Shown here piece after piece: positions 1 to 64,000 of a DNA stretch of 64,000 nucleotides. The notes below the pieces were generated by a model, which was not told where the DNA came from, did no database searches, and saw only the letters and a list, made by a program, of their open reading frames with translations. Each line of letters opens with the position of its first letter. Within the stretch, counting starts at the first letter, position 1. The translations under genes were made by a program, and so were the position numbers. This stretch comes from Candidatus Nitrosotenuis aquarius. Lineage in GTDB: Archaea; Thermoproteota; Nitrososphaeria; Nitrososphaerales; Nitrosopumilaceae. The stretch spans positions 832,328 to 896,327 of the forward strand of contig NZ_CP024808.1 of the NCBI RefSeq assembly GCF_002787055.1, given 5' to 3'.

Positions 1-825
1 GTCAATTACATCCGATGTTACTTCTTGATCCCTCTTTGCTGGAAGGCAGTGCATAAAGATGCAAGAGTCTTTTGCTTTTGCCATTAATGCAGAGTTGACT
101 TGATACTTTGGAAGGAATTGCTTGAGTCGTTTTGGATTGTCGTGAATTGAGACAAATGTGTCTGTGACTATGATGTCTGCATTCTTTGCTGCCTTGTTTG
201 GATCTTGGCCCAGATCAATGTCGACGTGTTTTTTGCATTGTTTTACCAAGGTTGAGTCTGGCGCAAACTCTTTGGGTGTTGCAATTGACATTGATATTCC
301 AACCTTTGAGCAACCAATTATCATTGAATTGCAGACATTGTTTCCATCGCCGATCCATGCTAGGTGCAATCCGTCGATCTTTCCTTTCTTTTCCTTTATT
401 GTCATAAGGTCGGCCAGAATCTGGCACGGGTGATAGGAATTTGATAGTCCATTGATTATTGGTATGGTTGCGTTTTCTGCCAATGACACTAATGTAGAGT
501 GCTCATAAACTCGCGCCATTACGACATCGACGTATCGTGACAGAGTTTTTGCAGTGTCTTCGATTGTCTCGCCTCGCGAAATCTGCAGATCTTGAGCGGA
601 CAGGTTGATTGCGTGACCGCCCAGCTGGAACATTCCAGTTTCAAAGCTTATTCGCGTTCGAGTCGATGGCTTTTGAAATATCATTGCAAGTGTTTTGTTT
701 TTGAGTAACGGCTTTGCAATTCCCTTTTTGCGATCTTTTTTTAGCTTGATTGCAAGATCGATTGTTTGAGTGATTTCTTTTTTGTCTAGCTCGCCTAGTG
801 TCAAGACGTCTTTAGTTTTGATCAT
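1..825 (-). CDS. argF: Ornithine carbamoyltransferase, C-terminus cut by window edge
   Basis: Transfers the carbamoyl group of carbamoyl phosphate to ornithine to make citrulline, in cytoplasmic arginine biosynthesis. Reading the minus strand from the ATG at 825 gives MIKTKDVLTLGELDKKEI, then the carbamoyl-phosphate motif STRTR, the HPCQ motif followed by LADLMT, and HCLP near the left edge. HCLP is the ornithine-binding signature that separates this enzyme from aspartate carbamoyltransferase. About 275 codons are present, so only the last few tens of residues are missing. The start overlaps the ftsY stop as ATGA, which suggests cotranscription behind pfdA and ftsY. No frameshift is visible. 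Confidence 0.93.
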   Translation of the reverse strand, partial: MIKTKDVLTLGELDKKEITQTIDLAIKLKKDRKKGIAKPLLKNKTLAMIFQKPSTRTRISFETGMFQLGGHAINLSAQDLQISRGETIEDTAKTLSRYVDVVMARVYEHSTLVSLAENATIPIINGLSNSYHPCQILADLMTIKEKKGKIDGLHLAWIGDGNNVCNSMIIGCSKVGISMSIATPKEFAPDSTLVKQCKKHVDIDLGQDPNKAAKNADIIVTDTFVSIHDNPKRLKQFLPKYQVNSALMAKAKDSCIFMHCLPAKRDQEVTSDVID

Positions 826-2147
826 TTCTTTAACCAACCGAAAAGTCCTTTCTTCTTTGGCTTTTCATCCTTTTCTTTAATCTTGTCTTCTTTTTCTTCT
901 TCCATGTCTTCTGGTTCTTCCTCTGGTTCCTCTTCTGGTTTCTCTACCTTCTTTTCTTGGCCTGGCTTTGGACGGCCGCTTGCAATCCATTTTTGGATTT
1001 TCTCAGCCATATCAAATGCATCATCATCAGTTTCTGGGGGCGGAACATCGTAGAGGTCTGCATATTTGGAAATGTCTGTGTCTGAGATTCCTTCGAAGGG
1101 ATCGTCGCTTTTCTTCTTCTTTGGTTCTGGTTTTGGTTCTGGTTTTGGTTCTGGTTTTGGTTCTGGTTTTGGTTCTGGTTTTGGTTCTGGTTTTGGTTCT
1201 GGTTTTGGTTCTGGTTTTGGTTCTGGTATCACCGCAGTAAAACCTTCGCCAAAGACAGTCTCTAGGAATAGTTTCTTATCAAAAGGCCTCAGATCCGCAT
1301 ATTCTTGACCCATGCCCACATACATGACAGGCTTTGCAGTGATTTTGACAATGGATAATGCCGCACCGCCTCGTGCATCTGCATCGCTTTTTGTCAGAAT
1401 AGCGCCATCAAATTTTGTGTGCTGGAAAAATTCGCGCGCTTGATTGACAGTGTCGTTTCCTGCAAGCGAATCACCCACGAAGATTTTCAAATCAGGATTT
1501 ACAACTTTGGTGATTTTCTCGATTTGTTCCATCAGGTTTTTGCTTGTCTGCATTCGACCGGCAGTATCAATTAGAACACAGTCAATTTTGTGAGACTTTG
1601 CGTAAAGAACTGCATCACGTGCAACGGCAGCCGGGTCTGCACCATAGTTTTGTGCTACGGTTTTGATGTTGAGTCGATTTGCGTGCTCTGTTAGCTGCTC
1701 AATTGCGCCTGCTCGAAATGTATCAGCTGCCGCAATAACAACAGAAAACTTGTTTTGTTTTAGAAGATATGCAATCTTGGCAAGTGTTGTGGTTTTTCCA
1801 GTGCCGTTGATTCCAACAAACAAAACAATGCAAGGCTCATTTGTTGTCTTTTTGGAATTGATTTTGGCAAAAAGATCCACAGCTCCTGCTTCATCAAATA
1901 ATGCAGAAATTGTTCCAATCAGATTTTCCTTGATGAATTTTTCAATTTGGCTTTTGTCGACCGATGTGCCGGTTAGTGTTTTTTTCAGGTCCGCCTTGAT
2001 AGAGTCGATTACCTCTGTTGCAACATCTGATTCCATTAATGCGATTTCTAGCTGGAATAAAACATCATCAATGTCACTTGCCTTTAGCTCTTTTTCGCTA
2101 AACGATTTAGCAACTGACGAGAACGCATTTCGTAATTTGTCAAACAT
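822..2147 (-). CDS. ftsY: Signal recognition particle receptor FtsY with a C-terminal acidic tail
   Basis: SRP receptor GTPase that docks ribosome-SRP complexes at the membrane for co-translational insertion. In 441 residues there is an N domain (about 1-100), a P-loop GINGTGKTT (112-120), DTAGRM (195-199), TKSD (252-255) and the closing GMGQEYADLRPFD stretch, so the NG core ends near 307. It is followed by nine exact PEPK repeats (308-343) and a charged tail of about 98 residues ending KKKGLFGWLKK. Bacterial FtsY normally carries its acidic A domain and membrane-targeting helix at the N-terminus. Here the N-terminus is short (MFDKLRNAF) and the acidic part is C-terminal, which is unusual. 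pfdA lies 8 bp upstream and argF overlaps downstream. Confidence 0.95.
   Translation of the reverse strand: MFDKLRNAFSSVAKSFSEKELKASDIDDVLFQLEIALMESDVATEVIDSIKADLKKTLTGTSVDKSQIEKFIKENLIGTISALFDEAGAVDLFAKINSKKTTNEPCIVLFVGINGTGKTTTLAKIAYLLKQNKFSVVIAAADTFRAGAIEQLTEHANRLNIKTVAQNYGADPAAVARDAVLYAKSHKIDCVLIDTAGRMQTSKNLMEQIEKITKVVNPDLKIFVGDSLAGNDTVNQAREFFQHTKFDGAILTKSDADARGGAALSIVKITAKPVMYVGMGQEYADLRPFDKKLFLETVFGEGFTAVIPEPKPEPKPEPKPEPKPEPKPEPKPEPKPEPKPEPKKKKSDDPFEGISDTDISKYADLYDVPPPETDDDAFDMAEKIQKWIASGRPKPGQEKKVEKPEEEPEEEPEDMEEEKEDKIKEKDEKPKKKGLFGWLKK
1119..1226 (-). repeat. Nine-copy 12-bp tandem repeat inside ftsY
   Basis: Nine in-frame copies of a 12-bp unit (GGTTCTGGTTTT on the plus strand) encode (PEPK)9, a rigid proline-rich linker between the FtsY GTPase core and its acidic tail. 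Copies are essentially identical at DNA level, so copy number can change by slippage without breaking the frame. This is a coding repeat, not a CRISPR. Confidence 0.95.
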
Positions 2148-2155
2148 AATATCAC

Positions 2156-2614
2156 TTATTGTTTAGGAGCTTCAGCCTGCATTAGCTGGTTCATCTGTTC
2201 TTTTAGGCCCTCTAGCTGCATCATTGCTTGGTGTTTTTGTGCAGAGGTTTCATTGAGTGCCACTTGGAGTTCTTTGATTCTGGATTCTAGATAATTCATG
2301 GCAGATGCATGGTCTCGCTCTACTGCGATTCCTGCCCCAATATCCACAATTACTTTGGAATTTGCCGGAATGTTTGCCTTGGCATATGCACCCAAGCCAA
2401 GAGGCACAAGCGATTCTACTTCCTTGTCGCCAGAAAGATTCCTAATTGACTCAACGGACGCCATTGCCTCTCGCAGAAAGTTCACAATTACTCCTTCTTT
2501 TTGATCCAAGCTTGTCACTATTGATTCTAGCATTTGCATCCTATAGAGAAATTGCTGGGCTTGCTCTTCACTCATGTACAAAAAACCTTCCAGTTGGCTA
2601 ATAAATGCATTCAT
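2156..2614 (-). CDS. pfdA: Prefoldin alpha subunit
   Basis: Subunit of the hexameric chaperone prefoldin, which captures unfolded proteins and hands them to the thermosome. The 152 residues show two long heptad-rich helices flanking a central glycine-rich beta segment (LVPLGLGAYAKANIPANSKVIVDIGAGIAVERD), the normal alpha-subunit layout; the tail is Gln/Met-rich. A TTG nine codons upstream (2641) would extend into the divergent cupin gene, so the ATG at 2614 is preferred. pfdA directly before ftsY is a common archaeal order. Confidence 0.9.
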   Translation of the reverse strand: MNAFISQLEGFLYMSEEQAQQFLYRMQMLESIVTSLDQKEGVIVNFLREAMASVESIRNLSGDKEVESLVPLGLGAYAKANIPANSKVIVDIGAGIAVERDHASAMNYLESRIKELQVALNETSAQKHQAMMQLEGLKEQMNQLMQAEAPKQ

Positions 2615-2632
2615 TAAAAATTTGGTTTGAGC

Positions 2633-3025
2633 ATGGTTCAAAAATCTGGAAAGTTTGCCAGGCCAAAATCAAAATGGGTTTTTCCATACAAAAAAGAACA
2701 TCCAACAGACCAGCTCAAAATCAAATTACTCCTAGATGAGAAAATCAAGGGAAATAGAATTGTTGGATTGGAAGCAAGAATAGAGCCAGGCCACTTGCAT
2801 CAATTACACATACATGAAAATGAATACGTCTTGGTGTATTCACAAAGTGGAAAGTGTCTTGTTACAATAGGAAAAACAACGAGGACAATTTCACCAAAGA
2901 CAATGATGTTCATTCCGCCCAAAGTACCGCATCGATTCTACAACAAGTTTTCTGCACCATGGGAAGGAATTGCATTTGCAATAGGTACCAACAAGAAAAT
3001 TAATAACATCTGGATGGAAAATTAA
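2633..3025 (+). CDS. Small cupin-domain protein
   Basis: Single-domain cupin of 130 residues. It carries the first cupin motif as HLHQLHIHENEYVLVYSQSG, with His residues and a Glu suited to bind a metal, and the second as FIPPKVPHRFYN. Cupins of this size are sugar isomerases, dioxygenases or ligand sensors; nothing here selects a substrate. The ATG at 2633 is chosen over a TTG two codons earlier. A TATA-like stretch (CTAATAAAT, 2598-2606) lies about 30 nt upstream, suggesting a leaderless transcript. Only 18 bp separate it from the divergent pfdA start. Confidence 0.8.
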   Translation: MVQKSGKFARPKSKWVFPYKKEHPTDQLKIKLLLDEKIKGNRIVGLEARIEPGHLHQLHIHENEYVLVYSQSGKCLVTIGKTTRTISPKTMMFIPPKVPHRFYNKFSAPWEGIAFAIGTNKKINNIWMEN

Positions 3026-3040
3026 AAAAGAAGAGTAAGA

Positions 3041-3661
3041 TTATTTTGCTTTAGAGTAGCGCTGTTCTACTTCATCCCAGTTTACAACGTTCCACCAAGC
3101 ACCAACATAGTCTGCTCTTTTGTTTTGGTATTTGAGATAGTATGCGTGTTCCCAAACATCAAGACCTAGCAGCGGTACAAGTCCCTCCGTTCTTGGGCTT
3201 GTTTGGTTTGGCATTGCCTTGTACTCAACGTTCTTTGTTTTTGGATTGAATACCAGCCAGCCCCAACCGCTTCCTTGGATTGCTGTGGTTTTTGTGGAAA
3301 ACTGTTCTTTGAATGCGTTGAAGTCTCCAAATGCCTTGTTGATTGCGTCTGCAATCGAGCCGCCTGGTGCCCCTCCGCCGTTTGGTTTCATGTTGTTCCA
3401 GAACAATCTATGATTGTCGTATCCGCCTCCGTGGAAGTTGATTGCCCCACGTACTGCCTCTGGAACTGCAGATATGTTTGCCAAGACATCAAGTAGGTCT
3501 TTGCTTTGCATGTCTGCTGGAAGTTTTTCCCAGTTGTCGTTTAGGCCATTTGTGTATGCTTGGTGATGCTTTGAGTGGTGAATCTCCATTGTTTTTGCAT
3601 CAACATGTGGCTCTAATGCGTCGTATGCATATGGTACTTCAGGAAGTGTGAATTTTCCCAT
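3041..3661 (-). CDS. sod: Superoxide dismutase, Fe/Mn family
   Basis: Disproportionates superoxide to oxygen and peroxide. At 206 residues it is full length for the family. Metal ligands are recognisable: His28 in MEIHHSKHHQAY, His84 in GGGYDNHRLFW, and Asp168 and His172 in DVWEHAYYLKY. The active-site Gln sits in the C-terminal half (PNQTSP), with Gly at the equivalent N-terminal place. That is the Mn-type or cambialistic arrangement rather than classical FeSOD; the metal choice is an inference. No signal peptide, so cytoplasmic. A TATA-like element near 3687 is about 26 nt upstream, consistent with leaderless transcription. It is expected in an aerobic ammonia oxidiser. Confidence 0.96.
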   Translation of the reverse strand: MGKFTLPEVPYAYDALEPHVDAKTMEIHHSKHHQAYTNGLNDNWEKLPADMQSKDLLDVLANISAVPEAVRGAINFHGGGYDNHRLFWNNMKPNGGGAPGGSIADAINKAFGDFNAFKEQFSTKTTAIQGSGWGWLVFNPKTKNVEYKAMPNQTSPRTEGLVPLLGLDVWEHAYYLKYQNKRADYVGAWWNVVNWDEVEQRYSKAK

Positions 3662-3779
3662 AATGCCGCTGCTTCGTTTTCTAATTTAATGATTTGTCTC
3701 CTAGGACGTAAGTTTTTGCGGATTTTTGGACGACACCAAAAATAAAACAGACATCAATTCAGCAGTATCTGAAAACAAG

Positions 3780-5792
3780 ATGAAAAAAACAAGGCTGCTG
3801 ATGTTTTGCTTTTCTTTGGTTATAATCGGTGTGTTTCTTTTTTCTGCCAAAGTCCAGACAGATCCCGTATCGGAGGTTCTCTTGGACAAATCGGCAAAAC
3901 ATGTTGGAGTGCAATATCCACATAACTTGGGATTTTATGGCAAAGACATCAAAATTGCAGTAATTGATACAGGTGTTGATTCTGGCCATCCAGACTTGAG
4001 CGACAAAATAATTGGTGGCTATGATTTTATTGAAAACGACATCACTGCACAAGACACAAACGGACATGGAACCGAGGTTGCTGGAATAATTGCTGCAAAC
4101 GGCAAGATGCGTGGCGTTGCACCGGAAGCAAAGATTTTGGCTTATCGCGTATCTGACACTGGAAACTCGGTATCATCGGATCTCATAGTAAAGGCAATTC
4201 AAAAAGCAATAGAGGACGATGTAGACATTATCAATCTCAGTCTTGGGGTAAATAGAACCAATGACAAGATAGAAGATGCAATAAATGATGCAGTAGAAAA
4301 AGGGATAGTCGTAGTAGCAGCTGCTGGAAACAGCGGCCCTGACCTTAGAACGATTGGAAGTCCTGGAAAAGATCCTCACGCAATCACAGTTGGTGCAACA
4401 TACAACAACATTACTGCAAGTCTTGTTGCTACACTTGACATTGACGGAAAGCGATTCCAAGTTTTGCCAATGGTAGGAATCGTTCCTCTCTCGGAGTCAT
4501 TGACTAGCGAGATTGTTTTTGGAAAATATGGCAAAGAATCTGACTTGGCAGGACTTGATGTCAAGGACAAGATCCTGCTAGTGGAGCGAGGAAGTGACAT
4601 AAAAGATGAACTGTTGTACTTTTCCGTCAAGGAGAAAAACGCCGCAAATGCTGGTGCTCGAGCAATCATTGTGTACAATAACGAGCCTGGAATCTTTCTT
4701 GGAGACCTTAACAACAAACTTGAGGGTCCTGAATACAAGCCACGAATTCCGGCAGTATCAATGTCAAAAGAAGACGGGCATGCACTTTTGTCGATTCTTC
4801 AAAACAAGACAACTGGAACAATCAATACGTTCTATCACCCAGATTTTGTGTCGTTTTTTAGCTCCCGTGGGCCCGTATCACCGTTTTACATCAAGCCTGA
4901 CCTTGTGGCACCCGGAGTCTTTGTAAACACGACATCCATCCAAGGAAGATACAATCTTACCAGCGGAACTAGCTTTGCAGCACCTCATGTTTCTGGAGCT
5001 GCTGCTATTTTGCTAGAAAAGAATCCAGGCCTTTCCCCAAGCCAGGTCAAGGCAATCATAATCAGCACTGCAGATCCTGTCTCAGATACATTTGGGACTC
5101 TGTTTCCACAAGAGATTAGCGGAGTTGGCAGACTAAACATTACGCGGGCATTTGATGCTAATTTGGCAATCAGTCCTTCTTTTGCCATTTTTGACTTGTC
5201 TCCATTTACAAAATCCCAGACACTCCAATTCAAACTGGAGACGATAAACGGTACAAGGGCCCAGCCGCAAATTGAGATCACGCCGGCTAGTTCTGCAGTA
5301 AAGTTTGATCATTGGATTGATGGTACTACTCTTTTTGTAAAGGCTGAGCTGACAGAGCAAAAAACAGGCCAATACCAGGGAAGTATTGTGATATCGGACA
5401 AGGTAGTACAGCGCATCCCGATTTTGCTTAGAATCTCCGACGGTGCAATCGAGGTTTTCGAAAATGATGGCATGCTTGATTTCAAAATAGACTCTGAGGA
5501 GAAATGGTCCTATGCAAAGATTTCACTATACAATGACGACGGAAGACTAGTCGATAGTATTTCTCTTACACCCACAAAAGACCAGTCAATCACAGTCGGC
5601 ACTCCTGGAAAATATTGGGTCCAGGCTGAGCTCAAAACAGAAAACGGCACAGCATCAGTGTACAACACCATAACTGTACAGTCTGCAAATCGCCAGACAC
5701 TTGACATCGGCATACCATACCAACCATTAATCATACTGGGCGGAATTGGAGCTATAATAGTTCTAGTCGGATTGCTGATTCGTAGAAAATAG
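3780..5792 (+). CDS. Membrane-anchored subtilisin-like serine protease (S8) with PA domain
   Basis: Predicted extracytoplasmic protease of 670 residues. From the ATG at 3780 the order is: an N-terminal hydrophobic signal/anchor (LLMFCFSLVIIGVFLFS), catalytic Asp63 in VIDTGVDSGHPDL, His96 in NGHGTEVAG, an inserted protease-associated domain (about 232-352), Ser398 in TSGTSFAAPHVSG, a beta-sandwich region, and a C-terminal membrane helix followed by RRK. The whole triad is present, so it should be active. A TTG 18 codons upstream would add a charged leader before the signal and is less likely. It ends 1 bp from the convergent pckA. Substrate unknown; processing of surface proteins is a reasonable guess. 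Confidence 0.92.
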   Translation: MKKTRLLMFCFSLVIIGVFLFSAKVQTDPVSEVLLDKSAKHVGVQYPHNLGFYGKDIKIAVIDTGVDSGHPDLSDKIIGGYDFIENDITAQDTNGHGTEVAGIIAANGKMRGVAPEAKILAYRVSDTGNSVSSDLIVKAIQKAIEDDVDIINLSLGVNRTNDKIEDAINDAVEKGIVVVAAAGNSGPDLRTIGSPGKDPHAITVGATYNNITASLVATLDIDGKRFQVLPMVGIVPLSESLTSEIVFGKYGKESDLAGLDVKDKILLVERGSDIKDELLYFSVKEKNAANAGARAIIVYNNEPGIFLGDLNNKLEGPEYKPRIPAVSMSKEDGHALLSILQNKTTGTINTFYHPDFVSFFSSRGPVSPFYIKPDLVAPGVFVNTTSIQGRYNLTSGTSFAAPHVSGAAAILLEKNPGLSPSQVKAIIISTADPVSDTFGTLFPQEISGVGRLNITRAFDANLAISPSFAIFDLSPFTKSQTLQFKLETINGTRAQPQIEITPASSAVKFDHWIDGTTLFVKAELTEQKTGQYQGSIVISDKVVQRIPILLRISDGAIEVFENDGMLDFKIDSEEKWSYAKISLYNDDGRLVDSISLTPTKDQSITVGTPGKYWVQAELKTENGTASVYNTITVQSANRQTLDIGIPYQPLIILGGIGAIIVLVGLLIRRK

Positions 5793-5793
5793 A

Positions 5794-7392
5794 TTATGCT
5801 TTTGGTCCTGCGTTTACTATAGCAGGATCGACTGTCTTGAATTTCTTGAAATTGTCCACAAACATCTGAGCTAGCTTCTTTGCTGAGAGATCATATGCAT
5901 CACGGTCTTGCCAAGTAGATTTTGGATCCAATACCTCGGATGGGACTCCTGGGCATTCGGTTGGAACATCCAAGTTGAACAAGTCGTCGTGTCTGTATTT
6001 TACAATGTCTAGTGCTCCTGTGAGTGCAGCTGTTACCATTGCGCGGGAATGCTTGATAGAGACACGCTTGCCCACTCCGTATGGACCTCCGGACCAGCCG
6101 GTATTGATTAGATACACCACGGTATTGTGATTTCTGATTTTGTCGCCAAGCATCTTTGCATATACTGATGCAGGCCTTGGCATAAACGGCGAGCCAAAGC
6201 ATTCTGAGAAGGTTGCCTTGGGCTCTTTGATGCCTCGTTCTGTGCCTGCTAGCTTGCTAGTATAGCCAGACATGAAATGGTACATTGCGCCTTCCTTTGT
6301 GAGCTTGGACACTGGCGGCAAAACACCAAGTGCGTCTGCTGTTAGGAATATGATTACTTTGGGGTTGCCTCCAACGCTTGGAAAGATTGCAGTTGGGATG
6401 TATTCCAGTGGATATGCGGCCCTTGTGTTTTCGGTCAGTGAGCCATCATCAAAGTTTGGCTTGAGTGTTTGCTTGTCAATTACTACGTTTTCTAGCACTG
6501 CACCTGATTTGATTGCGTTCCAGATTTGCGGTTCTGATTCTTGGTTTAGGTTGATGCATTTTGCATAGCATCCTCCCTCAAAGTTAAAGACACCCTTGTC
6601 GGACCAACCGTGCTCATCATCTCCAATTAGCATTCGGTCATTGTCTGCAGAAAGTGTTGTTTTTCCTGTGCCGGACAATCCAAAGAAGAGTGCGGTGTCT
6701 CCGTTTTTGCCAATGTTAGCAGAGCAGTGCATCGGGAATACTCCCTTTTTTGGCAAGAGATAGTTCATTACTCCAAACATGGATTTTTTCATCTCACCTG
6801 CATAGCTTGTTCCTCCAATGAGGACTAGCTTTTTTGTCAGATCAATTAGGATGAAGACGTTGGTTCCAGTTCCGTCTACTTCGGGAATTGCCTCAAATCC
6901 ATTAATGCATAATATAGTAAAGTCCGGCTCGTGTTCGTCTAGCTCTGCCGCAGAAGGTCGAACAAACAGCTGTCTTGCAAAAAGGCTTTGCCAAGCATGG
7001 TCGTTTATGACTCGTATGGCTAATCGGTGGTCCTTGTCTGCCCCTACAAATCCGTCAAAGATGAATAGTTCCTTGCCTTCTACGAATTTCTTCATTTTTG
7101 CGAAAATCTTGTCAAATCTGTCAATTGGGAATGGGTGGTTTACTTTGCCCCAGTCTACATTGTCGTGGGTTTCATCGTCGTCTACTATGTATCTGTCGTC
7201 TGGCGATCTGCCGGTGTATTTGCCTGTCTTTACCGCAAGAGAGCCTGTCGATGTAACTACACCTTCGTTTCTTTGCACTGCCGCCTCGACCAGCTTCTCA
7301 GGTGTGAGGTTTCTGAACACCTGGGATGGCTTGATTCCAAAGGCCTCTAGCTGCGCGATAAATTTGGGCGTAAGTGTTGTTTTAGAGTCCAT
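5794..7392 (-). CDS. pckA: Phosphoenolpyruvate carboxykinase (ATP)
   Basis: Converts oxaloacetate and ATP to phosphoenolpyruvate, CO2 and ADP. In an autotrophic thaumarchaeon this is the gluconeogenic exit from C4 acids made by the hydroxypropionate/hydroxybutyrate cycle. The 532 residues match the ATP-type family: kinase-1a P-loop GLSGTGKTTLSADNDR, the metal-binding motif DDEHGWSD, the FNFEGGCYAK segment, and the adenine-binding region YLINTGWSGGPYGVGKRVSIK. Monocistronic: it converges on the subtilase gene and diverges from rpl32e. Complete, with no missing motif. Confidence 0.97.
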   Translation of the reverse strand: MDSKTTLTPKFIAQLEAFGIKPSQVFRNLTPEKLVEAAVQRNEGVVTSTGSLAVKTGKYTGRSPDDRYIVDDDETHDNVDWGKVNHPFPIDRFDKIFAKMKKFVEGKELFIFDGFVGADKDHRLAIRVINDHAWQSLFARQLFVRPSAAELDEHEPDFTILCINGFEAIPEVDGTGTNVFILIDLTKKLVLIGGTSYAGEMKKSMFGVMNYLLPKKGVFPMHCSANIGKNGDTALFFGLSGTGKTTLSADNDRMLIGDDEHGWSDKGVFNFEGGCYAKCINLNQESEPQIWNAIKSGAVLENVVIDKQTLKPNFDDGSLTENTRAAYPLEYIPTAIFPSVGGNPKVIIFLTADALGVLPPVSKLTKEGAMYHFMSGYTSKLAGTERGIKEPKATFSECFGSPFMPRPASVYAKMLGDKIRNHNTVVYLINTGWSGGPYGVGKRVSIKHSRAMVTAALTGALDIVKYRHDDLFNLDVPTECPGVPSEVLDPKSTWQDRDAYDLSAKKLAQMFVDNFKKFKTVDPAIVNAGPKA

Positions 7393-7489
7393 ATTTTCAC
7401 CACATCAATGAATCTGGGGTCATTGAATATCCACACCGACTCTGCATTATTATTATCTCTTCCTTTTTGCGGCTGATCTCAGGGCAACC

Positions 7490-7496
7490 TATTTAT
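7490..7496 (+). promoter_or_regulatory. TATA-like box of rpl32e-rpl19e
   Basis: TATTTAT centred near 7493 lies about 28 nt before the TTG at 7521, the same spacing seen for other first genes here. It decides the rpl32e start in favour of TTG 7521 over GTG 7512. Confidence 0.5.
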
Positions 7497-7520
7497 TGAA
7501 AAATCCAAAGAGTGCATCTA

Positions 7521-7928
7521 TTGACCATCAATAAGGATCTGTTGGCATTAAGAGAAAAAGTCGACGAGAAAAGGCCAGACTTTATCAGACAGGAAAGCTG
7601 GCGTTATCGCAGACTAGCCAAGTGGTCTTGGAGAAAGCCAAAGGGAATCGACAACCACCAGCGAAAGCAAAAGTTTCGTGGCAGGCCAGGCCTAGTCAAA
7701 GTAGGATACGGCGGTCCAAAAGTAGCAAGAGGGCTGCATCCATCAGGATTTACAGATAATTTGATTCACAACGTAAATGATTTGCAAAAACTAAACCCAA
7801 AGACCGACGGGATAAGAATTGCCCACGGTGTTGGGACAAAGAAAAGAGTAAAGATAGTTGCAGCAGCAACACAAAAGAAATTCAAGATCTTCAACGCAAG
7901 AGTGAGAACAAGTGGTAGTAAATCTTAG
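7521..7928 (+). CDS. rpl32e: Large ribosomal subunit protein L32e
   Basis: Component of the archaeal 50S subunit. The 135 residues include the family core: RPDFIRQESWRYRRLAKWSWRKPKGIDNH, then KFRGRPGLVKVGYGGP and HPSGF. Very basic. Two starts are possible, GTG 7512 or TTG 7521. TTG is chosen because the TATA-like box is centred 28 nt upstream of it. The end overlaps the rpl19e start by 17 bp, so the two are cotranscribed. In many archaea L32e-L19e sit inside the spc ribosomal operon; here they stand apart from it. Confidence 0.94.
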   Translation: MTINKDLLALREKVDEKRPDFIRQESWRYRRLAKWSWRKPKGIDNHQRKQKFRGRPGLVKVGYGGPKVARGLHPSGFTDNLIHNVNDLQKLNPKTDGIRIAHGVGTKKRVKIVAAATQKKFKIFNARVRTSGSKS

Positions 7929-8373
7929 AACCAAAAAGCGACTCGTATCGCGAGTCGTGGGAGTAGGTCTATCCAGAATCAAGTTTGACCCAGAAAGATC
8001 AGACGACATTGCAGATGCAATCACAAGACAAAACATCCGAAGCCTCATCACATCTGGCGCAATTACAATAAAGTCTTCAAAAGGCACTTCACGTGGAAGA
8101 GCTGAATACAAGAGAACCCAAAAGAAAAAGAGAGGAACCACGACAGGTTCTAAGAAAGGCCGCAAGGGTGCTCGCGTAGGCAAAAAAGAGGTCTATGTAG
8201 TAAAGGTCCGAGCACTGCGACACAGACTCAAGGTAGCAAAGGACAGAAAGGAAATCACAAATCCGGAATTCTGGACAATTTACAAAAAGATAGGCGGCAA
8301 CACAGTCAGAAACATTGCTCACCTCCGAAGCCTAATTGAGGAAATCAAAGAGCACAGAAAGTCTAGAACCTAA
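7912..8373 (+). CDS. rpl19e: Large ribosomal subunit protein L19e
   Basis: 50S subunit protein of 153 residues, starting GTG with NLRTKKRLVSRVVGVG. It shows the L19e signatures KSSKGTSRGRAEYKRTQKKKRG and GARVGKKEVYVVKVRALRHRLK. The basic central stretch contacts rRNA. It overlaps rpl32e by 17 bp at its start and the convergent ogt gene by 11 bp at its end. Confidence 0.95.
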   Translation: MVVNLRTKKRLVSRVVGVGLSRIKFDPERSDDIADAITRQNIRSLITSGAITIKSSKGTSRGRAEYKRTQKKKRGTTTGSKKGRKGARVGKKEVYVVKVRALRHRLKVAKDRKEITNPEFWTIYKKIGGNTVRNIAHLRSLIEEIKEHRKSRT

Positions 8374-8665
8374 AGACTGTTTTTTCCCAATCTTTTATCT
8401 TGCCATCTGAAATTTTTATGCCTTCATGAGACAGCATTTTTGTCTTGACTTTTTCGCCATAGTAATAGCCTCCAATTTTGCCGTCTGACTTTACAACTCG
8501 GTGACACGGAATTACAACAGGAAATGGATTGCGATTCATTATTTGCCCTATGACTCGCTGGCCGTTTTCTAGCCCTACTGCTTTTGCCAGCTCGCCATAT
8601 GTCGTGACCTTGCCCTTTGGAACTGCGAGCAGCTTCCTGTAGACTTTTTGGTCCAGTTTGTTCAA
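8363..8665 (-). CDS. ogt: Methylated-DNA--protein-cysteine methyltransferase, minimal form
   Basis: Suicidal repair protein that takes alkyl groups from O6-alkylguanine onto a cysteine. Only the C-terminal DNA-binding/active domain is present (100 residues). It has VTTYGELA, the helix-turn-helix with an arginine finger (NGQRVIGQIMNRNPFPV), and the active PCHRV motif with Cys54, so it is not one of the alkyltransferase-like proteins that lack this cysteine. The upstream dtdA gene overlaps it by 4 bp (8662-8665), indicating one transcript. Confidence 0.9.
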   Translation of the reverse strand: MNKLDQKVYRKLLAVPKGKVTTYGELAKAVGLENGQRVIGQIMNRNPFPVVIPCHRVVKSDGKIGGYYYGEKVKTKMLSHEGIKISDGKIKDWEKTVFRF

Positions 8666-9438
8666 AGTCTGATCACTTGGAGAGATGTGGTGCTCAGCAG
8701 GTCAAGTACTTTTTGTTTATGAGGACCCAAGCCTGCCCAATCAAGGAGTGCTGTTTTTGCTTCCTTGTTTTGCGACATTATATGTGAGAAGAGCTCGTCG
8801 TCTAGGAATTCCAATGCATGTTTTGGCATCACCGTTCCTAACGCATGGGCTCCGTGGATCATCTCCTCTGTGAATTTTTCTGGATAATGCGTGCTGCCAA
8901 AGCAGATAGCAACTGGGGATTTTTTGATTGGCTCGGACATTGTTTCTAGTACTAGCTTTGCCACAGAATTGCACAGGGACTCGTCTGCCCATTGCTTTTC
9001 TGTTGTGCCAATTTCGATGAAAATTGTCGGCTTCGATAGTGCGGTCGGTCCATGGTGCGTTGCCTCTATTATTACTTGAAAGTCGGAAAAAGAATTCTTG
9101 TTTTGGTGCAATTTTTGCATGTAGGCCTTTTGCAGGTGAGGATGAGGAATTGCCACTTGTCTTTCGTTTCCGCCAAACTGGGCAGTCGAGAAATTTCCTG
9201 TACTGTGACAGGTAAGTGCAAGCTCGCCTGACTGGGCGGCGTGTTTTGATAGAAAAACAAATCCGTCATAGTGATGTTTTTGCTCCAGCCAGTCTGCAGA
9301 AATCGCAGGGCTGGAAATTATGGCCAAGTCGAAATTTTTACCCCTGAAAACATCGCCGTCTTTTGTCATGTTTTTTGAGAGAAACTTTGCCATGTTGTGC
9401 CCTGCTGGGTCTTGCTCGTATGCAACCAGTAGTTCCAT
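8662..9438 (-). CDS. dtdA: D-aminoacyl-tRNA deacylase, archaeal DtdA type
   Basis: Hydrolyses D-amino acids wrongly attached to tRNA. The 258 residues start MELLVAYEQDPAGHNMAKFL and contain EATHHGPTALSKPTIFIEIGTTEKQW, the conserved core of the archaeal/plant family, plus a later CFGSTHYPEKFTE segment. The open frame extends 41 codons further upstream, but that extension runs across the promoter region; ATG 9438 is chosen because a TATA-like element (near 9465 on this strand) lies about 27 nt before it. Divergent from secE. Confidence 0.88.
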   Translation of the reverse strand: MELLVAYEQDPAGHNMAKFLSKNMTKDGDVFRGKNFDLAIISSPAISADWLEQKHHYDGFVFLSKHAAQSGELALTCHSTGNFSTAQFGGNERQVAIPHPHLQKAYMQKLHQNKNSFSDFQVIIEATHHGPTALSKPTIFIEIGTTEKQWADESLCNSVAKLVLETMSEPIKKSPVAICFGSTHYPEKFTEEMIHGAHALGTVMPKHALEFLDDELFSHIMSQNKEAKTALLDWAGLGPHKQKVLDLLSTTSLQVIRL

Positions 9439-9445
9439 GTCCCAA

Positions 9446-9469
9446 AAAATATAAGGACACCATATTAAA
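9446..9469. promoter_or_regulatory. Divergent promoter region between dtdA and secE
   Basis: AATATAAG at 9448-9455 is centred about 27 nt before the secE ATG. On the other strand GTTTAATATG near 9465 is about 27 nt before the dtdA ATG at 9438. The two core promoters interleave inside a 39-bp gap, leaving no room for 5' leaders. Confidence 0.5.
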
Positions 9470-9477
9470 CTCCACCA

Positions 9478-9648
9478 ATGGATCTGAATCAAACCATAAA
9501 GAACATGGTAAACACCATGAAGCTTGCCAAAAAGTCCGACAAGGAGGACTATATGCAGCACCTAAGGCTAGTTCTCTTGGGAATAGGCGGTATCGGGGCG
9601 ATTGGATTTATAATTCAGTTTGTATTTTCGGTCTTCAGATTCGGATAG
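9478..9648 (+). CDS. secE: Protein translocase subunit SecE/Sec61-gamma
   Basis: Small subunit of the SecYE translocon. The frame gives 56 residues beginning MDLNQTIKNMVNTMKLAKKS, a charged amphipathic N-terminal part, then one membrane helix (LVLLGIGGIGAIGFIIQFVFSVF) ending RFG. This is the typical archaeal SecE layout and length. The stop is followed directly by the ATG of spt5 (0-bp gap). secE next to spt5/nusG is a conserved order in archaea and bacteria. Confidence 0.9.
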   Translation: MDLNQTIKNMVNTMKLAKKSDKEDYMQHLRLVLLGIGGIGAIGFIIQFVFSVFRFG

Positions 9649-10113
9649 ATGGAATTGTCTCAAGAAATCAAAACTCATCTTTTTGCAATAAGGACCACGG
9701 GAGGTCAGGAAAAGGTAGTCATGAACCTGCTCCAAAGCAAGATTAACAACGGCCAGATCAATCTGTATTCAGTTTTACTAGTGGATAATCTCAAAGGGTA
9801 TATCGTAGTTGAGGCAAAGGATGCAAACTCGGCATTCAACTCCTTACAAGGAATAAGGCACATCCGCGGACAGCTCCGTGGCGAAATGGAATTCAAAGAC
9901 ATTGAAGGATACCTCGTTACAAAGAGCACCGCACCTACAATTGCAGTAGATAACGTAGTTGAGATCATCGGCGGTCCATTCAAGGGCATGAAGGCAACAG
10001 TAACTAGAGTAGACAATGACAAGCAAGAAGCAACAGTCATTTTGCTTGACGCGCCATACCAACTTCCGGTAACTGTAGACTCTAACTATCTGAAAATATC
10101 TACATCCGCTTAG
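9649..10113 (+). CDS. spt5: Transcription elongation factor Spt5 (NusG homologue)
   Basis: Binds the RNA polymerase clamp, partnered by Spt4, to promote processivity. The 154 residues hold an NGN domain (LFAIRTTGGQEKVVMNLL, then the RHIRGQLRGEM loop) and a C-terminal KOW domain starting VVEIIGGPFKGMKATVTRVD. Both are complete. Follows secE without a gap; rpl11 begins 34 bp downstream with its own TATA-like element. Confidence 0.95.
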   Translation: MELSQEIKTHLFAIRTTGGQEKVVMNLLQSKINNGQINLYSVLLVDNLKGYIVVEAKDANSAFNSLQGIRHIRGQLRGEMEFKDIEGYLVTKSTAPTIAVDNVVEIIGGPFKGMKATVTRVDNDKQEATVILLDAPYQLPVTVDSNYLKISTSA

Positions 10114-10147
10114 GAAGGATTAAATCGTCATCTAAAAGAGCACAAAT

Positions 10148-10630
10148 ATGGCCGATACACAAACAGTTTCTGCACTAGTAACAGGTGGAGGCGCATCCGC
10201 AGGTCCACCATTAGGTCCAGCATTGGGTCCACTAGGTGTCAATATCATGGAAATCATCAAGGCCATCAACGACAAAACAGCAGACTTTGAGGGAATGAAG
10301 GTTCCAGTCACAGTATCAGTCGATACCAAGACCAAAAAATGGGAAGTGACTGTCGGAATTCCATCGGCATCTGCACTTCTTCTAAAGGAGGCAGGAATTC
10401 AAAAAGGCTCTGGAACCAGCGGCGCGACATGGGTTGGCGACATCAAGGTAGATTCCATTGTCAAAGTTGCCAAGGCAAAACTAGAATCATCATATGCTAC
10501 TTCGATAAAGTCAGTTGCAAAAGAAGTTGCAGGAACCTGCGTATCTTTGGGAATCAAAATAGAAGGCAAAAACCCCAAGGAATTTGCTGCCGATGTAAAC
10601 GCAGGAAAATACGACGATAAACTAAAGTAA
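10148..10630 (+). CDS. rpl11: Large ribosomal subunit protein L11
   Basis: Part of the GTPase-associated centre of the 50S subunit. The 160 residues show the L11 N-terminal motif SALVTGGGASAGPPLGPALGPLGVNIM and the C-terminal rRNA-binding domain (KSVAKEVAGTCVSLGIKIEGK). ATTAAAT near 10122 is about 26 nt upstream, so it may also be transcribed alone. It ends 1 bp from the convergent Lrp gene, which separates it from rpl1-rpl10. Confidence 0.96.
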   Translation: MADTQTVSALVTGGGASAGPPLGPALGPLGVNIMEIIKAINDKTADFEGMKVPVTVSVDTKTKKWEVTVGIPSASALLLKEAGIQKGSGTSGATWVGDIKVDSIVKVAKAKLESSYATSIKSVAKEVAGTCVSLGIKIEGKNPKEFAADVNAGKYDDKLK

Positions 10631-10631
10631 A

Positions 10632-11150
10632 TTATTTAGCTACTAGATACGACGGCTCTTTGTCCGTTTTTTGCAGTTCCACGAAGGTTTCCGTACTCTG
10701 TATTCCTTCTATTTTGCCGATTTTCTCAATTACTATGGTGTGGAGCTCTTCTAGATTTTCTGCGTGGACAGAGACCATGATGTCAAATCTGCCGGTTACT
10801 TCAGATATTGACACTATTTCTGGGGTTTGGAGTAGTTGCTTGTGAATTGCATCCTTTAGTTTTGGGTCCCGGTTGATGCCAATTGTTGCCTTGACGCCTA
10901 TTCCCAACTGGGACTCATCCACCATGATTGTGAACTTTTTGATTAGTTTCTTTTTTGTGAGGCGCTTTATCCTGGAATACAGAACAGAGGCGTTTATCCC
11001 CATTTTCTTGGACAGATTTGGAACCGAGATGCTTCCATCGCGAGTAAGCTCGTATAGGAGCTTCATGTCCAGATCATCTAGTTTATGCAATGTTTTCAAA
11101 AGAGTCGGTTTGATGTTAATAAACGTAGGTTTAGGCGTGGAAAATTGCAC
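10632..11150 (-). CDS. Lrp/AsnC-family transcriptional regulator
   Basis: DNA-binding regulator of 172 residues: a helix-turn-helix (DDLDMKLLYELTRDGSISVPNLSKKMGINASVLYSRIKRL) and a C-terminal RAM ligand/oligomerisation domain (IVSISEVTGRFDIMVSVHAENLEELHTIVIEKIGKIEGIQSTETFV). The first 25 or so residues before LDDLDMK may be an extension if a later start is used. It sits between rpl11 and rpl1 on the opposite strand and so splits a usual ribosomal cluster. Its targets and effector are unknown; local regulation of the ribosomal genes is possible but not shown. Confidence 0.85.
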   Translation of the reverse strand: MQFSTPKPTFINIKPTLLKTLHKLDDLDMKLLYELTRDGSISVPNLSKKMGINASVLYSRIKRLTKKKLIKKFTIMVDESQLGIGVKATIGINRDPKLKDAIHKQLLQTPEIVSISEVTGRFDIMVSVHAENLEELHTIVIEKIGKIEGIQSTETFVELQKTDKEPSYLVAK

Positions 11151-11225
11151 ATAATGTAATACGCTGCGTGGAAATTAGAAAATTTTACATTTTCCTGCAA
11201 AACCCGTGCCTGCCAACACTAACGA

Positions 11226-11233
11226 TTTTAAAG
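11226..11233 (+). promoter_or_regulatory. TATA-like box of rpl1-rpl10
   Basis: TTTTAAAG centred about 27 nt before the rpl1 TTG start. The spacing implies a leaderless transcript and supports the non-ATG start. Confidence 0.5.
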
Positions 11234-11255
11234 AGGCCTTTTTGCAAGATTTTCG

Positions 11256-11912
11256 TTGATCAACGAAGCTGAGCTAGCTAAAATGATAAAGGATGCCAAG
11301 GACACTGACAAAGAACGCAAGTTCAAGCAGACCTTGGAAATGTACGTCATCCTAAAGGATATTGACGTAAAGAAAGGCTTTGCCATGAACGAGACAATTC
11401 AGCTTCCAAAGAAACTCTCCAAGCCAACAACGGTTTGTGTTATGGCGGGAGGAGACATGGGCCTCAAGGCAAAGAGCGCAAATGCCGACAGAGTAGTTTC
11501 TGGTGATGAGCTAAACACACTTGCGGCAAACAAGCGAGAGGCTCGCAAATTTATCAATAATTATGATTTCTTTTTGGCAGACACACAACTCATGACAACA
11601 GTCGGTAAGGTGCTAGGTCAGCTGTTGGGTCCAAGAGGAAAAATGCCAATCCCAGTTCCATTTAATGCACCAATAGAATCATTCCTTGACAGATTTAGAT
11701 CATCGATTCGAGTAAAGGTAAAAAATTCCTTGTCCATGTCATGCAAAATTGGAGATGAGTCCATGGATGACGGCGACCTGGCAGCAAACGCTCATGCAGT
11801 ACTAAACGCAATTGAGAAAAAACTTCCAAGCGGGGACAAGAACATTAGAAGAATTATTGTAAAGACGTCAATGGGCAAGCCAGTAAAACAAGTACAGCAG
11901 GCGAGAAAGTAA
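11256..11912 (+). CDS. rpl1: Large ribosomal subunit protein L1
   Basis: L1-stalk protein of the 50S subunit, 218 residues. It carries the archaeal L1 signature around GKVLGQLLGPRGKMPIPVP and an RNA-binding core split by the second domain. The start is TTG (INEAELAKMIKDAKD), supported by a TATA-like box about 27 nt upstream. rpl10 starts at the next base, so the two form an operon. L1 of methanogens represses its own mRNA; no leader for such a site is visible here. Confidence 0.95.
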   Translation: MINEAELAKMIKDAKDTDKERKFKQTLEMYVILKDIDVKKGFAMNETIQLPKKLSKPTTVCVMAGGDMGLKAKSANADRVVSGDELNTLAANKREARKFINNYDFFLADTQLMTTVGKVLGQLLGPRGKMPIPVPFNAPIESFLDRFRSSIRVKVKNSLSMSCKIGDESMDDGDLAANAHAVLNAIEKKLPSGDKNIRRIIVKTSMGKPVKQVQQARK

Positions 11913-12779
11913 ATGCACGAGAACAGAACAACTTATCCTGCAAAAAAGACAAGAATGTACCAGCAGCTGCAAGAACTTCCAGCAAAATACAAAGTAACTG
12001 CCCTTGTCAGAATGGAAAAGGTCCGCTCATCACAAATGTTGCCACTAAGAAAAAAATTCCTAGGCCAAGTCGAAATCATTAGCATCAAAGACAAGGTAGC
12101 ACAAAAGGCACTCGAAAAGCTAAACATTCCTGGAATTGCAAAGATGGTAGAAGCCCTGACAGGTCAGTGTGTTTTGATGTTTACAAACATGTCACCATTC
12201 AAACTCAATGTGTTACTAGGCAAGAACAAAATCATGATGTTCGGTCGTGGTGGGGACATTGCAAGTGTAGATATCAACGTACCAGCAAAGAACACAGGCA
12301 TTGCTCCAGGTCCAATGCTTACTGAATTCAAGGAAGCTGGCATTCCAACCAAAATCGACCAGGGAACAATTTGGATTCTAAAGGATTCTACTCCAGTCAA
12401 AAAGGGTCAGCCAATTCCTGACAAACTTGCAACATTACTGCAAAAGCTAGACATCAAGTCAGTAGAGGCAGGAGTCCTACTTGATGCGGCACTAGAAGAA
12501 GGAATCCAGTACAAGCGAGAAGAACTGATAATCGACCTAGAATCATACAGAGGCCTATTTGCACAAGCACACCAAGAAGCAGTATCACTGTCTATTGAGG
12601 CAGGATACATCACAAAGGACAACATCAAACAAGTCTTGGCAAAGGCTGCACATGGCTCACGATCCGTTGCGATCGAGGCAGGCTACATCACAGAAGATAT
12701 CAAAGAAGCAGTCCTCCAAAAAGCAAATGCCCAAGCCCAGTCTGTTGCCTCAAAGGCAAAAGGCTACACTCCTGCTTAG
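11913..12779 (+). CDS. rpl10: Large ribosomal subunit protein L10 (P0)
   Basis: Stalk base protein that anchors L12 dimers, 288 residues. The N-terminal rRNA-binding domain is followed by an insertion domain (FGRGGDIASVDINVPAKNTGIAPGPMLTEFKEAGIPTKIDQGTIWI) and C-terminal helices that carry the L12 dimers (two similar segments around SIEAGYITKDNIKQVL and AIEAGYITEDIKEAVL). The tail ends SKAKGYTPA. It lacks the charged GLxxLFG end common in other archaeal P0 proteins, although L12 here has it. Starts directly after rpl1. Confidence 0.95.
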   Translation: MHENRTTYPAKKTRMYQQLQELPAKYKVTALVRMEKVRSSQMLPLRKKFLGQVEIISIKDKVAQKALEKLNIPGIAKMVEALTGQCVLMFTNMSPFKLNVLLGKNKIMMFGRGGDIASVDINVPAKNTGIAPGPMLTEFKEAGIPTKIDQGTIWILKDSTPVKKGQPIPDKLATLLQKLDIKSVEAGVLLDAALEEGIQYKREELIIDLESYRGLFAQAHQEAVSLSIEAGYITKDNIKQVLAKAAHGSRSVAIEAGYITEDIKEAVLQKANAQAQSVASKAKGYTPA

Positions 12780-12781
12780 AA

Positions 12782-13411
12782 TTATTTTTCTCGCGCCCTA
12801 GGCAAATTCCAGTTGTACTTCATAGCTACCAGTCTTAGTATTGTAGTCACTATGATTCCAATGATTGACGTCAGGTATAGTGGGATTTCTGCCACAAGCA
12901 ACCCATAGAATATTACAACTCCGACAAAGCTTGCGGTGACATATAGTTCTTTTATAAAAATGAACGGCACCTCATTTACAAAGACATCTCGCAGTATTCC
13001 ACCGCCTACTGCTGTCAGAATGCCTGCAAATGCGATTGCCAAAAAGTTCAGGCCGAAAATATGGTACGCAAATGTCGCTCCAGTAATTGAAAATACTCCA
13101 AGACCAATTGCGTCAAATTTCAGAAACAGGTTCCAGTGCTTTTTGAGATACGGGTGCAAAAAGAACAGAGCAACGCCAGAGGCCACGCTGATTCCAACAT
13201 ATAGTGGATCTACTATGGAGTTTGGCGGAAATCTGCCGATTATCACATCACGGATTGTTCCGCCTGCCACACCCGTAATTATTGACAGAATCAAAATCCC
13301 GACAATGTCTGACTTGTGCTCGATTGCCTTGAACGCGCCAGTTACTGCAAAGGCCATTGTGCCAAAAAGATCAAAGACATAGATCAGAAACAGAAACGGT
13401 GTGTCTGCCAC
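12782..13411 (-). CDS. UPF0126/TRIC-type membrane protein
   Basis: Integral membrane protein of 209 residues with about seven helices. It has two copies of the family repeat, each with a glycine-rich kinked segment: GIIRD-like TGVAGGTIRDVIIG and AVGGGILRDVFVN. Members form trimeric cation channels resembling eukaryotic TRIC; the physiological role in archaea is unknown. It lies on the opposite strand between rpl10 and rpl12, in a place where those two genes are normally adjacent, and converges on rpl10 with 2 bp between them. Confidence 0.85.
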   Translation of the reverse strand: MADTPFLFLIYVFDLFGTMAFAVTGAFKAIEHKSDIVGILILSIITGVAGGTIRDVIIGRFPPNSIVDPLYVGISVASGVALFFLHPYLKKHWNLFLKFDAIGLGVFSITGATFAYHIFGLNFLAIAFAGILTAVGGGILRDVFVNEVPFIFIKELYVTASFVGVVIFYGLLVAEIPLYLTSIIGIIVTTILRLVAMKYNWNLPRAREK

Positions 13412-13465
13412 TATACCGTATGGTATATTGTGCTAGATAAAGGTAAAAATGAAAATTTTGAGGAA

Positions 13466-13771
13466 TTAACCGAATAGTGAAGCGAGGCCTTCCATTGCTT
13501 GCTCTTCAGATTTACCTGCTGGAGCTTCTTCTTTCTTTGCCTCAGCTGCTGGAGCTGCGCCACCTGCACTTGCTGCTGGAGCTGCTGCAACGGCAACTGG
13601 AGCTGCCTTGATTGCTTCTTCAATGTTTACATCAGCTAGTGCAGAAACCAATGCCTTTACTTGGGCATCACTTACTTCTGCGCCTGCTGCTTTGATAACA
13701 CTACTAACGTTAGCTTCGTTAATTTCCTTCTTTAGTTTGTGCAAAATTAATGCAGCGTAAACGTATTCCAT
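13466..13771 (-). CDS. rpl12: Large ribosomal subunit protein L12 (P1-like stalk protein)
   Basis: Acidic stalk protein that recruits translational GTPases. The 101 residues start [22 protein letters not shown], followed by a Val/Ala-rich dimerisation domain, an Ala/Gly hinge and the conserved C-terminal tail MEGLASLFG that contacts elongation factors. On the opposite strand from rpl10 and with its own TATA-like element (near 13798, 27 nt upstream), so its expression is uncoupled from rpl1-rpl10. Confidence 0.94.
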
Positions 13772-13810
13772 TGTATCGTGACTTTTTTTGGGGATAATAT
13801 AAAACTACGT

Positions 13811-14323
13811 CTAGTTTAGGATTTTGAGGCTTCTACATACAGAATAGAGATTCTGCTTTAGGTTCTTGTCGTATAGAGTATCCATTCTTTGCTTGAGTAT
13901 TCTCTTTGCCTGGTCGCGCTCTGCTCCTTCTGGTAGTGATAATACATTGTTGATCAGCTCTGGCAGCGATTCGCGAATCCAGCCGTCCAGAACATAGAAT
14001 GATTTTTCAGACATTTCCACCACATTGTTTTCCTTGACATTGAGGGTGTCATTGAATGTGTCATGCTCGGTTCTGTATACTAGTCCGAGAATGCAGCTTT
14101 CCGGTGTTGGGTTTTTGAGAATTTCTTCGGATCTTGGCCCTGCCTTTCCCTGTGAGACTTTATTTTTGAGGCCTGCCATGTTTATGATTAGGCCGCTAAC
14201 GCCGATTTTGTCTCCGTCGATTCCAGTTACTGCGCCGACGATCACATTGGTGTATTGACCGTCTGGCTTTGTCGCAAAGACATAGCTGCCTTCTTGGAGC
14301 TGTTTTGGTTTTCGGCCGAACAT
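13811..14323 (-). CDS. Unknown soluble protein, 170 residues
   Basis: Not recognised. Starts MFGRKPKQLQEGSYVF. The first third looks like a small beta-barrel (VIVGAVTGIDGDKIGVSGLIINM); the rest is helical (SLPELINNVLSLPEGAERDQAKRILKQRMDTLYDKNLKQNLYSVCRSL). No signal peptide, membrane helix or cysteine cluster. A TATA-like element near 14352 is about 28 nt upstream, supporting the start and a single-gene transcript. It lies behind rpl12 on the same strand with a 39-bp gap. Confidence 0.8.
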   Translation of the reverse strand: MFGRKPKQLQEGSYVFATKPDGQYTNVIVGAVTGIDGDKIGVSGLIINMAGLKNKVSQGKAGPRSEEILKNPTPESCILGLVYRTEHDTFNDTLNVKENNVVEMSEKSFYVLDGWIRESLPELINNVLSLPEGAERDQAKRILKQRMDTLYDKNLKQNLYSVCRSLKILN

Positions 14324-14472
14324 TGATCAAATTGTAAAACTTGCGTATTTAATTGATCCTAAACGGAGTTCTGTTAATTACTTGGAGGTTGGGCTTCTGA
14401 AATCCTTCGTGTTAATTTTCGGAGATTTGAGTGATTAGTGAACCCTAATTTTTTGTGCCAAGTTTTAGAAGT

Positions 14473-14940
14473 TTAATCAAACGTTAACTCTTGAGGAAAA
14501 AATACATCATTTGCAATATTATATTCAATAGTTTCAAAATATTCAAAGCCCATTATGTCTTGATAACTGATTTTCATCGTTACTGGATCTTTACTTTTTT
14601 GTATGTTTGTTGCTTTGAATGCCATTCCTTGTTCCTTCTTTAGTCTTGGAATTGGAGTCTGATGGGCTGAGCCATTTTTATCTAACACTTCGATTTTTAC
14701 ATTTAATGCATCACCGATCCCAAAATTTTTTATTATAAACTGATAGTGATGATGCTCATCATCTTCACCTATCTTACTATGATGAATTGTTGTGGGTCGC
14801 GGTCTTATCATAGTTCGTGACATTTCTTTTGTAGCGTCACTAACTTGTTCAGTTGCCTTAACAACATTTCTAGTGGCTTTGTAGAGTGCGACTGTTGCTA
14901 TGGCTACTAAAAACGAACTAAATGCAACACAGTTATCCAC
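14473..14940 (-). CDS. Unknown membrane-anchored protein, 155 residues
   Basis: One N-terminal membrane helix (CVAFSSFLVAIATVALYKAT) is followed by a coiled segment (VVKATEQVSDATKEMSRTM) and a predicted extra-membrane beta domain, including HYQFIIKNFGIGDALNVKIEVLDKNGS, which resembles immunoglobulin-like CARDB-type domains. No catalytic motif is visible. Stands alone with about 130-150 bp non-coding on each side; nothing else was seen in those gaps. Confidence 0.7.
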   Translation of the reverse strand: MDNCVAFSSFLVAIATVALYKATRNVVKATEQVSDATKEMSRTMIRPRPTTIHHSKIGEDDEHHHYQFIIKNFGIGDALNVKIEVLDKNGSAHQTPIPRLKKEQGMAFKATNIQKSKDPVTMKISYQDIMGFEYFETIEYNIANDVFFPQELTFD

Positions 14941-15075
14941 GATTCGTTTATTTCCAATAAGATTACTTCGCTGAAGGTTTCTAATAGAGGTTTTTGGTTA
15001 GTTTTTTTTAGATGCCAATTTGATCAAACTCTAAACGGTAATTCTTAATATTAGTCAGCCAGAGTTTTCTTCAGA

Positions 15076-17784
15076 ATGAACAAGGATGAGATTCTTGCCA
15101 AGTTTTCGGCAGAGCCGGAGCGGTATTACAAAATCAGATTGTTCCAAGAGCAGGGCTTTGCAAGAAAATCATGCAGTGTTTGCAAGAGATTTTTTTGGAC
15201 TTTGGATTCTGCCAGACACGCTTGCCCTGATCACTCTGATGACACTTATTCGTTCATTGGCAATCCGCCGACATCAAAACGATTTGACTATACCGAAGCC
15301 TGGAAGCAGGTAGAATCATTTTTTGTCAAAAATGGCCACACTTCAATTAGCCGCTATCCTGTTGTGTGTCGATGGCGAGACGACCTGTATTTTACTATAG
15401 CATCCATTGTTGATTTTCAAAGAGTCATGGGCTCCAAGGTCGTGTTCGAATTTCCTGCAAACCCCCTAGTTGTTCCGCAGACATGCCTTCGCTTCAAGGA
15501 TATAGAAAATGTTGGAGTAACCGGTAGGCACTTTTCCAGCTTTTGCATGATTGGCCAGCACAGCATCCCAAACAACAAGGGCTACTGGAAGGACGAGTGT
15601 GTTGATCTTGACTTTAGGTTACTGACTGAATCATTTGGAATAAACAAAAACGAGATCACGTTTGTAGAAGATGTCTGGGCCGGCGGTGGCTCGTTTGGCT
15701 CTTCACTGGAATATTATGTCAGAGGATTAGAGCTTGGAAACGCAGTCTTTACTGAATTTCAGGGAGAGCTTGGAAACCACACAACACTAGACCAGAAAAT
15801 CATAGACATGGGTGCAGGCCTGGAAAGATTCGCGTGGATTACAATGGGAACGCCGACTGCCTATGACTGCTGTTTTGGCCCAATCACGCAAAAACTATTC
15901 CAAAAAATAGGAATCGATACTGACTCGCAAATCCTGACAAAATACTTTACTGAAATTGCAAGAAATCTGGAGAAATTCCCAGATTTATCCCAAGTAAGAA
16001 AGGCCGCAATCAAGGCATCCAATTTGTCAGAGAATCACCTATCCAAGATGATTACACCACTTGAAGGCCTATACATGATTGCAGACCATCTGCGAACACT
16101 GATCTTTGCAATATCGGACGGCGCATTGCCAAGCAATGTAGGTGGCGGATACAATCTCAGAATCATCCTGCGAAGAATAATGGCTACAATAGACAGACTA
16201 GGACTAAAATTGGATCTGGACGAGCTGATTGATGCCCACATTGACTATCTCAAGCATACATATCCAGAACTGGAACAATACCGAGCCGAAGTCAAGACCA
16301 TCATCAACATAGAAGTCGGCAGATACCACGAGTCAAAATCCAGAATGGAAAAAATTGCGCAAAACCTCAAGGCTCAGAAAAAAACACTAAACGTAGACGA
16401 CATGATCCGCCTATACGAATCAGACGGAGTAACACCGGACTATCTCAAAGAATATGACGTGATATCAGAAATTCCTGACAGCTTTTACAGTAAACTGTCT
16501 GATCTGCACCAGTCTGAGAAGAAAAAAGCTACAGAGGAATTTGACCTAGCTGGAATTGCAGACACTGATCTGTTATTTTACAAAGACGATCCGCCAAAAT
16601 TTGACGCCAAGGTACTCAAGGTAATCAAGGGAAAATTTGTCATCCTAGACAAGACGTCATTTTATGCAAGGGGTGGAGGACAGGAACCAGACCATGGAAA
16701 GATCAACGGCCAAGACGTTGTAGATGTAACAAAGCACGGCAATGTTGTGTTACATGAGATCAAGGGGACTGCGCCAAAGGAAGGCGATACTATACATTGT
16801 GAGATTGATGTTGCAAGGCGCACAAACATAACAAAACACCACACCAGCACCCACGTGGTAAACTCGTCTGCAAGAAATGTCTTGGGTTCTTGGGTCTGGC
16901 AGCATTCTGCATACAAAGAAAAAGACTATGGAAGACTGGACGTGACACATCATTCCAGTTTGTCAGACGATGAGGTCAAAAAAATTGAAAACTATGCAAA
17001 CATGATAATTCAGAAAAACCTTCCAGTTACAATACAGGAATACGAGCGCGGCCAGGCAGAACAGACATTCGGATTTAGGATATACCAGGGGGGAGTTGTG
17101 CCTGTCAAGGCAGTTCGAATCGTCAAGATAGAAGACTTTGATGTTGAGGCTTGCGGTGGAACACATGTCAAAAGAACAGGCGATCTTGGATTAATCAAAA
17201 TCACAAAGACAGAGAGAATTCAGGATGGAGTGATTCGAATGGAGTTTGTGTCAGGCCAAGCTGCAATTGACTTTGTGCAAAAGCAGGAAGGCGATGTAAT
17301 GAACATAATAAAATCACTTGGAACAAACAGAGAAAAATTGCTAAAGTCGTTTGAGCATGCAATGACTGACTCGGAAGCCGCCAAGAAAAAGCTAAAGCAG
17401 CTAATCAAGCGAACAAGCACAACATCCGCAAAAGAGGCAATAGAGTCAGCCAAAGTTTTTGGTCCTGTAAAATTCTATAATATAATAGAAGAAGAACTGG
17501 ATGATGAATTCCACATTGCAGTAGGCGATGAGGCAATCAAGGCAGACCCAACTCTGATTTATTGTGCATTGATTGTGAAAGGATCTGGAATTAGAATAAT
17601 CGTGTTTGCCGGAGAAAAGGCAAGCTTCAAGGCAGGAGATCTAGTCAAAGAGATCTCGTCCAAGCTTGGCGGCTCTGGCGGAGGTGATGCAAGATTTGGC
17701 CAGGGCGGCGGAAAAGACACATCAAAGCTAAATGACGCATTGGACCACGCAGAATTTTTAATCAAAAAGACAGTGAACGCATGA
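15076..17784 (+). CDS. alaS: Alanyl-tRNA synthetase, archaeal type
   Basis: Charges tRNA-Ala with alanine. The 902 residues have the archaeal order: N-terminal zinc-binding extension (CSVCKRFFWTLDSARHACPDH), class II catalytic core, editing domain with the HHTSTH metal motif (16835-16853) and the CGGTHV motif (17152-17169), and a C-terminal oligomerisation domain ending GGDARFGQGGGKD. All editing ligands are present. A TATA-like element (ATTCTTAATA, 15041-15050) lies 28 nt upstream. The stop overlaps the leuS ATG by 4 bp, giving a two-gene synthetase operon. Confidence 0.97.
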   Translation: MNKDEILAKFSAEPERYYKIRLFQEQGFARKSCSVCKRFFWTLDSARHACPDHSDDTYSFIGNPPTSKRFDYTEAWKQVESFFVKNGHTSISRYPVVCRWRDDLYFTIASIVDFQRVMGSKVVFEFPANPLVVPQTCLRFKDIENVGVTGRHFSSFCMIGQHSIPNNKGYWKDECVDLDFRLLTESFGINKNEITFVEDVWAGGGSFGSSLEYYVRGLELGNAVFTEFQGELGNHTTLDQKIIDMGAGLERFAWITMGTPTAYDCCFGPITQKLFQKIGIDTDSQILTKYFTEIARNLEKFPDLSQVRKAAIKASNLSENHLSKMITPLEGLYMIADHLRTLIFAISDGALPSNVGGGYNLRIILRRIMATIDRLGLKLDLDELIDAHIDYLKHTYPELEQYRAEVKTIINIEVGRYHESKSRMEKIAQNLKAQKKTLNVDDMIRLYESDGVTPDYLKEYDVISEIPDSFYSKLSDLHQSEKKKATEEFDLAGIADTDLLFYKDDPPKFDAKVLKVIKGKFVILDKTSFYARGGGQEPDHGKINGQDVVDVTKHGNVVLHEIKGTAPKEGDTIHCEIDVARRTNITKHHTSTHVVNSSARNVLGSWVWQHSAYKEKDYGRLDVTHHSSLSDDEVKKIENYANMIIQKNLPVTIQEYERGQAEQTFGFRIYQGGVVPVKAVRIVKIEDFDVEACGGTHVKRTGDLGLIKITKTERIQDGVIRMEFVSGQAAIDFVQKQEGDVMNIIKSLGTNREKLLKSFEHAMTDSEAAKKKLKQLIKRTSTTSAKEAIESAKVFGPVKFYNIIEEELDDEFHIAVGDEAIKADPTLIYCALIVKGSGIRIIVFAGEKASFKAGDLVKEISSKLGGSGGGDARFGQGGGKDTSKLNDALDHAEFLIKKTVNA

Positions 17785-20627
17785 TTCCCTGGAATGACAT
17801 TGAGACAAAATGGCGCGCCAAGTGGGCACAAGAAAAAGAATTTGAAATAGAACCAGACTCGAGACCAAAAAAATTCATCACAGTTGCATATCCGTATCCC
17901 AACTCCCCTCAACACATAGGCCACGGCAGAACGTACACTTTGGCAGATGTCCACGCACGATTTTTGCGCATGAAGGGCTACAACACTTTGTTTCCGATGG
18001 GATTCCACTATACCGGCACGCCCATACTAGGCATGGCAAAGCGGGTCCAAGAAGGCGACAAGGAACTAATCGAGAATTTTGAAAAACTGTACCATGTTCC
18101 GCCAGAGACCATCAAGGAATTTGTCGAGCCAGTAAAGATTGCAGATTATTTCCACGAGGAAATCAAGCAGGGGATGATAGAGATGGGTTATTCTATAGAC
18201 TGGCGGCGTGAATTTACCACAATAGATCCAGTGTACAAAAAGTTCATCGAGTGGCAGTTTAGAAAACTAAAGTCGCTTAATTTTGTAGTGCAGGGGTCAC
18301 ATCCTGTTGGCTGGTGTCCCAAGGACCAAAACCCAGTATCACAGCACGACACGCTGGGCGATGTAGAGCCGGACTTTACCGAATACATTTTGGTAAAATT
18401 TCACCTAGATGATGTAATAATTCCAACTGCCACACTACGCCCGGAGACAATCTTCGGCGTGACAAACCTTTGGATAAACCCAAACATAAAATACAAAAAA
18501 ATCAAAGTAGACAGCGAAACCTGGATTGTCAGCCCAGAATGCGCATACAAGCTGGAATTTTTGAACAAATCCATTACAGCGATTTCCGAAGTTTCCGGCT
18601 CTGATCTGGTAGGAAAAACCGTTTCAATACTGGACAAAAAGATTCCAATGTTTCCTGCAAGCTTTGTTGAATCACAGACAGGAACCGGCATAGTAATGTC
18701 AGTGCCTGCCCATGCTCCATTTGACTATCAGGCACTAGTTGACTATCAAAAACAGAATTCCAGTATTACAATACAGCCAATTCCAATCATCAAGACAGAG
18801 GGATTTGGTGAGATTCCTGCTAAAGAAATTGTCGAGAAAATGGGCATCACAAACCAGGACGACCCCAAGCTGGATGAGGCTACAAACGAGGTCTATTCCA
18901 AGGAATTTTACTCTGGAGTACTGCGCGAGAACACGGGCAAGTTTGCAGGACTCAAGGTCTCAGAAGCTAAAGAGACGATAAAGGCCTGGCTTGCAGAATC
19001 AAAAAATTCCGATATTTTGCTAGAGCTAAACAACGGACCCGTCAGATGCAGGTGTGGGGCAGAATGTGTTGTAAAACTATTGAACAACCAGTGGTTTCTC
19101 AATTATCTTGACCAGACTTGGAAGGACAAGACAAACCAGTGCTTTGAGAAAATGAGCATTCTGCCAAATGAAATCAGAACGGAATTCAATTATGTTGTCG
19201 GCTGGCTGCGACAAAGGGCGTGTGCAAGACAGCATGGCCTAGGAACCAATCTGCCGTGGGACCAAAATTGGATTGTTGAAAGCTTGTCGGATTCCGTAAT
19301 CTACATGGCGTACTATATTTTGGCAAAATACGTCAATTCTGGAGAACTAAAGGCAGACTCGCTTTCTGATGAATTTTTCGAGTTTGTGTTTTATGGAAAT
19401 GGTGATGCAAAACAGACAGCTGCAAAATGTGGCGTGCAGGAAAACATTTTGCAAAAGATACGGGCAGACTTTGCATATTTTTATCCAGTGGATGCAAGAC
19501 ATTCCGGGCGCGACCTAGTTCCAAATCATCTGACATTTTTTGTTCTAAATCATGTCGCAATATTTCCAGAAGCACTCTGGCCAAAACAGATCGTGGTAAA
19601 CGGCTCTGTACTGATGGATGGTAAAAAAATGTCCAAGTCAATGGGAAACATCATCCCGCTAAGAAAAGCAATTCAAGATTATGGTGCAGACCCGATTCGA
19701 CTGGCAATAATCATATCTGCCGAGCTGCTCCAGGATGCGGATTTCAATCTGGAATCTGTAAATACAATCAAGGGCAAGCTAGAGGCAATCTACGAAGACT
19801 GTGCCAGGCACAAGCCAGGCATGCCTGCAAAACTGCAATCAGAAGACAGTTGGATTCTTGGAAGACTTGACCACCTAATCACGCAGACAACTGGCGCAGT
19901 GGAAAAAATGAGATTACGAGAGGCCCTGCATCACATTTTGTTTTCGTTTGAATCTGACTTGCAGTGGTATCTCAAAAGAGCAGAAGCTAAAGGAAGGACT
20001 GATGTTTCCGGAATATTGCACAAGATATTAGCTGTTCGGGTCGCAATGCTGTCTCCGTTTGCACCACATCTGACAGAAGAAATGTGGGAGCGACTGGGCA
20101 ATTCTGGCCTAGTATCTAGATCAGATTGGCCTGCACCAAACAACTCTACAGATTCCTCATCAGTGCAATCAGAGGAATTGTTGCAATCCACAATAGAAGA
20201 CATCAAAAATGTCCTCAAGGTGACAAAGATCACTCCACAAAAAATCGTCCTGTACACTGCAGACCCCTGGAAGGTCAAGGCGTTTGGAAAAATCGCAGCA
20301 AGCGTGGTTGTCGGCCAGACAAACATTGGCGCAATCATAAAAGACCTCATTGCAAATCCAGAAACCGAGAACATCAAAAAAGACCCAGATTTTGTCAAAA
20401 AATCAGTCAATTCCATTCTAGCAGAGCCTGAGGAAATGAGAAAGATCAGAGCAGAGTTAAAACCAATCAACGAAACTGCAGTCTTGTCTTCAGAATTATC
20501 AGGGCTGGTCAAAAAGGAATTTGGAGTCGACATGCAGGTCTTTGCAGAATCGGATACTGCAAAATATGATCCAAAGAACAAGGCAAGGATGGCACGGCCG
20601 TTCAAGCCTGCACTATACATAGAATAG
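17781..20627 (+). CDS. leuS: Leucyl-tRNA synthetase, archaeal type
   Basis: Charges tRNA-Leu with leucine. Class I motifs are clear in 948 residues: the HIGH signature as PNSPQHIGHGRTY and KMSKS as DGKKMSKSMGN. The CP1 editing domain lies between them, with TLRPETIFGVTNLWINP and GTGIVMSVPAHAPFDYQAL (the editing Asp is in APFD). Length and C-terminal domain match the archaeal/eukaryotic form. Translationally coupled to alaS by an ATGA overlap. A hairpin and T-tract follow the stop. Confidence 0.97.
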   Translation: MIPWNDIETKWRAKWAQEKEFEIEPDSRPKKFITVAYPYPNSPQHIGHGRTYTLADVHARFLRMKGYNTLFPMGFHYTGTPILGMAKRVQEGDKELIENFEKLYHVPPETIKEFVEPVKIADYFHEEIKQGMIEMGYSIDWRREFTTIDPVYKKFIEWQFRKLKSLNFVVQGSHPVGWCPKDQNPVSQHDTLGDVEPDFTEYILVKFHLDDVIIPTATLRPETIFGVTNLWINPNIKYKKIKVDSETWIVSPECAYKLEFLNKSITAISEVSGSDLVGKTVSILDKKIPMFPASFVESQTGTGIVMSVPAHAPFDYQALVDYQKQNSSITIQPIPIIKTEGFGEIPAKEIVEKMGITNQDDPKLDEATNEVYSKEFYSGVLRENTGKFAGLKVSEAKETIKAWLAESKNSDILLELNNGPVRCRCGAECVVKLLNNQWFLNYLDQTWKDKTNQCFEKMSILPNEIRTEFNYVVGWLRQRACARQHGLGTNLPWDQNWIVESLSDSVIYMAYYILAKYVNSGELKADSLSDEFFEFVFYGNGDAKQTAAKCGVQENILQKIRADFAYFYPVDARHSGRDLVPNHLTFFVLNHVAIFPEALWPKQIVVNGSVLMDGKKMSKSMGNIIPLRKAIQDYGADPIRLAIIISAELLQDADFNLESVNTIKGKLEAIYEDCARHKPGMPAKLQSEDSWILGRLDHLITQTTGAVEKMRLREALHHILFSFESDLQWYLKRAEAKGRTDVSGILHKILAVRVAMLSPFAPHLTEEMWERLGNSGLVSRSDWPAPNNSTDSSSVQSEELLQSTIEDIKNVLKVTKITPQKIVLYTADPWKVKAFGKIAASVVVGQTNIGAIIKDLIANPETENIKKDPDFVKKSVNSILAEPEEMRKIRAELKPINETAVLSSELSGLVKKEFGVDMQVFAESDTAKYDPKNKARMARPFKPALYIE

Positions 20628-20634
20628 GCAACTA

Positions 20635-20669
20635 CCGTAAACTTTTGTGCGTAAATTTTACGGTTTTTT
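20635..20669 (+). terminator. Hairpin plus T-tract after leuS
   Basis: CCGTAAA (20635-20641) pairs with TTTACGG (20657-20663) and is followed directly by six T (20664-20669), 8 nt after the leuS stop. This looks like a terminator for the alaS-leuS transcript; archaeal termination depends mainly on the T-run. Confidence 0.6.
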
Positions 20670-20737
20670 GGGCATTTTGCATTTTTTGTAAGATGTGACT
20701 TCATTGTGTAATACGGTCTGCAAAATAAAACATGCTG

Positions 20738-20753
20738 GTTATTGTACAATAAC
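20738..20753. promoter_or_regulatory. 16-bp perfect palindrome upstream of the FAD enzyme gene
   Basis: GTTATTGT followed by its exact reverse complement ACAATAAC. It lies about 52 bp upstream of the TATA-like box (CTATTTATTA, 20794-20803) of the gene starting at 20826, where an upstream activator site could sit. The binding factor is unknown. The rest of the 20628-20825 gap holds only the terminator and this promoter. Confidence 0.45.
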
Positions 20754-20825
20754 GCCGACCACTGCTGCCAATCACACCAAAATACCTCACATTCTATTTA
20801 TTAGACCAAGGAAAATTTCAACTTG

Positions 20826-21836
20826 ATGAAAATAGCTGTAGTGGGGATTGGAGTCGCAGGCGGATATCTAGTATCCAGGCTCAAAAAAGACCACGAGGTA
20901 GTAGGCTATGAGCGCATGACAGAAGAAAACCACGATTCCATCTGTGCATGGGGCACATCTGCAAACGAAATGCGGGAGTTGTGCGCTAAATCTGGAATCA
21001 ACTTTGATGATTTCATCATACACCATGGAAAAGACATGCACATTGATATGAACAATAATGAGCGATTTGATATCAAGCTAAAGGGCCTAGTCACTTTTGA
21101 CAAAATTGGCCTTATCAAAAAAATGTCTGAAGGCGTAAAAATTCACTATGGTGTTTCTCCAAAACTTGCAGACTTGGAAAAAGAATACGACATGATTGTG
21201 GATTGCACGGGATTTTATCGCAGCTATTTGCCAAAAATTGAAAAAGACTTTTTCCTGCCGACATACCAGTACAAGATCCAGTATGACGATAAAGTTCCAA
21301 TCGATGACTTTTTTGTAAAGCCATTTGCAAAAATGACCGGATATTTCTGGTATTTCCCATTAAATGACAATATGGCACACATTGGTGCCGGCGACTACAA
21401 GAAAAACCACGTAGAGGAAACTGACAAGTTTTTCAAAAAATACGGCGGCAAGATAACAAAGACGGTTGGCCGTCCAATCAGACTTGCTACGCCAAACATG
21501 TGCGAGCCGTTCTACCACGGAAAGGTAGTAGGCGTTGGCGAGTCAATCGGTACTGTCTATCCGTTGCTTGGAGAGGGAATCATACCAAGCATGATTTGCG
21601 CAGATATCTTTGTGAGAAACATCAACAATTTGCCAAAATACAGAGAAGAGGTCTTGGAATATTTTGCAATTTATGGCAAGGTCCTCAATTTTGTCCGGGC
21701 CAAAATGCACGGCAAGTTCTCAGCCATTCGTAGCATTGCGGATCTTATTTCCATATTCCGTTACATGAAGAAAAACGAGCAGCGCTTTGGGATGGAAATT
21801 CACATGCGCGACTTGATGAAAGTAGCTAAAGCCTAG
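20826..21836 (+). CDS. Geranylgeranyl reductase-family FAD oxidoreductase
   Basis: Predicted flavin-dependent reductase of 336 residues. It starts at the FAD-binding Rossmann motif VVGIGVAGGYLVSRL, has the family signature YFWYFPLNDNMAHIGAGDY, and ends with the second flavin motif VVGVGESIGTVYPLLGEGIIPSM. Members saturate the isoprenoid chains of archaeal lipids, but paralogues act on other polyprenyl or quinone substrates, and the substrate here is not determined. ATG 20826 is preferred over the TTG one codon earlier; the TATA-like box is 28 nt upstream. Monocistronic. Confidence 0.85.
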   Translation: MKIAVVGIGVAGGYLVSRLKKDHEVVGYERMTEENHDSICAWGTSANEMRELCAKSGINFDDFIIHHGKDMHIDMNNNERFDIKLKGLVTFDKIGLIKKMSEGVKIHYGVSPKLADLEKEYDMIVDCTGFYRSYLPKIEKDFFLPTYQYKIQYDDKVPIDDFFVKPFAKMTGYFWYFPLNDNMAHIGAGDYKKNHVEETDKFFKKYGGKITKTVGRPIRLATPNMCEPFYHGKVVGVGESIGTVYPLLGEGIIPSMICADIFVRNINNLPKYREEVLEYFAIYGKVLNFVRAKMHGKFSAIRSIADLISIFRYMKKNEQRFGMEIHMRDLMKVAKA

Positions 21837-21901
21837 TAATTTTTGGATTTATTTAGATTTGAAATTATTTTAAAACCAGATTTAATATTGCGCCGATCTA
21901 T

Positions 21902-22204
21902 TCAATTTCCAGCATTGCAATCCGGCAGTCTTCCGTATTTTTCCTGAAATGCGTCCAGAATCATTTTTTTCTTTTCTGTCGGATTAGGGGTAAACATTCT
22001 CTGGTATGCATATGTTTTTTGCTTGCACGGCTCTCCCTCAAAATTACCATCCAGGTATTTTGCAAATTGGCTCTGCAGACTATTGGACTCTCCAACGTAT
22101 ATGGCATCAAGCTTTTTGTCATATAGAACATAGATCCCGGGCTTTGATTGTACGAACCTTGCGCTGTCTATCCAGATGTGGACTTTTTCGTCTAGTATTT
22201 CCAT
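21902..22204 (-). CDS. GIY-YIG domain protein, possibly inactive
   Basis: Small protein of 100 residues with a GIY-YIG nuclease fold: PGIYVLYDKKLDAIYVGES carries the GIY and YVG halves, and a later acidic helix (TEKKKMILDAFQEKYGRLPDCN) carries the family Glu position. The catalytic Arg expected after the YIG strand is not evident: the helix reads SLQSQFAKYL. It may be non-catalytic or only DNA-binding. Its ATG overlaps the stop of an upstream 32-codon zinc-finger ORF as TAATG, so the two are likely cotranslated. Confidence 0.75.
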   Translation of the reverse strand: MEILDEKVHIWIDSARFVQSKPGIYVLYDKKLDAIYVGESNSLQSQFAKYLDGNFEGEPCKQKTYAYQRMFTPNPTEKKKMILDAFQEKYGRLPDCNAGN

Positions 22205-22302
22205 TATCTTTTAGAATGAGTTTTCTCATGCTCCATTACTTTGGAGAACTTGTCCATTGTACCTGTCCAACGGAAATTACAATATTTGCAGGTGTAGATC
22301 AT
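22204..22302 (-). CDS. 32-residue C2H2-type zinc-finger micro-protein
   Basis: The frame reads MIYTCKYCNFRWTGTMDKFS and ends EHEKTHSKR, with Cys5, Cys8, His25 and His29 spaced as C-x2-C-x16-H-x3-H. It overlaps the GIY-YIG gene by TAATG at its end and an upstream 25-codon ORF by ATGA at its start. It could be an independent micro-protein or the second half of a single 57-residue protein broken by a 1-nt shift in the run GGGGAAAAATG. No other in-frame standard start codon is available. Confidence 0.5.
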   Translation of the reverse strand: MIYTCKYCNFRWTGTMDKFSKVMEHEKTHSKR

Positions 22303-22376
22303 TTTTCCCCGTCTGATTCTGCATATGTCGTGGATAGTTTCTGTTGTTTTGGTTTTGAGAATAGATTTTTTATCAC
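22299..22376 (-). CDS. 25-residue ORF heading the zinc-finger/GIY-YIG transcript
   Basis: GTG start at 22376, reading MIKNLFSKPKQQKLSTTYAE then SDGEK and TGA. The TGA overlaps the ATG of the zinc-finger ORF. A TATA-like CTTATATC near 22402 on this strand is about 26-27 nt upstream, the leaderless spacing used elsewhere here. Unknown function. Together with the next ORF it may be one frameshifted gene. The gap from here to 22510 holds only AT-rich promoter sequence. Confidence 0.4.
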   Translation of the reverse strand: MIKNLFSKPKQQKLSTTYAESDGEK

Positions 22377-22481
22377 ACTAGATTATGTCATCACTACGAT
22401 ATAAGGGACAAATAGATCACAATTGATAGGTCACAATCTGAAAATTCGCAAAATTATTCCAAAATTTGCAAAATAAGCATG

Positions 22482-22489
22482 CTTAATAA
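22482..22489 (+). promoter_or_regulatory. TATA-like box of the 18-codon micro-gene
   Basis: CTTAATAA centred about 25 nt before the ATG at 22511, in an AT-rich stretch that also contains the palindrome AAGCATGCTT just upstream. Confidence 0.4.
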
Positions 22490-22510
22490 CACAAAAACAG
22501 CGTAACATGT

Positions 22511-22567
22511 ATGGCAGCAAAAGCTAAAAAAGCATCCAAATCCAAGGGCAAGAAAAAATCAAAGTGA
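22511..22567 (+). CDS. 18-residue lysine-rich micro-protein
   Basis: ATG to TGA gives 18 residues (MAAKAKKASKSKGKKKSK), nine of them lysine and the rest Ala, Ser, Gly and Met. It has a TATA-like box about 25 nt upstream and a hairpin plus T-tract that begins within the stop codon, so it looks like a complete leaderless gene. The composition resembles the basic tails of DNA- or RNA-binding proteins. It could instead be a small non-coding RNA with an accidental frame. Function unknown. Confidence 0.5.
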   Translation: MAAKAKKASKSKGKKKSK

Positions 22568-22590
22568 CCTAACAGAGGTCTGTTTTCTTT
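22566..22590 (+). terminator. Hairpin plus T-tract after the lysine-rich micro-gene
   Basis: GACCT (22566-22570) and AGGTC (22576-22580) form a 5-bp stem with a 5-nt loop, followed by a T-rich run with one C interruption. The stem starts inside the TGA of the 18-codon ORF. Confidence 0.55.
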
Positions 22591-22597
22591 TTTCAGC

Positions 22598-22729
22598 TTA
22601 GAATCTTTTTCTCTGAAATTTCGGTTTTTGGTGCATCGGCAGGCAGTTTTTGCAATAAGACTTGTTGTCTGGTCCGAATATCACAGTCAATCTTCCACAA
22701 TCTAAACAGAATCTCTTATCGTGTGTCAT
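22598..22729 (-). CDS. 43-residue zinc-ribbon micro-protein
   Basis: Starts MTHDKRFCLDCGRLTVIFG, then YCKNC, and ends in a basic tail (KPKFQRKRF). The two CxxC knuckles about 16 residues apart form a rubredoxin-like zinc ribbon. A TATA-like CATAATAA (on this strand TTATTATG, near 22756) sits 27 nt upstream of the ATG. Such ribbons occur in small transcription or ribosome-associated proteins; no specific family was recognised. It diverges from the gene at 22819. Confidence 0.65.
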   Translation of the reverse strand: MTHDKRFCLDCGRLTVIFGPDNKSYCKNCLPMHQKPKFQRKRF

Positions 22730-22762
22730 GGTGTTGTAATGGTATCATTGGCATAATAACCG

Positions 22763-22786
22763 TGGTAATTTGCTTGCTCATTACCA
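22763..22786. promoter_or_regulatory. Inverted repeat midway between two divergent TATA boxes
   Basis: TGGTAAT (22763-22769) and ATTACCA (22780-22786) form 7-bp arms around a 10-nt spacer. The centre is about 18 bp from each of the opposing TATA-like boxes at about 22756 and 22793. This is the position expected for one operator controlling both the zinc-ribbon gene and the nuclease-like/tfb pair. Confidence 0.45.
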
Positions 22787-22818
22787 AGGGTTAATAGTGA
22801 CGCTATCGGTGCAGTGCG

Positions 22819-23208
22819 TTGACAAAAGGGCGACAAGACCACAAAACCCTGATCAAAAGTTTAATTGATCATTTTTCCTCGCTCGGCCTTGAAATCCAGT
22901 ATGCAAATTATGACGGTTATCAAAAACCATTTGTCATCAGCAGGCACGCACCAGATGTCATAGCATTTGACCGTGCAAAGCATCTAGGCTACATAGGTGA
23001 GGCAAAAATGTGCACGGAGCTTGAAGAGCCAAGGACAAAAGAGCAATTTGATGACTTTTCCAAAAAGTTGATGCGCTCTGGCAACTCGGAGAAAGCAAGA
23101 TTACCATTCTACATTGCAGTTCCGCACGAATGCAATTCCAAAGCCACGCAGACGCTAAAGGAAATGCATTTGGATTCTAGGGACAACATCCACGTACTTG
23201 ATTTTTGA
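22819..23208 (+). CDS. PD-(D/E)XK nuclease-like protein coupled to tfb
   Basis: Protein of 129 residues starting at TTG (MTKGRQDHKTLIKSLIDHF). It has a candidate PD-(D/E)XK core: HAPDVIAFD (Pro45, Asp46), then a hydrophobic strand ending GEAK (Glu61, Lys63). This is the fold of Holliday-junction resolvases and restriction-type nucleases, but also of non-catalytic proteins. GGTTAATAG near 22793 is about 26 nt upstream. The stop overlaps the tfb ATG as TGATG, so translation is coupled. The fold assignment is my inference from the motif. Confidence 0.7.
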   Translation: MTKGRQDHKTLIKSLIDHFSSLGLEIQYANYDGYQKPFVISRHAPDVIAFDRAKHLGYIGEAKMCTELEEPRTKEQFDDFSKKLMRSGNSEKARLPFYIAVPHECNSKATQTLKEMHLDSRDNIHVLDF

Positions 23209-24116
23209 TGGTAACTCATACGTTCAGCTCAGAGAAAACCTGCAGACGGTGCAAGGGAATGATGATAACTGATGGCGTCACAGGCGAGCGATTTTGTCAT
23301 AATTGCGGACTGGTAATAGAAGAGCAGATCCAAGAGACTGGGCCTGAGCGCAACATATCAAAAGAAGAGCGTGACGATAAGACACGCGTTGGAATGCCAA
23401 CCTCGCTTGCAATCCATGACATGGGTCTTGCCACAACGATTGGAGTCATGGACAGGGATGCTACAGGTAAGCCACTCTCAGCTCATGCAAAACACGAAAT
23501 GAGGCGACTTCGCACGTGGGATAGTCGTAGCCAAATGAGTGAGCAAAGCGACAGAAACCTAAGGTATGCATTCACTCAGCTAGACAAGCTAAAGGACAAG
23601 CTGACGCTTTCTGGCGCAGTAGTTGAAAAGGCAGCTTATCTGTACAGAAAAGCCTTGCTAAAAAGCCTAGTTCGCGGAAGATCAATAGAGGGAGTTCTTG
23701 CGGCCTCGGTTTATGCCGCATGTAGGGATGTGGAAATGCCGCGAACCTTAGACGACGTCTCTAAAGCAATTAATATCAAAAGAAAAGATCTGACAAAAAA
23801 TTACCGCATGCTCGTAAATGAACTAGAGCTCAAAATGCCAGTCATGAGCTCAGTTACTTGTTTATCAAAAATAGCAAACAAAATTGGTGCAAGTGAAAAA
23901 GTAAAACGCCATGCTCTTGAGATTCTAAAAAACGCAAATGATCAAAGACTCACCGCAGGAAAAGACCCGATGGGAATGGCCGCATCTGCACTTTACATTT
24001 CATGCGTAAAACATGACTTTGATGTTTCACAAAAAGACATTGCACTGGCCGCAGGCGTGACTGAGGTCACCATACGAAACAGGTACAAAGACATGAGAAA
24101 ATCACTGCATTTGTAG
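23208..24116 (+). CDS. tfb: Transcription initiation factor TFB
   Basis: Archaeal TFIIB homologue that binds TBP-DNA and RNA polymerase at promoters. In 302 residues there is a zinc ribbon with two CxxC pairs (TCRRCKGMM and FCHNCGLV), the B-reader/linker region, and two cyclin-like repeats (starting near NLRYAFTQLDKLK and ISSVTCLSKIANKIG-like MSSVTCLSKIANKIG). The C-terminal helix-turn-helix contacting the BRE is present (KDIALAAGVTEVTIRNRYKDM). ATG 23208 is chosen over TTG 23205. Thaumarchaeota usually encode several TFBs, so this may be one of a set. It is coupled to the upstream nuclease-like gene. Confidence 0.95.
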   Translation: MVTHTFSSEKTCRRCKGMMITDGVTGERFCHNCGLVIEEQIQETGPERNISKEERDDKTRVGMPTSLAIHDMGLATTIGVMDRDATGKPLSAHAKHEMRRLRTWDSRSQMSEQSDRNLRYAFTQLDKLKDKLTLSGAVVEKAAYLYRKALLKSLVRGRSIEGVLAASVYAACRDVEMPRTLDDVSKAINIKRKDLTKNYRMLVNELELKMPVMSSVTCLSKIANKIGASEKVKRHALEILKNANDQRLTAGKDPMGMAASALYISCVKHDFDVSQKDIALAAGVTEVTIRNRYKDMRKSLHL

Positions 24117-24148
24117 TAATGTCCTAAATGGACAGAACTAGCTGATTT

Positions 24149-25312
24149 TTAATACGCAACCATCATCTTGGTTCCTTTCTTTATCAGGAACGGTGCAAAT
24201 ATCGTAGTCAATACTACAACCATGCCTACAATCGGGAAGAGGAACGAGCTTGTAGCGCCCAAGTCTTGGCCCACCATCAATACAATGAATGAAAACTCGC
24301 CCAGCTGTGCCATAGACAAGCCTATTCCCATGGCATTGTTTGGTCCAAGCTGGAACAGTCGCACACCCAAATACACAGATGCAGTCTTGCCCACAATGGT
24401 AACTAGCGTGATAATTATGATTGGAAGCCAGTATTCCGCGATAATATTGATATCCATTAGGGCGCCAATTGTGACAAAAAATATTGCAATGAATACTTCG
24501 CGAATCGGCGTAATCAGATTAATGATGTCTTCAGAGAATCTAGAACCTGCAAGGATCACACCCGCCAAGAATGCACCCGTTACTGCAGAAAAGCCAAGCT
24601 CGTGTGATAAAAACGACAAACCAAATGCAAGGCCTAGCGCCACAAGAATTGTAATTTCGTATCTAGGAATATTTGATAATAGTGAGAAGACCTTTGGCAT
24701 CCCAAGGCACCCAAGTGCTACTGTTCCGCCAATGAACATGCTGATTTTTGCAACCTCCCAGATCATTTGATCAAAGCTAAATGCTCCCGACAAAACTGAA
24801 GAGTGTAGTGTGGAAATTAATACGGCCGCAATAATGTCCTCTATTACCAATACTCCAATTATCAGCATGGATGACGGTTCTTCAATTACATCCATTTCCT
24901 CCAGAACTTTCACTATGATTGCAGTTGAGCTAATCGACAGTGCAGCTGCCAAGAACATCGAGTCCATGGTAGACCAGCCGAACGCCCAACCGACTGCAAA
25001 CCCGATTCCAAGCATCGCAAGTACCTCTATTATGGCAATTACTGCTCCAATCTTGCCAATGTTTCTAAGCTGAGTTATTGGAAATGCAAGGCCCACCCCA
25101 AACAGTAACAACACAATTGCAATCTCTGAGAAATTAGTCAGCATTGTGGTGTCCTTGATCAGACTAAATGGACCGAACGGACCAATCAAAATGCCGGCTA
25201 CCAAAAATCCCAAAACTAGGGGTTGTTTTAGAACATATGCAATAATTCCAATTGCTGCTGAAAACAGTAACAGGTATCCCAGATCTCCGATTAATTCTAT
25301 TCCCGCAGCCAA
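24149..25312 (-). CDS. CPA2-family cation:proton antiporter
   Basis: Integral membrane antiporter (KefB/NapA-type transmembrane domain) of 387 residues with about 12 helices. Visible signatures are VIEDIIAAVLIST in the ion-binding region, GAFLAGVILAGSRFSEDI, and paired acidic residues in the crossing helices. No cytoplasmic TrkA-N or RCK domain, so it is the bare transporter. It exchanges Na+ or K+ for protons; the ion is not determined. A TATA-like box is near 25336. A paralogue lies immediately upstream on the same strand. Confidence 0.9.
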   Translation of the reverse strand: MAAGIELIGDLGYLLLFSAAIGIIAYVLKQPLVLGFLVAGILIGPFGPFSLIKDTTMLTNFSEIAIVLLLFGVGLAFPITQLRNIGKIGAVIAIIEVLAMLGIGFAVGWAFGWSTMDSMFLAAALSISSTAIIVKVLEEMDVIEEPSSMLIIGVLVIEDIIAAVLISTLHSSVLSGAFSFDQMIWEVAKISMFIGGTVALGCLGMPKVFSLLSNIPRYEITILVALGLAFGLSFLSHELGFSAVTGAFLAGVILAGSRFSEDIINLITPIREVFIAIFFVTIGALMDINIIAEYWLPIIIITLVTIVGKTASVYLGVRLFQLGPNNAMGIGLSMAQLGEFSFIVLMVGQDLGATSSFLFPIVGMVVVLTTIFAPFLIKKGTKMMVAY

Positions 25313-25382
25313 GTTCTGAATTGGTTTTTTCTTATAGATTATTCTAGGATATAGTCAAAATTACTTTGCAATGCGTGAGATT

Positions 25383-26645
25383 TTATTTAGTGTCTGATGA
25401 GCCTGTCCCTTTTGATTCTAGTCGACTTGCGAGCTTCCAGCCGTATTTTATCAGGTATGGCGAGATGAATGTGCTGATTATGGTCATTGCGCCAACCATC
25501 GGCAAGACAAACGAGCTGGTAGCACCAACGTCTGCACCTCCTTTGGCTGCAACTAGTGCGAGCTCACCCCCAGATGAGGACAGGCCAATTCCTGTCTTGA
25601 GTGACGTTGTCTTGCCAAGCCTTTGAGCTCGCGACGCTGCCCACACTGTGATGAACTTGGCGGAAAACGACACGATAATCAGAATCACCGCCGGTATGAT
25701 GAATAGTGGAAGCTGCTTGATGTCCATTAGTGCGCCAACCGAGATAAAGAACAATGCGCCAAACATGTCACGAATGGGAGTTGCGATTATTTTTGTGGCA
25801 ATTCTCATTTTTGATTCTGCTACCAGAACTCCTGCAAAGAACGCCCCGGTAGCAACCGAAATGTCCAGCTTGAATGCAATAAAGGAAAGACCAAATGCAA
25901 CGCCCAAGACAGCAATGATTAATAGCTCGCTATGGTTTGTCTTACCCACAAGATCAACGCATCTTGGTACGATCTTGGAGCCAAGCACAATTACCCCAAC
26001 GATAAACGCAATTACAAGTATTATTGACATTCCAACTTCATTTATGGTCAGATCCCCAGTAGATGCAACAGATTGGAGCACCGCAAGCAACGAAATTATG
26101 ATTATATCCTCAATTACAGCAATGCCGACAATAAGATAGGTGGCCTCGTCTTTTATCATGCCAAGCTCTTCTAGTACCTTCATGATGATCACAGTGCTTG
26201 TAACAGAGATTGCCAAAGATACAAACAAGCTATCAAAGAATGTAAAGCCCATCGCTTGAGTTACAGCAAATCCTGCCATGAAGGTACCAGACGCCTCGGC
26301 AACTGCTATGAAGGTTGCTTTTTTACCAACATTTTTGAGCTTTTCAATTGGAAACTCCATCCCAATCACAAACAATAGTAGTATGATTCCAATTTCCGCA
26401 AAGACATGCAGTATTTCCACATGTGTAATCAGGCTAAATGGAGGTGTGTTTGGGCCTATAATCATTCCAGCTATAATGAATGCCATTATCATCGGCTGCT
26501 TGAGCTTGTACGATATGAGCGCCATAATTGATGCAACGATCATGATTACCGCAAAGTCCTGAATGATGAGCTCAGATGAGGACGGCGTTGAGGAAATTTT
26601 GTCTAGAATAGGGCGCACAAACTGCTGTGCAAACTCTAACTCCAC
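25383..26645 (-). CDS. CPA2-family cation:proton antiporter, paralogue
   Basis: Second antiporter, 420 residues, with the same layout as its neighbour (VIEDIIIISLLAVL, GAFFAGVLVAESKM, PIRDMFGALFFISVGALMDI) plus about 25 extra N-terminal residues before the first helix and a short charged C-terminus. The pair looks like a tandem duplication that has since diverged: motifs align, but the DNA does not look recently copied. It has its own TATA-like element (near 26671), so the two may respond differently, for example to Na+ versus K+. Confidence 0.9.
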   Translation of the reverse strand: MELEFAQQFVRPILDKISSTPSSSELIIQDFAVIMIVASIMALISYKLKQPMIMAFIIAGMIIGPNTPPFSLITHVEILHVFAEIGIILLLFVIGMEFPIEKLKNVGKKATFIAVAEASGTFMAGFAVTQAMGFTFFDSLFVSLAISVTSTVIIMKVLEELGMIKDEATYLIVGIAVIEDIIIISLLAVLQSVASTGDLTINEVGMSIILVIAFIVGVIVLGSKIVPRCVDLVGKTNHSELLIIAVLGVAFGLSFIAFKLDISVATGAFFAGVLVAESKMRIATKIIATPIRDMFGALFFISVGALMDIKQLPLFIIPAVILIIVSFSAKFITVWAASRAQRLGKTTSLKTGIGLSSSGGELALVAAKGGADVGATSSFVLPMVGAMTIISTFISPYLIKYGWKLASRLESKGTGSSDTK

Positions 26646-26723
26646 AAAATTATCTAGGCTTCATCATAATTAAATGATCAGACTAGATGAAATTTTGAAA
26701 ATGAGGTGAAAAAAATTTCCGCG

Positions 26724-27425
26724 TCAGACAAAGCTTGCCTGGCTGTATCCTTCTCGTGTGGTCCTAGTGTACTGCATGTTGTATTCGTATATGGATTTGG
26801 AATAGTCCGTTAGCACTTCTTTCATTGGTTCCAGTGAATCGGCTAGGTAAAATCCAGGGCAGTCGCCCGTAAATTGGTATGTCGAGTGCACCCGCGCCTT
26901 TCCGTTTTCGTTCTCAAGCCAGGTAGAGAACGGATACAAATAGCACACTCCGGGGCGATTCGGGTGCATAGAGCACGCACCCGCCTCATTTAGGAATCGA
27001 CACTTGATGTGGGTGCCGTCGTCCGCTTCGGTTTCGTCTGCTTTTCTTTTGAGATTAATTGATGTCATCAGGACTCCGTTTCCTGACGGGCCTGCTTCCA
27101 TCCACGTAGCAATTATTGTTTCATTTTTGACGAAGTCGGATATTTTCTGATATTTCAAACCTTTTCCTATTGTGATTAGATCATCTGATGTCAGAGGCAG
27201 TCTGCCCTGTCGCTCGCAACAATTGTGGCAGTCAGGCCAGTAGCATTTCCATAAAATGTATTTTTTTTCACCTGTCAGATATGGAATGTGAAATATTACT
27301 TGCTTTACCTTGATTGCATGGTCTGTCACATCTGTTCTTTTTCCAAGCATGAAGTCTTCTAGTATTGGATCAACGTCCCAGTTTTTCTTTAGTAATTCAA
27401 GTGATTCAGAAATGTGAGAGGACAA
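26724..27425 (-). CDS. YkgJ-type cysteine-cluster protein
   Basis: Protein of 233 residues with the zinc/iron-chelating cysteine cluster of the YkgJ/UPF0153 family: CYWPDCHNCCERQGRLPLT in the first half, then CRFLNEAGACSMHPNRPGVCYLYPF. The eight or so cysteines can bind an Fe-S cluster or Zn. Function is unknown for the family; roles in post-translational modification have been suggested. Own promoter: ATTATTAATA near 27455. Confidence 0.8.
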   Translation of the reverse strand: MSSHISESLELLKKNWDVDPILEDFMLGKRTDVTDHAIKVKQVIFHIPYLTGEKKYILWKCYWPDCHNCCERQGRLPLTSDDLITIGKGLKYQKISDFVKNETIIATWMEAGPSGNGVLMTSINLKRKADETEADDGTHIKCRFLNEAGACSMHPNRPGVCYLYPFSTWLENENGKARVHSTYQFTGDCPGFYLADSLEPMKEVLTDYSKSIYEYNMQYTRTTREGYSQASFV

Positions 27426-27461
27426 ATGCAGTTATAACTAAATTATTTAGATTATTAATAT

Positions 27462-27779
27462 TTGAGTGACAAAGGCAAGTACGCATCCGGAACGCAGAAC
27501 AGAAGATTCGTCTGGAAGGAAATTGTCTGGCCCATTATACTGGAGCTAAACGATGTCTCATTTACTTTACAGCAATACCAAAAAAGGCGAGACATTGTCT
27601 GCAAACAACACAACCTGCCGCTTGCGGTATCATCAAGGGGCCTAGTCTCACTGATTCAAAAAAATATTTTATTCAAGGAAAACGATCTGTATTCCATTCA
27701 CTATAGGCTAATCCCATACATGAGACTCAAAGCAGAATGCGACTATGCAACTGCAATCAAAGAAGTCCGAGTCAAGTAG
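27462..27779 (+). CDS. Unknown small basic protein, possible winged helix
   Basis: Protein of 105 residues with a TTG start (MSDKGKYASGTQNRRFVWKE). The TATA-like GTTATAACTA (27431-27440) is 27-28 nt upstream, so the start is well placed. The middle (DVSFTLQQYQKRRDIVCKQHNLPLAVSSRGLVSLIQKNILFKENDLYSIHYRLIPYMRLKAECDYATAIKEV) looks helical with a possible wing. Basic and without membrane segments, it fits a nucleic-acid binder. No family recognised. Confidence 0.75.
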   Translation: MSDKGKYASGTQNRRFVWKEIVWPIILELNDVSFTLQQYQKRRDIVCKQHNLPLAVSSRGLVSLIQKNILFKENDLYSIHYRLIPYMRLKAECDYATAIKEVRVK

Positions 27780-27784
27780 AAATG

Positions 27785-27791
27785 TTATATT
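27785..27791 (+). promoter_or_regulatory. TATA-like box of the tRNA-Gln gene
   Basis: TTATATT centred about 29 nt before the first tRNA nucleotide, the usual core-promoter position for an archaeal tRNA. Confidence 0.45.
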
Positions 27792-27838
27792 GCTAATGCT
27801 TGGGAGTTTTTTCAGTAGCCCGATAGTCTAGCGGCCAA

Positions 27839-27856
27839 ATGAATTCTTCAGGTTAG
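27839..27856 (+). other. Intron 1 of tRNA-Gln, in the D loop, 18 nt
   Basis: A bulge-helix-bulge can be drawn: central helix GGCC/GGTT (two C-G, two wobble pairs), 5' bulge AAA, 3' bulge AGG, and an inner hairpin TGAA-TTC-TTCA. Cleavage after the second bulge base on each side gives these ends and restores a normal D arm. A non-canonical intron site of this kind is known in thaumarchaeal and crenarchaeal tRNAs. Confidence 0.7.
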
Positions 27857-27872
27857 GGATTCGGCGCTCTGG

Positions 27873-27887
27873 ATCATTAGAGAGGAT
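27873..27887 (+). other. Intron 2 of tRNA-Gln, canonical 37/38 site, 15 nt
   Basis: CTCT of the anticodon loop pairs with AGAG in the intron, and the 5' bulge GGA is cut after GG, as expected for the splicing endonuclease. The 3' side is a relaxed bulge. Removing 15 nt leaves the 7-nt loop CTCTGGA. Confidence 0.65.
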
Positions 27888-28031
27888 ACGCCGAGACGGC
27901 AGTTCGAATCTGCCTCGGGCTACTTTTCTACTACAAAAAATCCCAGCAATGGTGTCAAAAAGCCGATTAGAAATAAAATCAAATCAGTATGGCATGCTGC
28001 CCAGAAATTCAGGAATACCTTTGCTCCACAG

Positions 28032-28169
28032 ATGAAAAACAGCGAGATTACAATTGAGGATATTCGAATACTCGTAAAACTTGCAGCCGTAGACATAGAT
28101 ACTTTGTCTGATAGTGTTGCAAGAATTATGAATGAATTGGATTTTAGATTGCAGAATACGATTATCTAG
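28032..28169 (+). CDS. 45-residue ORF between tRNA-Gln and rps7
   Basis: ATG to TAG gives 45 residues starting MKNSEITIEDIRILVKLAAV and ending in a helical segment (DTLSDSVARIMNELDFRLQNTII). It overlaps the 3' end of the convergent rps7 by 8 bp. The same frame is open upstream toward the tRNA with protein-like composition but no usual start codon, so the gene may begin at a rare codon or be a remnant. No promoter evident. Unknown function. Confidence 0.4.
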   Translation: MKNSEITIEDIRILVKLAAVDIDTLSDSVARIMNELDFRLQNTII

Positions 28170-28761
28170 ATGCCTGGGCTACGCGCTCTAGCTCGTTTTT
28201 CTTTTTGACAGAAGGAGCTGCCGCGTCGTTCGCAGCTGCCGCAATTAGATGCTCTGCCAGGTATTCTTCCATGGATTTTGGATTTGAAAATGATGATTCC
28301 TTGACACCATCAGAGATGAATCGTAGTGCCAGATCAACTCTTCTTAGTGGTGAGACATCAACTGATACGTGGTATGCAGTACCACCATACACTATTCTTG
28401 TGGTGTCCTCGTTTGGTGACGAGTGTTCAATTGCTCGCACCAAAACCTCGATTGGGTTTTTGCCCGTCTTTAGGTGGATGATTTCAAATGCAGCTTTTAC
28501 GGTGTTCATGGTTCGAGCCTTTTTGCCTCCCATTCTGCCGGTGTTCTTTGCATATTTTTTGCCAAAGTGCATAAGCTTGTTTGCAAGTCTTTCTACAATG
28601 TTGACATCGGCCTTGTTGAATTTCTTAAGAGCTGATGATCCAAATGTGTGTGGGTATACTACTTTGCGCAGAGAGATTACTGTCTTGAGGCCTGGGTCTT
28701 TGATTTCTACTCCAGTCAGGTCCCATTTTCTAAATAGCAAAAGATTCTGAGTCTCGGCCAT
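28162..28761 (-). CDS. rps7: Small ribosomal subunit protein S7
   Basis: 30S head protein of 199 residues. Family core visible: KFNKADVNIVERLANKLMHFGKKYAKNTGRMGGKK, then PIEVLVRAIEHSSPNEDTTRIVYGGTAYHVSVDVSPLRRVDLALRFI, and the C-terminal SMEEYLAEHLIAAAAND helix. Last gene of the leftward rpl30e-nusA-rps12-rps7 operon, 4 bp after rps12. Confidence 0.96.
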   Translation of the reverse strand: MAETQNLLLFRKWDLTGVEIKDPGLKTVISLRKVVYPHTFGSSALKKFNKADVNIVERLANKLMHFGKKYAKNTGRMGGKKARTMNTVKAAFEIIHLKTGKNPIEVLVRAIEHSSPNEDTTRIVYGGTAYHVSVDVSPLRRVDLALRFISDGVKESSFSNPKSMEEYLAEHLIAAAANDAAAPSVKKKNELERVAQASR

Positions 28762-28765
28762 GTCC

Positions 28766-29203
28766 CTATCTCCTTGGCTTTTCTTTTCTTCCGCGGACTA
28801 GCTCTCGCAGTGAAGTGCCATTAACCTTGAAAACCTTGAATCGTACACCTGGGATATCACCCATTGCACCGCCTTGTGTTGCACCCATTCCCTCTACGTG
28901 GACCTCGTCGTGTTCATCAATAAAGTTCATTGCGCCGTCTCGTGGCAAAAATGCAGTTACTGTCTTGCCGTTTTTGATCAATTGTACTCGGACACATTTT
29001 CTGACTGCAGAGTTTGGCTGCTTTGCCTCAACGCCAACTTTTTCCAAAACAATTCCTCTTGCCTGTGGAGAACCACCAAGTGGGTTTGCCTTTATGTTTA
29101 ATCCTAATAGTCTGCGCTTGTAGGTGCCAATTTGCCAGCGTTGTCGCTTGCGCTTTGCCTTGAGTACGCGTCCTGCGAATAATCCTAGTGGTGACTTTGC
29201 CAT
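28766..29203 (-). CDS. rps12: Small ribosomal subunit protein S12
   Basis: 30S decoding-site protein of 145 residues. It contains the conserved loops [43 protein letters not shown] and [27 protein letters not shown], including the QPNSAVRK decoding-centre loop. Starts 2 bp after the nusA-like stop, within the operon. Confidence 0.96.
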
Positions 29204-29205
29204 AT

Positions 29206-29664
29206 CTACTCCATCATCCTGTCCGGACTGTTAATTAAAACGCTTGTAATCTCAAAGTAGCGCTTTGCAAGCAGTCTTGCCTTTTCTGCGTTTCTGCCCT
29301 CTCTACCCACCACGATTCCCTTCTTTTTGGCATCAACTAATACAATAGCCTGAGTAGAGCCGTCAAGGCGCTTGTTCAGTTTTACATCGGTTACAAGTTT
29401 TGGATTTAGCATGTTTTTCAAAAATACAACTGGGTCATCTGAATATTCAACTAGTTCTACTGATTTTTTGACAATGTTTTGCAGGTTTCGAATATGGGTG
29501 CCGCCTTTTCCGATTGCTAGGCCCATTTTTCCCTCATTTACTACAAAAATTACTCGGTTTTGCTTTTCGTCTTCCACACAATCACGCGCAGATGCGCCGG
29601 TTACGTTTTGAAAAAGCGAGATCAAACGCATTTGATCAGTTGTTAGTTTGATTGTTTGTGGCAT
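29206..29664 (-). CDS. nusA: NusA-like transcription factor (KH domains)
   Basis: Archaeal NusA homologue, 152 residues, consisting of two KH RNA-binding domains only: [23 protein letters not shown] and [23 protein letters not shown], each with its GxxG loop. It lacks the N-terminal polymerase-binding and S1 domains of bacterial NusA, as is normal in archaea. Second gene of the rpl30e operon. Confidence 0.93.
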
Positions 29665-29714
29665 ATCGACGGATTATCTCAGACCGAGATGGCTCTCATT
29701 TAAACTTTCAGTGG

Positions 29715-30023
29715 TCATTTGGATTCTTCTTTTAGAATTGCCTTGACATTAGAGTCGGCAATGGATGTTAGTGAAGCTGCTGAAACTCTATACTGTAATC
29801 CGCACAATTTTCCTAGTGCGATTGATGTTCCATCAAAGTTCAGTGTGGAAATTTTTCCGTCACTAGTCGAGTCTTGGATTTTTTTTAGTTCTTCTGGTGT
29901 TACTGAATTTGAAATTACGACTAGCTTTGCGCCCTTGATTGACTGTATTACTTGCTTTGAGCCCAGTACACACTTGTTATCGTTTAGTGCGTCCTTGAGT
30001 GCTTTTTCTAAGAGTTTTCCCAA
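29715..30023 (-). CDS. rpl30e: Large ribosomal subunit protein L30e
   Basis: 50S protein of 102 residues with the L7Ae/L30e fold: LNDNKCVLGSKQVIQSIKGAKLVVISNSVTPEELKKIQ, ending in the shared FDGTSIALGKLCGLQYRVSAASLTSI region. TTG start. A TATA-like CTTTATAG near 30063 lies about 40 nt upstream, which allows a short leader. In most archaea this gene follows rpoA directly; here two secreted-protein genes lie in between. Confidence 0.93.
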   Translation of the reverse strand: MGKLLEKALKDALNDNKCVLGSKQVIQSIKGAKLVVISNSVTPEELKKIQDSTSDGKISTLNFDGTSIALGKLCGLQYRVSAASLTSIADSNVKAILKEESK

Positions 30024-30132
30024 TTATATCACTGTGTAATGTCGATCCGAAATAGCTCCTTTATAGATTTACCCTTGGATGTTTTGATCAAATGTGAGGT
30101 TTTGCGATTTTAACTAAAAATAAGAAAAGAGA

Positions 30133-31236
30133 TTACTGTGACGCTACAACAGTGTAGCTTACAGTGAATGGTTCGGTAGTTTTTGTGTGTACTGCAAGTG
30201 CGTTGCCTACAAAGCTCCATGTGCCGGATGCTGTTTGTGTGTCAACCAGTGTCAGCGCAAATTTTGTTTTGCCGTCCGGTGTCCAGATTGGCTGGCCCTT
30301 GTCTTCTCCTTCAGCAAGAGGTCCAGTCAATGCTACTAGCTGTACTGGCTCGGATGCTGAATATGTGAGAAGTCCGCTGTATGGTTTCTCAGATGGTGCT
30401 AGGATCACTGCTAGCTGGTGCGATTCGTGTCCAACTCCAGGATCTGTTGCAGACGTCAGAGTGCCGGTCTTGATGGTTTCTGCAGATTCCTTTTCCATAT
30501 AGCTGACAGTATAGCTTACGGTAAATGGCTCTGCATTTCTTGTATGAATTGCAATTGCATTTCCTGCAAAGCTCCATGTGCCGGATGCTGTTTGTGTGTC
30601 AACCAGTGTCAGCGCAAATTTTGTTTTGCCGTCCGGTGTCCAGATTGGCTGGCCCTTGTCTTCTCCTTCAGCAAGAGGTCCAGTCAATGCTACTAGCTGT
30701 ACTGGCTCGGATGCTGAATATGTAATCGTACCTTTGTAGATTGACTTGCTTGGCGGCAAGACCAACACTAGCTGGTGTGATTCGTGGCCAAGGCCCGGAT
30801 CAGTTGCAGAGGTAGCAGTCTTTGATGTTATGGTTGATTTGTGCGCCATCGGTTTTTCTGCTGGCTTTTCTTGAGGCTTTGTTGGTGCCTTGCATTCTCC
30901 TTTGTATGCAAGTTCCATTCCTTCTGCCTTTAGCATGCATTCATTTCCATATGTGATGCCGTTTACTCCGCAAACCGGCATGTACTCTTTGGTGCATGCT
31001 ACTGGTTTTGCTTTTTCAGACGGCATTTCCGGTTTTGTAGTAGATTTCTTTACGTCCTTGCATAGCTTGTCGCCGCAAATTTTGCTTGCAGTCTTTGAGC
31101 CAAAGGCCTTTGCGCCTTGGCTTTGTGGCGAGCCTTGTGCCTTTGCGGCATCGGCTGCTTGCACTGCAAACGATGTGAAAAATGCGGCAGACAACAATAC
31201 ACTTACTGTCAATATTGACAGCATTGTTTTTGCCAT
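30133..31236 (-). CDS. Secreted Kazal-domain protein with two duplicated C-terminal domains
   Basis: Secreted protein of 367 residues. In order: signal peptide (about 1-27); a short Cys pair (ICGDKLC); a Kazal-type module, CTKEYMPVCGVNGITYGNECMLKAEGMELAYKGEC, with six cysteine-framework positions largely kept; a Lys/Pro linker; then two repeats of about 119 residues that each begin SATDPG-GHESHQL. Kazal modules are typical serine-protease inhibitors. A TATA-like box near 31263 is 27 nt upstream, so it is transcribed apart from rpoA. Protection of surface proteins against a protease such as the local subtilase is a guess. Confidence 0.8.
   Translation of the reverse strand: MAKTMLSILTVSVLLSAAFFTSFAVQAADAAKAQGSPQSQGAKAFGSKTASKICGDKLCKDVKKSTTKPEMPSEKAKPVACTKEYMPVCGVNGITYGNECMLKAEGMELAYKGECKAPTKPQEKPAEKPMAHKSTITSKTATSATDPGLGHESHQLVLVLPPSKSIYKGTITYSASEPVQLVALTGPLAEGEDKGQPIWTPDGKTKFALTLVDTQTASGTWSFAGNAIAIHTRNAEPFTVSYTVSYMEKESAETIKTGTLTSATDPGVGHESHQLAVILAPSEKPYSGLLTYSASEPVQLVALTGPLAEGEDKGQPIWTPDGKTKFALTLVDTQTASGTWSFVGNALAVHTKTTEPFTVSYTVVASQ
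30210..30366. repeat. Perfect 157-bp direct repeat, copy 1
   Basis: Identical base for base to 30567-30723, offset 357 bp (119 codons, in frame). Encodes the core of the second C-terminal domain of the Kazal protein. Flanking parts of the two domains differ clearly, which points to recent gene conversion. Confidence 0.95.
30567..30723. repeat. Perfect 157-bp direct repeat, copy 2
   Basis: Partner of 30210-30366; encodes the core of the first C-terminal domain of the Kazal protein. Confidence 0.95.
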
Positions 31237-31281
31237 TATACTCAGAATGTAAGATCAGATATAATATTCTTGAGTGTTACT

Positions 31282-32460
31282 TTACTGAATTGTTACGGTT
31301 TGCACTTGGGCTTGTGCTAGTGGCGATGCGTCATCTAACGATTTCCACACAAACGCCTCTACTGTGTACTGGCCTTTGTGCTTTGGAGTCCAGGACTGGG
31401 ATATCTCAAAGTTTTGGCCCGCGTTCAGGTTGCCGACAATCCAAGATAATGAGACGACTGCGCCGTTTTGGTCAGTGATTTGAATAATATTGGTAAAGTC
31501 TTGCTTGTGTGATTCTAAGTTTTGGATGTGCGTTATGATTTGGAACTGCTGATTTTGTTTTGGGTTTTGGATTTGTTTTCCTTGCGAGTCTGCCAGATAA
31601 ATTTCATCAATTGCAATTTTTGATGCGCCAGGAGAGCCGGAACCAACTTGTGATTTTGCAATTATGTCCAGGTCATCTCGTATGGAATTTGGTGCAGGCA
31701 GTGTCCTGTCTTTGTATATTGCAGTGATGGTATCACCATCTAGTGCACGCAGTCTGTTACCGCTGGAATCGTCACTTTGCGTCAGAATTATTGTTGCCTC
31801 AAAGATTCCAGACTCGTCATCTGTTTCTGTTGCAATGACTTTGATTCCTGCAGAATCCGAATCAGACGATACGTCGATTTGCACATCATCCAGGGTTTCT
31901 GGATTTAGGTTCATGTCAGGATCAATTACTTGAATCAAAACTTGGTCATTCTCCAAATAATTTGGATTTGAAAATTCAGCTTCAGCAATATTCCATTGTA
32001 TTTGGGCAGACTCTGTTAGGACAACCCCATCTGCAAATTCAAACGATATAGTCAATCCGTCATCACGGTCTGTTTCCAAAAATCCTCCAGTTGGACCACT
32101 GCCACTTGTTCGCGGCGTGGTATCATCATCGCCGTCTCCGTCTGCATCATGTGCAAATCCAGACAGAATTATCTCTCCGGTAAAGACTCCGCTGTTTGGA
32201 CTAGTCTCTGTTAGCTTGTATTGATTCAAGGATGCAGATGATGTGGAGATTTTGATTGGATGATCGAAATCATCGCCAATTGAATCAATTCCGTATTGAT
32301 TTGCGTTCCATGCAGGCGCTGCAATTGTGATTCGAACCTTGTCAGTCCAAGAATAGATATCTCTGTCAAAGTAGATTGGCGCATACGGTTTGTAATAGTC
32401 AGGGATTTGCTCTGCAAACGCGCCTGAAAAGAGTAACGGTACTAAAAATAACGCTAGCAA
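31282..32460 (-). CDS. Secreted surface protein with S-layer-like beta domains
   Basis: Secreted protein of 392 residues: a TTG start, signal peptide (MLALFLVPLLFSGAFA), then Asp-rich beta domains with the motifs LTETSPNSGVFTGEI and DDESGIFEATI, and a C-terminal CARDB-like domain (ITHIQNLESHKQDFTNIIQITDQNGAVVSLSWIVGNLNAGQNFE). The phrase E(T)S-x-SGxFxG also occurs in the 969-residue S-layer-like protein at 52755-55664, so they share a surface-protein domain. Clusters such as DADGDGDDD could bind calcium. It lies 43 bp behind rpoA without a clear promoter and may be cotranscribed with it. Confidence 0.8.
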   Translation of the reverse strand: MLALFLVPLLFSGAFAEQIPDYYKPYAPIYFDRDIYSWTDKVRITIAAPAWNANQYGIDSIGDDFDHPIKISTSSASLNQYKLTETSPNSGVFTGEIILSGFAHDADGDGDDDTTPRTSGSGPTGGFLETDRDDGLTISFEFADGVVLTESAQIQWNIAEAEFSNPNYLENDQVLIQVIDPDMNLNPETLDDVQIDVSSDSDSAGIKVIATETDDESGIFEATIILTQSDDSSGNRLRALDGDTITAIYKDRTLPAPNSIRDDLDIIAKSQVGSGSPGASKIAIDEIYLADSQGKQIQNPKQNQQFQIITHIQNLESHKQDFTNIIQITDQNGAVVSLSWIVGNLNAGQNFEISQSWTPKHKGQYTVEAFVWKSLDDASPLAQAQVQTVTIQ

Positions 32461-32503
32461 TGTTTCGTAGAATGCGCTGCTGGCTTTTGAAGATAACTAA
32501 TGA

Positions 32504-35500
32504 TTAGTTCTTGGATACTTGCATGTAGAGATCTACTGTTCCAGAACCAACTGGAATGTTTGAACCAACGATTACGTTTTCTGTAACTCCTTTGAGCTCT
32601 TCGATTTCTCCGGTCAGTGCAGCCTCTGCAATTGTTGGGACTGTGATTTCAAATGCAGCCCTTGCCAATACGCTGTCTTTGGTTCCTGCGATTCCGTGTC
32701 GACCGATTTGTTGCAGGTATCCACGAGAGCACATCATGTCTGATACCAGCATGATGTATCTGGAATCGACTTCCAGTCCCTGGTCTTCCAGAGTTGTAGA
32801 TAATTCGTTGATTAGTGCGTTTCTTGCAGCTTCGATTCCTAGTGTTGCCGCAATTTCAAAGACGTTGTTTGTTCTAACGTTTCTCTTGTCGATTCCGTCG
32901 ATTTCCAGCACCTTTGCCAGATTAGAGCCGGTTGTCTGGATGACCCATTCGTCGTCTTTTTGTGCAACTGTTACACGAGTAATGTCTGGCACTCCCTTTA
33001 CTATGGAGTTTAGTACCTTGTTTCTAATTGCAATTGCAGTTGGAGCATCAGATTCTTCTGCCAGTGTCAGGGTAATGGTGTTGCCGCTAGTCTCCATTTT
33101 GAATTTCTTGTTTGATGCAAGTGCTGCCTCGACTTCTTCTACTGTGCAACCTCTCTGGGAGAGTGCGGTTGGACTAAGCTCAATTGTGATTTGTGTTGCA
33201 TAGTCGGTTTCTACGTTTTCTACCAGTGCGGATATCTTGGTCTGTAGTGTGTTTCTTGCAACCTCGATTGCCTTCTCTCTGGATTTTTTGTATTTTTCTT
33301 CCAGGTAGATGTCCATGGTCGGTGTTACTGGCTTTTTTCTTGCATCGACTAATTCGATTAGTCTTGGCAGACCTAGTGTTACGTTTCGTTCTCTGATTCC
33401 TGCAAAGTGGAATGTTCTCAGTGTCATCTGGGTTCCCGGCTCTCCGATAGATTGCGCAGTTACAATTCCTACCGCTTGTCCTGGCTCTGCCTTTGCCTTG
33501 TGGTACAAGTCAACTGCCTTTTTGAGTACTTTTTCTGTTCCCTCTTTGGATAATTTTGAATGTAGGATTGACTCTTCGACTAGGCGGGTGAGTCTTGGGT
33601 TGAATGACTTGGTGTATTTCTTTACCATGTCTTCTGCTTCTTCTTTTGTGATTTTCTTGCCAGTGTCTACGATTGTCTCTGATTCGATCAGTCTGTTTAT
33701 GTTGAATGCCTCGCCGTGGTCGGACTTTGCAACATCGATTCCGTCTTCACCATACAGGAATTGGATGATGTGTCCGTGTGGGTCGCGCACTGTATTGTCG
33801 TATTCTAGCTTGATGTGCTCTAGCGCGTTGACTAGTCTTCTCTGCATGTAACCAGATTGTTGGGTTCTGACTGCAGTGTCGACTAGTCCTTCTCTTCCTC
33901 CCATTGCGTGGAAGAAGAACTCTATTGTGGATAATCCGTCTCTATAGTTTGATTTTACAAATCCATGTGCGTCTGGGTTGTCGTCATTTTCCTTAAAGTG
34001 TGGCAGTGCCCTGTTGTTGTAGCCCTTGTTTAGTCTATTACCACGAATTGACTGTTGTCCTAGTGCGCCTGCCATCTGGCCAATGTTTAGTGATGAGCCT
34101 CTGGCTCCTGTTGTTGCCATGATTCTTGCGGCATTGTTTTTGTCTAGCTGCTGGTCAGCTGTGTTTCCTGCCTTGTCTCTTGCCTTTGATAATTCGTTTA
34201 CGATATAGGCTTCCAGTGCCTCGTCTGCAGAAAGTCCTCTAGTTAGCTTTAGTGTGCCTTTCTTTGCCTGTGAAATCAAATCATATACTGTGTTGTATGA
34301 TTCGTCAGTTCCTGCGTGGATGTCGGATCGTACTTTTTCTGATAATTCCAGATCAGAGTAACCATAGCTGAATCCATAGTGAGTGATGAATTGTTTTGCC
34401 ACAATCAATACAGAGTTGAGGAATTTCTTTGCAACCGCATTACCATAGTCTTTAGCAACTCTGTGCAAGACACTTTCCGGCTCTTCTGCGCCAATTGATG
34501 CCTTGTCGATTACTCCACTAATCAGCTGGCCATTCTTGATTACAACGTCTTTTTGTGTGCCTTTTGTTCCCTTGGACCACTTTGATGTGATTACATAGTT
34601 AAAGTCTGATGGCAAGAACAATGAGAAGAGTTGCTTTCCAGTGTACATTGGGCCGTCTTTTCCTTTTGCTGCTGGCTCTGGGAATGTTCCCTCGTATCCG
34701 CCAAGCATTGCATAGTTTGCAAATTCTTGCGGTGTGAGCATCGTGTCATCTTTGGTTAGAAGGTATGATCCAGTGATAAAGTCTCGAAGGCCTCCGATGA
34801 TTGGACCGCCATATCTTGGTGAAATAAGTTGGTCTTGTACTCTCATCAGTAGAATTGCTTCTGCTCGGGCTTCCTCGCTTTGTGGTACGTGCAAGTTCAT
34901 TTCGTCCCCATCAAAGTCTGCGTTGTATGGCGGACATACTGATGGGTGTAGTCTGAATGTTTTTCCTGGTAGTACCCGGACATAATGAGCCATAATCGAC
35001 ATTTGGTGAAGTGATGGTTGTCGGTTGAACATTACAATGTCGCCGTCTGCTAGGTGTCGCTCCACTAGATAACCAACTTCGATGTTTTGTGCAATGATAG
35101 AGCGGTCCTCTACGAAATCCAGTCTGATTTTGACGCCGTCTGGTCTTACAATATAATTGACACCTGGGAACTTGTCTGGTCCGTTGATTACCAGCTCTCG
35201 CATTCTCTCAATGTTCCATTCAGTTACAATCTCTGGGATTGTGAGCTTCTTTGCTACTGCTTCTGGCACACCAACTTCTGACAGATCAAGGCTTGGGTCT
35301 GGCGAGATGACGGTTCTGCTGGAAAAGTCTACTCTTTTGCCGGACAGTGATCCTCTGAATCTTCCTTCCTTTCCTTTGAGTCGCTGTGTTAGTGTCTTTA
35401 GTGGCCTGCCAGATCTGTGGTGAGCTTGCGGGATTCCAGAAACTTCGTTATCAAAGTATGTGGTTGTGTGGTATTGCAACAGGTCAACTAGGTCTTGGAC

Positions 35501-36292
35501 GATTAGTGGTGGTGTACCTGCGTCCTTGCTTTCCTTTAGTCTTTGATTTACACGGATGATGTCGACCATTTTGTGGGTCAAGTCGTCTTCTGATCTGATA
35601 CCTGTTTCCAGGATGATTGATGGTCTAACTGTTACTGGTGGCACCGGCAATACCTGCAAGATGAACCATTCCGGTCTTGCGGTGTTTGGATCATAGCCCA
35701 ATAATCTTAGGTCCTCGTCTCGAATTTGTGTAAATCTCTCTCGTATTGTGATTGGTAATAGTCTGTGCTCGCCAATTTCGGTTTTTTCGATAAATATTGT
35801 TGGTTTTGTGAAAATCATGTCGTATTGTGGTTTTCCACAGTGCGGGCATTCCTTTGCTTTTTTGGCCTTGTCTAGGATTTCATCGGGAATTCTCTTTTGT
35901 GAAATTATTGTGTATGCTGCTTCCTTTTTGAGAACTTGGCCATAGTTGTCAAGATCTTCCTGTGGAAGCTTTAGTCTGGAGCAAGAACGACACGTTGCTA
36001 ATAGTAATTTGTGAATATTGTCAATAAATGCAATGTGTAATACTGGCTCTGCCAATTCAATATGACCAAAGTGGCCAGGGCATCTTGCCGCGGTGTTTCC
36101 GCATGTGAGGCATTTTTGTCCAGGCTCTAGTGTTCCTAGTCTGCCATCCATGAGTCCACCTTGGACTGCCATTCCGTCTTCGTCGTATGTCTCCGGTGCC
36201 GTGATTTCAGCTACAGAGTATTTTCGAATTTCAGTTGGTGACCAAACTGAGAATTTGATTCCGTCAATTGATTTTACTGTTTGAACTGACAA
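32504..36292 (-). CDS. rpoA: DNA-directed RNA polymerase subunit A (unsplit A'-A'')
   Basis: Largest polymerase subunit, 1262 residues in one frame. The active-site metal loop NADFDGDEMNLHVP and the N-terminal zinc site (CLTCGNTAARCPGHFGH) are present. The trigger-loop region with SIGEPGTQMTLRTFHFAG is followed by the A'' part in the same chain. Most archaea split this protein into A' and A''; an unsplit version is a known mark of Thaumarchaeota. Starts at the base after the rpoB stop. Confidence 0.98.
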   Translation of the reverse strand: MSVQTVKSIDGIKFSVWSPTEIRKYSVAEITAPETYDEDGMAVQGGLMDGRLGTLEPGQKCLTCGNTAARCPGHFGHIELAEPVLHIAFIDNIHKLLLATCRSCSRLKLPQEDLDNYGQVLKKEAAYTIISQKRIPDEILDKAKKAKECPHCGKPQYDMIFTKPTIFIEKTEIGEHRLLPITIRERFTQIRDEDLRLLGYDPNTARPEWFILQVLPVPPVTVRPSIILETGIRSEDDLTHKMVDIIRVNQRLKESKDAGTPPLIVQDLVDLLQYHTTTYFDNEVSGIPQAHHRSGRPLKTLTQRLKGKEGRFRGSLSGKRVDFSSRTVISPDPSLDLSEVGVPEAVAKKLTIPEIVTEWNIERMRELVINGPDKFPGVNYIVRPDGVKIRLDFVEDRSIIAQNIEVGYLVERHLADGDIVMFNRQPSLHQMSIMAHYVRVLPGKTFRLHPSVCPPYNADFDGDEMNLHVPQSEEARAEAILLMRVQDQLISPRYGGPIIGGLRDFITGSYLLTKDDTMLTPQEFANYAMLGGYEGTFPEPAAKGKDGPMYTGKQLFSLFLPSDFNYVITSKWSKGTKGTQKDVVIKNGQLISGVIDKASIGAEEPESVLHRVAKDYGNAVAKKFLNSVLIVAKQFITHYGFSYGYSDLELSEKVRSDIHAGTDESYNTVYDLISQAKKGTLKLTRGLSADEALEAYIVNELSKARDKAGNTADQQLDKNNAARIMATTGARGSSLNIGQMAGALGQQSIRGNRLNKGYNNRALPHFKENDDNPDAHGFVKSNYRDGLSTIEFFFHAMGGREGLVDTAVRTQQSGYMQRRLVNALEHIKLEYDNTVRDPHGHIIQFLYGEDGIDVAKSDHGEAFNINRLIESETIVDTGKKITKEEAEDMVKKYTKSFNPRLTRLVEESILHSKLSKEGTEKVLKKAVDLYHKAKAEPGQAVGIVTAQSIGEPGTQMTLRTFHFAGIRERNVTLGLPRLIELVDARKKPVTPTMDIYLEEKYKKSREKAIEVARNTLQTKISALVENVETDYATQITIELSPTALSQRGCTVEEVEAALASNKKFKMETSGNTITLTLAEESDAPTAIAIRNKVLNSIVKGVPDITRVTVAQKDDEWVIQTTGSNLAKVLEIDGIDKRNVRTNNVFEIAATLGIEAARNALINELSTTLEDQGLEVDSRYIMLVSDMMCSRGYLQQIGRHGIAGTKDSVLARAAFEITVPTIAEAALTGEIEELKGVTENVIVGSNIPVGSGTVDLYMQVSKN

Positions 36293-39200
36293 TTACACTC
36301 TCTCCTTGATCATTAGTCTTGGCGCTACGTTGAGGCTTTGCATTTCCTGGAGCAATAGCTTAAACGCATATGCCACGGAAACTGATGAGACCTTTGCCTT
36401 GTCTCCGCAGACTCGGCAAACGTATTTTCTTTGTTTAACATCATGATATGCAACTAGTCCGCATCGCTCACAGACATAGATCTCAGACTTGTCTGATTCA
36501 TCCAATAGTCTGTCTTTGAGAATCATGGATGCGCCATATGCGATTAGGCAGTCTCGTTCCATTTCACCAAATCTGAGTCCTCCTCCTCTTGCACGACCTT
36601 CTGTTGGTTGCTTGGTCAGCATTTGGACTTGTCCTCTTGCTCTTGCGTGAATCTTGTCTGCCACCATGTGGTGCAGTTTTTGATAATACACAACTCCGAT
36701 GAAGACTTCTACTGGGAATGGTTTTCCAGTTCTGCCGTCGTACATTATTTCTTTACCAGAATATTTCAGTCCAGAGCCTTCCAGTGCTGCCTTGATTTCC
36801 TCTACTTTTTCTCCAACAAATGCAGAGCCGTCAAATCTTGCACCTCTAACTGCAGCTGCCTTGCCAGACACAGACTCCATAAACATTCCAACTGTCATAC
36901 GTGACGGGAATGCGTGTGGGTTGATCAATACGTCTGGAATAACTCCTTCTGCGGTATATGGTAGGTCCTCGTATCTTGCCAAAATTCCAACCACACCTTT
37001 CTGTCCGTGTCTTGATGCGAATTTGTCGCCAATTTCTGGAATTCTCATGTCTCTAACTCTAATCTTGTACATTTTGCCGCCCTCGTTGGATTGTGTCATG
37101 ACTACTGTATCGACTACGCCAGTCTCTGATGGTCTAACGCCAATTGATGTGTCTCTTCTGTATGGTCCCTTGGACTCGAACTCTCTGTACTCTTCCATGA
37201 ATCTCGGAGGACTGGTCTTGCCAATCAGAATGTCTCCGCCAACTGCGTTTGACTCTGTTGCAATAACTCCGTCTTCTTCTAGTAATCGATATGCCTTTTC
37301 TCCTTTGTATCCTCGGATGTTGTCCTCGGCGTTTGGAATCTCAAAGTTGTCTCTCATTCCGCCTGGGTATTGTTTTGCTTCAGCCTCATAGATTCTGTAG
37401 AAGAATGTTCTTCCAAGGCCCCTGTCCACTGCAGCTTTAGAAATTACAATTGCGTCCTCAATGTTGTATCCGTCAAATGGCAATACAGCAACTACACAGT
37501 TCTGTCCTGCTGGTCTGTCTTCCATTCCAAGCAGGTTTAGCGCTTTTGTGGTAACAATTGGTGTTTGTGGGTACCACATAAAGTGCTGTCTAACATAGGT
37601 GCTAGTGTTCATCATTGGTGTTGAAAATCCTAAGCTTTGCTTTGCCATTGCAGACTCGTATGTGTTTCTTGGGGACTGGTTGTGCTCTGGATATGGGATG
37701 ATTGATGCGCCTGCTCCCAAGATTGCCGATGGGAATATTTCTAGGTGAGTGAATTTCTTGGTGTCCTTGTCATCTATTGTGATGTAACAGTTTTCTTCCT
37801 CGTTTGCATCGTTTAGCTCAATGATTCCCATTCTTAGAAGGTCATTCCAAGACATGAGCTTCTTTGATACTTTGTCAATTAGCTCTTGTGTGAGTAGTGG
37901 CTTGCCATCTTTAATCACAATTAGTGGCCTCAAGACACGGCCTGCATTGCAGTTAACGTAGAGTCGCTTTGTTGCGCCTTCCACGTTTGGCTTGAAAAAT
38001 GAAATGCCTACGTGTGGGTGAATCTTGGAGTTTCTTCTCAGATCACGCAGTGACTCTACCAGCTTGTCGCCGTCCTTGTAGTAGCCAACCAGTCTTCCAT
38101 CGACAAAGACACGGGTTCCGTCTCGTTTCAGATCTTCTTTGGCATCAGTAAAGTGTACCGAGCCCAAGTCGTAGAGTTTTTCGATTATTTCTTCTGGTGA
38201 AACATTTACTGATATTATAGCAGATAATGCCAAGTTCTTGACTAGACCACAGTTAGAGCCTTCTGGTGTTTCGCTTGGGCAGATTCTTCCAAAGTGAGTT
38301 GGGTGCAAGTCTCTTGCCTCAAAGTTTGGCTGTGTTCTGGATAATGGAGACTGGATTCTTCGAAGATGAGAAATTGTGGACAGATAGTTTGTTCTGTCTA
38401 GGAGTTGTGTTACGCCGACACGACCTCTGCCCCAGTTTCCTGTTGCAATTGCGTTGTTTAGTTTGTCTGATACTATACCTGGTCTAATGGCAGCTGCTAC
38501 TGCATTGATTCCTCGTTTTTGTCCGGATCTTTCCAGTTGGTATTTCATGTCGCGGACCAAGTTTCTAAATGCAGTTCTGAACAGGTCAGCTAGCATTTGT
38601 CCTGCGAATTTGATTACTTTATTTCCATAATGGTCCTTGTCGTCTGGAGAAATCCAGCCCAACTTTAGCTCGATTAGCTTGCATGCTGCCTCGCCTAAGA
38701 ACTGGGCCTTTTCTCTTCTGTTTTCTTGATGCTTTCCTAGGTGTGGCAATAGTCCCCAGTCAAGCAATGTTTCTGCTCGCTTGATCTGGAATTCTTCTAG
38801 CATACCTGGCGCAATTCTCTTTGAAATATACACAATGGAATCCTTTGATGTTTGGACTTCGGCTACTTTTTCAAATGATGCTTCTAATTCATTTTGGATG
38901 GATTCTACCAAAGAAACAGCTGCTGCAATTTCCCTGTCGGATTCTAGTCCGAGTGCCCTCATCAATGTAACTACTGGAATGTCTACTGGAGATCCTGGAA
39001 TTCTTGCTACGATCAGTCCGTCGTTTTTCATTACTAGTTCTAGTTTTGCGCGATAACCAACAATCGAAGAATAGACTTTGGCCTTGTAGACATCGTTGCC
39101 GCCAACCTTTTCCTTGTCGACGATGATCTTGTTGTAGGACAGATCCTCTAGTCCTACTATAACTCGTTCAGAGCCGTTGATGATAAAGTATCCACCAGGA

Positions 39201-39640
39201 TCGTTTGGATCCTCGCCGTGTTCAATTAATTTTTGAGTAGAGAAATTGTGCAGAATGCATGCATTGGATCGTACCATGACCGGAATGTCTCCAATGTGGA
39301 CAAATCTTGATTCTAGGATTTTTCCGTCTTCTACTACGCTTGCCTCCATCATTATTGGCGCAGAATACGATACGTTTCGCAGTCTTGCCTCTGTTGGAGT
39401 AATATGAGTAATAGAGCCGTCAAGTTCCATCATTCTTGGCTGTTGCAGTTTTACTTTGCCAAGCTGAATCTTGTATGGATATTCTGCGTTTTCAATTTCA
39501 ATTTGTGCCACTTCGTCAATGATGCTTTGCAATCCTCTCTCCAAGAATTCATCAAAGGAGTTTAGGTGTTGTCTTGCAATTCCCTCTCTTTTTAGGAGGT
39601 CTTGTATGATTGGCCAGCGCTTGTTAGATGGGTCTGTCAT
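36293..39640 (-). CDS. rpoB: DNA-directed RNA polymerase subunit B
   Basis: Second largest subunit, 1115 residues, unsplit. Visible: RRIQSPLSRTQPNFEARDLHPTHFGRICPSETPEGSNCGLVKNLAL, the GDKFASRHGQKGVVG active-site segment, and near the C-terminus GGLRFGEMERDCLIAYG followed by the zinc site (CERCGLVAY, CRVCG). No gap to rpoH upstream or rpoA downstream, so the order rpoH-rpoB-rpoA is intact. Confidence 0.98.
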   Translation of the reverse strand: MTDPSNKRWPIIQDLLKREGIARQHLNSFDEFLERGLQSIIDEVAQIEIENAEYPYKIQLGKVKLQQPRMMELDGSITHITPTEARLRNVSYSAPIMMEASVVEDGKILESRFVHIGDIPVMVRSNACILHNFSTQKLIEHGEDPNDPGGYFIINGSERVIVGLEDLSYNKIIVDKEKVGGNDVYKAKVYSSIVGYRAKLELVMKNDGLIVARIPGSPVDIPVVTLMRALGLESDREIAAAVSLVESIQNELEASFEKVAEVQTSKDSIVYISKRIAPGMLEEFQIKRAETLLDWGLLPHLGKHQENRREKAQFLGEAACKLIELKLGWISPDDKDHYGNKVIKFAGQMLADLFRTAFRNLVRDMKYQLERSGQKRGINAVAAAIRPGIVSDKLNNAIATGNWGRGRVGVTQLLDRTNYLSTISHLRRIQSPLSRTQPNFEARDLHPTHFGRICPSETPEGSNCGLVKNLALSAIISVNVSPEEIIEKLYDLGSVHFTDAKEDLKRDGTRVFVDGRLVGYYKDGDKLVESLRDLRRNSKIHPHVGISFFKPNVEGATKRLYVNCNAGRVLRPLIVIKDGKPLLTQELIDKVSKKLMSWNDLLRMGIIELNDANEEENCYITIDDKDTKKFTHLEIFPSAILGAGASIIPYPEHNQSPRNTYESAMAKQSLGFSTPMMNTSTYVRQHFMWYPQTPIVTTKALNLLGMEDRPAGQNCVVAVLPFDGYNIEDAIVISKAAVDRGLGRTFFYRIYEAEAKQYPGGMRDNFEIPNAEDNIRGYKGEKAYRLLEEDGVIATESNAVGGDILIGKTSPPRFMEEYREFESKGPYRRDTSIGVRPSETGVVDTVVMTQSNEGGKMYKIRVRDMRIPEIGDKFASRHGQKGVVGILARYEDLPYTAEGVIPDVLINPHAFPSRMTVGMFMESVSGKAAAVRGARFDGSAFVGEKVEEIKAALEGSGLKYSGKEIMYDGRTGKPFPVEVFIGVVYYQKLHHMVADKIHARARGQVQMLTKQPTEGRARGGGLRFGEMERDCLIAYGASMILKDRLLDESDKSEIYVCERCGLVAYHDVKQRKYVCRVCGDKAKVSSVSVAYAFKLLLQEMQSLNVAPRLMIKERV

Positions 39641-39913
39641 TTAGATCTCCACCACATATCTGTAATAGATGCTCTCACCCGCAGTTGGGCTCTTTCTTGT
39701 AATTCTTATCATGTCTCCCGGTTTTACGCCAAGTCCGATAATTGCTGGATCGTTTGCAAAAATCAATGGCATCTCAGTTGGTTTGCAGTTGAATTTTTTG
39801 AGGACTTCTTCTGCATCTTTTTTGGTCATGATTTCGTGTTTTGGCACGTAAATGTGATCAGGTACTAGAACGTGTGTTTTTTTAGTTGCCACTTTTCTCA
39901 CCATGGATAGCAT
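39641..39913 (-). CDS. rpoH: DNA-directed RNA polymerase subunit H (Rpb5-like)
   Basis: Small polymerase subunit, equal to the C-terminal assembly domain of Rpb5. Its 90 residues include VLVPDHIYVPKHEIMTKKDAEEVLKKFNCKPTEMPLIFANDPAI, the conserved DP-turn, and the typical end with YYRYVV. An ATG three codons in (39904) is an alternative start. Strong AT-rich TATA-like sequence on this strand (TATATATAAAG, about 39962-39972) lies about 53 nt upstream and would give a leader of about 25 nt. Confidence 0.95.
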   Translation of the reverse strand: MLSMVRKVATKKTHVLVPDHIYVPKHEIMTKKDAEEVLKKFNCKPTEMPLIFANDPAIIGLGVKPGDMIRITRKSPTAGESIYYRYVVEI

Positions 39914-40037
39914 TAGCTAAATCTTGAAAATTACCAAACAAACTAAAAAAACTCTAAAAAGACTTTATATATAGTTAATCAAGATCCATGCAAAAATCCA
40001 ATATTTTTCGTTATTAGTCAATGATTTTTTTCCTAAG

Positions 40038-40062
40038 CTTAAATAGTATTCGTTAGAACGAA
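40038..40062 (+). promoter_or_regulatory. TATA box and inverted repeat before the first PEFG gene
   Basis: CTTAAATA (40038-40045) is centred 29 nt before the ATG at 40071. Directly downstream TTCGTT-AG-AACGAA (40049-40062) forms 6-bp inverted arms between the TATA box and the start. A related TTCGTTA occurs about 43 bp upstream. A repressor could act here; the second and third PEFG genes lack the repeat. Confidence 0.45.
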
Positions 40063-40070
40063 AAAGCAAG

Positions 40071-40910
40071 ATGAATACTCTGTACGCAACACTAGCGTTG
40101 TTTACAATTCTGGCTACAGGCTCAGTAGCAGTACCAGCTTTTGCTCAGGAATTTGTAGATGCAGTCACAGTTAGTACCGACAAAGAGGCATACGAAGATG
40201 GAGAAACAATCACAGTATCAGGTTCAGTCAGAGAAAGACTGTCTGGATATGATGTGACTTTGCAAGTCTTTGCAGCCAACGGAAACTTAGTTACTGCTCA
40301 ACAACTGCCAGTTTCAGATGAGAATACATTTGGAATTGACCTGACTGCTGGCGGTCCTCTGTGGAGATCTGCTGGAGAATACACCATAAAGGTGCTATAT
40401 GGAACAGCAACAAGAACCGCAGAGACAAGCTTTGAGTTTGGTGGCTCCGGAGACGTAATTCCAGGACCAAAAGTACCACAATTCTCGCTGGCTAACCCAG
40501 ACGATGGATCAGTTGGATACAAGATAAAGGGCGGTAAAATACTCAGCATTACTCCAGACGTCCAAGCAAAGTCCCTAATCGTAGAGATAGAGACTACAAG
40601 TGACGGCGAAGTAACCCTGATTATTCCAAGAGGCATCCTTGATGCAAGACTTGGTCCAGACGGAATGAGCGGTGAAGATGACAGCTTTTTCGTCCTAGTA
40701 GATGGGGCAGAAGTGGACTTTGAGGAAACAACCACCTCCGAAGATCGCACTTTGACCATAGAATTTGAGGACGGAAACACTCAGATCGAGATCATCGGAA
40801 CCTTCGTGATCCCAGAATTCGGCACAATCGCAGTAATCATTCTTGCAGTGGCAATTGTATCAATAGTTGCCATATCAAGAAGCAGACTAAGTATCCTGCC
40901 AAAATACTAG
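40071..40910 (+). CDS. PEFG-CTERM surface protein, paralogue 1
   Basis: Secreted protein of 279 residues. Order: signal peptide (to about 25, cut near AFA), a beta domain with the repeat phrase VSTDKEAYEDGETITVSGSV and GGPLWRSAGEYTIKVLYG, a second beta domain (SLIVEIETTSDGEVTLIIPRGILDARLGPDGMSGEDDSFFVLVDGAEVDFEE), then IPEFG followed by a membrane helix and a basic end (SRSRLSILPKY). The PEFG-helix-Arg/Lys tail is the thaumarchaeal sorting signal, thought to be processed by an archaeosortase. First of three tandem paralogues. Confidence 0.88.
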   Translation: MNTLYATLALFTILATGSVAVPAFAQEFVDAVTVSTDKEAYEDGETITVSGSVRERLSGYDVTLQVFAANGNLVTAQQLPVSDENTFGIDLTAGGPLWRSAGEYTIKVLYGTATRTAETSFEFGGSGDVIPGPKVPQFSLANPDDGSVGYKIKGGKILSITPDVQAKSLIVEIETTSDGEVTLIIPRGILDARLGPDGMSGEDDSFFVLVDGAEVDFEETTTSEDRTLTIEFEDGNTQIEIIGTFVIPEFGTIAVIILAVAIVSIVAISRSRLSILPKY

Positions 40911-40973
40911 ATCTTCAACTTTTTTCATTTTTTAAATATACATAAATAGTCAGCATTCTAATCGCCAATCAAG

Positions 40974-41882
40974 ATGAATAGTTATGCACTATCCGTGCTA
41001 ATTGCCATAATGGCTGCAGCAGGCACTTTAGCAATAGTACCAACTTATGCATCTACCTTCGACGAAGAGGCATGCCCAGATTGTGGCAGCAACGACATTT
41101 ACACAAAAGCCAACTTGGCAGCTCAAAACGACTTGCCAATTGCGGTTTGGACAGACAGTCGAGTCTATGACCACGAGTCTGAAGTTGTAGTAAGCGGCAC
41201 CGTTGCAAACATCAAACCTGGCTTTCCAGTAACAGTCACAGTGATTGGTCCACAGAACAACATTGTGAGCGTTCATCAAGTCGAAGTTTCAGAGGACAAC
41301 ACATTTGAAACAGTGTTTAGCACCTCAAGCGCTCTCTTTAAGGCAAATGGTATGTACACCGTTCGAGCACAATATGGCCCACAAGAAATCAACGACAAGG
41401 TCATGATTGAGCTCGTAGGTGAAGCACCAATGGGAGAGGTAGCATGTGGTGATGGTGAGCTTGCAGTAAAAGGCGGTGGAGAAGTCTACTGCGTTCCATT
41501 TGAAGCAGATGGAGTAGTAGTGACAGGATCCTCTGTCAGCAGTGCAACAAAATCACTCATTCTGAAAATCGAAACTGAAGGCGACGGATTCGTCTCACTT
41601 GCAATCCCAAGAGATGTCTTGGATGCAACAGAGGACGGCTCTGATGTGGACTTCATTGTCCTAGTTGATGATGAAGAAGCAGACTATGAGGAAGTTGATA
41701 GCGACGATTCAACAAGATGGGTCGAGATCATAGTTCCAGACGGCGCTTCACAGATTGAGATCATAGGTACTTATGCAGTTCCAGAATTTGGCACAATGGC
41801 AGCAATCATTCTCGCAGTAGCAATTGTATCTATAATTGCTGTTTCTGCAAGAACACGACTTAGCATCTCACCAAGATACTAA
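40974..41882 (+). CDS. PEFG-CTERM surface protein, paralogue 2
   Basis: Secreted protein of 302 residues with the same plan: signal peptide, an added CPDCGSND segment, a beta domain (SRVYDHESEVVVSGTV, NGMYTVRAQYG), a second domain (LILKIETEGDGFVSLAIPRDVLDATEDGSDVDFIVLVDDEEADYEE) and a C-terminal PEFGTMAAIILAVAIVSIIAV helix with a basic end. It is the closest relative of paralogue 1, especially over the last 90 residues. Four cysteines (two in the N-terminal CPDC, two around ACGDG and VYCVP) are extra and could form disulfides. Own TATA-like box CATAAATAG (40941-40949), 29 nt upstream. Confidence 0.88.
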   Translation: MNSYALSVLIAIMAAAGTLAIVPTYASTFDEEACPDCGSNDIYTKANLAAQNDLPIAVWTDSRVYDHESEVVVSGTVANIKPGFPVTVTVIGPQNNIVSVHQVEVSEDNTFETVFSTSSALFKANGMYTVRAQYGPQEINDKVMIELVGEAPMGEVACGDGELAVKGGGEVYCVPFEADGVVVTGSSVSSATKSLILKIETEGDGFVSLAIPRDVLDATEDGSDVDFIVLVDDEEADYEEVDSDDSTRWVEIIVPDGASQIEIIGTYAVPEFGTMAAIILAVAIVSIIAVSARTRLSISPRY

Positions 41883-41956
41883 AGTCTCTATACTTTTTTC
41901 ATTTTTTAGTACAAATTCCGAGAAAAAGAAATATACGATTATCATAAAGTTTTGGT

Positions 41957-42784
41957 GTGAAGTTTAACCACGTTTTGGTTTTGTTTCTAGTTGCATTTGC
42001 ACCGCTGAGCTATGGCTTTGCATCTGCCCAGATAGAATGCAAGCAGGTCTGCGTAGCCAAGCCGTTTTACTCTGAAGGCGAGGCAGTCATAATATCAGGC
42101 AAGGTGGATGCCTTTTTGCCAAACACACCTCTGTTAATTCAGGTATTTCGTGATACAAACCGCGTACACATTGCTCAGGTCGAAGTTGCGCAAGACGGTA
42201 CGTATAGCTATTCATTGATTGCAGACGGGCCATACTTTAAGCAGGACGGAAAATATCTAGTTCAGGCATCATACGGGGTCACTGGAAATGTCTTTGAGGC
42301 AAGCTTTGAATTTCAAACTACTGCGACAGGACAAAATCCATCGCAAATCTTTGAGGTAAGGGCAGGAGACCAAGGAACGTTTGATGTGCCATATACGATA
42401 AACGGTGGCACAGTAAAGAACATCATAGTAGACCCGGCAATCTTGGGCCTAATTGTTACAATACAGGCAGACAATGACGGCTCTATAACACTAGACTTGG
42501 GAAGACAGTGGATTGACGCAAAAACAGGTCCCAATGGTAGGACTGGTGATGATGACAAGTACATCATCTATATTGATGGATTGGAAGTTCCATACCAAGA
42601 GTCCTCAATAAGACCAGAGTCAAGACTCATCACAATACAATTCCAAGAGGGCGACTCGGACATTGAAATAATTGGAACTTTTGTAGTACCGGAATTTGGC
42701 CCAATTGCAATACTGATACTAGTAGTCGCAGTGTCATCCGTTTTGGTATTATCAAAGAAAAATACGTTTTTGCGATTTAGCTAG
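41957..42784 (+). CDS. PEFG-CTERM surface protein, paralogue 3
   Basis: Secreted protein of 275 residues, GTG start. Signal peptide (KFNHVLVLFLVAFAPLSYGFA), two cysteines (ECKQVCVAK), the first beta domain (SEGEAVIISGKV; ADGPYFKQDGKYLVQASYG), the second (LIVTIQADNDGSITLDLGRQWIDAKTGPNGRTGDDDKYIIYIDGLEVPYQE), then VPEFGPIAILILVVAVSSVLVL and a basic end. More diverged than 1 and 2. Its stop shares the palindrome CTAG with the stop of the convergent cysteine desulfurase. Confidence 0.87.
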   Translation: MKFNHVLVLFLVAFAPLSYGFASAQIECKQVCVAKPFYSEGEAVIISGKVDAFLPNTPLLIQVFRDTNRVHIAQVEVAQDGTYSYSLIADGPYFKQDGKYLVQASYGVTGNVFEASFEFQTTATGQNPSQIFEVRAGDQGTFDVPYTINGGTVKNIIVDPAILGLIVTIQADNDGSITLDLGRQWIDAKTGPNGRTGDDDKYIIYIDGLEVPYQESSIRPESRLITIQFQEGDSDIEIIGTFVVPEFGPIAILILVVAVSSVLVLSKKNTFLRFS

Positions 42785-43935
42785 AACCCGTATTTTGCCT
42801 TAAACGGGGAAACCGAACGCAGTTCTGCAACTATGACTTTTAGAGAGTCAACTGTCTGATCAATTTCAGATTTTGTGTTTGATATGCCAAGGCTTAGCCG
42901 AAGCGAGCCGGTGATTTGCTCATGAGAAAAACCCATTGCCAGTAGAACGTGCGATGCCTTTTGCGTCTTGACAGAACATGCAGAGCCAGTTGATGCTGCA
43001 ACACCATGTTCGTCCAGCTTTATTATGAGGTCCTCGCCGTTTACTCCAAGAAACGTAAAGTGTGCATTGTTTGGCAGCTTGTCCTTGTTGCCGTTTACTG
43101 TAACGTGTGATATTTCTGATGAGACTCGTTGCACCAAGTAATTGCGAAGGTTTTCCAGACTTTTGGAATTTTCATCCAGATTCTCTTTGGCAAGCTGGCA
43201 TGCTTTTCCAAATCCCACAATGTTTGCCACATTTTCTGTGCCAGAGCGCATTCCGTTTTCCTGCCCACCGCCCAAGACGAACGGATCTAATGTGACGCCA
43301 GTTCTTATGTATAGTGCGCCTATCCCCTTTGGCCCGTTTATCTTATGAGAGGATATCGACATCAAGTCAACTCCAAGTTCCTTTACGTTGACTGGGATTT
43401 TTCCCACTGCCTGGACTGCATCTGTGTGTAAAAGCACGTGATGTTTTTTGCAGATTTTCGCAATTTCTACAATTGGCTGTATTGTTCCAACCTCGTTGTT
43501 TGCAAGCATTATGCTCACTAGAGCGGTTTTCTCAGAAATTGTCGATTCCAGCTTTTGCAGGTCAACTAGTCCAGTGGAATCAACTGGAAGATAGACAACA
43601 TCAAATCCAAAAGATTCTAGCTTTTTGCACGGCTCTAGTATTGCGTCATGCTCAATTGATGTAGTGATAAGCTGCCTTGATTTGTTTTGGTTCATTATTC
43701 CATGTATGGCAGTATTGTTGGATTCTGTTCCGCCAGACGTAAAGAGAATCTCGCCAGGACTGGCACCTACTAGCTCTGCTACTCTTTTTCTTGCAGACTC
43801 GATTGCCTTGGTAGCTAGTCTGCCAAATCGATGAATCGAGGAGGGGTTGCCATAGTTTTCCTTTAGATATGGCATCATTTCCTGCAGTACAGAATCGGCA
43901 ATGGGAGTAGATGCCGCATGATCGAGATATATCAA
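42781..43935 (-). CDS. iscS: Cysteine desulfurase
   Basis: PLP enzyme that releases sulfur from cysteine as a persulfide for Fe-S clusters and thio-cofactors. The 384 residues show YLDHAASTPI, the PLP lysine in SSHKINGPKGIGALY, and the catalytic cysteine loop STGSACSVKTQKASHVL, so it is a group I IscS/NifS-type enzyme. It starts at TTG, overlapping the larE stop (TTGA), and is therefore translated with larC and larE. That context suggests it feeds sulfur to LarE, though housekeeping Fe-S assembly is equally possible. Confidence 0.95.
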   Translation of the reverse strand: MIYLDHAASTPIADSVLQEMMPYLKENYGNPSSIHRFGRLATKAIESARKRVAELVGASPGEILFTSGGTESNNTAIHGIMNQNKSRQLITTSIEHDAILEPCKKLESFGFDVVYLPVDSTGLVDLQKLESTISEKTALVSIMLANNEVGTIQPIVEIAKICKKHHVLLHTDAVQAVGKIPVNVKELGVDLMSISSHKINGPKGIGALYIRTGVTLDPFVLGGGQENGMRSGTENVANIVGFGKACQLAKENLDENSKSLENLRNYLVQRVSSEISHVTVNGNKDKLPNNAHFTFLGVNGEDLIIKLDEHGVAASTGSACSVKTQKASHVLLAMGFSHEQITGSLRLSLGISNTKSEIDQTVDSLKVIVAELRSVSPFKAKYGF

Positions 43936-44726
43936 TCAGCAATCACGTTGATTTTGCCCGGCCTGTATCCAGTTTCGTCTATTGATACAGATTCAAATCC
44001 AATTGACTTTAGCTTGGATGTTAATTCCTCAAGATTTGTGTTTTGGAGTAGGTATAATTCGTCTACACCTATTTCGATTTTTGCTGCACCATTTATGTCA
44101 CGAACACGCACCTGGCGCGCGCCGACTGCTTGCTTGACAAATATCTCACCCATCTCAATTCTTGCCAGTCTTTCTGCTGTGACTCGCTGCCCCCATGGAA
44201 TACGTGAGGCGAGGCAAGAGTTTGACGGCCTATCATATACAGAGAGCCCGACTGATTTTGCTGTATCTCGCACCTCTTTTTTTGTCAGGCCAGACTCTAC
44301 AAGTGGGCTCCTAATGCCGTTGTTTTGTAGCGCAACTATGCCTGGCCTGTAATCACCAAGATCGTCCAGATTTGTCCCATCCACTATTGTCTCGATGTTT
44401 TTCTCTCTAGCTAGTCTGATGAGGTGGTCTGCAAGCTCGGATCTGCAATGAAAGCACCTATTCTGGTCGTTTTTGACAAAATCCGGATTTTGCAGCTCGT
44501 CATATGAAATGATTAGGTGTGCAATGCCAATTTCTTGGCAGATCTTTTTGGCAGATTCTAGTTCTTCTTGTGCCAGTGTTTTATAGTCAGCAGTAACTGC
44601 GATTGCAGATCTTCCAAGGGTGTAATATGCAGAATATGCAACCAGTGCGCTGTCCACTCCGCCAGACAGTGCCACAAGGACACTTTTCTTATCAGAAAAC
44701 CAATTATTCAGAGAGTCGAGTTTCAT
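43932..44726 (-). CDS. larE: LarE-type sulfur transferase for nickel-pincer cofactor
   Basis: PP-loop enzyme that adenylates pyridinium dicarboxylate mononucleotide and inserts sulfur into the nickel-pincer nucleotide. Of 264 residues, the PP-loop is SGGVDS (21-26), CFHC gives Cys91 and Cys94, and NSCLASRIPWG holds Cys171 at the place of the sulfur-donor cysteine. The best-studied LarE sacrifices its own cysteine. Versions with three cysteines bind a [4Fe-4S] cluster and may work catalytically, and this one has that set. Overlaps larC and iscS by 4 bp each. Confidence 0.88.
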   Translation of the reverse strand: MKLDSLNNWFSDKKSVLVALSGGVDSALVAYSAYYTLGRSAIAVTADYKTLAQEELESAKKICQEIGIAHLIISYDELQNPDFVKNDQNRCFHCRSELADHLIRLAREKNIETIVDGTNLDDLGDYRPGIVALQNNGIRSPLVESGLTKKEVRDTAKSVGLSVYDRPSNSCLASRIPWGQRVTAERLARIEMGEIFVKQAVGARQVRVRDINGAAKIEIGVDELYLLQNTNLEELTSKLKSIGFESVSIDETGYRPGKINVIAD

Positions 44727-45931
44727 TTTAGTTGCTTTCTTACTTCGGCTTTGATTAATTCTTCGGTTTGCTTGAATGTCAGGACTAGATTCTCAGAGAT
44801 CTTTTCGATGTCGTCGTATTCTATTTTGAAGGATTTGCCTGCGGTTTTGCATCGCACCGTGAAATCCTTGTTTTGTATTTTTACTTTAATTGGAATGATT
44901 TTTCTTGGAACGATGAATCTCTCCGATGAGCGAATTCGTATTCCCAGCGTTCCAGTCTCTGAAATCAGGACATTTGCTAGCTTGTCCACATCTTTCGGAG
45001 AGCAAATAACAGAGATCATGTGGCTCGGCCTTCCCTTTTTGGTCATTGTTGGGACTATAGAAACGTCCTTTGCACCACTTGACATTGTCTTGTCAATTAC
45101 GTGCGCAAGCACTTCGCCAGAGACATCATCGACGTTTGTCTCCAAGATGCTCACAGTATCAGATTCCAGATTGGATTGCTCACCTAGGACCAGCTTCAAG
45201 ACATTGGAGAATCCTTCAAAGTTTTTCTGGCCTGCCCCATACCCTACCGAGTCTATCTTCATTAGTGGATAATGCTGGACACATCTGTCTACCATGCTTA
45301 CAAGCATGCAGGCTCCAGTAGGCGTGGTAAGCTCGGATTTTGCATTGTTTCCAGAAATCAATATGCCTGATTTTGCAAATATTTCCAAAATTGCCCCTGC
45401 GGGATTTGAAACAATTCCATGTGAGAATGAGACCGTGCCGTTTCCCACAGCAACCGGCATTGTAATTATTTGGTGATCAAAACACTTGAGATCATCTAGC
45501 GCTATTGCGGTGCCAACAATGTCAAGCACAGTGTCAATGCTTGCCGCCTCGTGAAAATGAACGGAATTCTTTGGTACGCCGTGGATTTTTGACTCTGCAG
45601 AGATTAGTGTCTCTATGCTATCTTTGGCAAATTTTGCAGTCCTCTCAGATAATCCAATTTTTTGGACAGTCTTTACAATACAGTCTTGGATTTCGGTTCC
45701 CTTTCTTTCGTGGTGGTGCTCATCTAATTTCAAAACCAAAGAAGTAGCATTTACTCCGTGCTTGTCTGTTTTTTTAAAATCAATTTTTGTTATTTTGGAG
45801 CGATGTAGAAATTTTTCTGATGCTTTTACTCCGGAAATAATTTTGGATTTTTTTGCTCCAAGATCCACCAAACCGCACAGCAACATGTCTCCAGATATTC
45901 CAGCAATCTGTGGATCTATTACAAGAACCAT
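44723..45931 (-). CDS. larC: LarC-type nickel insertion enzyme for nickel-pincer cofactor
   Basis: CTP-dependent cyclometallase that inserts nickel into the pincer nucleotide. The 402-residue frame is uninterrupted (some bacterial larC genes are expressed by frameshift). It starts MVLVIDPQIAGISGDMLLCGLVDLGA, has KIHGVPKNSVHFHEAASIDTVLDIVGTAIAL and TPTGACMLVSMVDR, and carries ETNVDDVSGEVLAHVIDKTMSSGAKDVSIVPTMTKKGRPSHMISVI, all typical of the family. First gene of the minus-strand larC-larE-iscS set; diverges from malate dehydrogenase across 107 bp. Confidence 0.92.
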   Translation of the reverse strand: MVLVIDPQIAGISGDMLLCGLVDLGAKKSKIISGVKASEKFLHRSKITKIDFKKTDKHGVNATSLVLKLDEHHHERKGTEIQDCIVKTVQKIGLSERTAKFAKDSIETLISAESKIHGVPKNSVHFHEAASIDTVLDIVGTAIALDDLKCFDHQIITMPVAVGNGTVSFSHGIVSNPAGAILEIFAKSGILISGNNAKSELTTPTGACMLVSMVDRCVQHYPLMKIDSVGYGAGQKNFEGFSNVLKLVLGEQSNLESDTVSILETNVDDVSGEVLAHVIDKTMSSGAKDVSIVPTMTKKGRPSHMISVICSPKDVDKLANVLISETGTLGIRIRSSERFIVPRKIIPIKVKIQNKDFTVRCKTAGKSFKIEYDDIEKISENLVLTFKQTEELIKAEVRKQLK

Positions 45932-46038
45932 ATCATCAAGGCTTCAAAAATGCATATAAATTCTCGGTAGCAATCAAAAAAAATTTCCACACAATCACAA
46001 TAGATTTAATTACAGAGCAAAAAAGTCGCAAAATGTAA

Positions 46039-46947
46039 ATGATTACAATTATCGGCTCAGGCAAGGTTGGCGGAGATGCAGCATTGTTCTCTGCACTAAA
46101 AAAAGTCGACAAAGAAATTCTACTATTAGATGTAGTAAACGGACTGCCGCAAGGCGAGGCAATGGACATCAACCACATGCTATCAGAGCAGGGAATTGAT
46201 GTTGCTGTCCGAGGCTCTAACGACTATTCCGAAATGAAGGGCTCCAAGGTAGTAGTAGTTGTGGCAGGCTCGGGAAGAAAGCCAGGCATGACTAGAATGG
46301 ATCTGCTCAAAATCAACGCGGGAATCGTCAAAGGCGTAGTTGAGAACATCAAAAAATACGCAGACGACTCTATCATAGTTCCAGTTACAAACCCGCTGGA
46401 CCCAATGGTTCACATTTCATTTCAGACATCAGGTTTTGAGAGAAGCAGAATAGTAGGAATGGGTGGAATGCTGGATTTATCAAGATTCATCCAGTTTATT
46501 CACGAGGCAACTGGCCACTCTAGAGAATCCATTCGTGCACTAGTCATAGGTGAGCACGGAGAAAACATGTTGCCATTGCCAAGATTTTCCACAGTTTCAG
46601 GAATTCCGCTAAATTCAATGCTTCCAAAAGAAAAGCTTGCCGAGCTGGTCCAGAACACAAAGCAGGTGGCAGCAAAAGTAATTGAGCTCAAGGGAGCAAC
46701 GGTTCACGCCCCAGGAAACGCAATATCTACAATAGTTGACGCCATACTAAAAGACAGAAAGAAGGTAATCCCGGTTGCAACACCGCTAGACGGAGAATAT
46801 GGCCAGTCCGGCGTATCAATTGGCGTTCCAGCAGTGATTGGCAGAAAAGGAGTAGAGAAAATAATCGAGCTGGACTTGGATGCGCAAGAAAAGGAAAACT
46901 TCCTCAAGGGAGTAGAAAGTGTCAAGTCTGCACTTGCAGGCATCTGA
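46039..46947 (+). CDS. mdh: Malate dehydrogenase, LDH/MDH family
   Basis: NAD(P)-dependent oxidation of malate to oxaloacetate, 302 residues. Rossmann motif [14 protein letters not shown], the substrate loop [11 protein letters not shown] with Arg at the specificity position (Gln in lactate dehydrogenases), TNPLDPM, and the catalytic His in GEHGENM. Supplies oxaloacetate for PckA and the TCA reactions. A TATA-like stretch (TAGATTTAAT, 46001-46010) is about 30 nt upstream. It lies between larC and larB; a tie to the nickel cofactor is not known. Confidence 0.95.
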
Positions 46948-46982
46948 TCAGTTTTTTAATTAAGTCAATCAAATCCAAAATA

Positions 46983-47753
46983 ATGGAAGTAACAGATGTT
47001 TTAGAATCACTCAAAATCGGCAAGATTACTGTGTCAGAGGCAAAAAAACTCCTTTCACTATATTCAATAGAAAAAATAGAAGACTTTGCCCAAATCGACA
47101 TGGGCAGAAAGCACCGCAAAGGCATTCCCGAGGTAATATTTGCGGAAAGAAAAACCTCGGATGAAATCAAAAAAATCATTGTACGGGTAATGGAAAAATC
47201 AAACTCTGTCCTAATATCTAGAATTCAGAAAAAGGACTATTCTGGAATAGTCAAATTTGCAAAGGCAAAAAGGCTCAAAATCAAGGACGGCAAGAACACC
47301 ACCACCCTTTTGATCTACAAAAACACGCTCAAAAGCACCGGCGGCAAAGTGGGAATTGTCACTGCAGGCACATCAGACATTGGAGTTGCAGAAGAGGCCA
47401 GACTCACATGTGAGGCAATGCACTGCGATGCGATAACAGCACATGATGTTGGAATTGCTGGCATGCACCGAATATTTCCAATCATAAAAAAATTCATCGA
47501 GTTCGACGTTGACGTAATTATTGTGGCGGCAGGAATGGAGGGAGCACTGGCATCCGTAGTATCATCCCTGGTTAACGTGCCGGTAATAGGTCTGCCAACA
47601 TCCGTAGGATATGGCTATGGGGAAAAAGGAGTAGCTGCTCTAGCATCAATGCTTCAGAGCTGCTCTCTAGGATTATCCGTAGTGAATATCGATAACGGCA
47701 TTGGTGCTGGGGCAGTTGCATCAAACATTGCAAATCGGGCTAGACGTCGATAA
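46983..47753 (+). CDS. larB: LarB-type nicotinate adenine dinucleotide carboxylase/hydrolase
   Basis: First enzyme of nickel-pincer nucleotide synthesis: it carboxylates nicotinic acid adenine dinucleotide and releases AMP. The 256 residues have a helical N-terminal part and a PurE-like C-terminal core: KVGIVTAGTSDIGVAEEARLTCEAM, AHDVGIAGMHR, IIVAAGMEGALASVVSSLVNVPVIGLPTSVGYGYGEKGVAALASMLQSCSLGLSVVNIDNGIGAG. Own TATA-like TTTTTTAATTAAG (about 46952-46964) 26 nt upstream. With larC and larE 1-2 kb away, the known NPN pathway is complete in the window, without a visible LarA. Confidence 0.92.
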   Translation: MEVTDVLESLKIGKITVSEAKKLLSLYSIEKIEDFAQIDMGRKHRKGIPEVIFAERKTSDEIKKIIVRVMEKSNSVLISRIQKKDYSGIVKFAKAKRLKIKDGKNTTTLLIYKNTLKSTGGKVGIVTAGTSDIGVAEEARLTCEAMHCDAITAHDVGIAGMHRIFPIIKKFIEFDVDVIIVAAGMEGALASVVSSLVNVPVIGLPTSVGYGYGEKGVAALASMLQSCSLGLSVVNIDNGIGAGAVASNIANRARRR

Positions 47754-48462
47754 TTCCAAGATTTGCAAGCTCGGAACCAATTCCAAATCCAATTAGCGCA
47801 ATTCCAGTTCCTAGGCCTGCCATTTCAAGGCCACCTTTGATGATGTTTGTTTGAGCAAGCCTTGACTTTACTGCACCGACTGCAAACGATGTGGACAAGC
47901 TGATTCCAATTGCTATCATCAATGGAATGTATCCTTGCGCAAAGAAAAACGGAATTATCGGCAATATTCCGCCGATTAAAAATGCACCAAACATTCTCAG
48001 TGCGCTCTTTAGTGGATTGCCAAGTACATCCACATTTAGCTTTAGCTCCTCTGTGAGCATTGTGTCCAACCAGACTTTTTTGTCTGATGTAATCTTGTTT
48101 ACGATCATTTCCAGATCCTTTCCCTCAAAGCCTTTTGCCTTGTAGATTTCCTCTATTTCCTGGCGCTCTATTTCCGGCTTGTTCTCAATTTCCCATTCTT
48201 CGCGCGCAATTTCGGATTTGAGTAATTCCCTCTGGGCTTTGACTGCCAGATAATTCTGAACTGCCATTGCTTTTGCCCCAGTAAACATTCCTACCAAGGC
48301 AGCTAAAATGATAATATTTGATGAAACGTCGGCACCTCCCACTCCCGCAGCAATACCAAGTGATGTGTTGATTCCATCCCCAAACCCAAACACAAAATCT
48401 CTAACCCCGCTGGACTCTGACATGTGCGGCTCCATATGACGTGGCTCGGACACTTCTTTCAT
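47740..48462 (-). CDS. VIT1/CCC1-family metal transporter
   Basis: Membrane protein of 240 residues with about five helices. The N-terminal signature is GVRDFVFGFGDGINTSLGIAAGVGGA; a charged cytoplasmic loop rich in Glu (EWEIENKPEIERQEIEEIYKAKGFEGKDLEMIVNKIT) forms the metal-collecting domain between helices 2 and 3. Family members move Fe2+ or Mn2+ out of the cytoplasm in exchange for protons. It overlaps the convergent larB by 14 bp at the 3' end. Which metal is moved cannot be told. Confidence 0.88.
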   Translation of the reverse strand: MKEVSEPRHMEPHMSESSGVRDFVFGFGDGINTSLGIAAGVGGADVSSNIIILAALVGMFTGAKAMAVQNYLAVKAQRELLKSEIAREEWEIENKPEIERQEIEEIYKAKGFEGKDLEMIVNKITSDKKVWLDTMLTEELKLNVDVLGNPLKSALRMFGAFLIGGILPIIPFFFAQGYIPLMIAIGISLSTSFAVGAVKSRLAQTNIIKGGLEMAGLGTGIALIGFGIGSELANLGIIDV

Positions 48463-48539
48463 GGTATGTGTAGATTTGATTGCAATTTAAGTTTGAGAGC
48501 GGGAAAATAATTTATACCATATAGAAGGTCAGTGGTTAG

Positions 48540-50108
48540 TTGGCTGGCAAACGTATTGTTCTTACTGCTGACCGCAGTTTAATGACAAACTATCGCGGAA
48601 ATTTCCTTTACGGGTTTATTGCTTGCGGTCCGTATGAGCTGCTCCCAGAATGGGTCTTTGACAAGGTTTTTTGTCCAGCGGTAGAGACAGACCCAAACAC
48701 CGGTGAGGCAAAGGTAGCCCAAGTCGGATTAAGAAGAGTTGAATCCGCATTGCTCCAAGGATATAGGCGAGACGAAATCTTTGTTGCCAACCCAGATTAC
48801 CTCTCCAAGGCAATTGGCCCAGACACCAAAGTAGTCGGCATCAATGTAATGGACCCACTTGGAATGGCTCCAGTCACCACAACCATGTCTCCTGAAAAAT
48901 TATCCTATGTCGCAATGAAGTTCAAGCGCATGTGCGCAAATATTATCCAGTTAAAGAAAAAATATGATTTCAAGGTAGTAGTCGGCGGAAACGGCGCATG
49001 GGAGCTTGCAAAATCCGACAGAATGAAGATTCACGGAATTGACACAGTTGTGGTAGGCGAAGCAGACGAGCTTGCACTGGATTTATTCAAGGATCTGGAG
49101 GGCGGAGACGCACCAGAGCTAATGCACTGCTTTGTCAAAAACATACAAAACATTCCAGTAATTGAAGGCCCAACCGTCAACTCGCTAATAGAGGCAATGC
49201 GAGGATGCGGCCGTGGATGCGACTTTTGCGATGTGAACAAGCGCTCAAAGAAGGACTTGCCAATAGAGCGACTACAGCATGAGGCAAAGATAAACCTCGA
49301 TTACGGATTTGATTCCATTTGGCTGCACTCTGATGAGATGCTGCTATACGGTTGCGACAACAAGGATTTCCAGCCAAACAGGGACGCAATCACTGATCTG
49401 TGGAAAAACCTCAAGGGCCTAGGAGCAAACTTTGTTGGAACAACACATATGACATTCTCAGCAATTGCGGCAGACCCAACACTACTAAAACAAATGTCAG
49501 AGATCAACGAAATGCACACAAACGGTAGATGGCTTGCAACAAACCTAGGAATAGAGACGGTTGCGCCAAGAATGGTCAAAAAGCACCTGGGTGTCAAAAC
49601 AAAACCATTCTCAACTGACGAGTGGGGCTGGGTTGTGCGAGAAGGAGCAAGAATAATGAATGAAAACCATTGGTTCCCTGCAGCCACACTGATCATCGGC
49701 TGGCCAGACGAAACACCAGATGAGACTCAATACACTATAGACTTAATCGAGGATTTCAGAAAGACCAACTTTAGGGGACTGGTCGCACCATTGCTGTACC
49801 AGGACTTTTCAGAAAAGAACTCGATGCACTTTGGAAACCTCAACGAAGCCCAGTTCACATTATTTTGGAGATGTTGGGAGAACAACTTGCGCGTAATCAA
49901 CGATATTGTTCCAATAATTCTGAGAAACAAGACCTACGGTCCGCCAATGAAGATCTTCATGTATGGTTTGATCAAGGCAGGAACCTGGGCCATTATGAGA
50001 TATCTGCGAGGACTCTGCAAGGACCTATTCAATGGCAAGCTGCCAGAAGAGATTGTCGAAAAATACGCAAGAAGCAGATCAGTAGCTGCCCCAACATACA
50101 CGAGATAA
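48540..50108 (+). CDS. B12-binding-type radical SAM enzyme
   Basis: Enzyme of 522 residues. N-terminal half has a cobalamin-binding-like domain (about 50-215; VVGINVMDPLGMAPVT, KVVVGGNGAWELAKS, GIDTVVVGEADEL). The radical SAM cluster loop is GCGRGCDFCDV with Cys223, Cys227 and Cys230, followed by the barrel and a long C-terminal region. It starts TTG with AGKRIVLTADRSLMTNYRG. Such enzymes alkylate or couple unreactive carbons; archaeal relatives include the GDGT ring synthases and tetraether synthase. Assignment to lipid ring formation is only a hypothesis. Monocistronic; it ends at the base before the matrixin gene. Confidence 0.85.
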   Translation: MAGKRIVLTADRSLMTNYRGNFLYGFIACGPYELLPEWVFDKVFCPAVETDPNTGEAKVAQVGLRRVESALLQGYRRDEIFVANPDYLSKAIGPDTKVVGINVMDPLGMAPVTTTMSPEKLSYVAMKFKRMCANIIQLKKKYDFKVVVGGNGAWELAKSDRMKIHGIDTVVVGEADELALDLFKDLEGGDAPELMHCFVKNIQNIPVIEGPTVNSLIEAMRGCGRGCDFCDVNKRSKKDLPIERLQHEAKINLDYGFDSIWLHSDEMLLYGCDNKDFQPNRDAITDLWKNLKGLGANFVGTTHMTFSAIAADPTLLKQMSEINEMHTNGRWLATNLGIETVAPRMVKKHLGVKTKPFSTDEWGWVVREGARIMNENHWFPAATLIIGWPDETPDETQYTIDLIEDFRKTNFRGLVAPLLYQDFSEKNSMHFGNLNEAQFTLFWRCWENNLRVINDIVPIILRNKTYGPPMKIFMYGLIKAGTWAIMRYLRGLCKDLFNGKLPEEIVEKYARSRSVAAPTYTR

Positions 50109-51149
50109 TTATCTGATTTCGTAAGAGAATTTCTTTATTGCCTTTCCAAAATAGTTTATTGTGATTTCGTATTTGCCAGGTAGAGTCTTGTCTGTTATCT
50201 TGAATGTATAGTCCAGCTTGCCCTTGCTGTTTACTAGGACTTTTTGCGTGTCTGTCTTGCAATTGTGTAATAGTATGACATCCGCCTTTTGGCCTTTCTT
50301 GTACAGGTCCGGAGGGATTCGGACAGTTATTTTTTCAATGATTGCTTTGCCCTTTTTTATCAGAATTGTCTTTGAGGCCGATTTTTCCTTTTCTATTTCT
50401 GATTTTTTGCCCCAGCCATCGTCGCCATAGATTTCCTTTAGCTTGGCAATATCTACAGGCATTATCTCCATTAGTTCAGGATCCAGCGGAGTGTGGCTTG
50501 GGCTTGCCAATATATCCAAGATTGGCACCATTATCGAGGACGGATGTCCTAGGCCTCCGGTGTAGAGGAGTTCTTCAGAAATGTAATGCCCCAGGCCCAT
50601 AGCATGGCCAAGCTCGTGTCGCAGAATTGCCTCCATTGCAACAATTAGTTTTGGCGAGTCCTGCTGGCACGTATACCAGTATGTCCACTGAGAATCCTTG
50701 GTCTCGCATATTCCGTATCCTTGGTAGTAGATTTCAACGTGGTTTATGTTGTCTTTGAAGTAGTGCCTTCCAAGGATTTCGACTCCTTCCAGTCCTTGCG
50801 GCGGGGTTTTCAGAAATGATATTATCACATTGCACTTGGCATAATCAAAGCTTGCCTGCTTGCTTCGCGGAATCTCGACATAGTTTATGTTCCATTTTGC
50901 GTCGCGCTGAGAGGATGATTTGAGTGGGCCTATCCAAGCATCTAGGTTTGCCTTGGTCTTTTTTAGAAGAATTGGAATGATGCTTTCTGGGACATTTGGA
51001 TCCTGCGCGGGCTCTTTTGTGCAAAATGTCGGTGTTCCTTCAAATCTGTTCGGCAGTGGTTCATATTTTATCTCAAGTCTTTTTGCAGAGGCAGCACCTA
51101 CACTTGATAAAAGCAGGATTGCAAAAATTACAGCGACTAGTTTTTTCAA
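50109..51149 (-). CDS. Secreted matrixin-like zinc metalloprotease
   Basis: Extracytoplasmic protease of 346 residues: signal peptide (KKLVAVIFAILLLSSVGAASA), catalytic domain with the metzincin zinc motif HELGHAMGLGH (His178, Glu179, His182, His188) and a later SSIMVPILD that gives the Met-turn. A C-terminal immunoglobulin-like domain of about 90 residues follows (KVLVNSKGKLDYTFKITDKTLPGKYEITINYFGKAI). The order fits the matrixin family. It is next to genes for surface proteins, so turnover or maturation of the cell envelope is plausible. Confidence 0.88.
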   Translation of the reverse strand: MKKLVAVIFAILLLSSVGAASAKRLEIKYEPLPNRFEGTPTFCTKEPAQDPNVPESIIPILLKKTKANLDAWIGPLKSSSQRDAKWNINYVEIPRSKQASFDYAKCNVIISFLKTPPQGLEGVEILGRHYFKDNINHVEIYYQGYGICETKDSQWTYWYTCQQDSPKLIVAMEAILRHELGHAMGLGHYISEELLYTGGLGHPSSIMVPILDILASPSHTPLDPELMEIMPVDIAKLKEIYGDDGWGKKSEIEKEKSASKTILIKKGKAIIEKITVRIPPDLYKKGQKADVILLHNCKTDTQKVLVNSKGKLDYTFKITDKTLPGKYEITINYFGKAIKKFSYEIR

Positions 51150-51180
51150 TGGTATAGTTTGACGTTGCTTTTTAAAAAAA

Positions 51181-51507
51181 CTAGCCTAGCTTTTTGATTG
51201 CCTCATCGGCAATTGTGTTTCTCTTTGGAGAAATGACAATGAAATATGTCTTGTCTGCTCGCTCTATTGCGGCTACCTTTCTGTACGAGTTTGCGTTGAT
51301 GTCAAATTCCAGGATTCTTCCGTCTAGTTCTGCCTTTGTGTATATCATCAGGTATACGTCGCCGCCATTGTGGGTCAGTGGAATAAACGCAAAGACATAG
51401 CCCTTGTAGTAGTTGATCGGCATTGTGTTTTTCATAGGTGGCATGACAGCTGCCATGTATGAGAAAATGTCAGTAATGGAAGAAAATTCCTCGTATTCTA
51501 CGTGCAT
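51181..51507 (-). CDS. Unknown 108-residue protein
   Basis: Not recognised. Starts MHVEYEEFSSITDIFSYMAAV; mixed alpha/beta composition with hydrophobic strands (GYVFAFIPL, GDVYLMIYT, KTYFIVIS), no signal peptide, no cysteine. Same strand as the metalloprotease ahead and the CFI-box protein behind (30-bp gap), so it may be cotranscribed with the latter. Could be a small cytoplasmic domain; function not assignable. Confidence 0.7.
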   Translation of the reverse strand: MHVEYEEFSSITDIFSYMAAVMPPMKNTMPINYYKGYVFAFIPLTHNGGDVYLMIYTKAELDGRILEFDINANSYRKVAAIERADKTYFIVISPKRNTIADEAIKKLG

Positions 51508-51537
51508 GAAGTTGATTTGATAAAAGGGGATATAATC

Positions 51538-52635
51538 CTAAAGGCGTCTTTTTTGAAGCAAGCCCTTAACTTTGACTATGACTAGCGCCGGTGCGACAAA
51601 GTACATGCCAATGTTTAGCAGTATCACACCAACACCATAGCCCAGCATTTCCTGCTCAGAGTCAATGTTGGCATAGTTCAGTATGGACATTGTCGACAGC
51701 ATTGGAGTGATTGCAGTCTTTACTACTTCTTTGAATAGTGGACTTTGTCTTTCCAGGTCTGCCACTGCTGGACTGAATGCATAGTAGAATTCGTTGAATC
51801 CTGCCATGAATGTTGTTCCTGCGCCGGTGCTGTATAGAACGCCGTCTCTTACCTCTCTGAGTAGCTGTACTTGTGGTGCAAGTTCAGTTCCAAAGGCCGC
51901 GGTTGCAATCAAGCATCCATTCTTTTCACCTGTTTTTGCATCTGGAACACAAATTCCGTTTTCAGCATGAGTTCCTGGGCCGCAAACTGGTTGCTGTGGT
52001 TCTGGTCCACCAGTCTCAACACATTTACCATTAACTAGTTCCTCTCCCGGAGGACACTCTACTGTTTCTGGTGGAGGTGCCACTACACATGTGTTTGTTG
52101 CTGGATCAAGTACTGTTCCAGTACCACAAACAGGTGTTGTTGGTTTTTGATCTGGTGGAGTAACACATTGATTATTGACAATGACTTGTCCTGGTCCACA
52201 TTGTGGTGGTGGAATTACTACTGGCAGATCCTCACCGCCATTATAGAAGAACATTGTTTCTGCCTTTTGAGGGCCATAATTTACTATGATTTTGTAGTCG
52301 CCTTTTTTGTTCCAAAGCGGGCCGCCTACGACGAAGTTATCTGCAAAAGTACCATCCAAGAGTGGCCTTACTTGTTTAACTGTGACAATATTTGTAGCAC
52401 CTGTTCCGTTAACAATAGGTCCTACGATTCTGACTGTGACATCTATGAGATTATTGACATCAGGGCTCTTGATTACGCCGCTAAAGACTACTCTGTCACC
52501 AGATTCGTACAGTGGGAGTTCTGTTGAAACAGAAAGTGGCGGTATTTGTGAAGACTGTCCAAATGCCATAGATGCGGTTGATGTAAACAACATTACGGAC
52601 AATAAAGCTACTACGAGTCTCCCAGCTCCTCTCAT
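51538..52635 (-). CDS. Surface protein with CFI-box-like C-terminal domain
   Basis: Secreted protein of 365 residues. From ATG 52635: signal peptide (GRLVVALLSVMLFTSTASMAFG), a beta domain like that of the PEFG proteins (VSTELPLYESGDRVVFSGVI; GGPLWNKKGDYKIIVNYGPQKAETMF), a Pro-rich region with four Cys-pair repeats of the type CGPGQVIVNNQC, then CLIATAAFGTELAPQVQLLREVRDGVLYSTGAG, the CFI-box motif, and a final membrane helix before KGLLQKRRL. The frame continues 32 codons upstream, but a TATA-like ATAAATA (about 52665 on this strand) is 30 nt before the ATG chosen. Confidence 0.82.
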   Translation of the reverse strand: MRGAGRLVVALLSVMLFTSTASMAFGQSSQIPPLSVSTELPLYESGDRVVFSGVIKSPDVNNLIDVTVRIVGPIVNGTGATNIVTVKQVRPLLDGTFADNFVVGGPLWNKKGDYKIIVNYGPQKAETMFFYNGGEDLPVVIPPPQCGPGQVIVNNQCVTPPDQKPTTPVCGTGTVLDPATNTCVVAPPPETVECPPGEELVNGKCVETGGPEPQQPVCGPGTHAENGICVPDAKTGEKNGCLIATAAFGTELAPQVQLLREVRDGVLYSTGAGTTFMAGFNEFYYAFSPAVADLERQSPLFKEVVKTAITPMLSTMSILNYANIDSEQEMLGYGVGVILLNIGMYFVAPALVIVKVKGLLQKRRL

Positions 52636-52754
52636 GTCTAGGCTGATACAAGAATTCAGGGTATTTATGTATTCTATGAAAGAAAAGTTGACTCGAATAT
52701 GGTTTTGTTGAACCTTTTTTGACCCAGTCATCTTGATCTAGTTTTGCAAAAAAA

Positions 52755-55664
52755 TTATTTTTTCTTTACCGTAAAGGTCACTTTGCCGATGTAATTTTTC
52801 AGATACTCAATGTCAATTGAATACTGACCCGTTGGCGAATTTGGTTTTAGCATGACGATTGTTTTGTAGCTGCCACTCTTTGTAGCAACTGCATAGAGAA
52901 CAGAGGACTTTCCATCAGGAGTCTGCAGTGTGAACTTGATCTTGGTTCCCGGCTTGTAATCTTGGACTTTGCCTGTTAGTATAACGTCGGTTGTTTTTCC
53001 AGGACTAGGCAACACATATGACTTTGAATCAAGCTTTGCAGAGCTTGGAGCAGATAGCTTTGCCTTTGTTGGTGTCTTTGTTAGACTAGATATGCTTGCC
53101 TGGCCTGATGAATCTCTAAAGTCATGGTATTTCAGATCGACTGTTCCACCTGCTGGAGAAATCAGAGCAGTTCCTGCCTTGTTGCAGATTTTTGAGGGCA
53201 TCTTGAATACTCCTTCGAATCGTCCAGTGTTTGATCCTGTTTCTATTAATGAAAATCCGCTTGCTGCAAGTCCGCCAGTTTCCACGCCGCCTATTGTGCA
53301 ACGCTTGTACCTAATGTCCTTGATTAGCACCTCAAGTAGGATTCCTCCGCTTGAGCTGCCCACGGTATCGACGTTTGTCGATGCTGGGTCGTCTATTACA
53401 GAATAGATATCGATTGAGTCGTGCTTCATGTTCAAGTCCGGGTCCACCAAGACCACGGTTACTGGATGGCCAAATCTAAAGACGTTTGTAGTCAGCGATG
53501 CGCTTCCGGTGTGAGTCCTAATGTCGGTTTTTGATGACACTCCTGTTGTGGTGCCGGTTTGTGCAACATCAGAATATGCAATGTTGATTCCTTTTTCATC
53601 AATTAATCTTTGGTTGACAAAAAACTTGACATCGTCGTCTATTGTGCGAAGTGTCTTGATTGTGTTTGCGTCAAACTGGTTTAGCTGGTTTGCAATGGTA
53701 TATTCCATGGTACCAGTGAATATTCCAGAGCTGGACGATGTCTCTTGTAGTTCAAATCTATAGATTCCATTGGTAATGTCGGCATTGTTTTTGCGGCCAA
53801 ACGAAAACAGATCAAATACTATTGGCTGCGTGTCTGTTTCTGATGATACAGAGCCTTGCGCCGGTGAATTGTTTGACGAGTCAAAGTTTACTACCAAAAA
53901 TGCAGTGCCAGACTTTGCTGCAATTGCATCAACTGCGGCATTTGGCAATTGCACAAATCCTCGTGCTCCAGTCATGTTTGCAGGGCTGACCAGTGTCACA
54001 GGTGTCGCATCGGTTAGGCCAAAGAAGAGTTGAATTGTGGCGTCTGCAAAGTCAGAGATGCCGAGCTGGTTTTGCAATGATCTGAAATCATAGTTTACCC
54101 AGTTTGTTCCTTGGTCGCCAGAGTTTAGTCTTATCAGGAGATTTTGCAGTGTTGTAGCGGAAAGTCCCGTGCTTGCAGACAGTTTCTCAAAGCTCTGGTT
54201 TGCAATACCGGTGGACGGTCTTGTATCTAGAACTAGTCTGTCAGAGGCAGCGTCCGGAACAGATGATGAAACAGATGTGCCTCCAGTCAGTGCGTCAGTA
54301 GACAGGGCATAGATCTTGACGCTTCCTGCTCCCTGCAGCGTGCCTGGATTTCCTATTGTGAGACTAGGAATCAAAGCAGTGCTTCTAAAGACGTCGAGCT
54401 TGTCCTTTGCGCCAGAGTTGACGTTTTGGTCTGGGTCGTTTACCGTAACTGGAACCTTTTGCCCAGAAACAGGCTGGTTTGTGCCAAGTGTAATGCTTGC
54501 GTCTCCTAGGCCAGACACTATAGAGTATGATTTTCGGTCGTACTCTATTGTAGCAGACTGTCCACGCGGGGCGTTTGACTTGATTTTAATGGTAGACACA
54601 TCAGAAAAGTCAAAGTTCTCAAATGTGGCCGAGTTTGGCTGGGATTCTACAAAGGTTATGATTTGTGAAAATGTTGTGGTGCCATCGCTTGCGGTTGCGG
54701 TTTGGTGTCCGTTTGCCTGCAGTTCTGCAACGCTGCCAAGGCTCATTGCTATTTTGCCATTGTTGTCAAATCCAAGCGAAGATAATTGTGATGATAGGTT
54801 TACCAGTCCTGCACCGCCGGCTGCCGCATTTGCGCCATTTTCCGTAAATGCCGCATAAAAGACAGTTTGCGGCGAACCAATGTTAAATGTCCAGGAATCC
54901 CTAGATGTCGGGTCTTGGTTTAGCTGCATGTCCCGAATAGTTACAAAAACTTGGGAGTTTGGAGGATAGTTTGTCCTGTCTAGCGATGTTGCAATGTTTG
55001 GTATTTCGTCGTATTGTAGTGTGACAGATTGCGTTCCGCCTGCCGCATTGTATTGTATTGTAACATCATTGTTGAAAGAATATAGCTGAATTATTGGCCA
55101 GACTGCAGAGTTTAGGCTTATCTGTCCTGTCGGGATTGCCGAGTTTGTGTTAATTGATCGCGGACTGCGGACCACATTGTTCACGGTTGCACCTGCAGGA
55201 ACACTAGTACATGTGGAAAACCCAGAGTTGCCGTTTGTTGCGCCGGCCGCACCTGTTTTTGGTATTGCTATACCGTCAGACTCTGAAAATGACGGGCCAA
55301 ACACAACGGTATCCTTGCTGCAAAATTCGCCAAAGTCAAGGCCACGTCCCGCAAGACCGACTGTCTGGTCCGCTATCTTGGCTTTTTCCAGATTTGCAAA
55401 ATAGCCATACCACTTTCCGTCGGTTGCCTGGACCATTCTGATATTCTTGCCGTTTAATGTGACATCCGGCTCGCCCTTGCCTACACTGGTATCAGAAAGG
55501 GACGGATCGTTGACTACTACTTCTATTACCATCGAGCCTGTAAAATGATTGTTATAGTACGAATTTTCTGCAGAAACATACAGGTTCGGGTTGGCGGCGT
55601 CTGCCTGTGCCAAAAACGGCACCAGTAAGAATCCCAACGCTCCCAGCAATGCCAGCTTGTTCAA
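52755..55664 (-). CDS. Large secreted S-layer-like protein
   Basis: Secreted protein of 969 residues with a TTG start (MNKLALLGALGFLLVPFLAQADA, signal peptide). It is built of Ser/Thr/Asn-rich beta domains. Recognisable pieces are DEIPNIATSLDRTNYPPNSQVFVTIRDMQLNQDPTSRDSW, ELQETSSSSGIFTGTMEY and TVVLVDPDLNMKHDSIDIY, of the type seen in thaumarchaeal S-layer proteins. The last 90 residues (DVILTGKVQDYKPGTKIKFTLQTPDGKS to KVTFTVKKK) match the beta domain of the PEFG proteins. Many N-x-S/T sequons suggest glycosylation. No terminal anchor, so it would be held by protein contacts. Whether it is the main S-layer subunit or a minor one is open. Confidence 0.82.
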   Translation of the reverse strand: MNKLALLGALGFLLVPFLAQADAANPNLYVSAENSYYNNHFTGSMVIEVVVNDPSLSDTSVGKGEPDVTLNGKNIRMVQATDGKWYGYFANLEKAKIADQTVGLAGRGLDFGEFCSKDTVVFGPSFSESDGIAIPKTGAAGATNGNSGFSTCTSVPAGATVNNVVRSPRSINTNSAIPTGQISLNSAVWPIIQLYSFNNDVTIQYNAAGGTQSVTLQYDEIPNIATSLDRTNYPPNSQVFVTIRDMQLNQDPTSRDSWTFNIGSPQTVFYAAFTENGANAAAGGAGLVNLSSQLSSLGFDNNGKIAMSLGSVAELQANGHQTATASDGTTTFSQIITFVESQPNSATFENFDFSDVSTIKIKSNAPRGQSATIEYDRKSYSIVSGLGDASITLGTNQPVSGQKVPVTVNDPDQNVNSGAKDKLDVFRSTALIPSLTIGNPGTLQGAGSVKIYALSTDALTGGTSVSSSVPDAASDRLVLDTRPSTGIANQSFEKLSASTGLSATTLQNLLIRLNSGDQGTNWVNYDFRSLQNQLGISDFADATIQLFFGLTDATPVTLVSPANMTGARGFVQLPNAAVDAIAAKSGTAFLVVNFDSSNNSPAQGSVSSETDTQPIVFDLFSFGRKNNADITNGIYRFELQETSSSSGIFTGTMEYTIANQLNQFDANTIKTLRTIDDDVKFFVNQRLIDEKGINIAYSDVAQTGTTTGVSSKTDIRTHTGSASLTTNVFRFGHPVTVVLVDPDLNMKHDSIDIYSVIDDPASTNVDTVGSSSGGILLEVLIKDIRYKRCTIGGVETGGLAASGFSLIETGSNTGRFEGVFKMPSKICNKAGTALISPAGGTVDLKYHDFRDSSGQASISSLTKTPTKAKLSAPSSAKLDSKSYVLPSPGKTTDVILTGKVQDYKPGTKIKFTLQTPDGKSSVLYAVATKSGSYKTIVMLKPNSPTGQYSIDIEYLKNYIGKVTFTVKKK

Positions 55665-55738
55665 TTTATCTGGGTTTTGTGCCCATCAAAGATAACGTTT
55701 CCGTATGATTTATTCGTAAACCAATAGATACTGCTTTG

Positions 55739-57097
55739 ATGGAAAATGTCTTTTTGAAAAGGACCGGAGCACTCAAGATATCGCTTGCGGCCATTTTGTC
55801 GGCATTTGTAGTAGAGTTCGTCTTTGGAGTGTTATCGAACAGTCTGGCATTACTCACAGACAGCATTCATGCATTATTGGACAGTGTTGTGACAGTTGTG
55901 TTGCTATTGGCAGCAAGATTTGCCATCAAGCCTCCAGATGCAGAGCACACCTATGGCCACGGAAAGGTAGAGTCTCTTGGGGGAATGATTGGTGGAATTG
56001 CGATATTTCTGATTGCCTGCTTTTTTATTTTTGAGGCGATAATGAAGATACAAAGTCCCACTCACATTACTGTTACCAGCACCTTGGCGCTTGCTGGTGC
56101 AGCCTATACAATTTGTGTGGATATTTTCAGAATTGTTCTTTTGAGACGTGCCATATCAAGGCTAGGAGGCACTACGCTCAAGGCCGACTTTTACCACGCG
56201 TTTTTGGATTTGGGATCAACGCTTGTCGTCATTGTAGGAATTGCACTGGTGTCATTTGGATTTGACCATGGTGACTTCTTTGCGGCAATAGTGCTTGGCG
56301 GACTGCTTTGCGTTCTTGCAATCAAGCTAGTATACAGAACAGCCCAGGATCTAACGGACATCATCTCGCCAGAGCTGGTAAACAAGGTCCAAAATATCGT
56401 ATTGTCCACAGAGGGAGTGGTGAGCACAGGCCCGATTCTTATGAGAAGGTCAGGCGACTCGATATTTGCAGACGTCACAGTATCATTGCGGGCAGATGTC
56501 AGCTTTGAGAAGGCGCATGAAATATCGACTGCGGTTGAGAAAAACATCAAGGATCACATCTCAAACTCGGAAATCACGGTACACTTTGAGCCTAGCTGGA
56601 AGGGAGTTCCATCGGACTCGAAGATTTACGAAATCGCATCCAACGTCCCAGGTGTAAAGGGAATACACAACGTAAGCCAACACACGTCGGCTGAATCTAC
56701 ATTTGTTAGCCTTCATGCGATGGTGGACAGACAGATGAGTCTTGATGATGCGCACCGCATATCAGAGATAATTGAGGAAAAAATCCGAAAAGAGCTGCCA
56801 GAAATAGACCGCATCACAATACACCTAGAGCCATACATTACAATGCCAAAGGACCTAAAATCATATGACACCAACGATGAAAAAATAATTCAGCTTCTAA
56901 AGGAGCACGCCGAAGTCAAAAAGGTAGGCAGTATTGTTACCTTGAACTTTGAGGACTTGATCAAAATAGACATCGACTGCTCATTTGATAAGGACCTCTC
57001 AATTGAAAAGGTCCATGATGCGACATCAAAAATAGAGCAGAGCATTCGAAGTCATTTCAAGAATTCCGTCATAACAATACATCCAGAGCCCTACTAG
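55739..57097 (+). CDS. Cation diffusion facilitator (CDF) metal exporter
   Basis: Zn2+/Mn2+/Fe2+-type efflux protein of 452 residues. Six helices with the transport site motif NSLALLTDSIHALLDSV in helix 2 (Asp and His) and HAFLDLGSTLVVIVG in helix 5 (His, Asp), plus the DAEHTYGHGKVE loop. The C-terminal cytoplasmic part is long: three repeats of about 75-85 residues, each ending ITIHxEPY/W, instead of the usual one. ATG 55739 is preferred over TTG 55736; the TATA-like ATTTATT (55707-55713) is 29 nt upstream. The stop shares CTAG with the convergent ZIP gene. Confidence 0.93.
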   Translation: MENVFLKRTGALKISLAAILSAFVVEFVFGVLSNSLALLTDSIHALLDSVVTVVLLLAARFAIKPPDAEHTYGHGKVESLGGMIGGIAIFLIACFFIFEAIMKIQSPTHITVTSTLALAGAAYTICVDIFRIVLLRRAISRLGGTTLKADFYHAFLDLGSTLVVIVGIALVSFGFDHGDFFAAIVLGGLLCVLAIKLVYRTAQDLTDIISPELVNKVQNIVLSTEGVVSTGPILMRRSGDSIFADVTVSLRADVSFEKAHEISTAVEKNIKDHISNSEITVHFEPSWKGVPSDSKIYEIASNVPGVKGIHNVSQHTSAESTFVSLHAMVDRQMSLDDAHRISEIIEEKIRKELPEIDRITIHLEPYITMPKDLKSYDTNDEKIIQLLKEHAEVKKVGSIVTLNFEDLIKIDIDCSFDKDLSIEKVHDATSKIEQSIRSHFKNSVITIHPEPY

Positions 57098-58260
57098 ATC
57101 AGAATGCTAGTCACGTACATGATTATCATTCCGACTGCAATTCCTGCGGCAGTCGGTGCAGACAAGAGCCCTTGCTCGTCTTGCCTTATCCATTTTAGAA
57201 TGGCCACTATGACCTGAAATATTGCGCCAGCTCCTACCGACAAGAAGATAATTGCAGAAATTGGTGAATACTGGAATCCACCAATCCATGCGCCAAATAT
57301 TGCCGGCGCCCCTGCTATTACTCCCATTGCTGCTAGTTTTGCAATCATTGGTTTTTGGCGAGCCATCGGGGCCGCTATTGCCAAGCCCTCAGTGGTATTA
57401 TGGATTGTAAAGCCGACTATGAGAAATGTGCTCAGTGCTATTTCGCCTAGGCCGATTGCTGCACCTATTGCCAAGCCTTCACCCAAGTTGTGCAGTCCAA
57501 TTCCTATTGAGACCATCAGGGCAATGGCTACTGACTTTGATGCGGATGAAACACGGCTGACTAGTTTCTCAGACACATAATACAATCCGACAAAAGAGCC
57601 GACAACCACAGTTGCAACAAGCAGCTGCCCGTTGAATGCGCCAGAGAGCCTTTCTGCAGAGATCTCCATTCCTTCTTCTATTGCATCTATTCCCAAGAAC
57701 AAAAGTAGGCCTGCAGTCAGTGCCAAAAAGAACTTGTATTTTGCAGGACTCATCTTTGCAATGAACGGGAACCAAAGCAATCCGATCAATACTGGAATTA
57801 TTCCAACATAGGTGCCAATCACTGCAAAGTACGACACAAGATCAATGCTTGGCTTGATTGCAGGAGCCGCCGCCTCTACTGAATGAGCAAAGCGAGTTCC
57901 GTCATTTATTGTGAGGCCAATTTCGTACGGCTCTGCCTCATTCCATGAATACGGAATTCTGACCAGAGCTGTTTCAAATCTTGCCAAATGCTTGTCTGGC
58001 TCTATTGCTGCCGGCTGGATTCTGTCGTTAACGTCGGCCTGTGCAATGGATACATCAATTGGCCCTGTGTTTCTTGCTGTGACTTGGATTTCAGATTCCA
58101 CAAAGTCGACTCGCTCTATTGTGATGTTTGGGAGTGGAGTTCCAAAGTTTACAAGCTCGGCGCCCGGTCCAAAAAGATACACAATCATTGCGGAAAGCAA
58201 TACTAATGGGATTATTCCAGCTGCTGCGATTTTTGCCTTGGATGTTTTTGTAGATTCCAT
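57094..58260 (-). CDS. ZIP-family metal transporter with N-terminal extracytoplasmic domain
   Basis: Membrane importer-type protein of 388 residues. It starts with a helix, an extracytoplasmic beta domain of about 90 residues (NITIERVDFVESEIQVTARNTGPIDVSIAQADVND), then about eight helices. Metal-site motifs: HNLGEGLAIGAAIGLGE in helix 4 and HNTTEGLAIAAP in helix 5. ZIP proteins move Zn2+, Fe2+ or Mn2+ into the cytoplasm. Its ATG overlaps the multicopper oxidase stop by 1 bp, so the two are cotranscribed; pairing of ZIP with this oxidase recurs in ammonia-oxidising archaea. Confidence 0.92.
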   Translation of the reverse strand: MESTKTSKAKIAAAGIIPLVLLSAMIVYLFGPGAELVNFGTPLPNITIERVDFVESEIQVTARNTGPIDVSIAQADVNDRIQPAAIEPDKHLARFETALVRIPYSWNEAEPYEIGLTINDGTRFAHSVEAAAPAIKPSIDLVSYFAVIGTYVGIIPVLIGLLWFPFIAKMSPAKYKFFLALTAGLLLFLGIDAIEEGMEISAERLSGAFNGQLLVATVVVGSFVGLYYVSEKLVSRVSSASKSVAIALMVSIGIGLHNLGEGLAIGAAIGLGEIALSTFLIVGFTIHNTTEGLAIAAPMARQKPMIAKLAAMGVIAGAPAIFGAWIGGFQYSPISAIIFLSVGAGAIFQVIVAILKWIRQDEQGLLSAPTAAGIAVGMIIMYVTSILI

Positions 58261-59279
58261 TATTGTACGACCTCGTCTTGCACTAGGAACAGTCCGGTCC
58301 AGCCTTTTTCTGCAAACTCGGTCTTGTGTGCATGAAACATGAACTTGCCTGGAGTGTCATAGGTAAACTCCATTATTCCACGCTCGCCTTGCGACAAGGT
58401 AATCATGTCGGTAAATGCGCTAGGCACGCTGTACGTGCCTGTTGGGTAATAATGGTACAGATTCCCATGAAGGTGGAAATTGTTTATCTGGTCAAATTCC
58501 AGTATGTTTACCACATAGATTCTCACAAGTTCACCTTTTTTGATCTGGATTGGGTGGTGCTGATAGTAAAACGGAATGGTGTTTGCGCCATAGAAATTAT
58601 TTTCTGCATCAAAGTCAGTGTCAAACCCATTTAGGACCATCACCATTTCATCTGCTGGGGGGCGCGGCTTTTTTGGATCTACAATGTACACTCCGTACAG
58701 TCCGTGCGAGATGTGCTCTTCTAGTGGCATCACATGACAATGATATGGATGAACGCCTGCTGGGCCTGCCTCAAACTCGTACGTGAATTGTCCCCCACCA
58801 GGGCCTACCGGCTCAAAGACTCCGTCCATTTCTGCCGCATGGAATCCATGAAAGTGAATCGTGTGGGTTTTAGATCCCATGTTGATGAATTTTACCTTGA
58901 CCCAGTCCCCTTCGGTGGCACGTATTGTGGGGCCAGGCACCGTTCCATTAAAGGTCCAGACATTGTAAAAGACTCCCGGCGATATCTCCATTACCTTGTC
59001 GTCTTCTGCAATTATGGTGTATTCACGTACTGTCTTGCCGTCAACACTTGATGTTCTGCCATAGTTAAACTCGCGAAGATACTTGTCGGGATCGATTTCT
59101 ACTGTTTGCGCAGTGTATATCGGATCCAACACATCGCCAGATGTTTTGATTACGCCGCCAGTATGTGTCACAAAGATCTTTTCCTCTTTTGCATCAGATG
59201 TAATTGGATAAACAAAGTAAAGCGCAGCTAGAGTAGCAGTTGCTGCTATGGCAAATAACATCTTTGAGAACGGCTTCAA
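58260..59279 (-). CDS. Two-domain multicopper oxidase
   Basis: Extracytoplasmic copper enzyme of 339 residues with an N-terminal signal/anchor. Domain 1 holds HTIHFHGFH and HPYHCHVMPLEEHISHGLYG (type 1 site: Cys181 and His189, with Leu194 where NirK has Met). Domain 2 has NNFHLHGNLYHY and FMFHAHKTEF, where the type 1 Cys is Ala317. So there is one type 1 copper, in domain 1, plus HxH pairs for a trinuclear site: the type C two-domain pattern. Possible roles are metal oxidation, laccase-like or NirK-like chemistry. A TATA box near 59307 overlaps the palindrome upstream. Confidence 0.9.
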   Translation of the reverse strand: MKPFSKMLFAIAATATLAALYFVYPITSDAKEEKIFVTHTGGVIKTSGDVLDPIYTAQTVEIDPDKYLREFNYGRTSSVDGKTVREYTIIAEDDKVMEISPGVFYNVWTFNGTVPGPTIRATEGDWVKVKFINMGSKTHTIHFHGFHAAEMDGVFEPVGPGGGQFTYEFEAGPAGVHPYHCHVMPLEEHISHGLYGVYIVDPKKPRPPADEMVMVLNGFDTDFDAENNFYGANTIPFYYQHHPIQIKKGELVRIYVVNILEFDQINNFHLHGNLYHYYPTGTYSVPSAFTDMITLSQGERGIMEFTYDTPGKFMFHAHKTEFAEKGWTGLFLVQDEVVQ

Positions 59280-59308
59280 GACAATCCTGGTTGGTTTTTT
59301 GTTTATTT

Positions 59309-59345
59309 AAATTTAGCCTAGGCTAAATTTCTTAACCAAGGCTAA
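59309..59345. promoter_or_regulatory. Twin palindromic operators in the oxidase promoter
   Basis: Site 1 (59309-59330) is a perfect 22-bp palindrome: AAATTTAGCCT followed by its exact complement. Site 2 (59332-59345) is TTAACC-AA-GGCTAA, a near match to the TTAGCC-TA-GGCTAA core. The centres are 19 bp apart, close to two helical turns. Site 1 abuts the minus-strand TATA (TTTAAATA, about 59304-59311) of the multicopper oxidase; site 2 lies upstream of the divergent gene's TATA (near 59368). The core resembles DtxR/MntR-type metal-repressor sites. Confidence 0.75.
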
Positions 59346-59393
59346 ATTTTGAGGCTGCAATACCAATATAGAGGCTCAAAAAGAGGCAAAGGC

Positions 59394-59894
59394 ATGATAA
59401 AAAAGTCTCACCTGATCCTCTTTGTGGGCGGCGCACTAGTCGCAATCGGGATGGTGCTATCATACACTGGTGCATCAGTCATTTCTGGCCAAGTATCCAT
59501 TAAAGAAGCGCTAGTCAACGGAACGATACCTGCAACACTTGAAAAAGAGCTAGACCCGTCAGTGACATCTCAGGGCGCATTTGTAGTACGGGCAGAAGGT
59601 GAAGAGCGAGTAAACCTTGTCGCCACTGTGTACGGTCCGTTTGGAGAAGAAATTGCATCAAAGAAGATAACCGACGTTTCAACTGAGGATTATTTTGACA
59701 TTGAATCCAAGGGAACGTACAAGCTCGAAATTAAAAACAGTGGCCAGGAAACTCCAGTGGTATTAGGCCTGACTCACATGCCAGACAAGTCCATTGTTGC
59801 GCTAAACATGTTGGGACAATCCATGATCATAACAGGGTTTGTAGGAGTCGGAGTTGCCGCAATATATGCGCTGAAAACAAGAAAGTCTAGTTGA
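59394..59894 (+). CDS. Unknown small membrane protein divergent from the oxidase
   Basis: Protein of 166 residues with a membrane helix at each end (LILFVGGALVAIGMVLSYTGA and MLGQSMIITGFVGVGVAAIYAL) and an extracytoplasmic beta domain between them (GAFVVRAEGEERVNLVATVYGPFGEEIASKKITDVSTEDYFDIESKGTYKLEIKNSG). The ATG at 59394 is chosen over one 15 codons earlier because CAATATAG near 59368 is 26 nt upstream and the extension is very basic. It shares the palindromic region with the oxidase, so it may belong to the same response. Overlaps the convergent gene by 8 bp. Confidence 0.75.
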   Translation: MIKKSHLILFVGGALVAIGMVLSYTGASVISGQVSIKEALVNGTIPATLEKELDPSVTSQGAFVVRAEGEERVNLVATVYGPFGEEIASKKITDVSTEDYFDIESKGTYKLEIKNSGQETPVVLGLTHMPDKSIVALNMLGQSMIITGFVGVGVAAIYALKTRKSS

Positions 59895-60180
59895 GATAGC
59901 TGTCTAGCTCCGTTAGACCGTCAACTACGCCCTTGTAGTTTTCGTCATTTTCCATGAATTTGGCCAGCTTTTCAGAGTCAACCGAATAGGTATTGCCAGA
60001 CACAATGACAAATCCCGTCTCTGCAAGATACGCCAACCTGGTTTTGATTTCAGATTCTGTAATTCCAAGGCTTGAGGACAGGACTGTAGATTCTTTTGGT
60101 CCAGATTCCAGCTCTGCCATTATTATCGATACGTTCTGATCAAAGAGTGCTTCTGCTACTTTGGCCTTGTCATATGACAT
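59887..60180 (-). CDS. Small winged-helix transcriptional regulator
   Basis: Regulator of 97 residues with a winged helix: VSIIMAELESGPKESTVLSSSLGITESEIKTRLAYLAETGFVIVSGNTYSVD. It resembles ArsR-type or generic wHTH regulators; no metal-binding cysteines are present. Follows the VWA gene by 8 bp on the same strand. It is the nearest candidate to bind the palindromes at 59309-59345, but its lack of a metal site makes a remote DtxR-type protein more likely for those. Confidence 0.75.
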   Translation of the reverse strand: MSYDKAKVAEALFDQNVSIIMAELESGPKESTVLSSSLGITESEIKTRLAYLAETGFVIVSGNTYSVDSEKLAKFMENDENYKGVVDGLTELDSYLN

Positions 60181-60188
60181 GGTTTTGG

Positions 60189-61529
60189 CTAGTTTTTTGA
60201 GCCTAATATCTTCTTGGTGTTGTATAGGTAATCAATCACCAGGACCTTGTCCATGTTGTTTTGGTTTATGTGGTAGGTTTTGCCTTGGAGTATTTTTTCC
60301 ATCTGTTGCACGTATTCTAGCAGCTCCGATTCCTCGCTGACTACAATAGAATCAATCTGTATGTTTTCTCGCAGGCATTTTTTTGCCTCCGATACGGTTC
60401 GCTCATCTACTTTGGCATCGACTTTTTTGTATCTGTAACAAAGGTAGACCTGTGCTCCCTGAGACTGGTCGATTGCAAGGTTTCTTTCCGATTTTATTTT
60501 GGATAGTAATGGTTCGTTTGGCACGTAAAAGTTGGAATACGGCTTTTCTGAGAGAATCGCATTCTTTTGGGAATCATTGTCAACAAAGCAGGCACTGGGC
60601 TGGCCGTCGGTAATCATTACAATTCTTTTGTTTTTTGTACTTGTCTTTTGGAGGAGTTTTTTTGCCAGCCTAAATGCAGCCTGATAATTGGTATAGTGGA
60701 GGAATTCGTCGTTTGCGTCATATGTCTTCAAAAACGGAATGTCAAACGGATTGATTATTGATGCCATGGAGGCAAAGCCGATTATTTTGATGGAATCGTT
60801 TGGAAAGAACCTATTGTTCAGAACATAGAGGCTCCACAACGCTCGCTTTGCTGCCTCTATTCTGCTCATCCCAGAGCTAGTCAGAGATGATTTCATAGTA
60901 GAGCTCAGATCAATACAGTACACAATTGCGGCCCGGACATCTTCGGTTGTCTCAAATTCCTCAAAGTCATCAACATCCAAGTCCAAAGGAAAATCAAGTG
61001 TTTTTCCTTGCTTTGATAGCCTTTGTATTGTGTTTAAAATGCTGGCAGACACATTTAGCAGCTTGAGTTCTCCTCCAAGCTCGAATTTTTTTGTGGTATC
61101 AAGTATGGTGGTACCAGTACCCACGGATTTTGTCGCATGCAGCCCAAAGTCGCCGGTTTTTAGTTCTGCCATCAAGTCCCTGAGGATCTGGTTTCCTATT
61201 GCAAAGAATCCTTTTTTGGTGAGCCAGTTTTTTTCGTCCTTGAGATAGCCGTGCTCTAGAAGATACTTTGTGATGGGCTTTGTGTCGTCGCTTTTTGGGC
61301 TTTGGTCGGATTCTGTTTGGGTCTGATCGGAGTTGGCTTCATCGATGTTTCCCTGTAAAATAGATTCCAACTCCTCAAAGCTTGGCGCCTTTTCCCGCAT
61401 CGATTGGTTTGCCAGGGATTGGAGTAGTTTTTCTATTGTCTGCTTGTCTAGGTCTTTTGATCCATCAGAGGGTTTTCTTTCTTCTGTGCTTGACTGGTAG
61501 ACGAATTTTTTTAGATTATGCTGCAACAT
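60189..61529 (-). CDS. VWA-domain protein partnering a MoxR-type ATPase
   Basis: Protein of 446 residues. The N-terminal 170 residues are charged with an acidic linker (EEANSDQTQTESDQ-like). The von Willebrand A domain follows: AAIVYCIDLSSTMKSS holds the MIDAS start (Asp, Ser, Thr) and MITDGQPSACF the later Asp. MIDAS proteins of this sort work with MoxR/chelatase AAA+ ATPases to insert metals or mature enzymes. It overlaps the ATPase gene by 14 bp, so the pair is a unit. No signal peptide: cytoplasmic. Confidence 0.85.
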   Translation of the reverse strand: MLQHNLKKFVYQSSTEERKPSDGSKDLDKQTIEKLLQSLANQSMREKAPSFEELESILQGNIDEANSDQTQTESDQSPKSDDTKPITKYLLEHGYLKDEKNWLTKKGFFAIGNQILRDLMAELKTGDFGLHATKSVGTGTTILDTTKKFELGGELKLLNVSASILNTIQRLSKQGKTLDFPLDLDVDDFEEFETTEDVRAAIVYCIDLSSTMKSSLTSSGMSRIEAAKRALWSLYVLNNRFFPNDSIKIIGFASMASIINPFDIPFLKTYDANDEFLHYTNYQAAFRLAKKLLQKTSTKNKRIVMITDGQPSACFVDNDSQKNAILSEKPYSNFYVPNEPLLSKIKSERNLAIDQSQGAQVYLCYRYKKVDAKVDERTVSEAKKCLRENIQIDSIVVSEESELLEYVQQMEKILQGKTYHINQNNMDKVLVIDYLYNTKKILGSKN

Positions 61530-63126
61530 AGCCTGCGTCTTTTTTGTCTATTATCTTTGGAGTGGAATAATGCAAGCCGTCAAGGATTATTTCCAGTATT
61601 GCGGCTTTTAGCTCGGCTTCCGTATTTTGTGATATTGCAATGTTTTTGGCATCGATGTCTTTTGCAAGGCTTGACTGTTCTGGCATTATTTGCTCTAGCT
61701 TGGATTGAACCAATTTTGATAGATTTGCAAAATTTAGAAGCTGGTTAGAATAAGAGACTTGGCCGTTCTGCCAGACCATTCCCTGGGATACCTGGAAGGT
61801 TTTGCCAGAGAATTCCTGCTTTATTGCATCAAGTGTTTCTTGCTGTATACCCTGGATGTATTCTAGGCACGTTTCGCGAATGGAATCATCAAGAATAGAG
61901 TCGAATATTTTTCTGCGGTTTTCCATGGTGTCGTCAATTTCAGATAGTTCAAACTTGGCAATCTGTCCCAGGCAATACATATCAGAGTGTCTCGGAACAG
62001 GAATTGTCTTGTGAAATATTGCGCGAGTTCTTTCTGATTCTCCCACCAGCAGCTCCAGTCCGTGGATTCCAAATCTCACACTCACTCCCTTTGCCTGGTT
62101 TATTTCGGAATTTGCGCGAGCCTTGTGGACTAGTCTTGCCAGAGTTTTTAGTACAAAGACCGGAACTAGGCAGCTTGCAAGTTTTGCCTCTTGCAGAATA
62201 ATTTGCATTTCATGCTCTATTGTTTTTGGATAGTGGGTGTGTATGTGGGATTTTAGTCTGTCATAGAGCGGCTCTATTATTTTGCCAGAGTGGGTATAGT
62301 CAATTGGGTTTGCAGTTGCAAAAAACACAGTCTTTGGCTCAAAAATAACCGGATACGATCCTGTGGTATATCTGCCCTCTTGCAATACCGACAATAATGC
62401 TACTTGCTTTCTTGGGTCCAGAACAGGCAGCTCATCAATGCAAAAGATTCCGTGCTTTGCCTGGAGCAGCTGCCCCGGGGAATACGAGTCTATTTTGTAC
62501 ATTTCGACTCCTTTTTTTGCAACCTTGATTGCGTCGATATAGCCAACCAAGTCCTTGACAGAAATGTCTGGTGTTGCCAAAACATATCGAAACCTCTGCG
62601 AGCCTTCAACCCAGTTTATCTTGGTGTCTAGCTTGTTGTCTTGGATTTTTTTTGCGCTCTCTGGGCTGATGTGAAATGTGGGCGATGCACCTGACGGCTC
62701 TTGGCCTTCTAATAATGACACAAGGTCGTCTTGCGGCAGATCCATCGGGGTATCATTTGTAATGGAGCCATCGATTACTGGTATTGGCGATAGGAGATTT
62801 TTTGCAATTACCTCGACTAGTCTTGTCTTTGCCTGGCCGATTTGCCCAATCAAAAATACGTCATGGCATGACAAAATAGCTCTGTCCAGTGCAGGAACCA
62901 CATCATCGTCATAGCCTACAATTCCCGGATATTTGGTTCCGTTTTCATTCATTGTGCGAATTAGGTTTTGCCTGAGCTGCTCTTTAGCATCCAACAACCT
63001 ATAATTGATTTCTAGTAGATCGCCAATTGTTTTTAGCGACTGATAGTCTTCTGGCAGTCCTGCCTTGATCTGCGTGTACTTTGGTTGTGAGCCATAACAC
63101 TTTGAGACTAGCTGTGAGGCTTCCAA
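61516..63126 (-). CDS. MoxR/chelatase-type AAA+ ATPase
   Basis: Protein of 536 residues. A helical N-terminus is followed by an AAA+ module: Walker A GQIGQAKT (near residues 95-102), an insertion with SITNDTPMDLPQDDLVSLLEGQEPSGASP, Walker B GIFCIDELPVL, sensor 1 FATANPIDYT and arginine-finger region IIEPLYDRLKSHI. The helix-2 insert is typical of the magnesium-chelatase/MoxR clade. The C-terminal 200 residues are helical. With the VWA partner it probably remodels a protein or inserts a metal. The target is not identified; the neighbouring metal-handling genes are suggestive only. Confidence 0.88.
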   Translation of the reverse strand: MEASQLVSKCYGSQPKYTQIKAGLPEDYQSLKTIGDLLEINYRLLDAKEQLRQNLIRTMNENGTKYPGIVGYDDDVVPALDRAILSCHDVFLIGQIGQAKTRLVEVIAKNLLSPIPVIDGSITNDTPMDLPQDDLVSLLEGQEPSGASPTFHISPESAKKIQDNKLDTKINWVEGSQRFRYVLATPDISVKDLVGYIDAIKVAKKGVEMYKIDSYSPGQLLQAKHGIFCIDELPVLDPRKQVALLSVLQEGRYTTGSYPVIFEPKTVFFATANPIDYTHSGKIIEPLYDRLKSHIHTHYPKTIEHEMQIILQEAKLASCLVPVFVLKTLARLVHKARANSEINQAKGVSVRFGIHGLELLVGESERTRAIFHKTIPVPRHSDMYCLGQIAKFELSEIDDTMENRRKIFDSILDDSIRETCLEYIQGIQQETLDAIKQEFSGKTFQVSQGMVWQNGQVSYSNQLLNFANLSKLVQSKLEQIMPEQSSLAKDIDAKNIAISQNTEAELKAAILEIILDGLHYSTPKIIDKKDAGYVAA

Positions 63127-63190
63127 GTGATATTACTTGGTTTATTTTATCTAATAATATTGCGGAGATATCATAATTGCCAAGGCAGGG

Positions 63191-63198
63191 TTTTTATC
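63191..63198 (+). promoter_or_regulatory. TATA-like box of rps13-rps4
   Basis: TTTTTATC centred about 29 nt before the TTG at 63224; supports this non-ATG start and a leaderless transcript. Confidence 0.5.
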
Positions 63199-63223
63199 GG
63201 GGTCGCTTGGATTCCCCAATTAC

Positions 63224-63835
63224 TTGTCAGCACAAGACTATAGACACATTGTAAGAATTGTCGGAAAGGACATTCCGGGAGACAAAAAGCTCTCAGTAGG
63301 CCTAACCCACATCAAAGGTGTCGGATACAACTTTGCCAATGCTATAATCGGTGCACTGGGCTTGAACCCAAACAGCAATATTGGCTTTTTGACCGAGTCC
63401 CAAGTCGAGTCCATTGAAAAGACACTCAAGGACCCAACTACAGTGAAATTTCCATCTTGGTTACTAAACAGAAGAAAGGATGTTGAGACAGGCACAACCA
63501 CACATCTTATCACATCAGACGTGGCATTTACAGTTAGAAACGATATTGAACGAGAAAAGCTCTCAAACAGTTGGAGAGGCTTTCGTCATACTTATGGATT
63601 AAAGGTTAGAGGACAGCGAACCCGAACCACTGGTCGTAAAGGAGCATCAGTTGGTGTAAAGAAGGGAGGCAAAGTACTACCTGCCGGAGCTGCACCAGCA
63701 GCTGCCCCAGGAGCTGAAGCGCCAGCTGCCCCAACTGCCGGAGCTGCACCAGCTGCCAAGCCAGCTGCAGGAGCTGCTCCAGCAAAACCAGCCGCGGCTC
63801 CAGCTGCAAAACCAGCTGCTCCAGCAAAGAAATAG
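63224..63835 (+). CDS. rps13: Small ribosomal subunit protein S13 with Ala/Pro-rich tail
   Basis: 30S head protein. The normal S13 fold fills residues 1-150 ([63 protein letters not shown]). A low-complexity tail of about 53 residues, made of Ala, Pro, Gly and a few Lys, follows ([15 protein letters not shown] type), encoded by repeats of GCTGCACCA-like units (63685-63830). Such a tail is not part of the usual archaeal protein. TTG start supported by the TATA-like box. First gene of the S13-S4 operon. Confidence 0.95.
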
Positions 63836-63846
63836 AGGGAATGTGA

Positions 63847-64000
63847 ATGGGAGATCCAAAATATCCAAGCCGAGTCTGGAGAAAACCAAAGCGTCCACTG
63901 AACTATGACTTCATGATGGAGGATCTCAACACACTTGGCAATTATGGTCTAAAGAACAAGCGGGAATTATGGAAGGCAAGAACCGAATTATCTAGGGTAA
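63847..64000 (+). CDS. rps4: Small ribosomal subunit protein S4, N-terminal part
   Basis: ATG at 63847 opens a frame that runs off the window: MGDPKYPSRVWRKPKRPLNY, then DFMMEDLNTLGNYGLKNKRELWKARTELSRV. This is the archaeal S4 N-terminus (PRVWRKPK and GLKNKRELWK). S13-S4 is the standard archaeal order, usually continuing into S11 and rpoD. Confidence 0.93.
   Translation, partial: MGDPKYPSRVWRKPKRPLNYDFMMEDLNTLGNYGLKNKRELWKARTELSRV

Follow-up and report, generated by a model that had tools for sequence, protein, structure and literature searches.

The MntR of Bacillus subtilis was resolved by cryo-EM on mneP, where it occupies 18-bp dimer sites with 1 bp between them and therefore centred 19 bp apart, with K20, Y22, D27, E55, R58 and G59 as contact residues, and a matching spacing of the MntR sites occurs at Escherichia coli mntS (PMC11275975). 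Direct reading of the E. coli mntS sequence gave two sites 19 bp apart. For archaea, Leyn and Rodionov (2015, J Bacteriol) reportedly described the DtxR-family regulons FetR, MntR and ZntR, with palindromic DtxR-type sites that are said to precede NRAMP, ZIP and TroA-type transporters, as is the case here. The literature searched contained no link of MntR or DtxR to the archaea studied here; that survey of archaeal DtxR regulons may already describe the motif, and the novelty of what follows is provisional.

We analysed a 64-kb stretch of DNA (hereafter the window) at 832-896 kb of the genome of Candidatus Nitrosotenuis aquarius, a single contig of 1.70 Mb, in which two operators precede an operon encoding a multicopper oxidase of the MCO1 lineage and a ZIP-type transporter. 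Most probably this pair constitutes an array for two MntR-type dimers bound side by side, through which Mn-loaded MntR would repress MCO1-ZIP and release it in Mn scarcity.

Layout and conservation of the operator pair

The proximal operator, AAATTTAGCCTAGGCTAAATTT, is a perfect palindrome centred at 59319.5, and no other perfect palindrome in the window exceeds 16 bp; its core, TTAGCCTAGGCTAA, occupies positions 59313-59326. The core of the distal operator, TTAACCAAGGCTAA, carries 2 mismatches, and only 0.18 such matches are expected by chance per 64 kb. The earlier note had described a perfect 22-bp palindrome with a near copy 19 bp away in the oxidase-ZIP promoter, at the oxidase TATA box and upstream of the divergent one, and this arrangement was confirmed, with the qualification that 19 bp is the centre-to-centre distance and not the gap, the cores lying 5 bp apart. 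The TATA-like box of the oxidase promoter, TTTAAATAA, shares 3 bp with the outer arm of the proximal palindrome, which also covers the expected place of a BRE next to the box, and the TATA-like AATATAG of the divergent gene lies 18 bp past the distal footprint. The proximal operator also has the form of an MntR operator: an 18-bp palindromic site in the promoter of an uptake operon, built from a pair of 9-bp inverted repeats.

Table. Operators, promoter elements and genes around the MCO1-ZIP promoter, numbered from the first base of the window.
Feature	Position	Strand	Basis or remark
ZIP-type transporter, N-terminal helix and extracytoplasmic beta-sandwich	57094..58260	-	BbZIP profile match; AlphaFold/Foldseek
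MCO1-lineage multicopper oxidase with two domains, leading the operon under predicted control	58260..59279	-	Pfam Cu-oxidase_2 and Cu-oxidase_3; orthologues
TATA-like box of the oxidase promoter, TTTAAATAA	59303..59311	-	Sequence; conserved TTTAAA/TTTATA directly downstream of the proximal site
Proximal MntR-type operator, perfect 22-bp palindrome	59309..59330	.	Predicted 18-bp dimer site 59311-59328; kept in 80/80 orthologous promoters
Distal MntR-type operator, core TTAACCAAGGCTAA at 59332-59345	59330..59347	.	Centre 19 bp from the proximal one; 75/80 promoters
TATA-like box of the divergent gene	~59365..59371	+	Sequence; kept in G012, which lacks MCO1-ZIP
Divergent small membrane protein	59394..59894	+	Neighbour; present but operator-free where MCO1-ZIP is absent

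Orthologous oxidases share the palindrome in their promoters: the core was found within 3 mismatches in all 80 orthologous promoters of the named genomes, compared with 2 of 1493 random 200-nt stretches from the same loci, although these genomes are related and the 80 counts are therefore not independent events. Mismatches numbered 0, 1, 2 and 3 in 26, 19, 32 and 3 promoters, respectively. A second site lay at exactly 19 bp in 75 of the 80, with every other spacing occurring at most 4 times, and some promoters carried a third site at 38 bp. The conserved block spans about 40 bp, and its flanks are little conserved except for the TATA box. In three genomes of other families (G049, G065 and G050), MCO1 is preceded by a related pair whose second site falls on the TATA box. 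In a further genome (G025, L276 1-360), a perfect AAATTTAGACTAGTCTAAATTT palindrome precedes an MCO1 gene truncated at the end of the contig, and a gene-presence table would therefore wrongly score MCO1 as absent there; this apparent absence was set aside as an artefact.

The candidate regulator

Two DtxR-family genes were found in the genome, at 263 kb and 1.10 Mb. None lies in the window, as the earlier note had stated, and its expectation of a regulator encoded elsewhere was thereby borne out. The gene at C1:262982-263440 encodes a 153-aa protein whose best match is B. subtilis MntR (1on1, E 6e-27) and which contains the DtxR N- and C-terminal domains (PF01325, 71.6 bits; PF02742, 53.6 bits). 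This protein carries all six MntR metal ligands (D8, E11, H77, E99, E102 and H103); among its 38 relatives, D8, H77, E102 and H103 are invariant, while E11 and E99 are each kept in 35. It also has most residues of the dimer-dimer contact, of which K20, Y22, D27, E55 and G59 are present in 35 to 38 of the 38 archaeal relatives, and position 58 is His in the 153-aa protein versus Arg in B. subtilis MntR. As its score for the NCBIfam MntR model (NF003025) is 134.8 bits, under the cut-off of 138, we call it MntR-type and not a certified member of that family. The 148-aa paralogue is a Cys-containing SloR/ScaR/IdeR-like protein in which nearly all of the MntR ligands and contacts are missing.

An MntR-type gene adjoins MCO1-ZIP at 6 of the 80 named loci and also in G045, where it immediately precedes the operators and MCO1, and in G055 and G078, where it immediately follows ZIP; in G057, G069, G071, G079 and G080 it adjoins NRAMP. 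In the fragmented assembly of G031, the operator is present and an MntR-type gene was not found. Comparison of the DNA sites indicated that TAGC-N4-GCTA is common to the operator here, to the E. coli mntH site (ATAGCAAAGGCTAT) and to E. coli mntS, whereas the +5 base is T in the sites here and C is preferred in B. subtilis (as inferred from G at -5). The core had originally been likened to DtxR/MntR sites in general; the E. coli half-site match and the 19-bp spacing sharpen this likeness to the MntR type.

Importers behind the operators and the effector metal

MCO1-ZIP is present in most of the Nitrosopumilaceae examined. The transporter scored 16.3 bits for Pfam ZIP (PF02535), under the cut-off of 35.1; a 43-sequence family profile matched BbZIP (E 2e-7), and the AlphaFold model (pLDDT 83) gave a Foldseek match to BbZIP across the membrane part. 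Both metal motifs are HNxxEG, a pair that also occurs in the broad-range ZIP ZupT. Residues 1-130 consist of the helix and the beta-sandwich, which weakly resemble archaellum FlaF/FlaG and pilin-like folds and possibly form an extracellular docking domain. The neighbouring gene (55736-57097, plus strand), whose end meets that of the ZIP gene, encodes a CDF exporter that has unusually many ZT_dimer stretches (three) and whose HxxxD motifs, judged by eye, are of the zinc type. It stays beside the importer position in genomes without MCO1-ZIP (G012 and G033).

A blind search of 81 whole genomes with the pattern TTAGN6CTAA-N5-TTAGN6CTAA returned 46 matches, of which 32 were before MCO1, 10 before a canonical NRAMP and 4 elsewhere, one of these four belonging to an MCO1 locus that is split in two and whose remaining half it represents. 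As a control, the pattern in reverse returned 8. Within the host genome, pattern searches for the operator core found only the MCO1-ZIP locus above chance, and thus gave no support to the wider regulon that had been suggested. Two further sites, C1:113148 and C1:1691243, each with 2 mismatches and one of them intragenic, were rejected as chance-level matches.

While the target in the host genome is MCO1-ZIP, the operators of relatives precede Mn-type importers of the NRAMP or TroA-type ABC class. NRAMP genes with the DPGN and MPH motifs, which mark Mn/Fe transporters of the NRAMP type, are preceded by a 19-bp operator pair in G012, G014, G021, G024 and G043. In G012, the MCO1-ZIP segment is gone from between the CDF and divergent genes, leaving the divergent TATA region and no operator, and in G023 an NRAMP with a degenerate operator pair occupies the MCO1 position. 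G033 carries a four-gene ABC importer there, whose binding protein is closest to TroA, PsaA and MntA and whose operon is preceded by TTGCATCAGACTAA and TTAGCTTAGTCTAA, 19 bp apart. Within the family, a canonical NRAMP was found in 6 of 8 genomes lacking MCO1 and in 1 of 41 bearing it (Fisher p = 1e-5, a value that ignores phylogeny), one of the six (G042) being a partial gene not typed by motif, and the association likely reflects only two or three independent events. As the pair precedes MntH, or in one case a TroABCD-type importer, where MCO1-ZIP is lacking, the MntR regulon predicted from these promoters is very small: a single pair of operators behind which Mn-type importers are exchanged. 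Another NRAMP-like subfamily, which occurs in G001, G003, G007, G008 and G013 (L212-L216) and is possibly NrmT-like, has DDDPSG where the canonical proteins have DPGN and lacks the MPH motif; none of the members tested was preceded by an operator, and the subfamily was treated as distinct and not considered further.

The preferred reading is that sufficient intracellular Mn(II) would give metal-loaded MntR, encoded near 263 kb, which would bind both sites cooperatively and cover the stretch that adjoins the TATA box on its upstream side and reaches it, so that TBP/TFB would be blocked at the MCO1-ZIP promoter; in scarce Mn, MntR would be released and the oxidase-ZIP uptake operon made. The oxidase would perhaps act in metal oxidation or in excluding competing metals at the ZIP mouth. 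Our analysis favours repression over activation; importers are normally under repression. Mn is the favoured effector for two reasons: no other metal is typical of all of MntH, TroABCD and ZIP, and the regulator has the MntR ligand set.

The same operator pair and regulator could possibly answer to Fe(II) or Zn(II), which would make MCO1-ZIP an iron or zinc system and MCO1 a Fet3-like ferroxidase, a reading that we regard as improbable. Fe is a substrate of ZIP and NRAMP and Zn one of ZIP and TroA, ZIPs are often broad, and the motifs of the adjacent CDF appear zinc-type. Nitrosopumilus maritimus moreover has none of the known systems for iron uptake and is presumed to depend on ZIPs (PMC9723733). 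However, only Mn is typical of all three exchanged importers, the ligands are D8 and E99 of MntR and not the Met/Cys of DtxR/IdeR, and a separate Cys-containing DtxR paralogue is present in the genome.

Much less probable still is a copper-responsive operator with MCO1-ZIP as a copper uptake system, as the literature proposes from a modest rise of Nitrososphaera viennensis MCO1 and its adjacent permease under Cu limitation (log2FC 0.81 and 1.33; PMC7785015). The Cu-responsive motif of that study, TTCSGSMTTTGWACYANT (PMC7785015), differs from the operator here, the operator relocates to Mn-type importers, the linked regulator is MntR-like, and the MCO1 genes of N. maritimus respond inconsistently. 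Since the operators are MntR-type sites, MCO1-ZIP more likely belongs to manganese supply than to copper uptake, and its predicted control by MntR speaks against the copper-uptake proposal in the literature. For metal acquisition by ammonia-oxidizing archaea, the drivers of marine nitrification, this would move the widely conserved MCO1-ZIP from copper to MntR-type control.

The earlier note had also taken the operators to link the divergent membrane gene to the oxidase operon, and this found no support: the gene is kept operator-free in genomes lacking MCO1-ZIP, where the operators stand before another importer, and it is probably not an operator target. The end of this gene is overlapped by a gene for a 97-aa winged-helix protein (59887-60180, minus strand), and the two stay paired in Nitrosopumilaceae even without MCO1. 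That this winged-helix protein is the regulator, acting on both divergent promoters, is hardly credible and was rejected, because its gene, although only two genes away and usually syntenic (61 of 80 named loci), is retained alongside the divergent gene where MCO1 and the operators are absent and is elsewhere unlinked from MCO1, as in G045, where the MntR gene adjoins instead.

Comparison with Fet3-Ftr1-type uptake and bacterial MntR regulons

Like Fet3-Ftr1-type uptake, the locus pairs a multicopper oxidase with a metal importer, but the importer is a ZIP and not an FTR, the control is MntR-like, and the coupling of oxidase and importer is only putative here. We give about even odds to the further proposal that MCO1-ZIP is an oxidase-assisted Mn importer of a new kind, which takes the place of MntH or TroABCD under a constant pair of MntR operators.

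The MntR regulon comprises mntH, mntA, mneP and mneS in B. subtilis, and mntH and mntS in E. coli. The system described here shares with these an MntR-type protein with six ligands and the 19-bp spacing of adjacent sites that occurs at mneP, mneS and mntS, and the operators of its relatives likewise precede MntH and a Mn-type ABC importer. Unlike the bacterial regulons, it has an archaeal TATA promoter, a multicopper oxidase-ZIP operon as main target, essentially one target per genome, and paired sites on an uptake promoter. The 19-bp paired-site geometry of MntR, known from bacteria, is thus kept in archaeal promoters.
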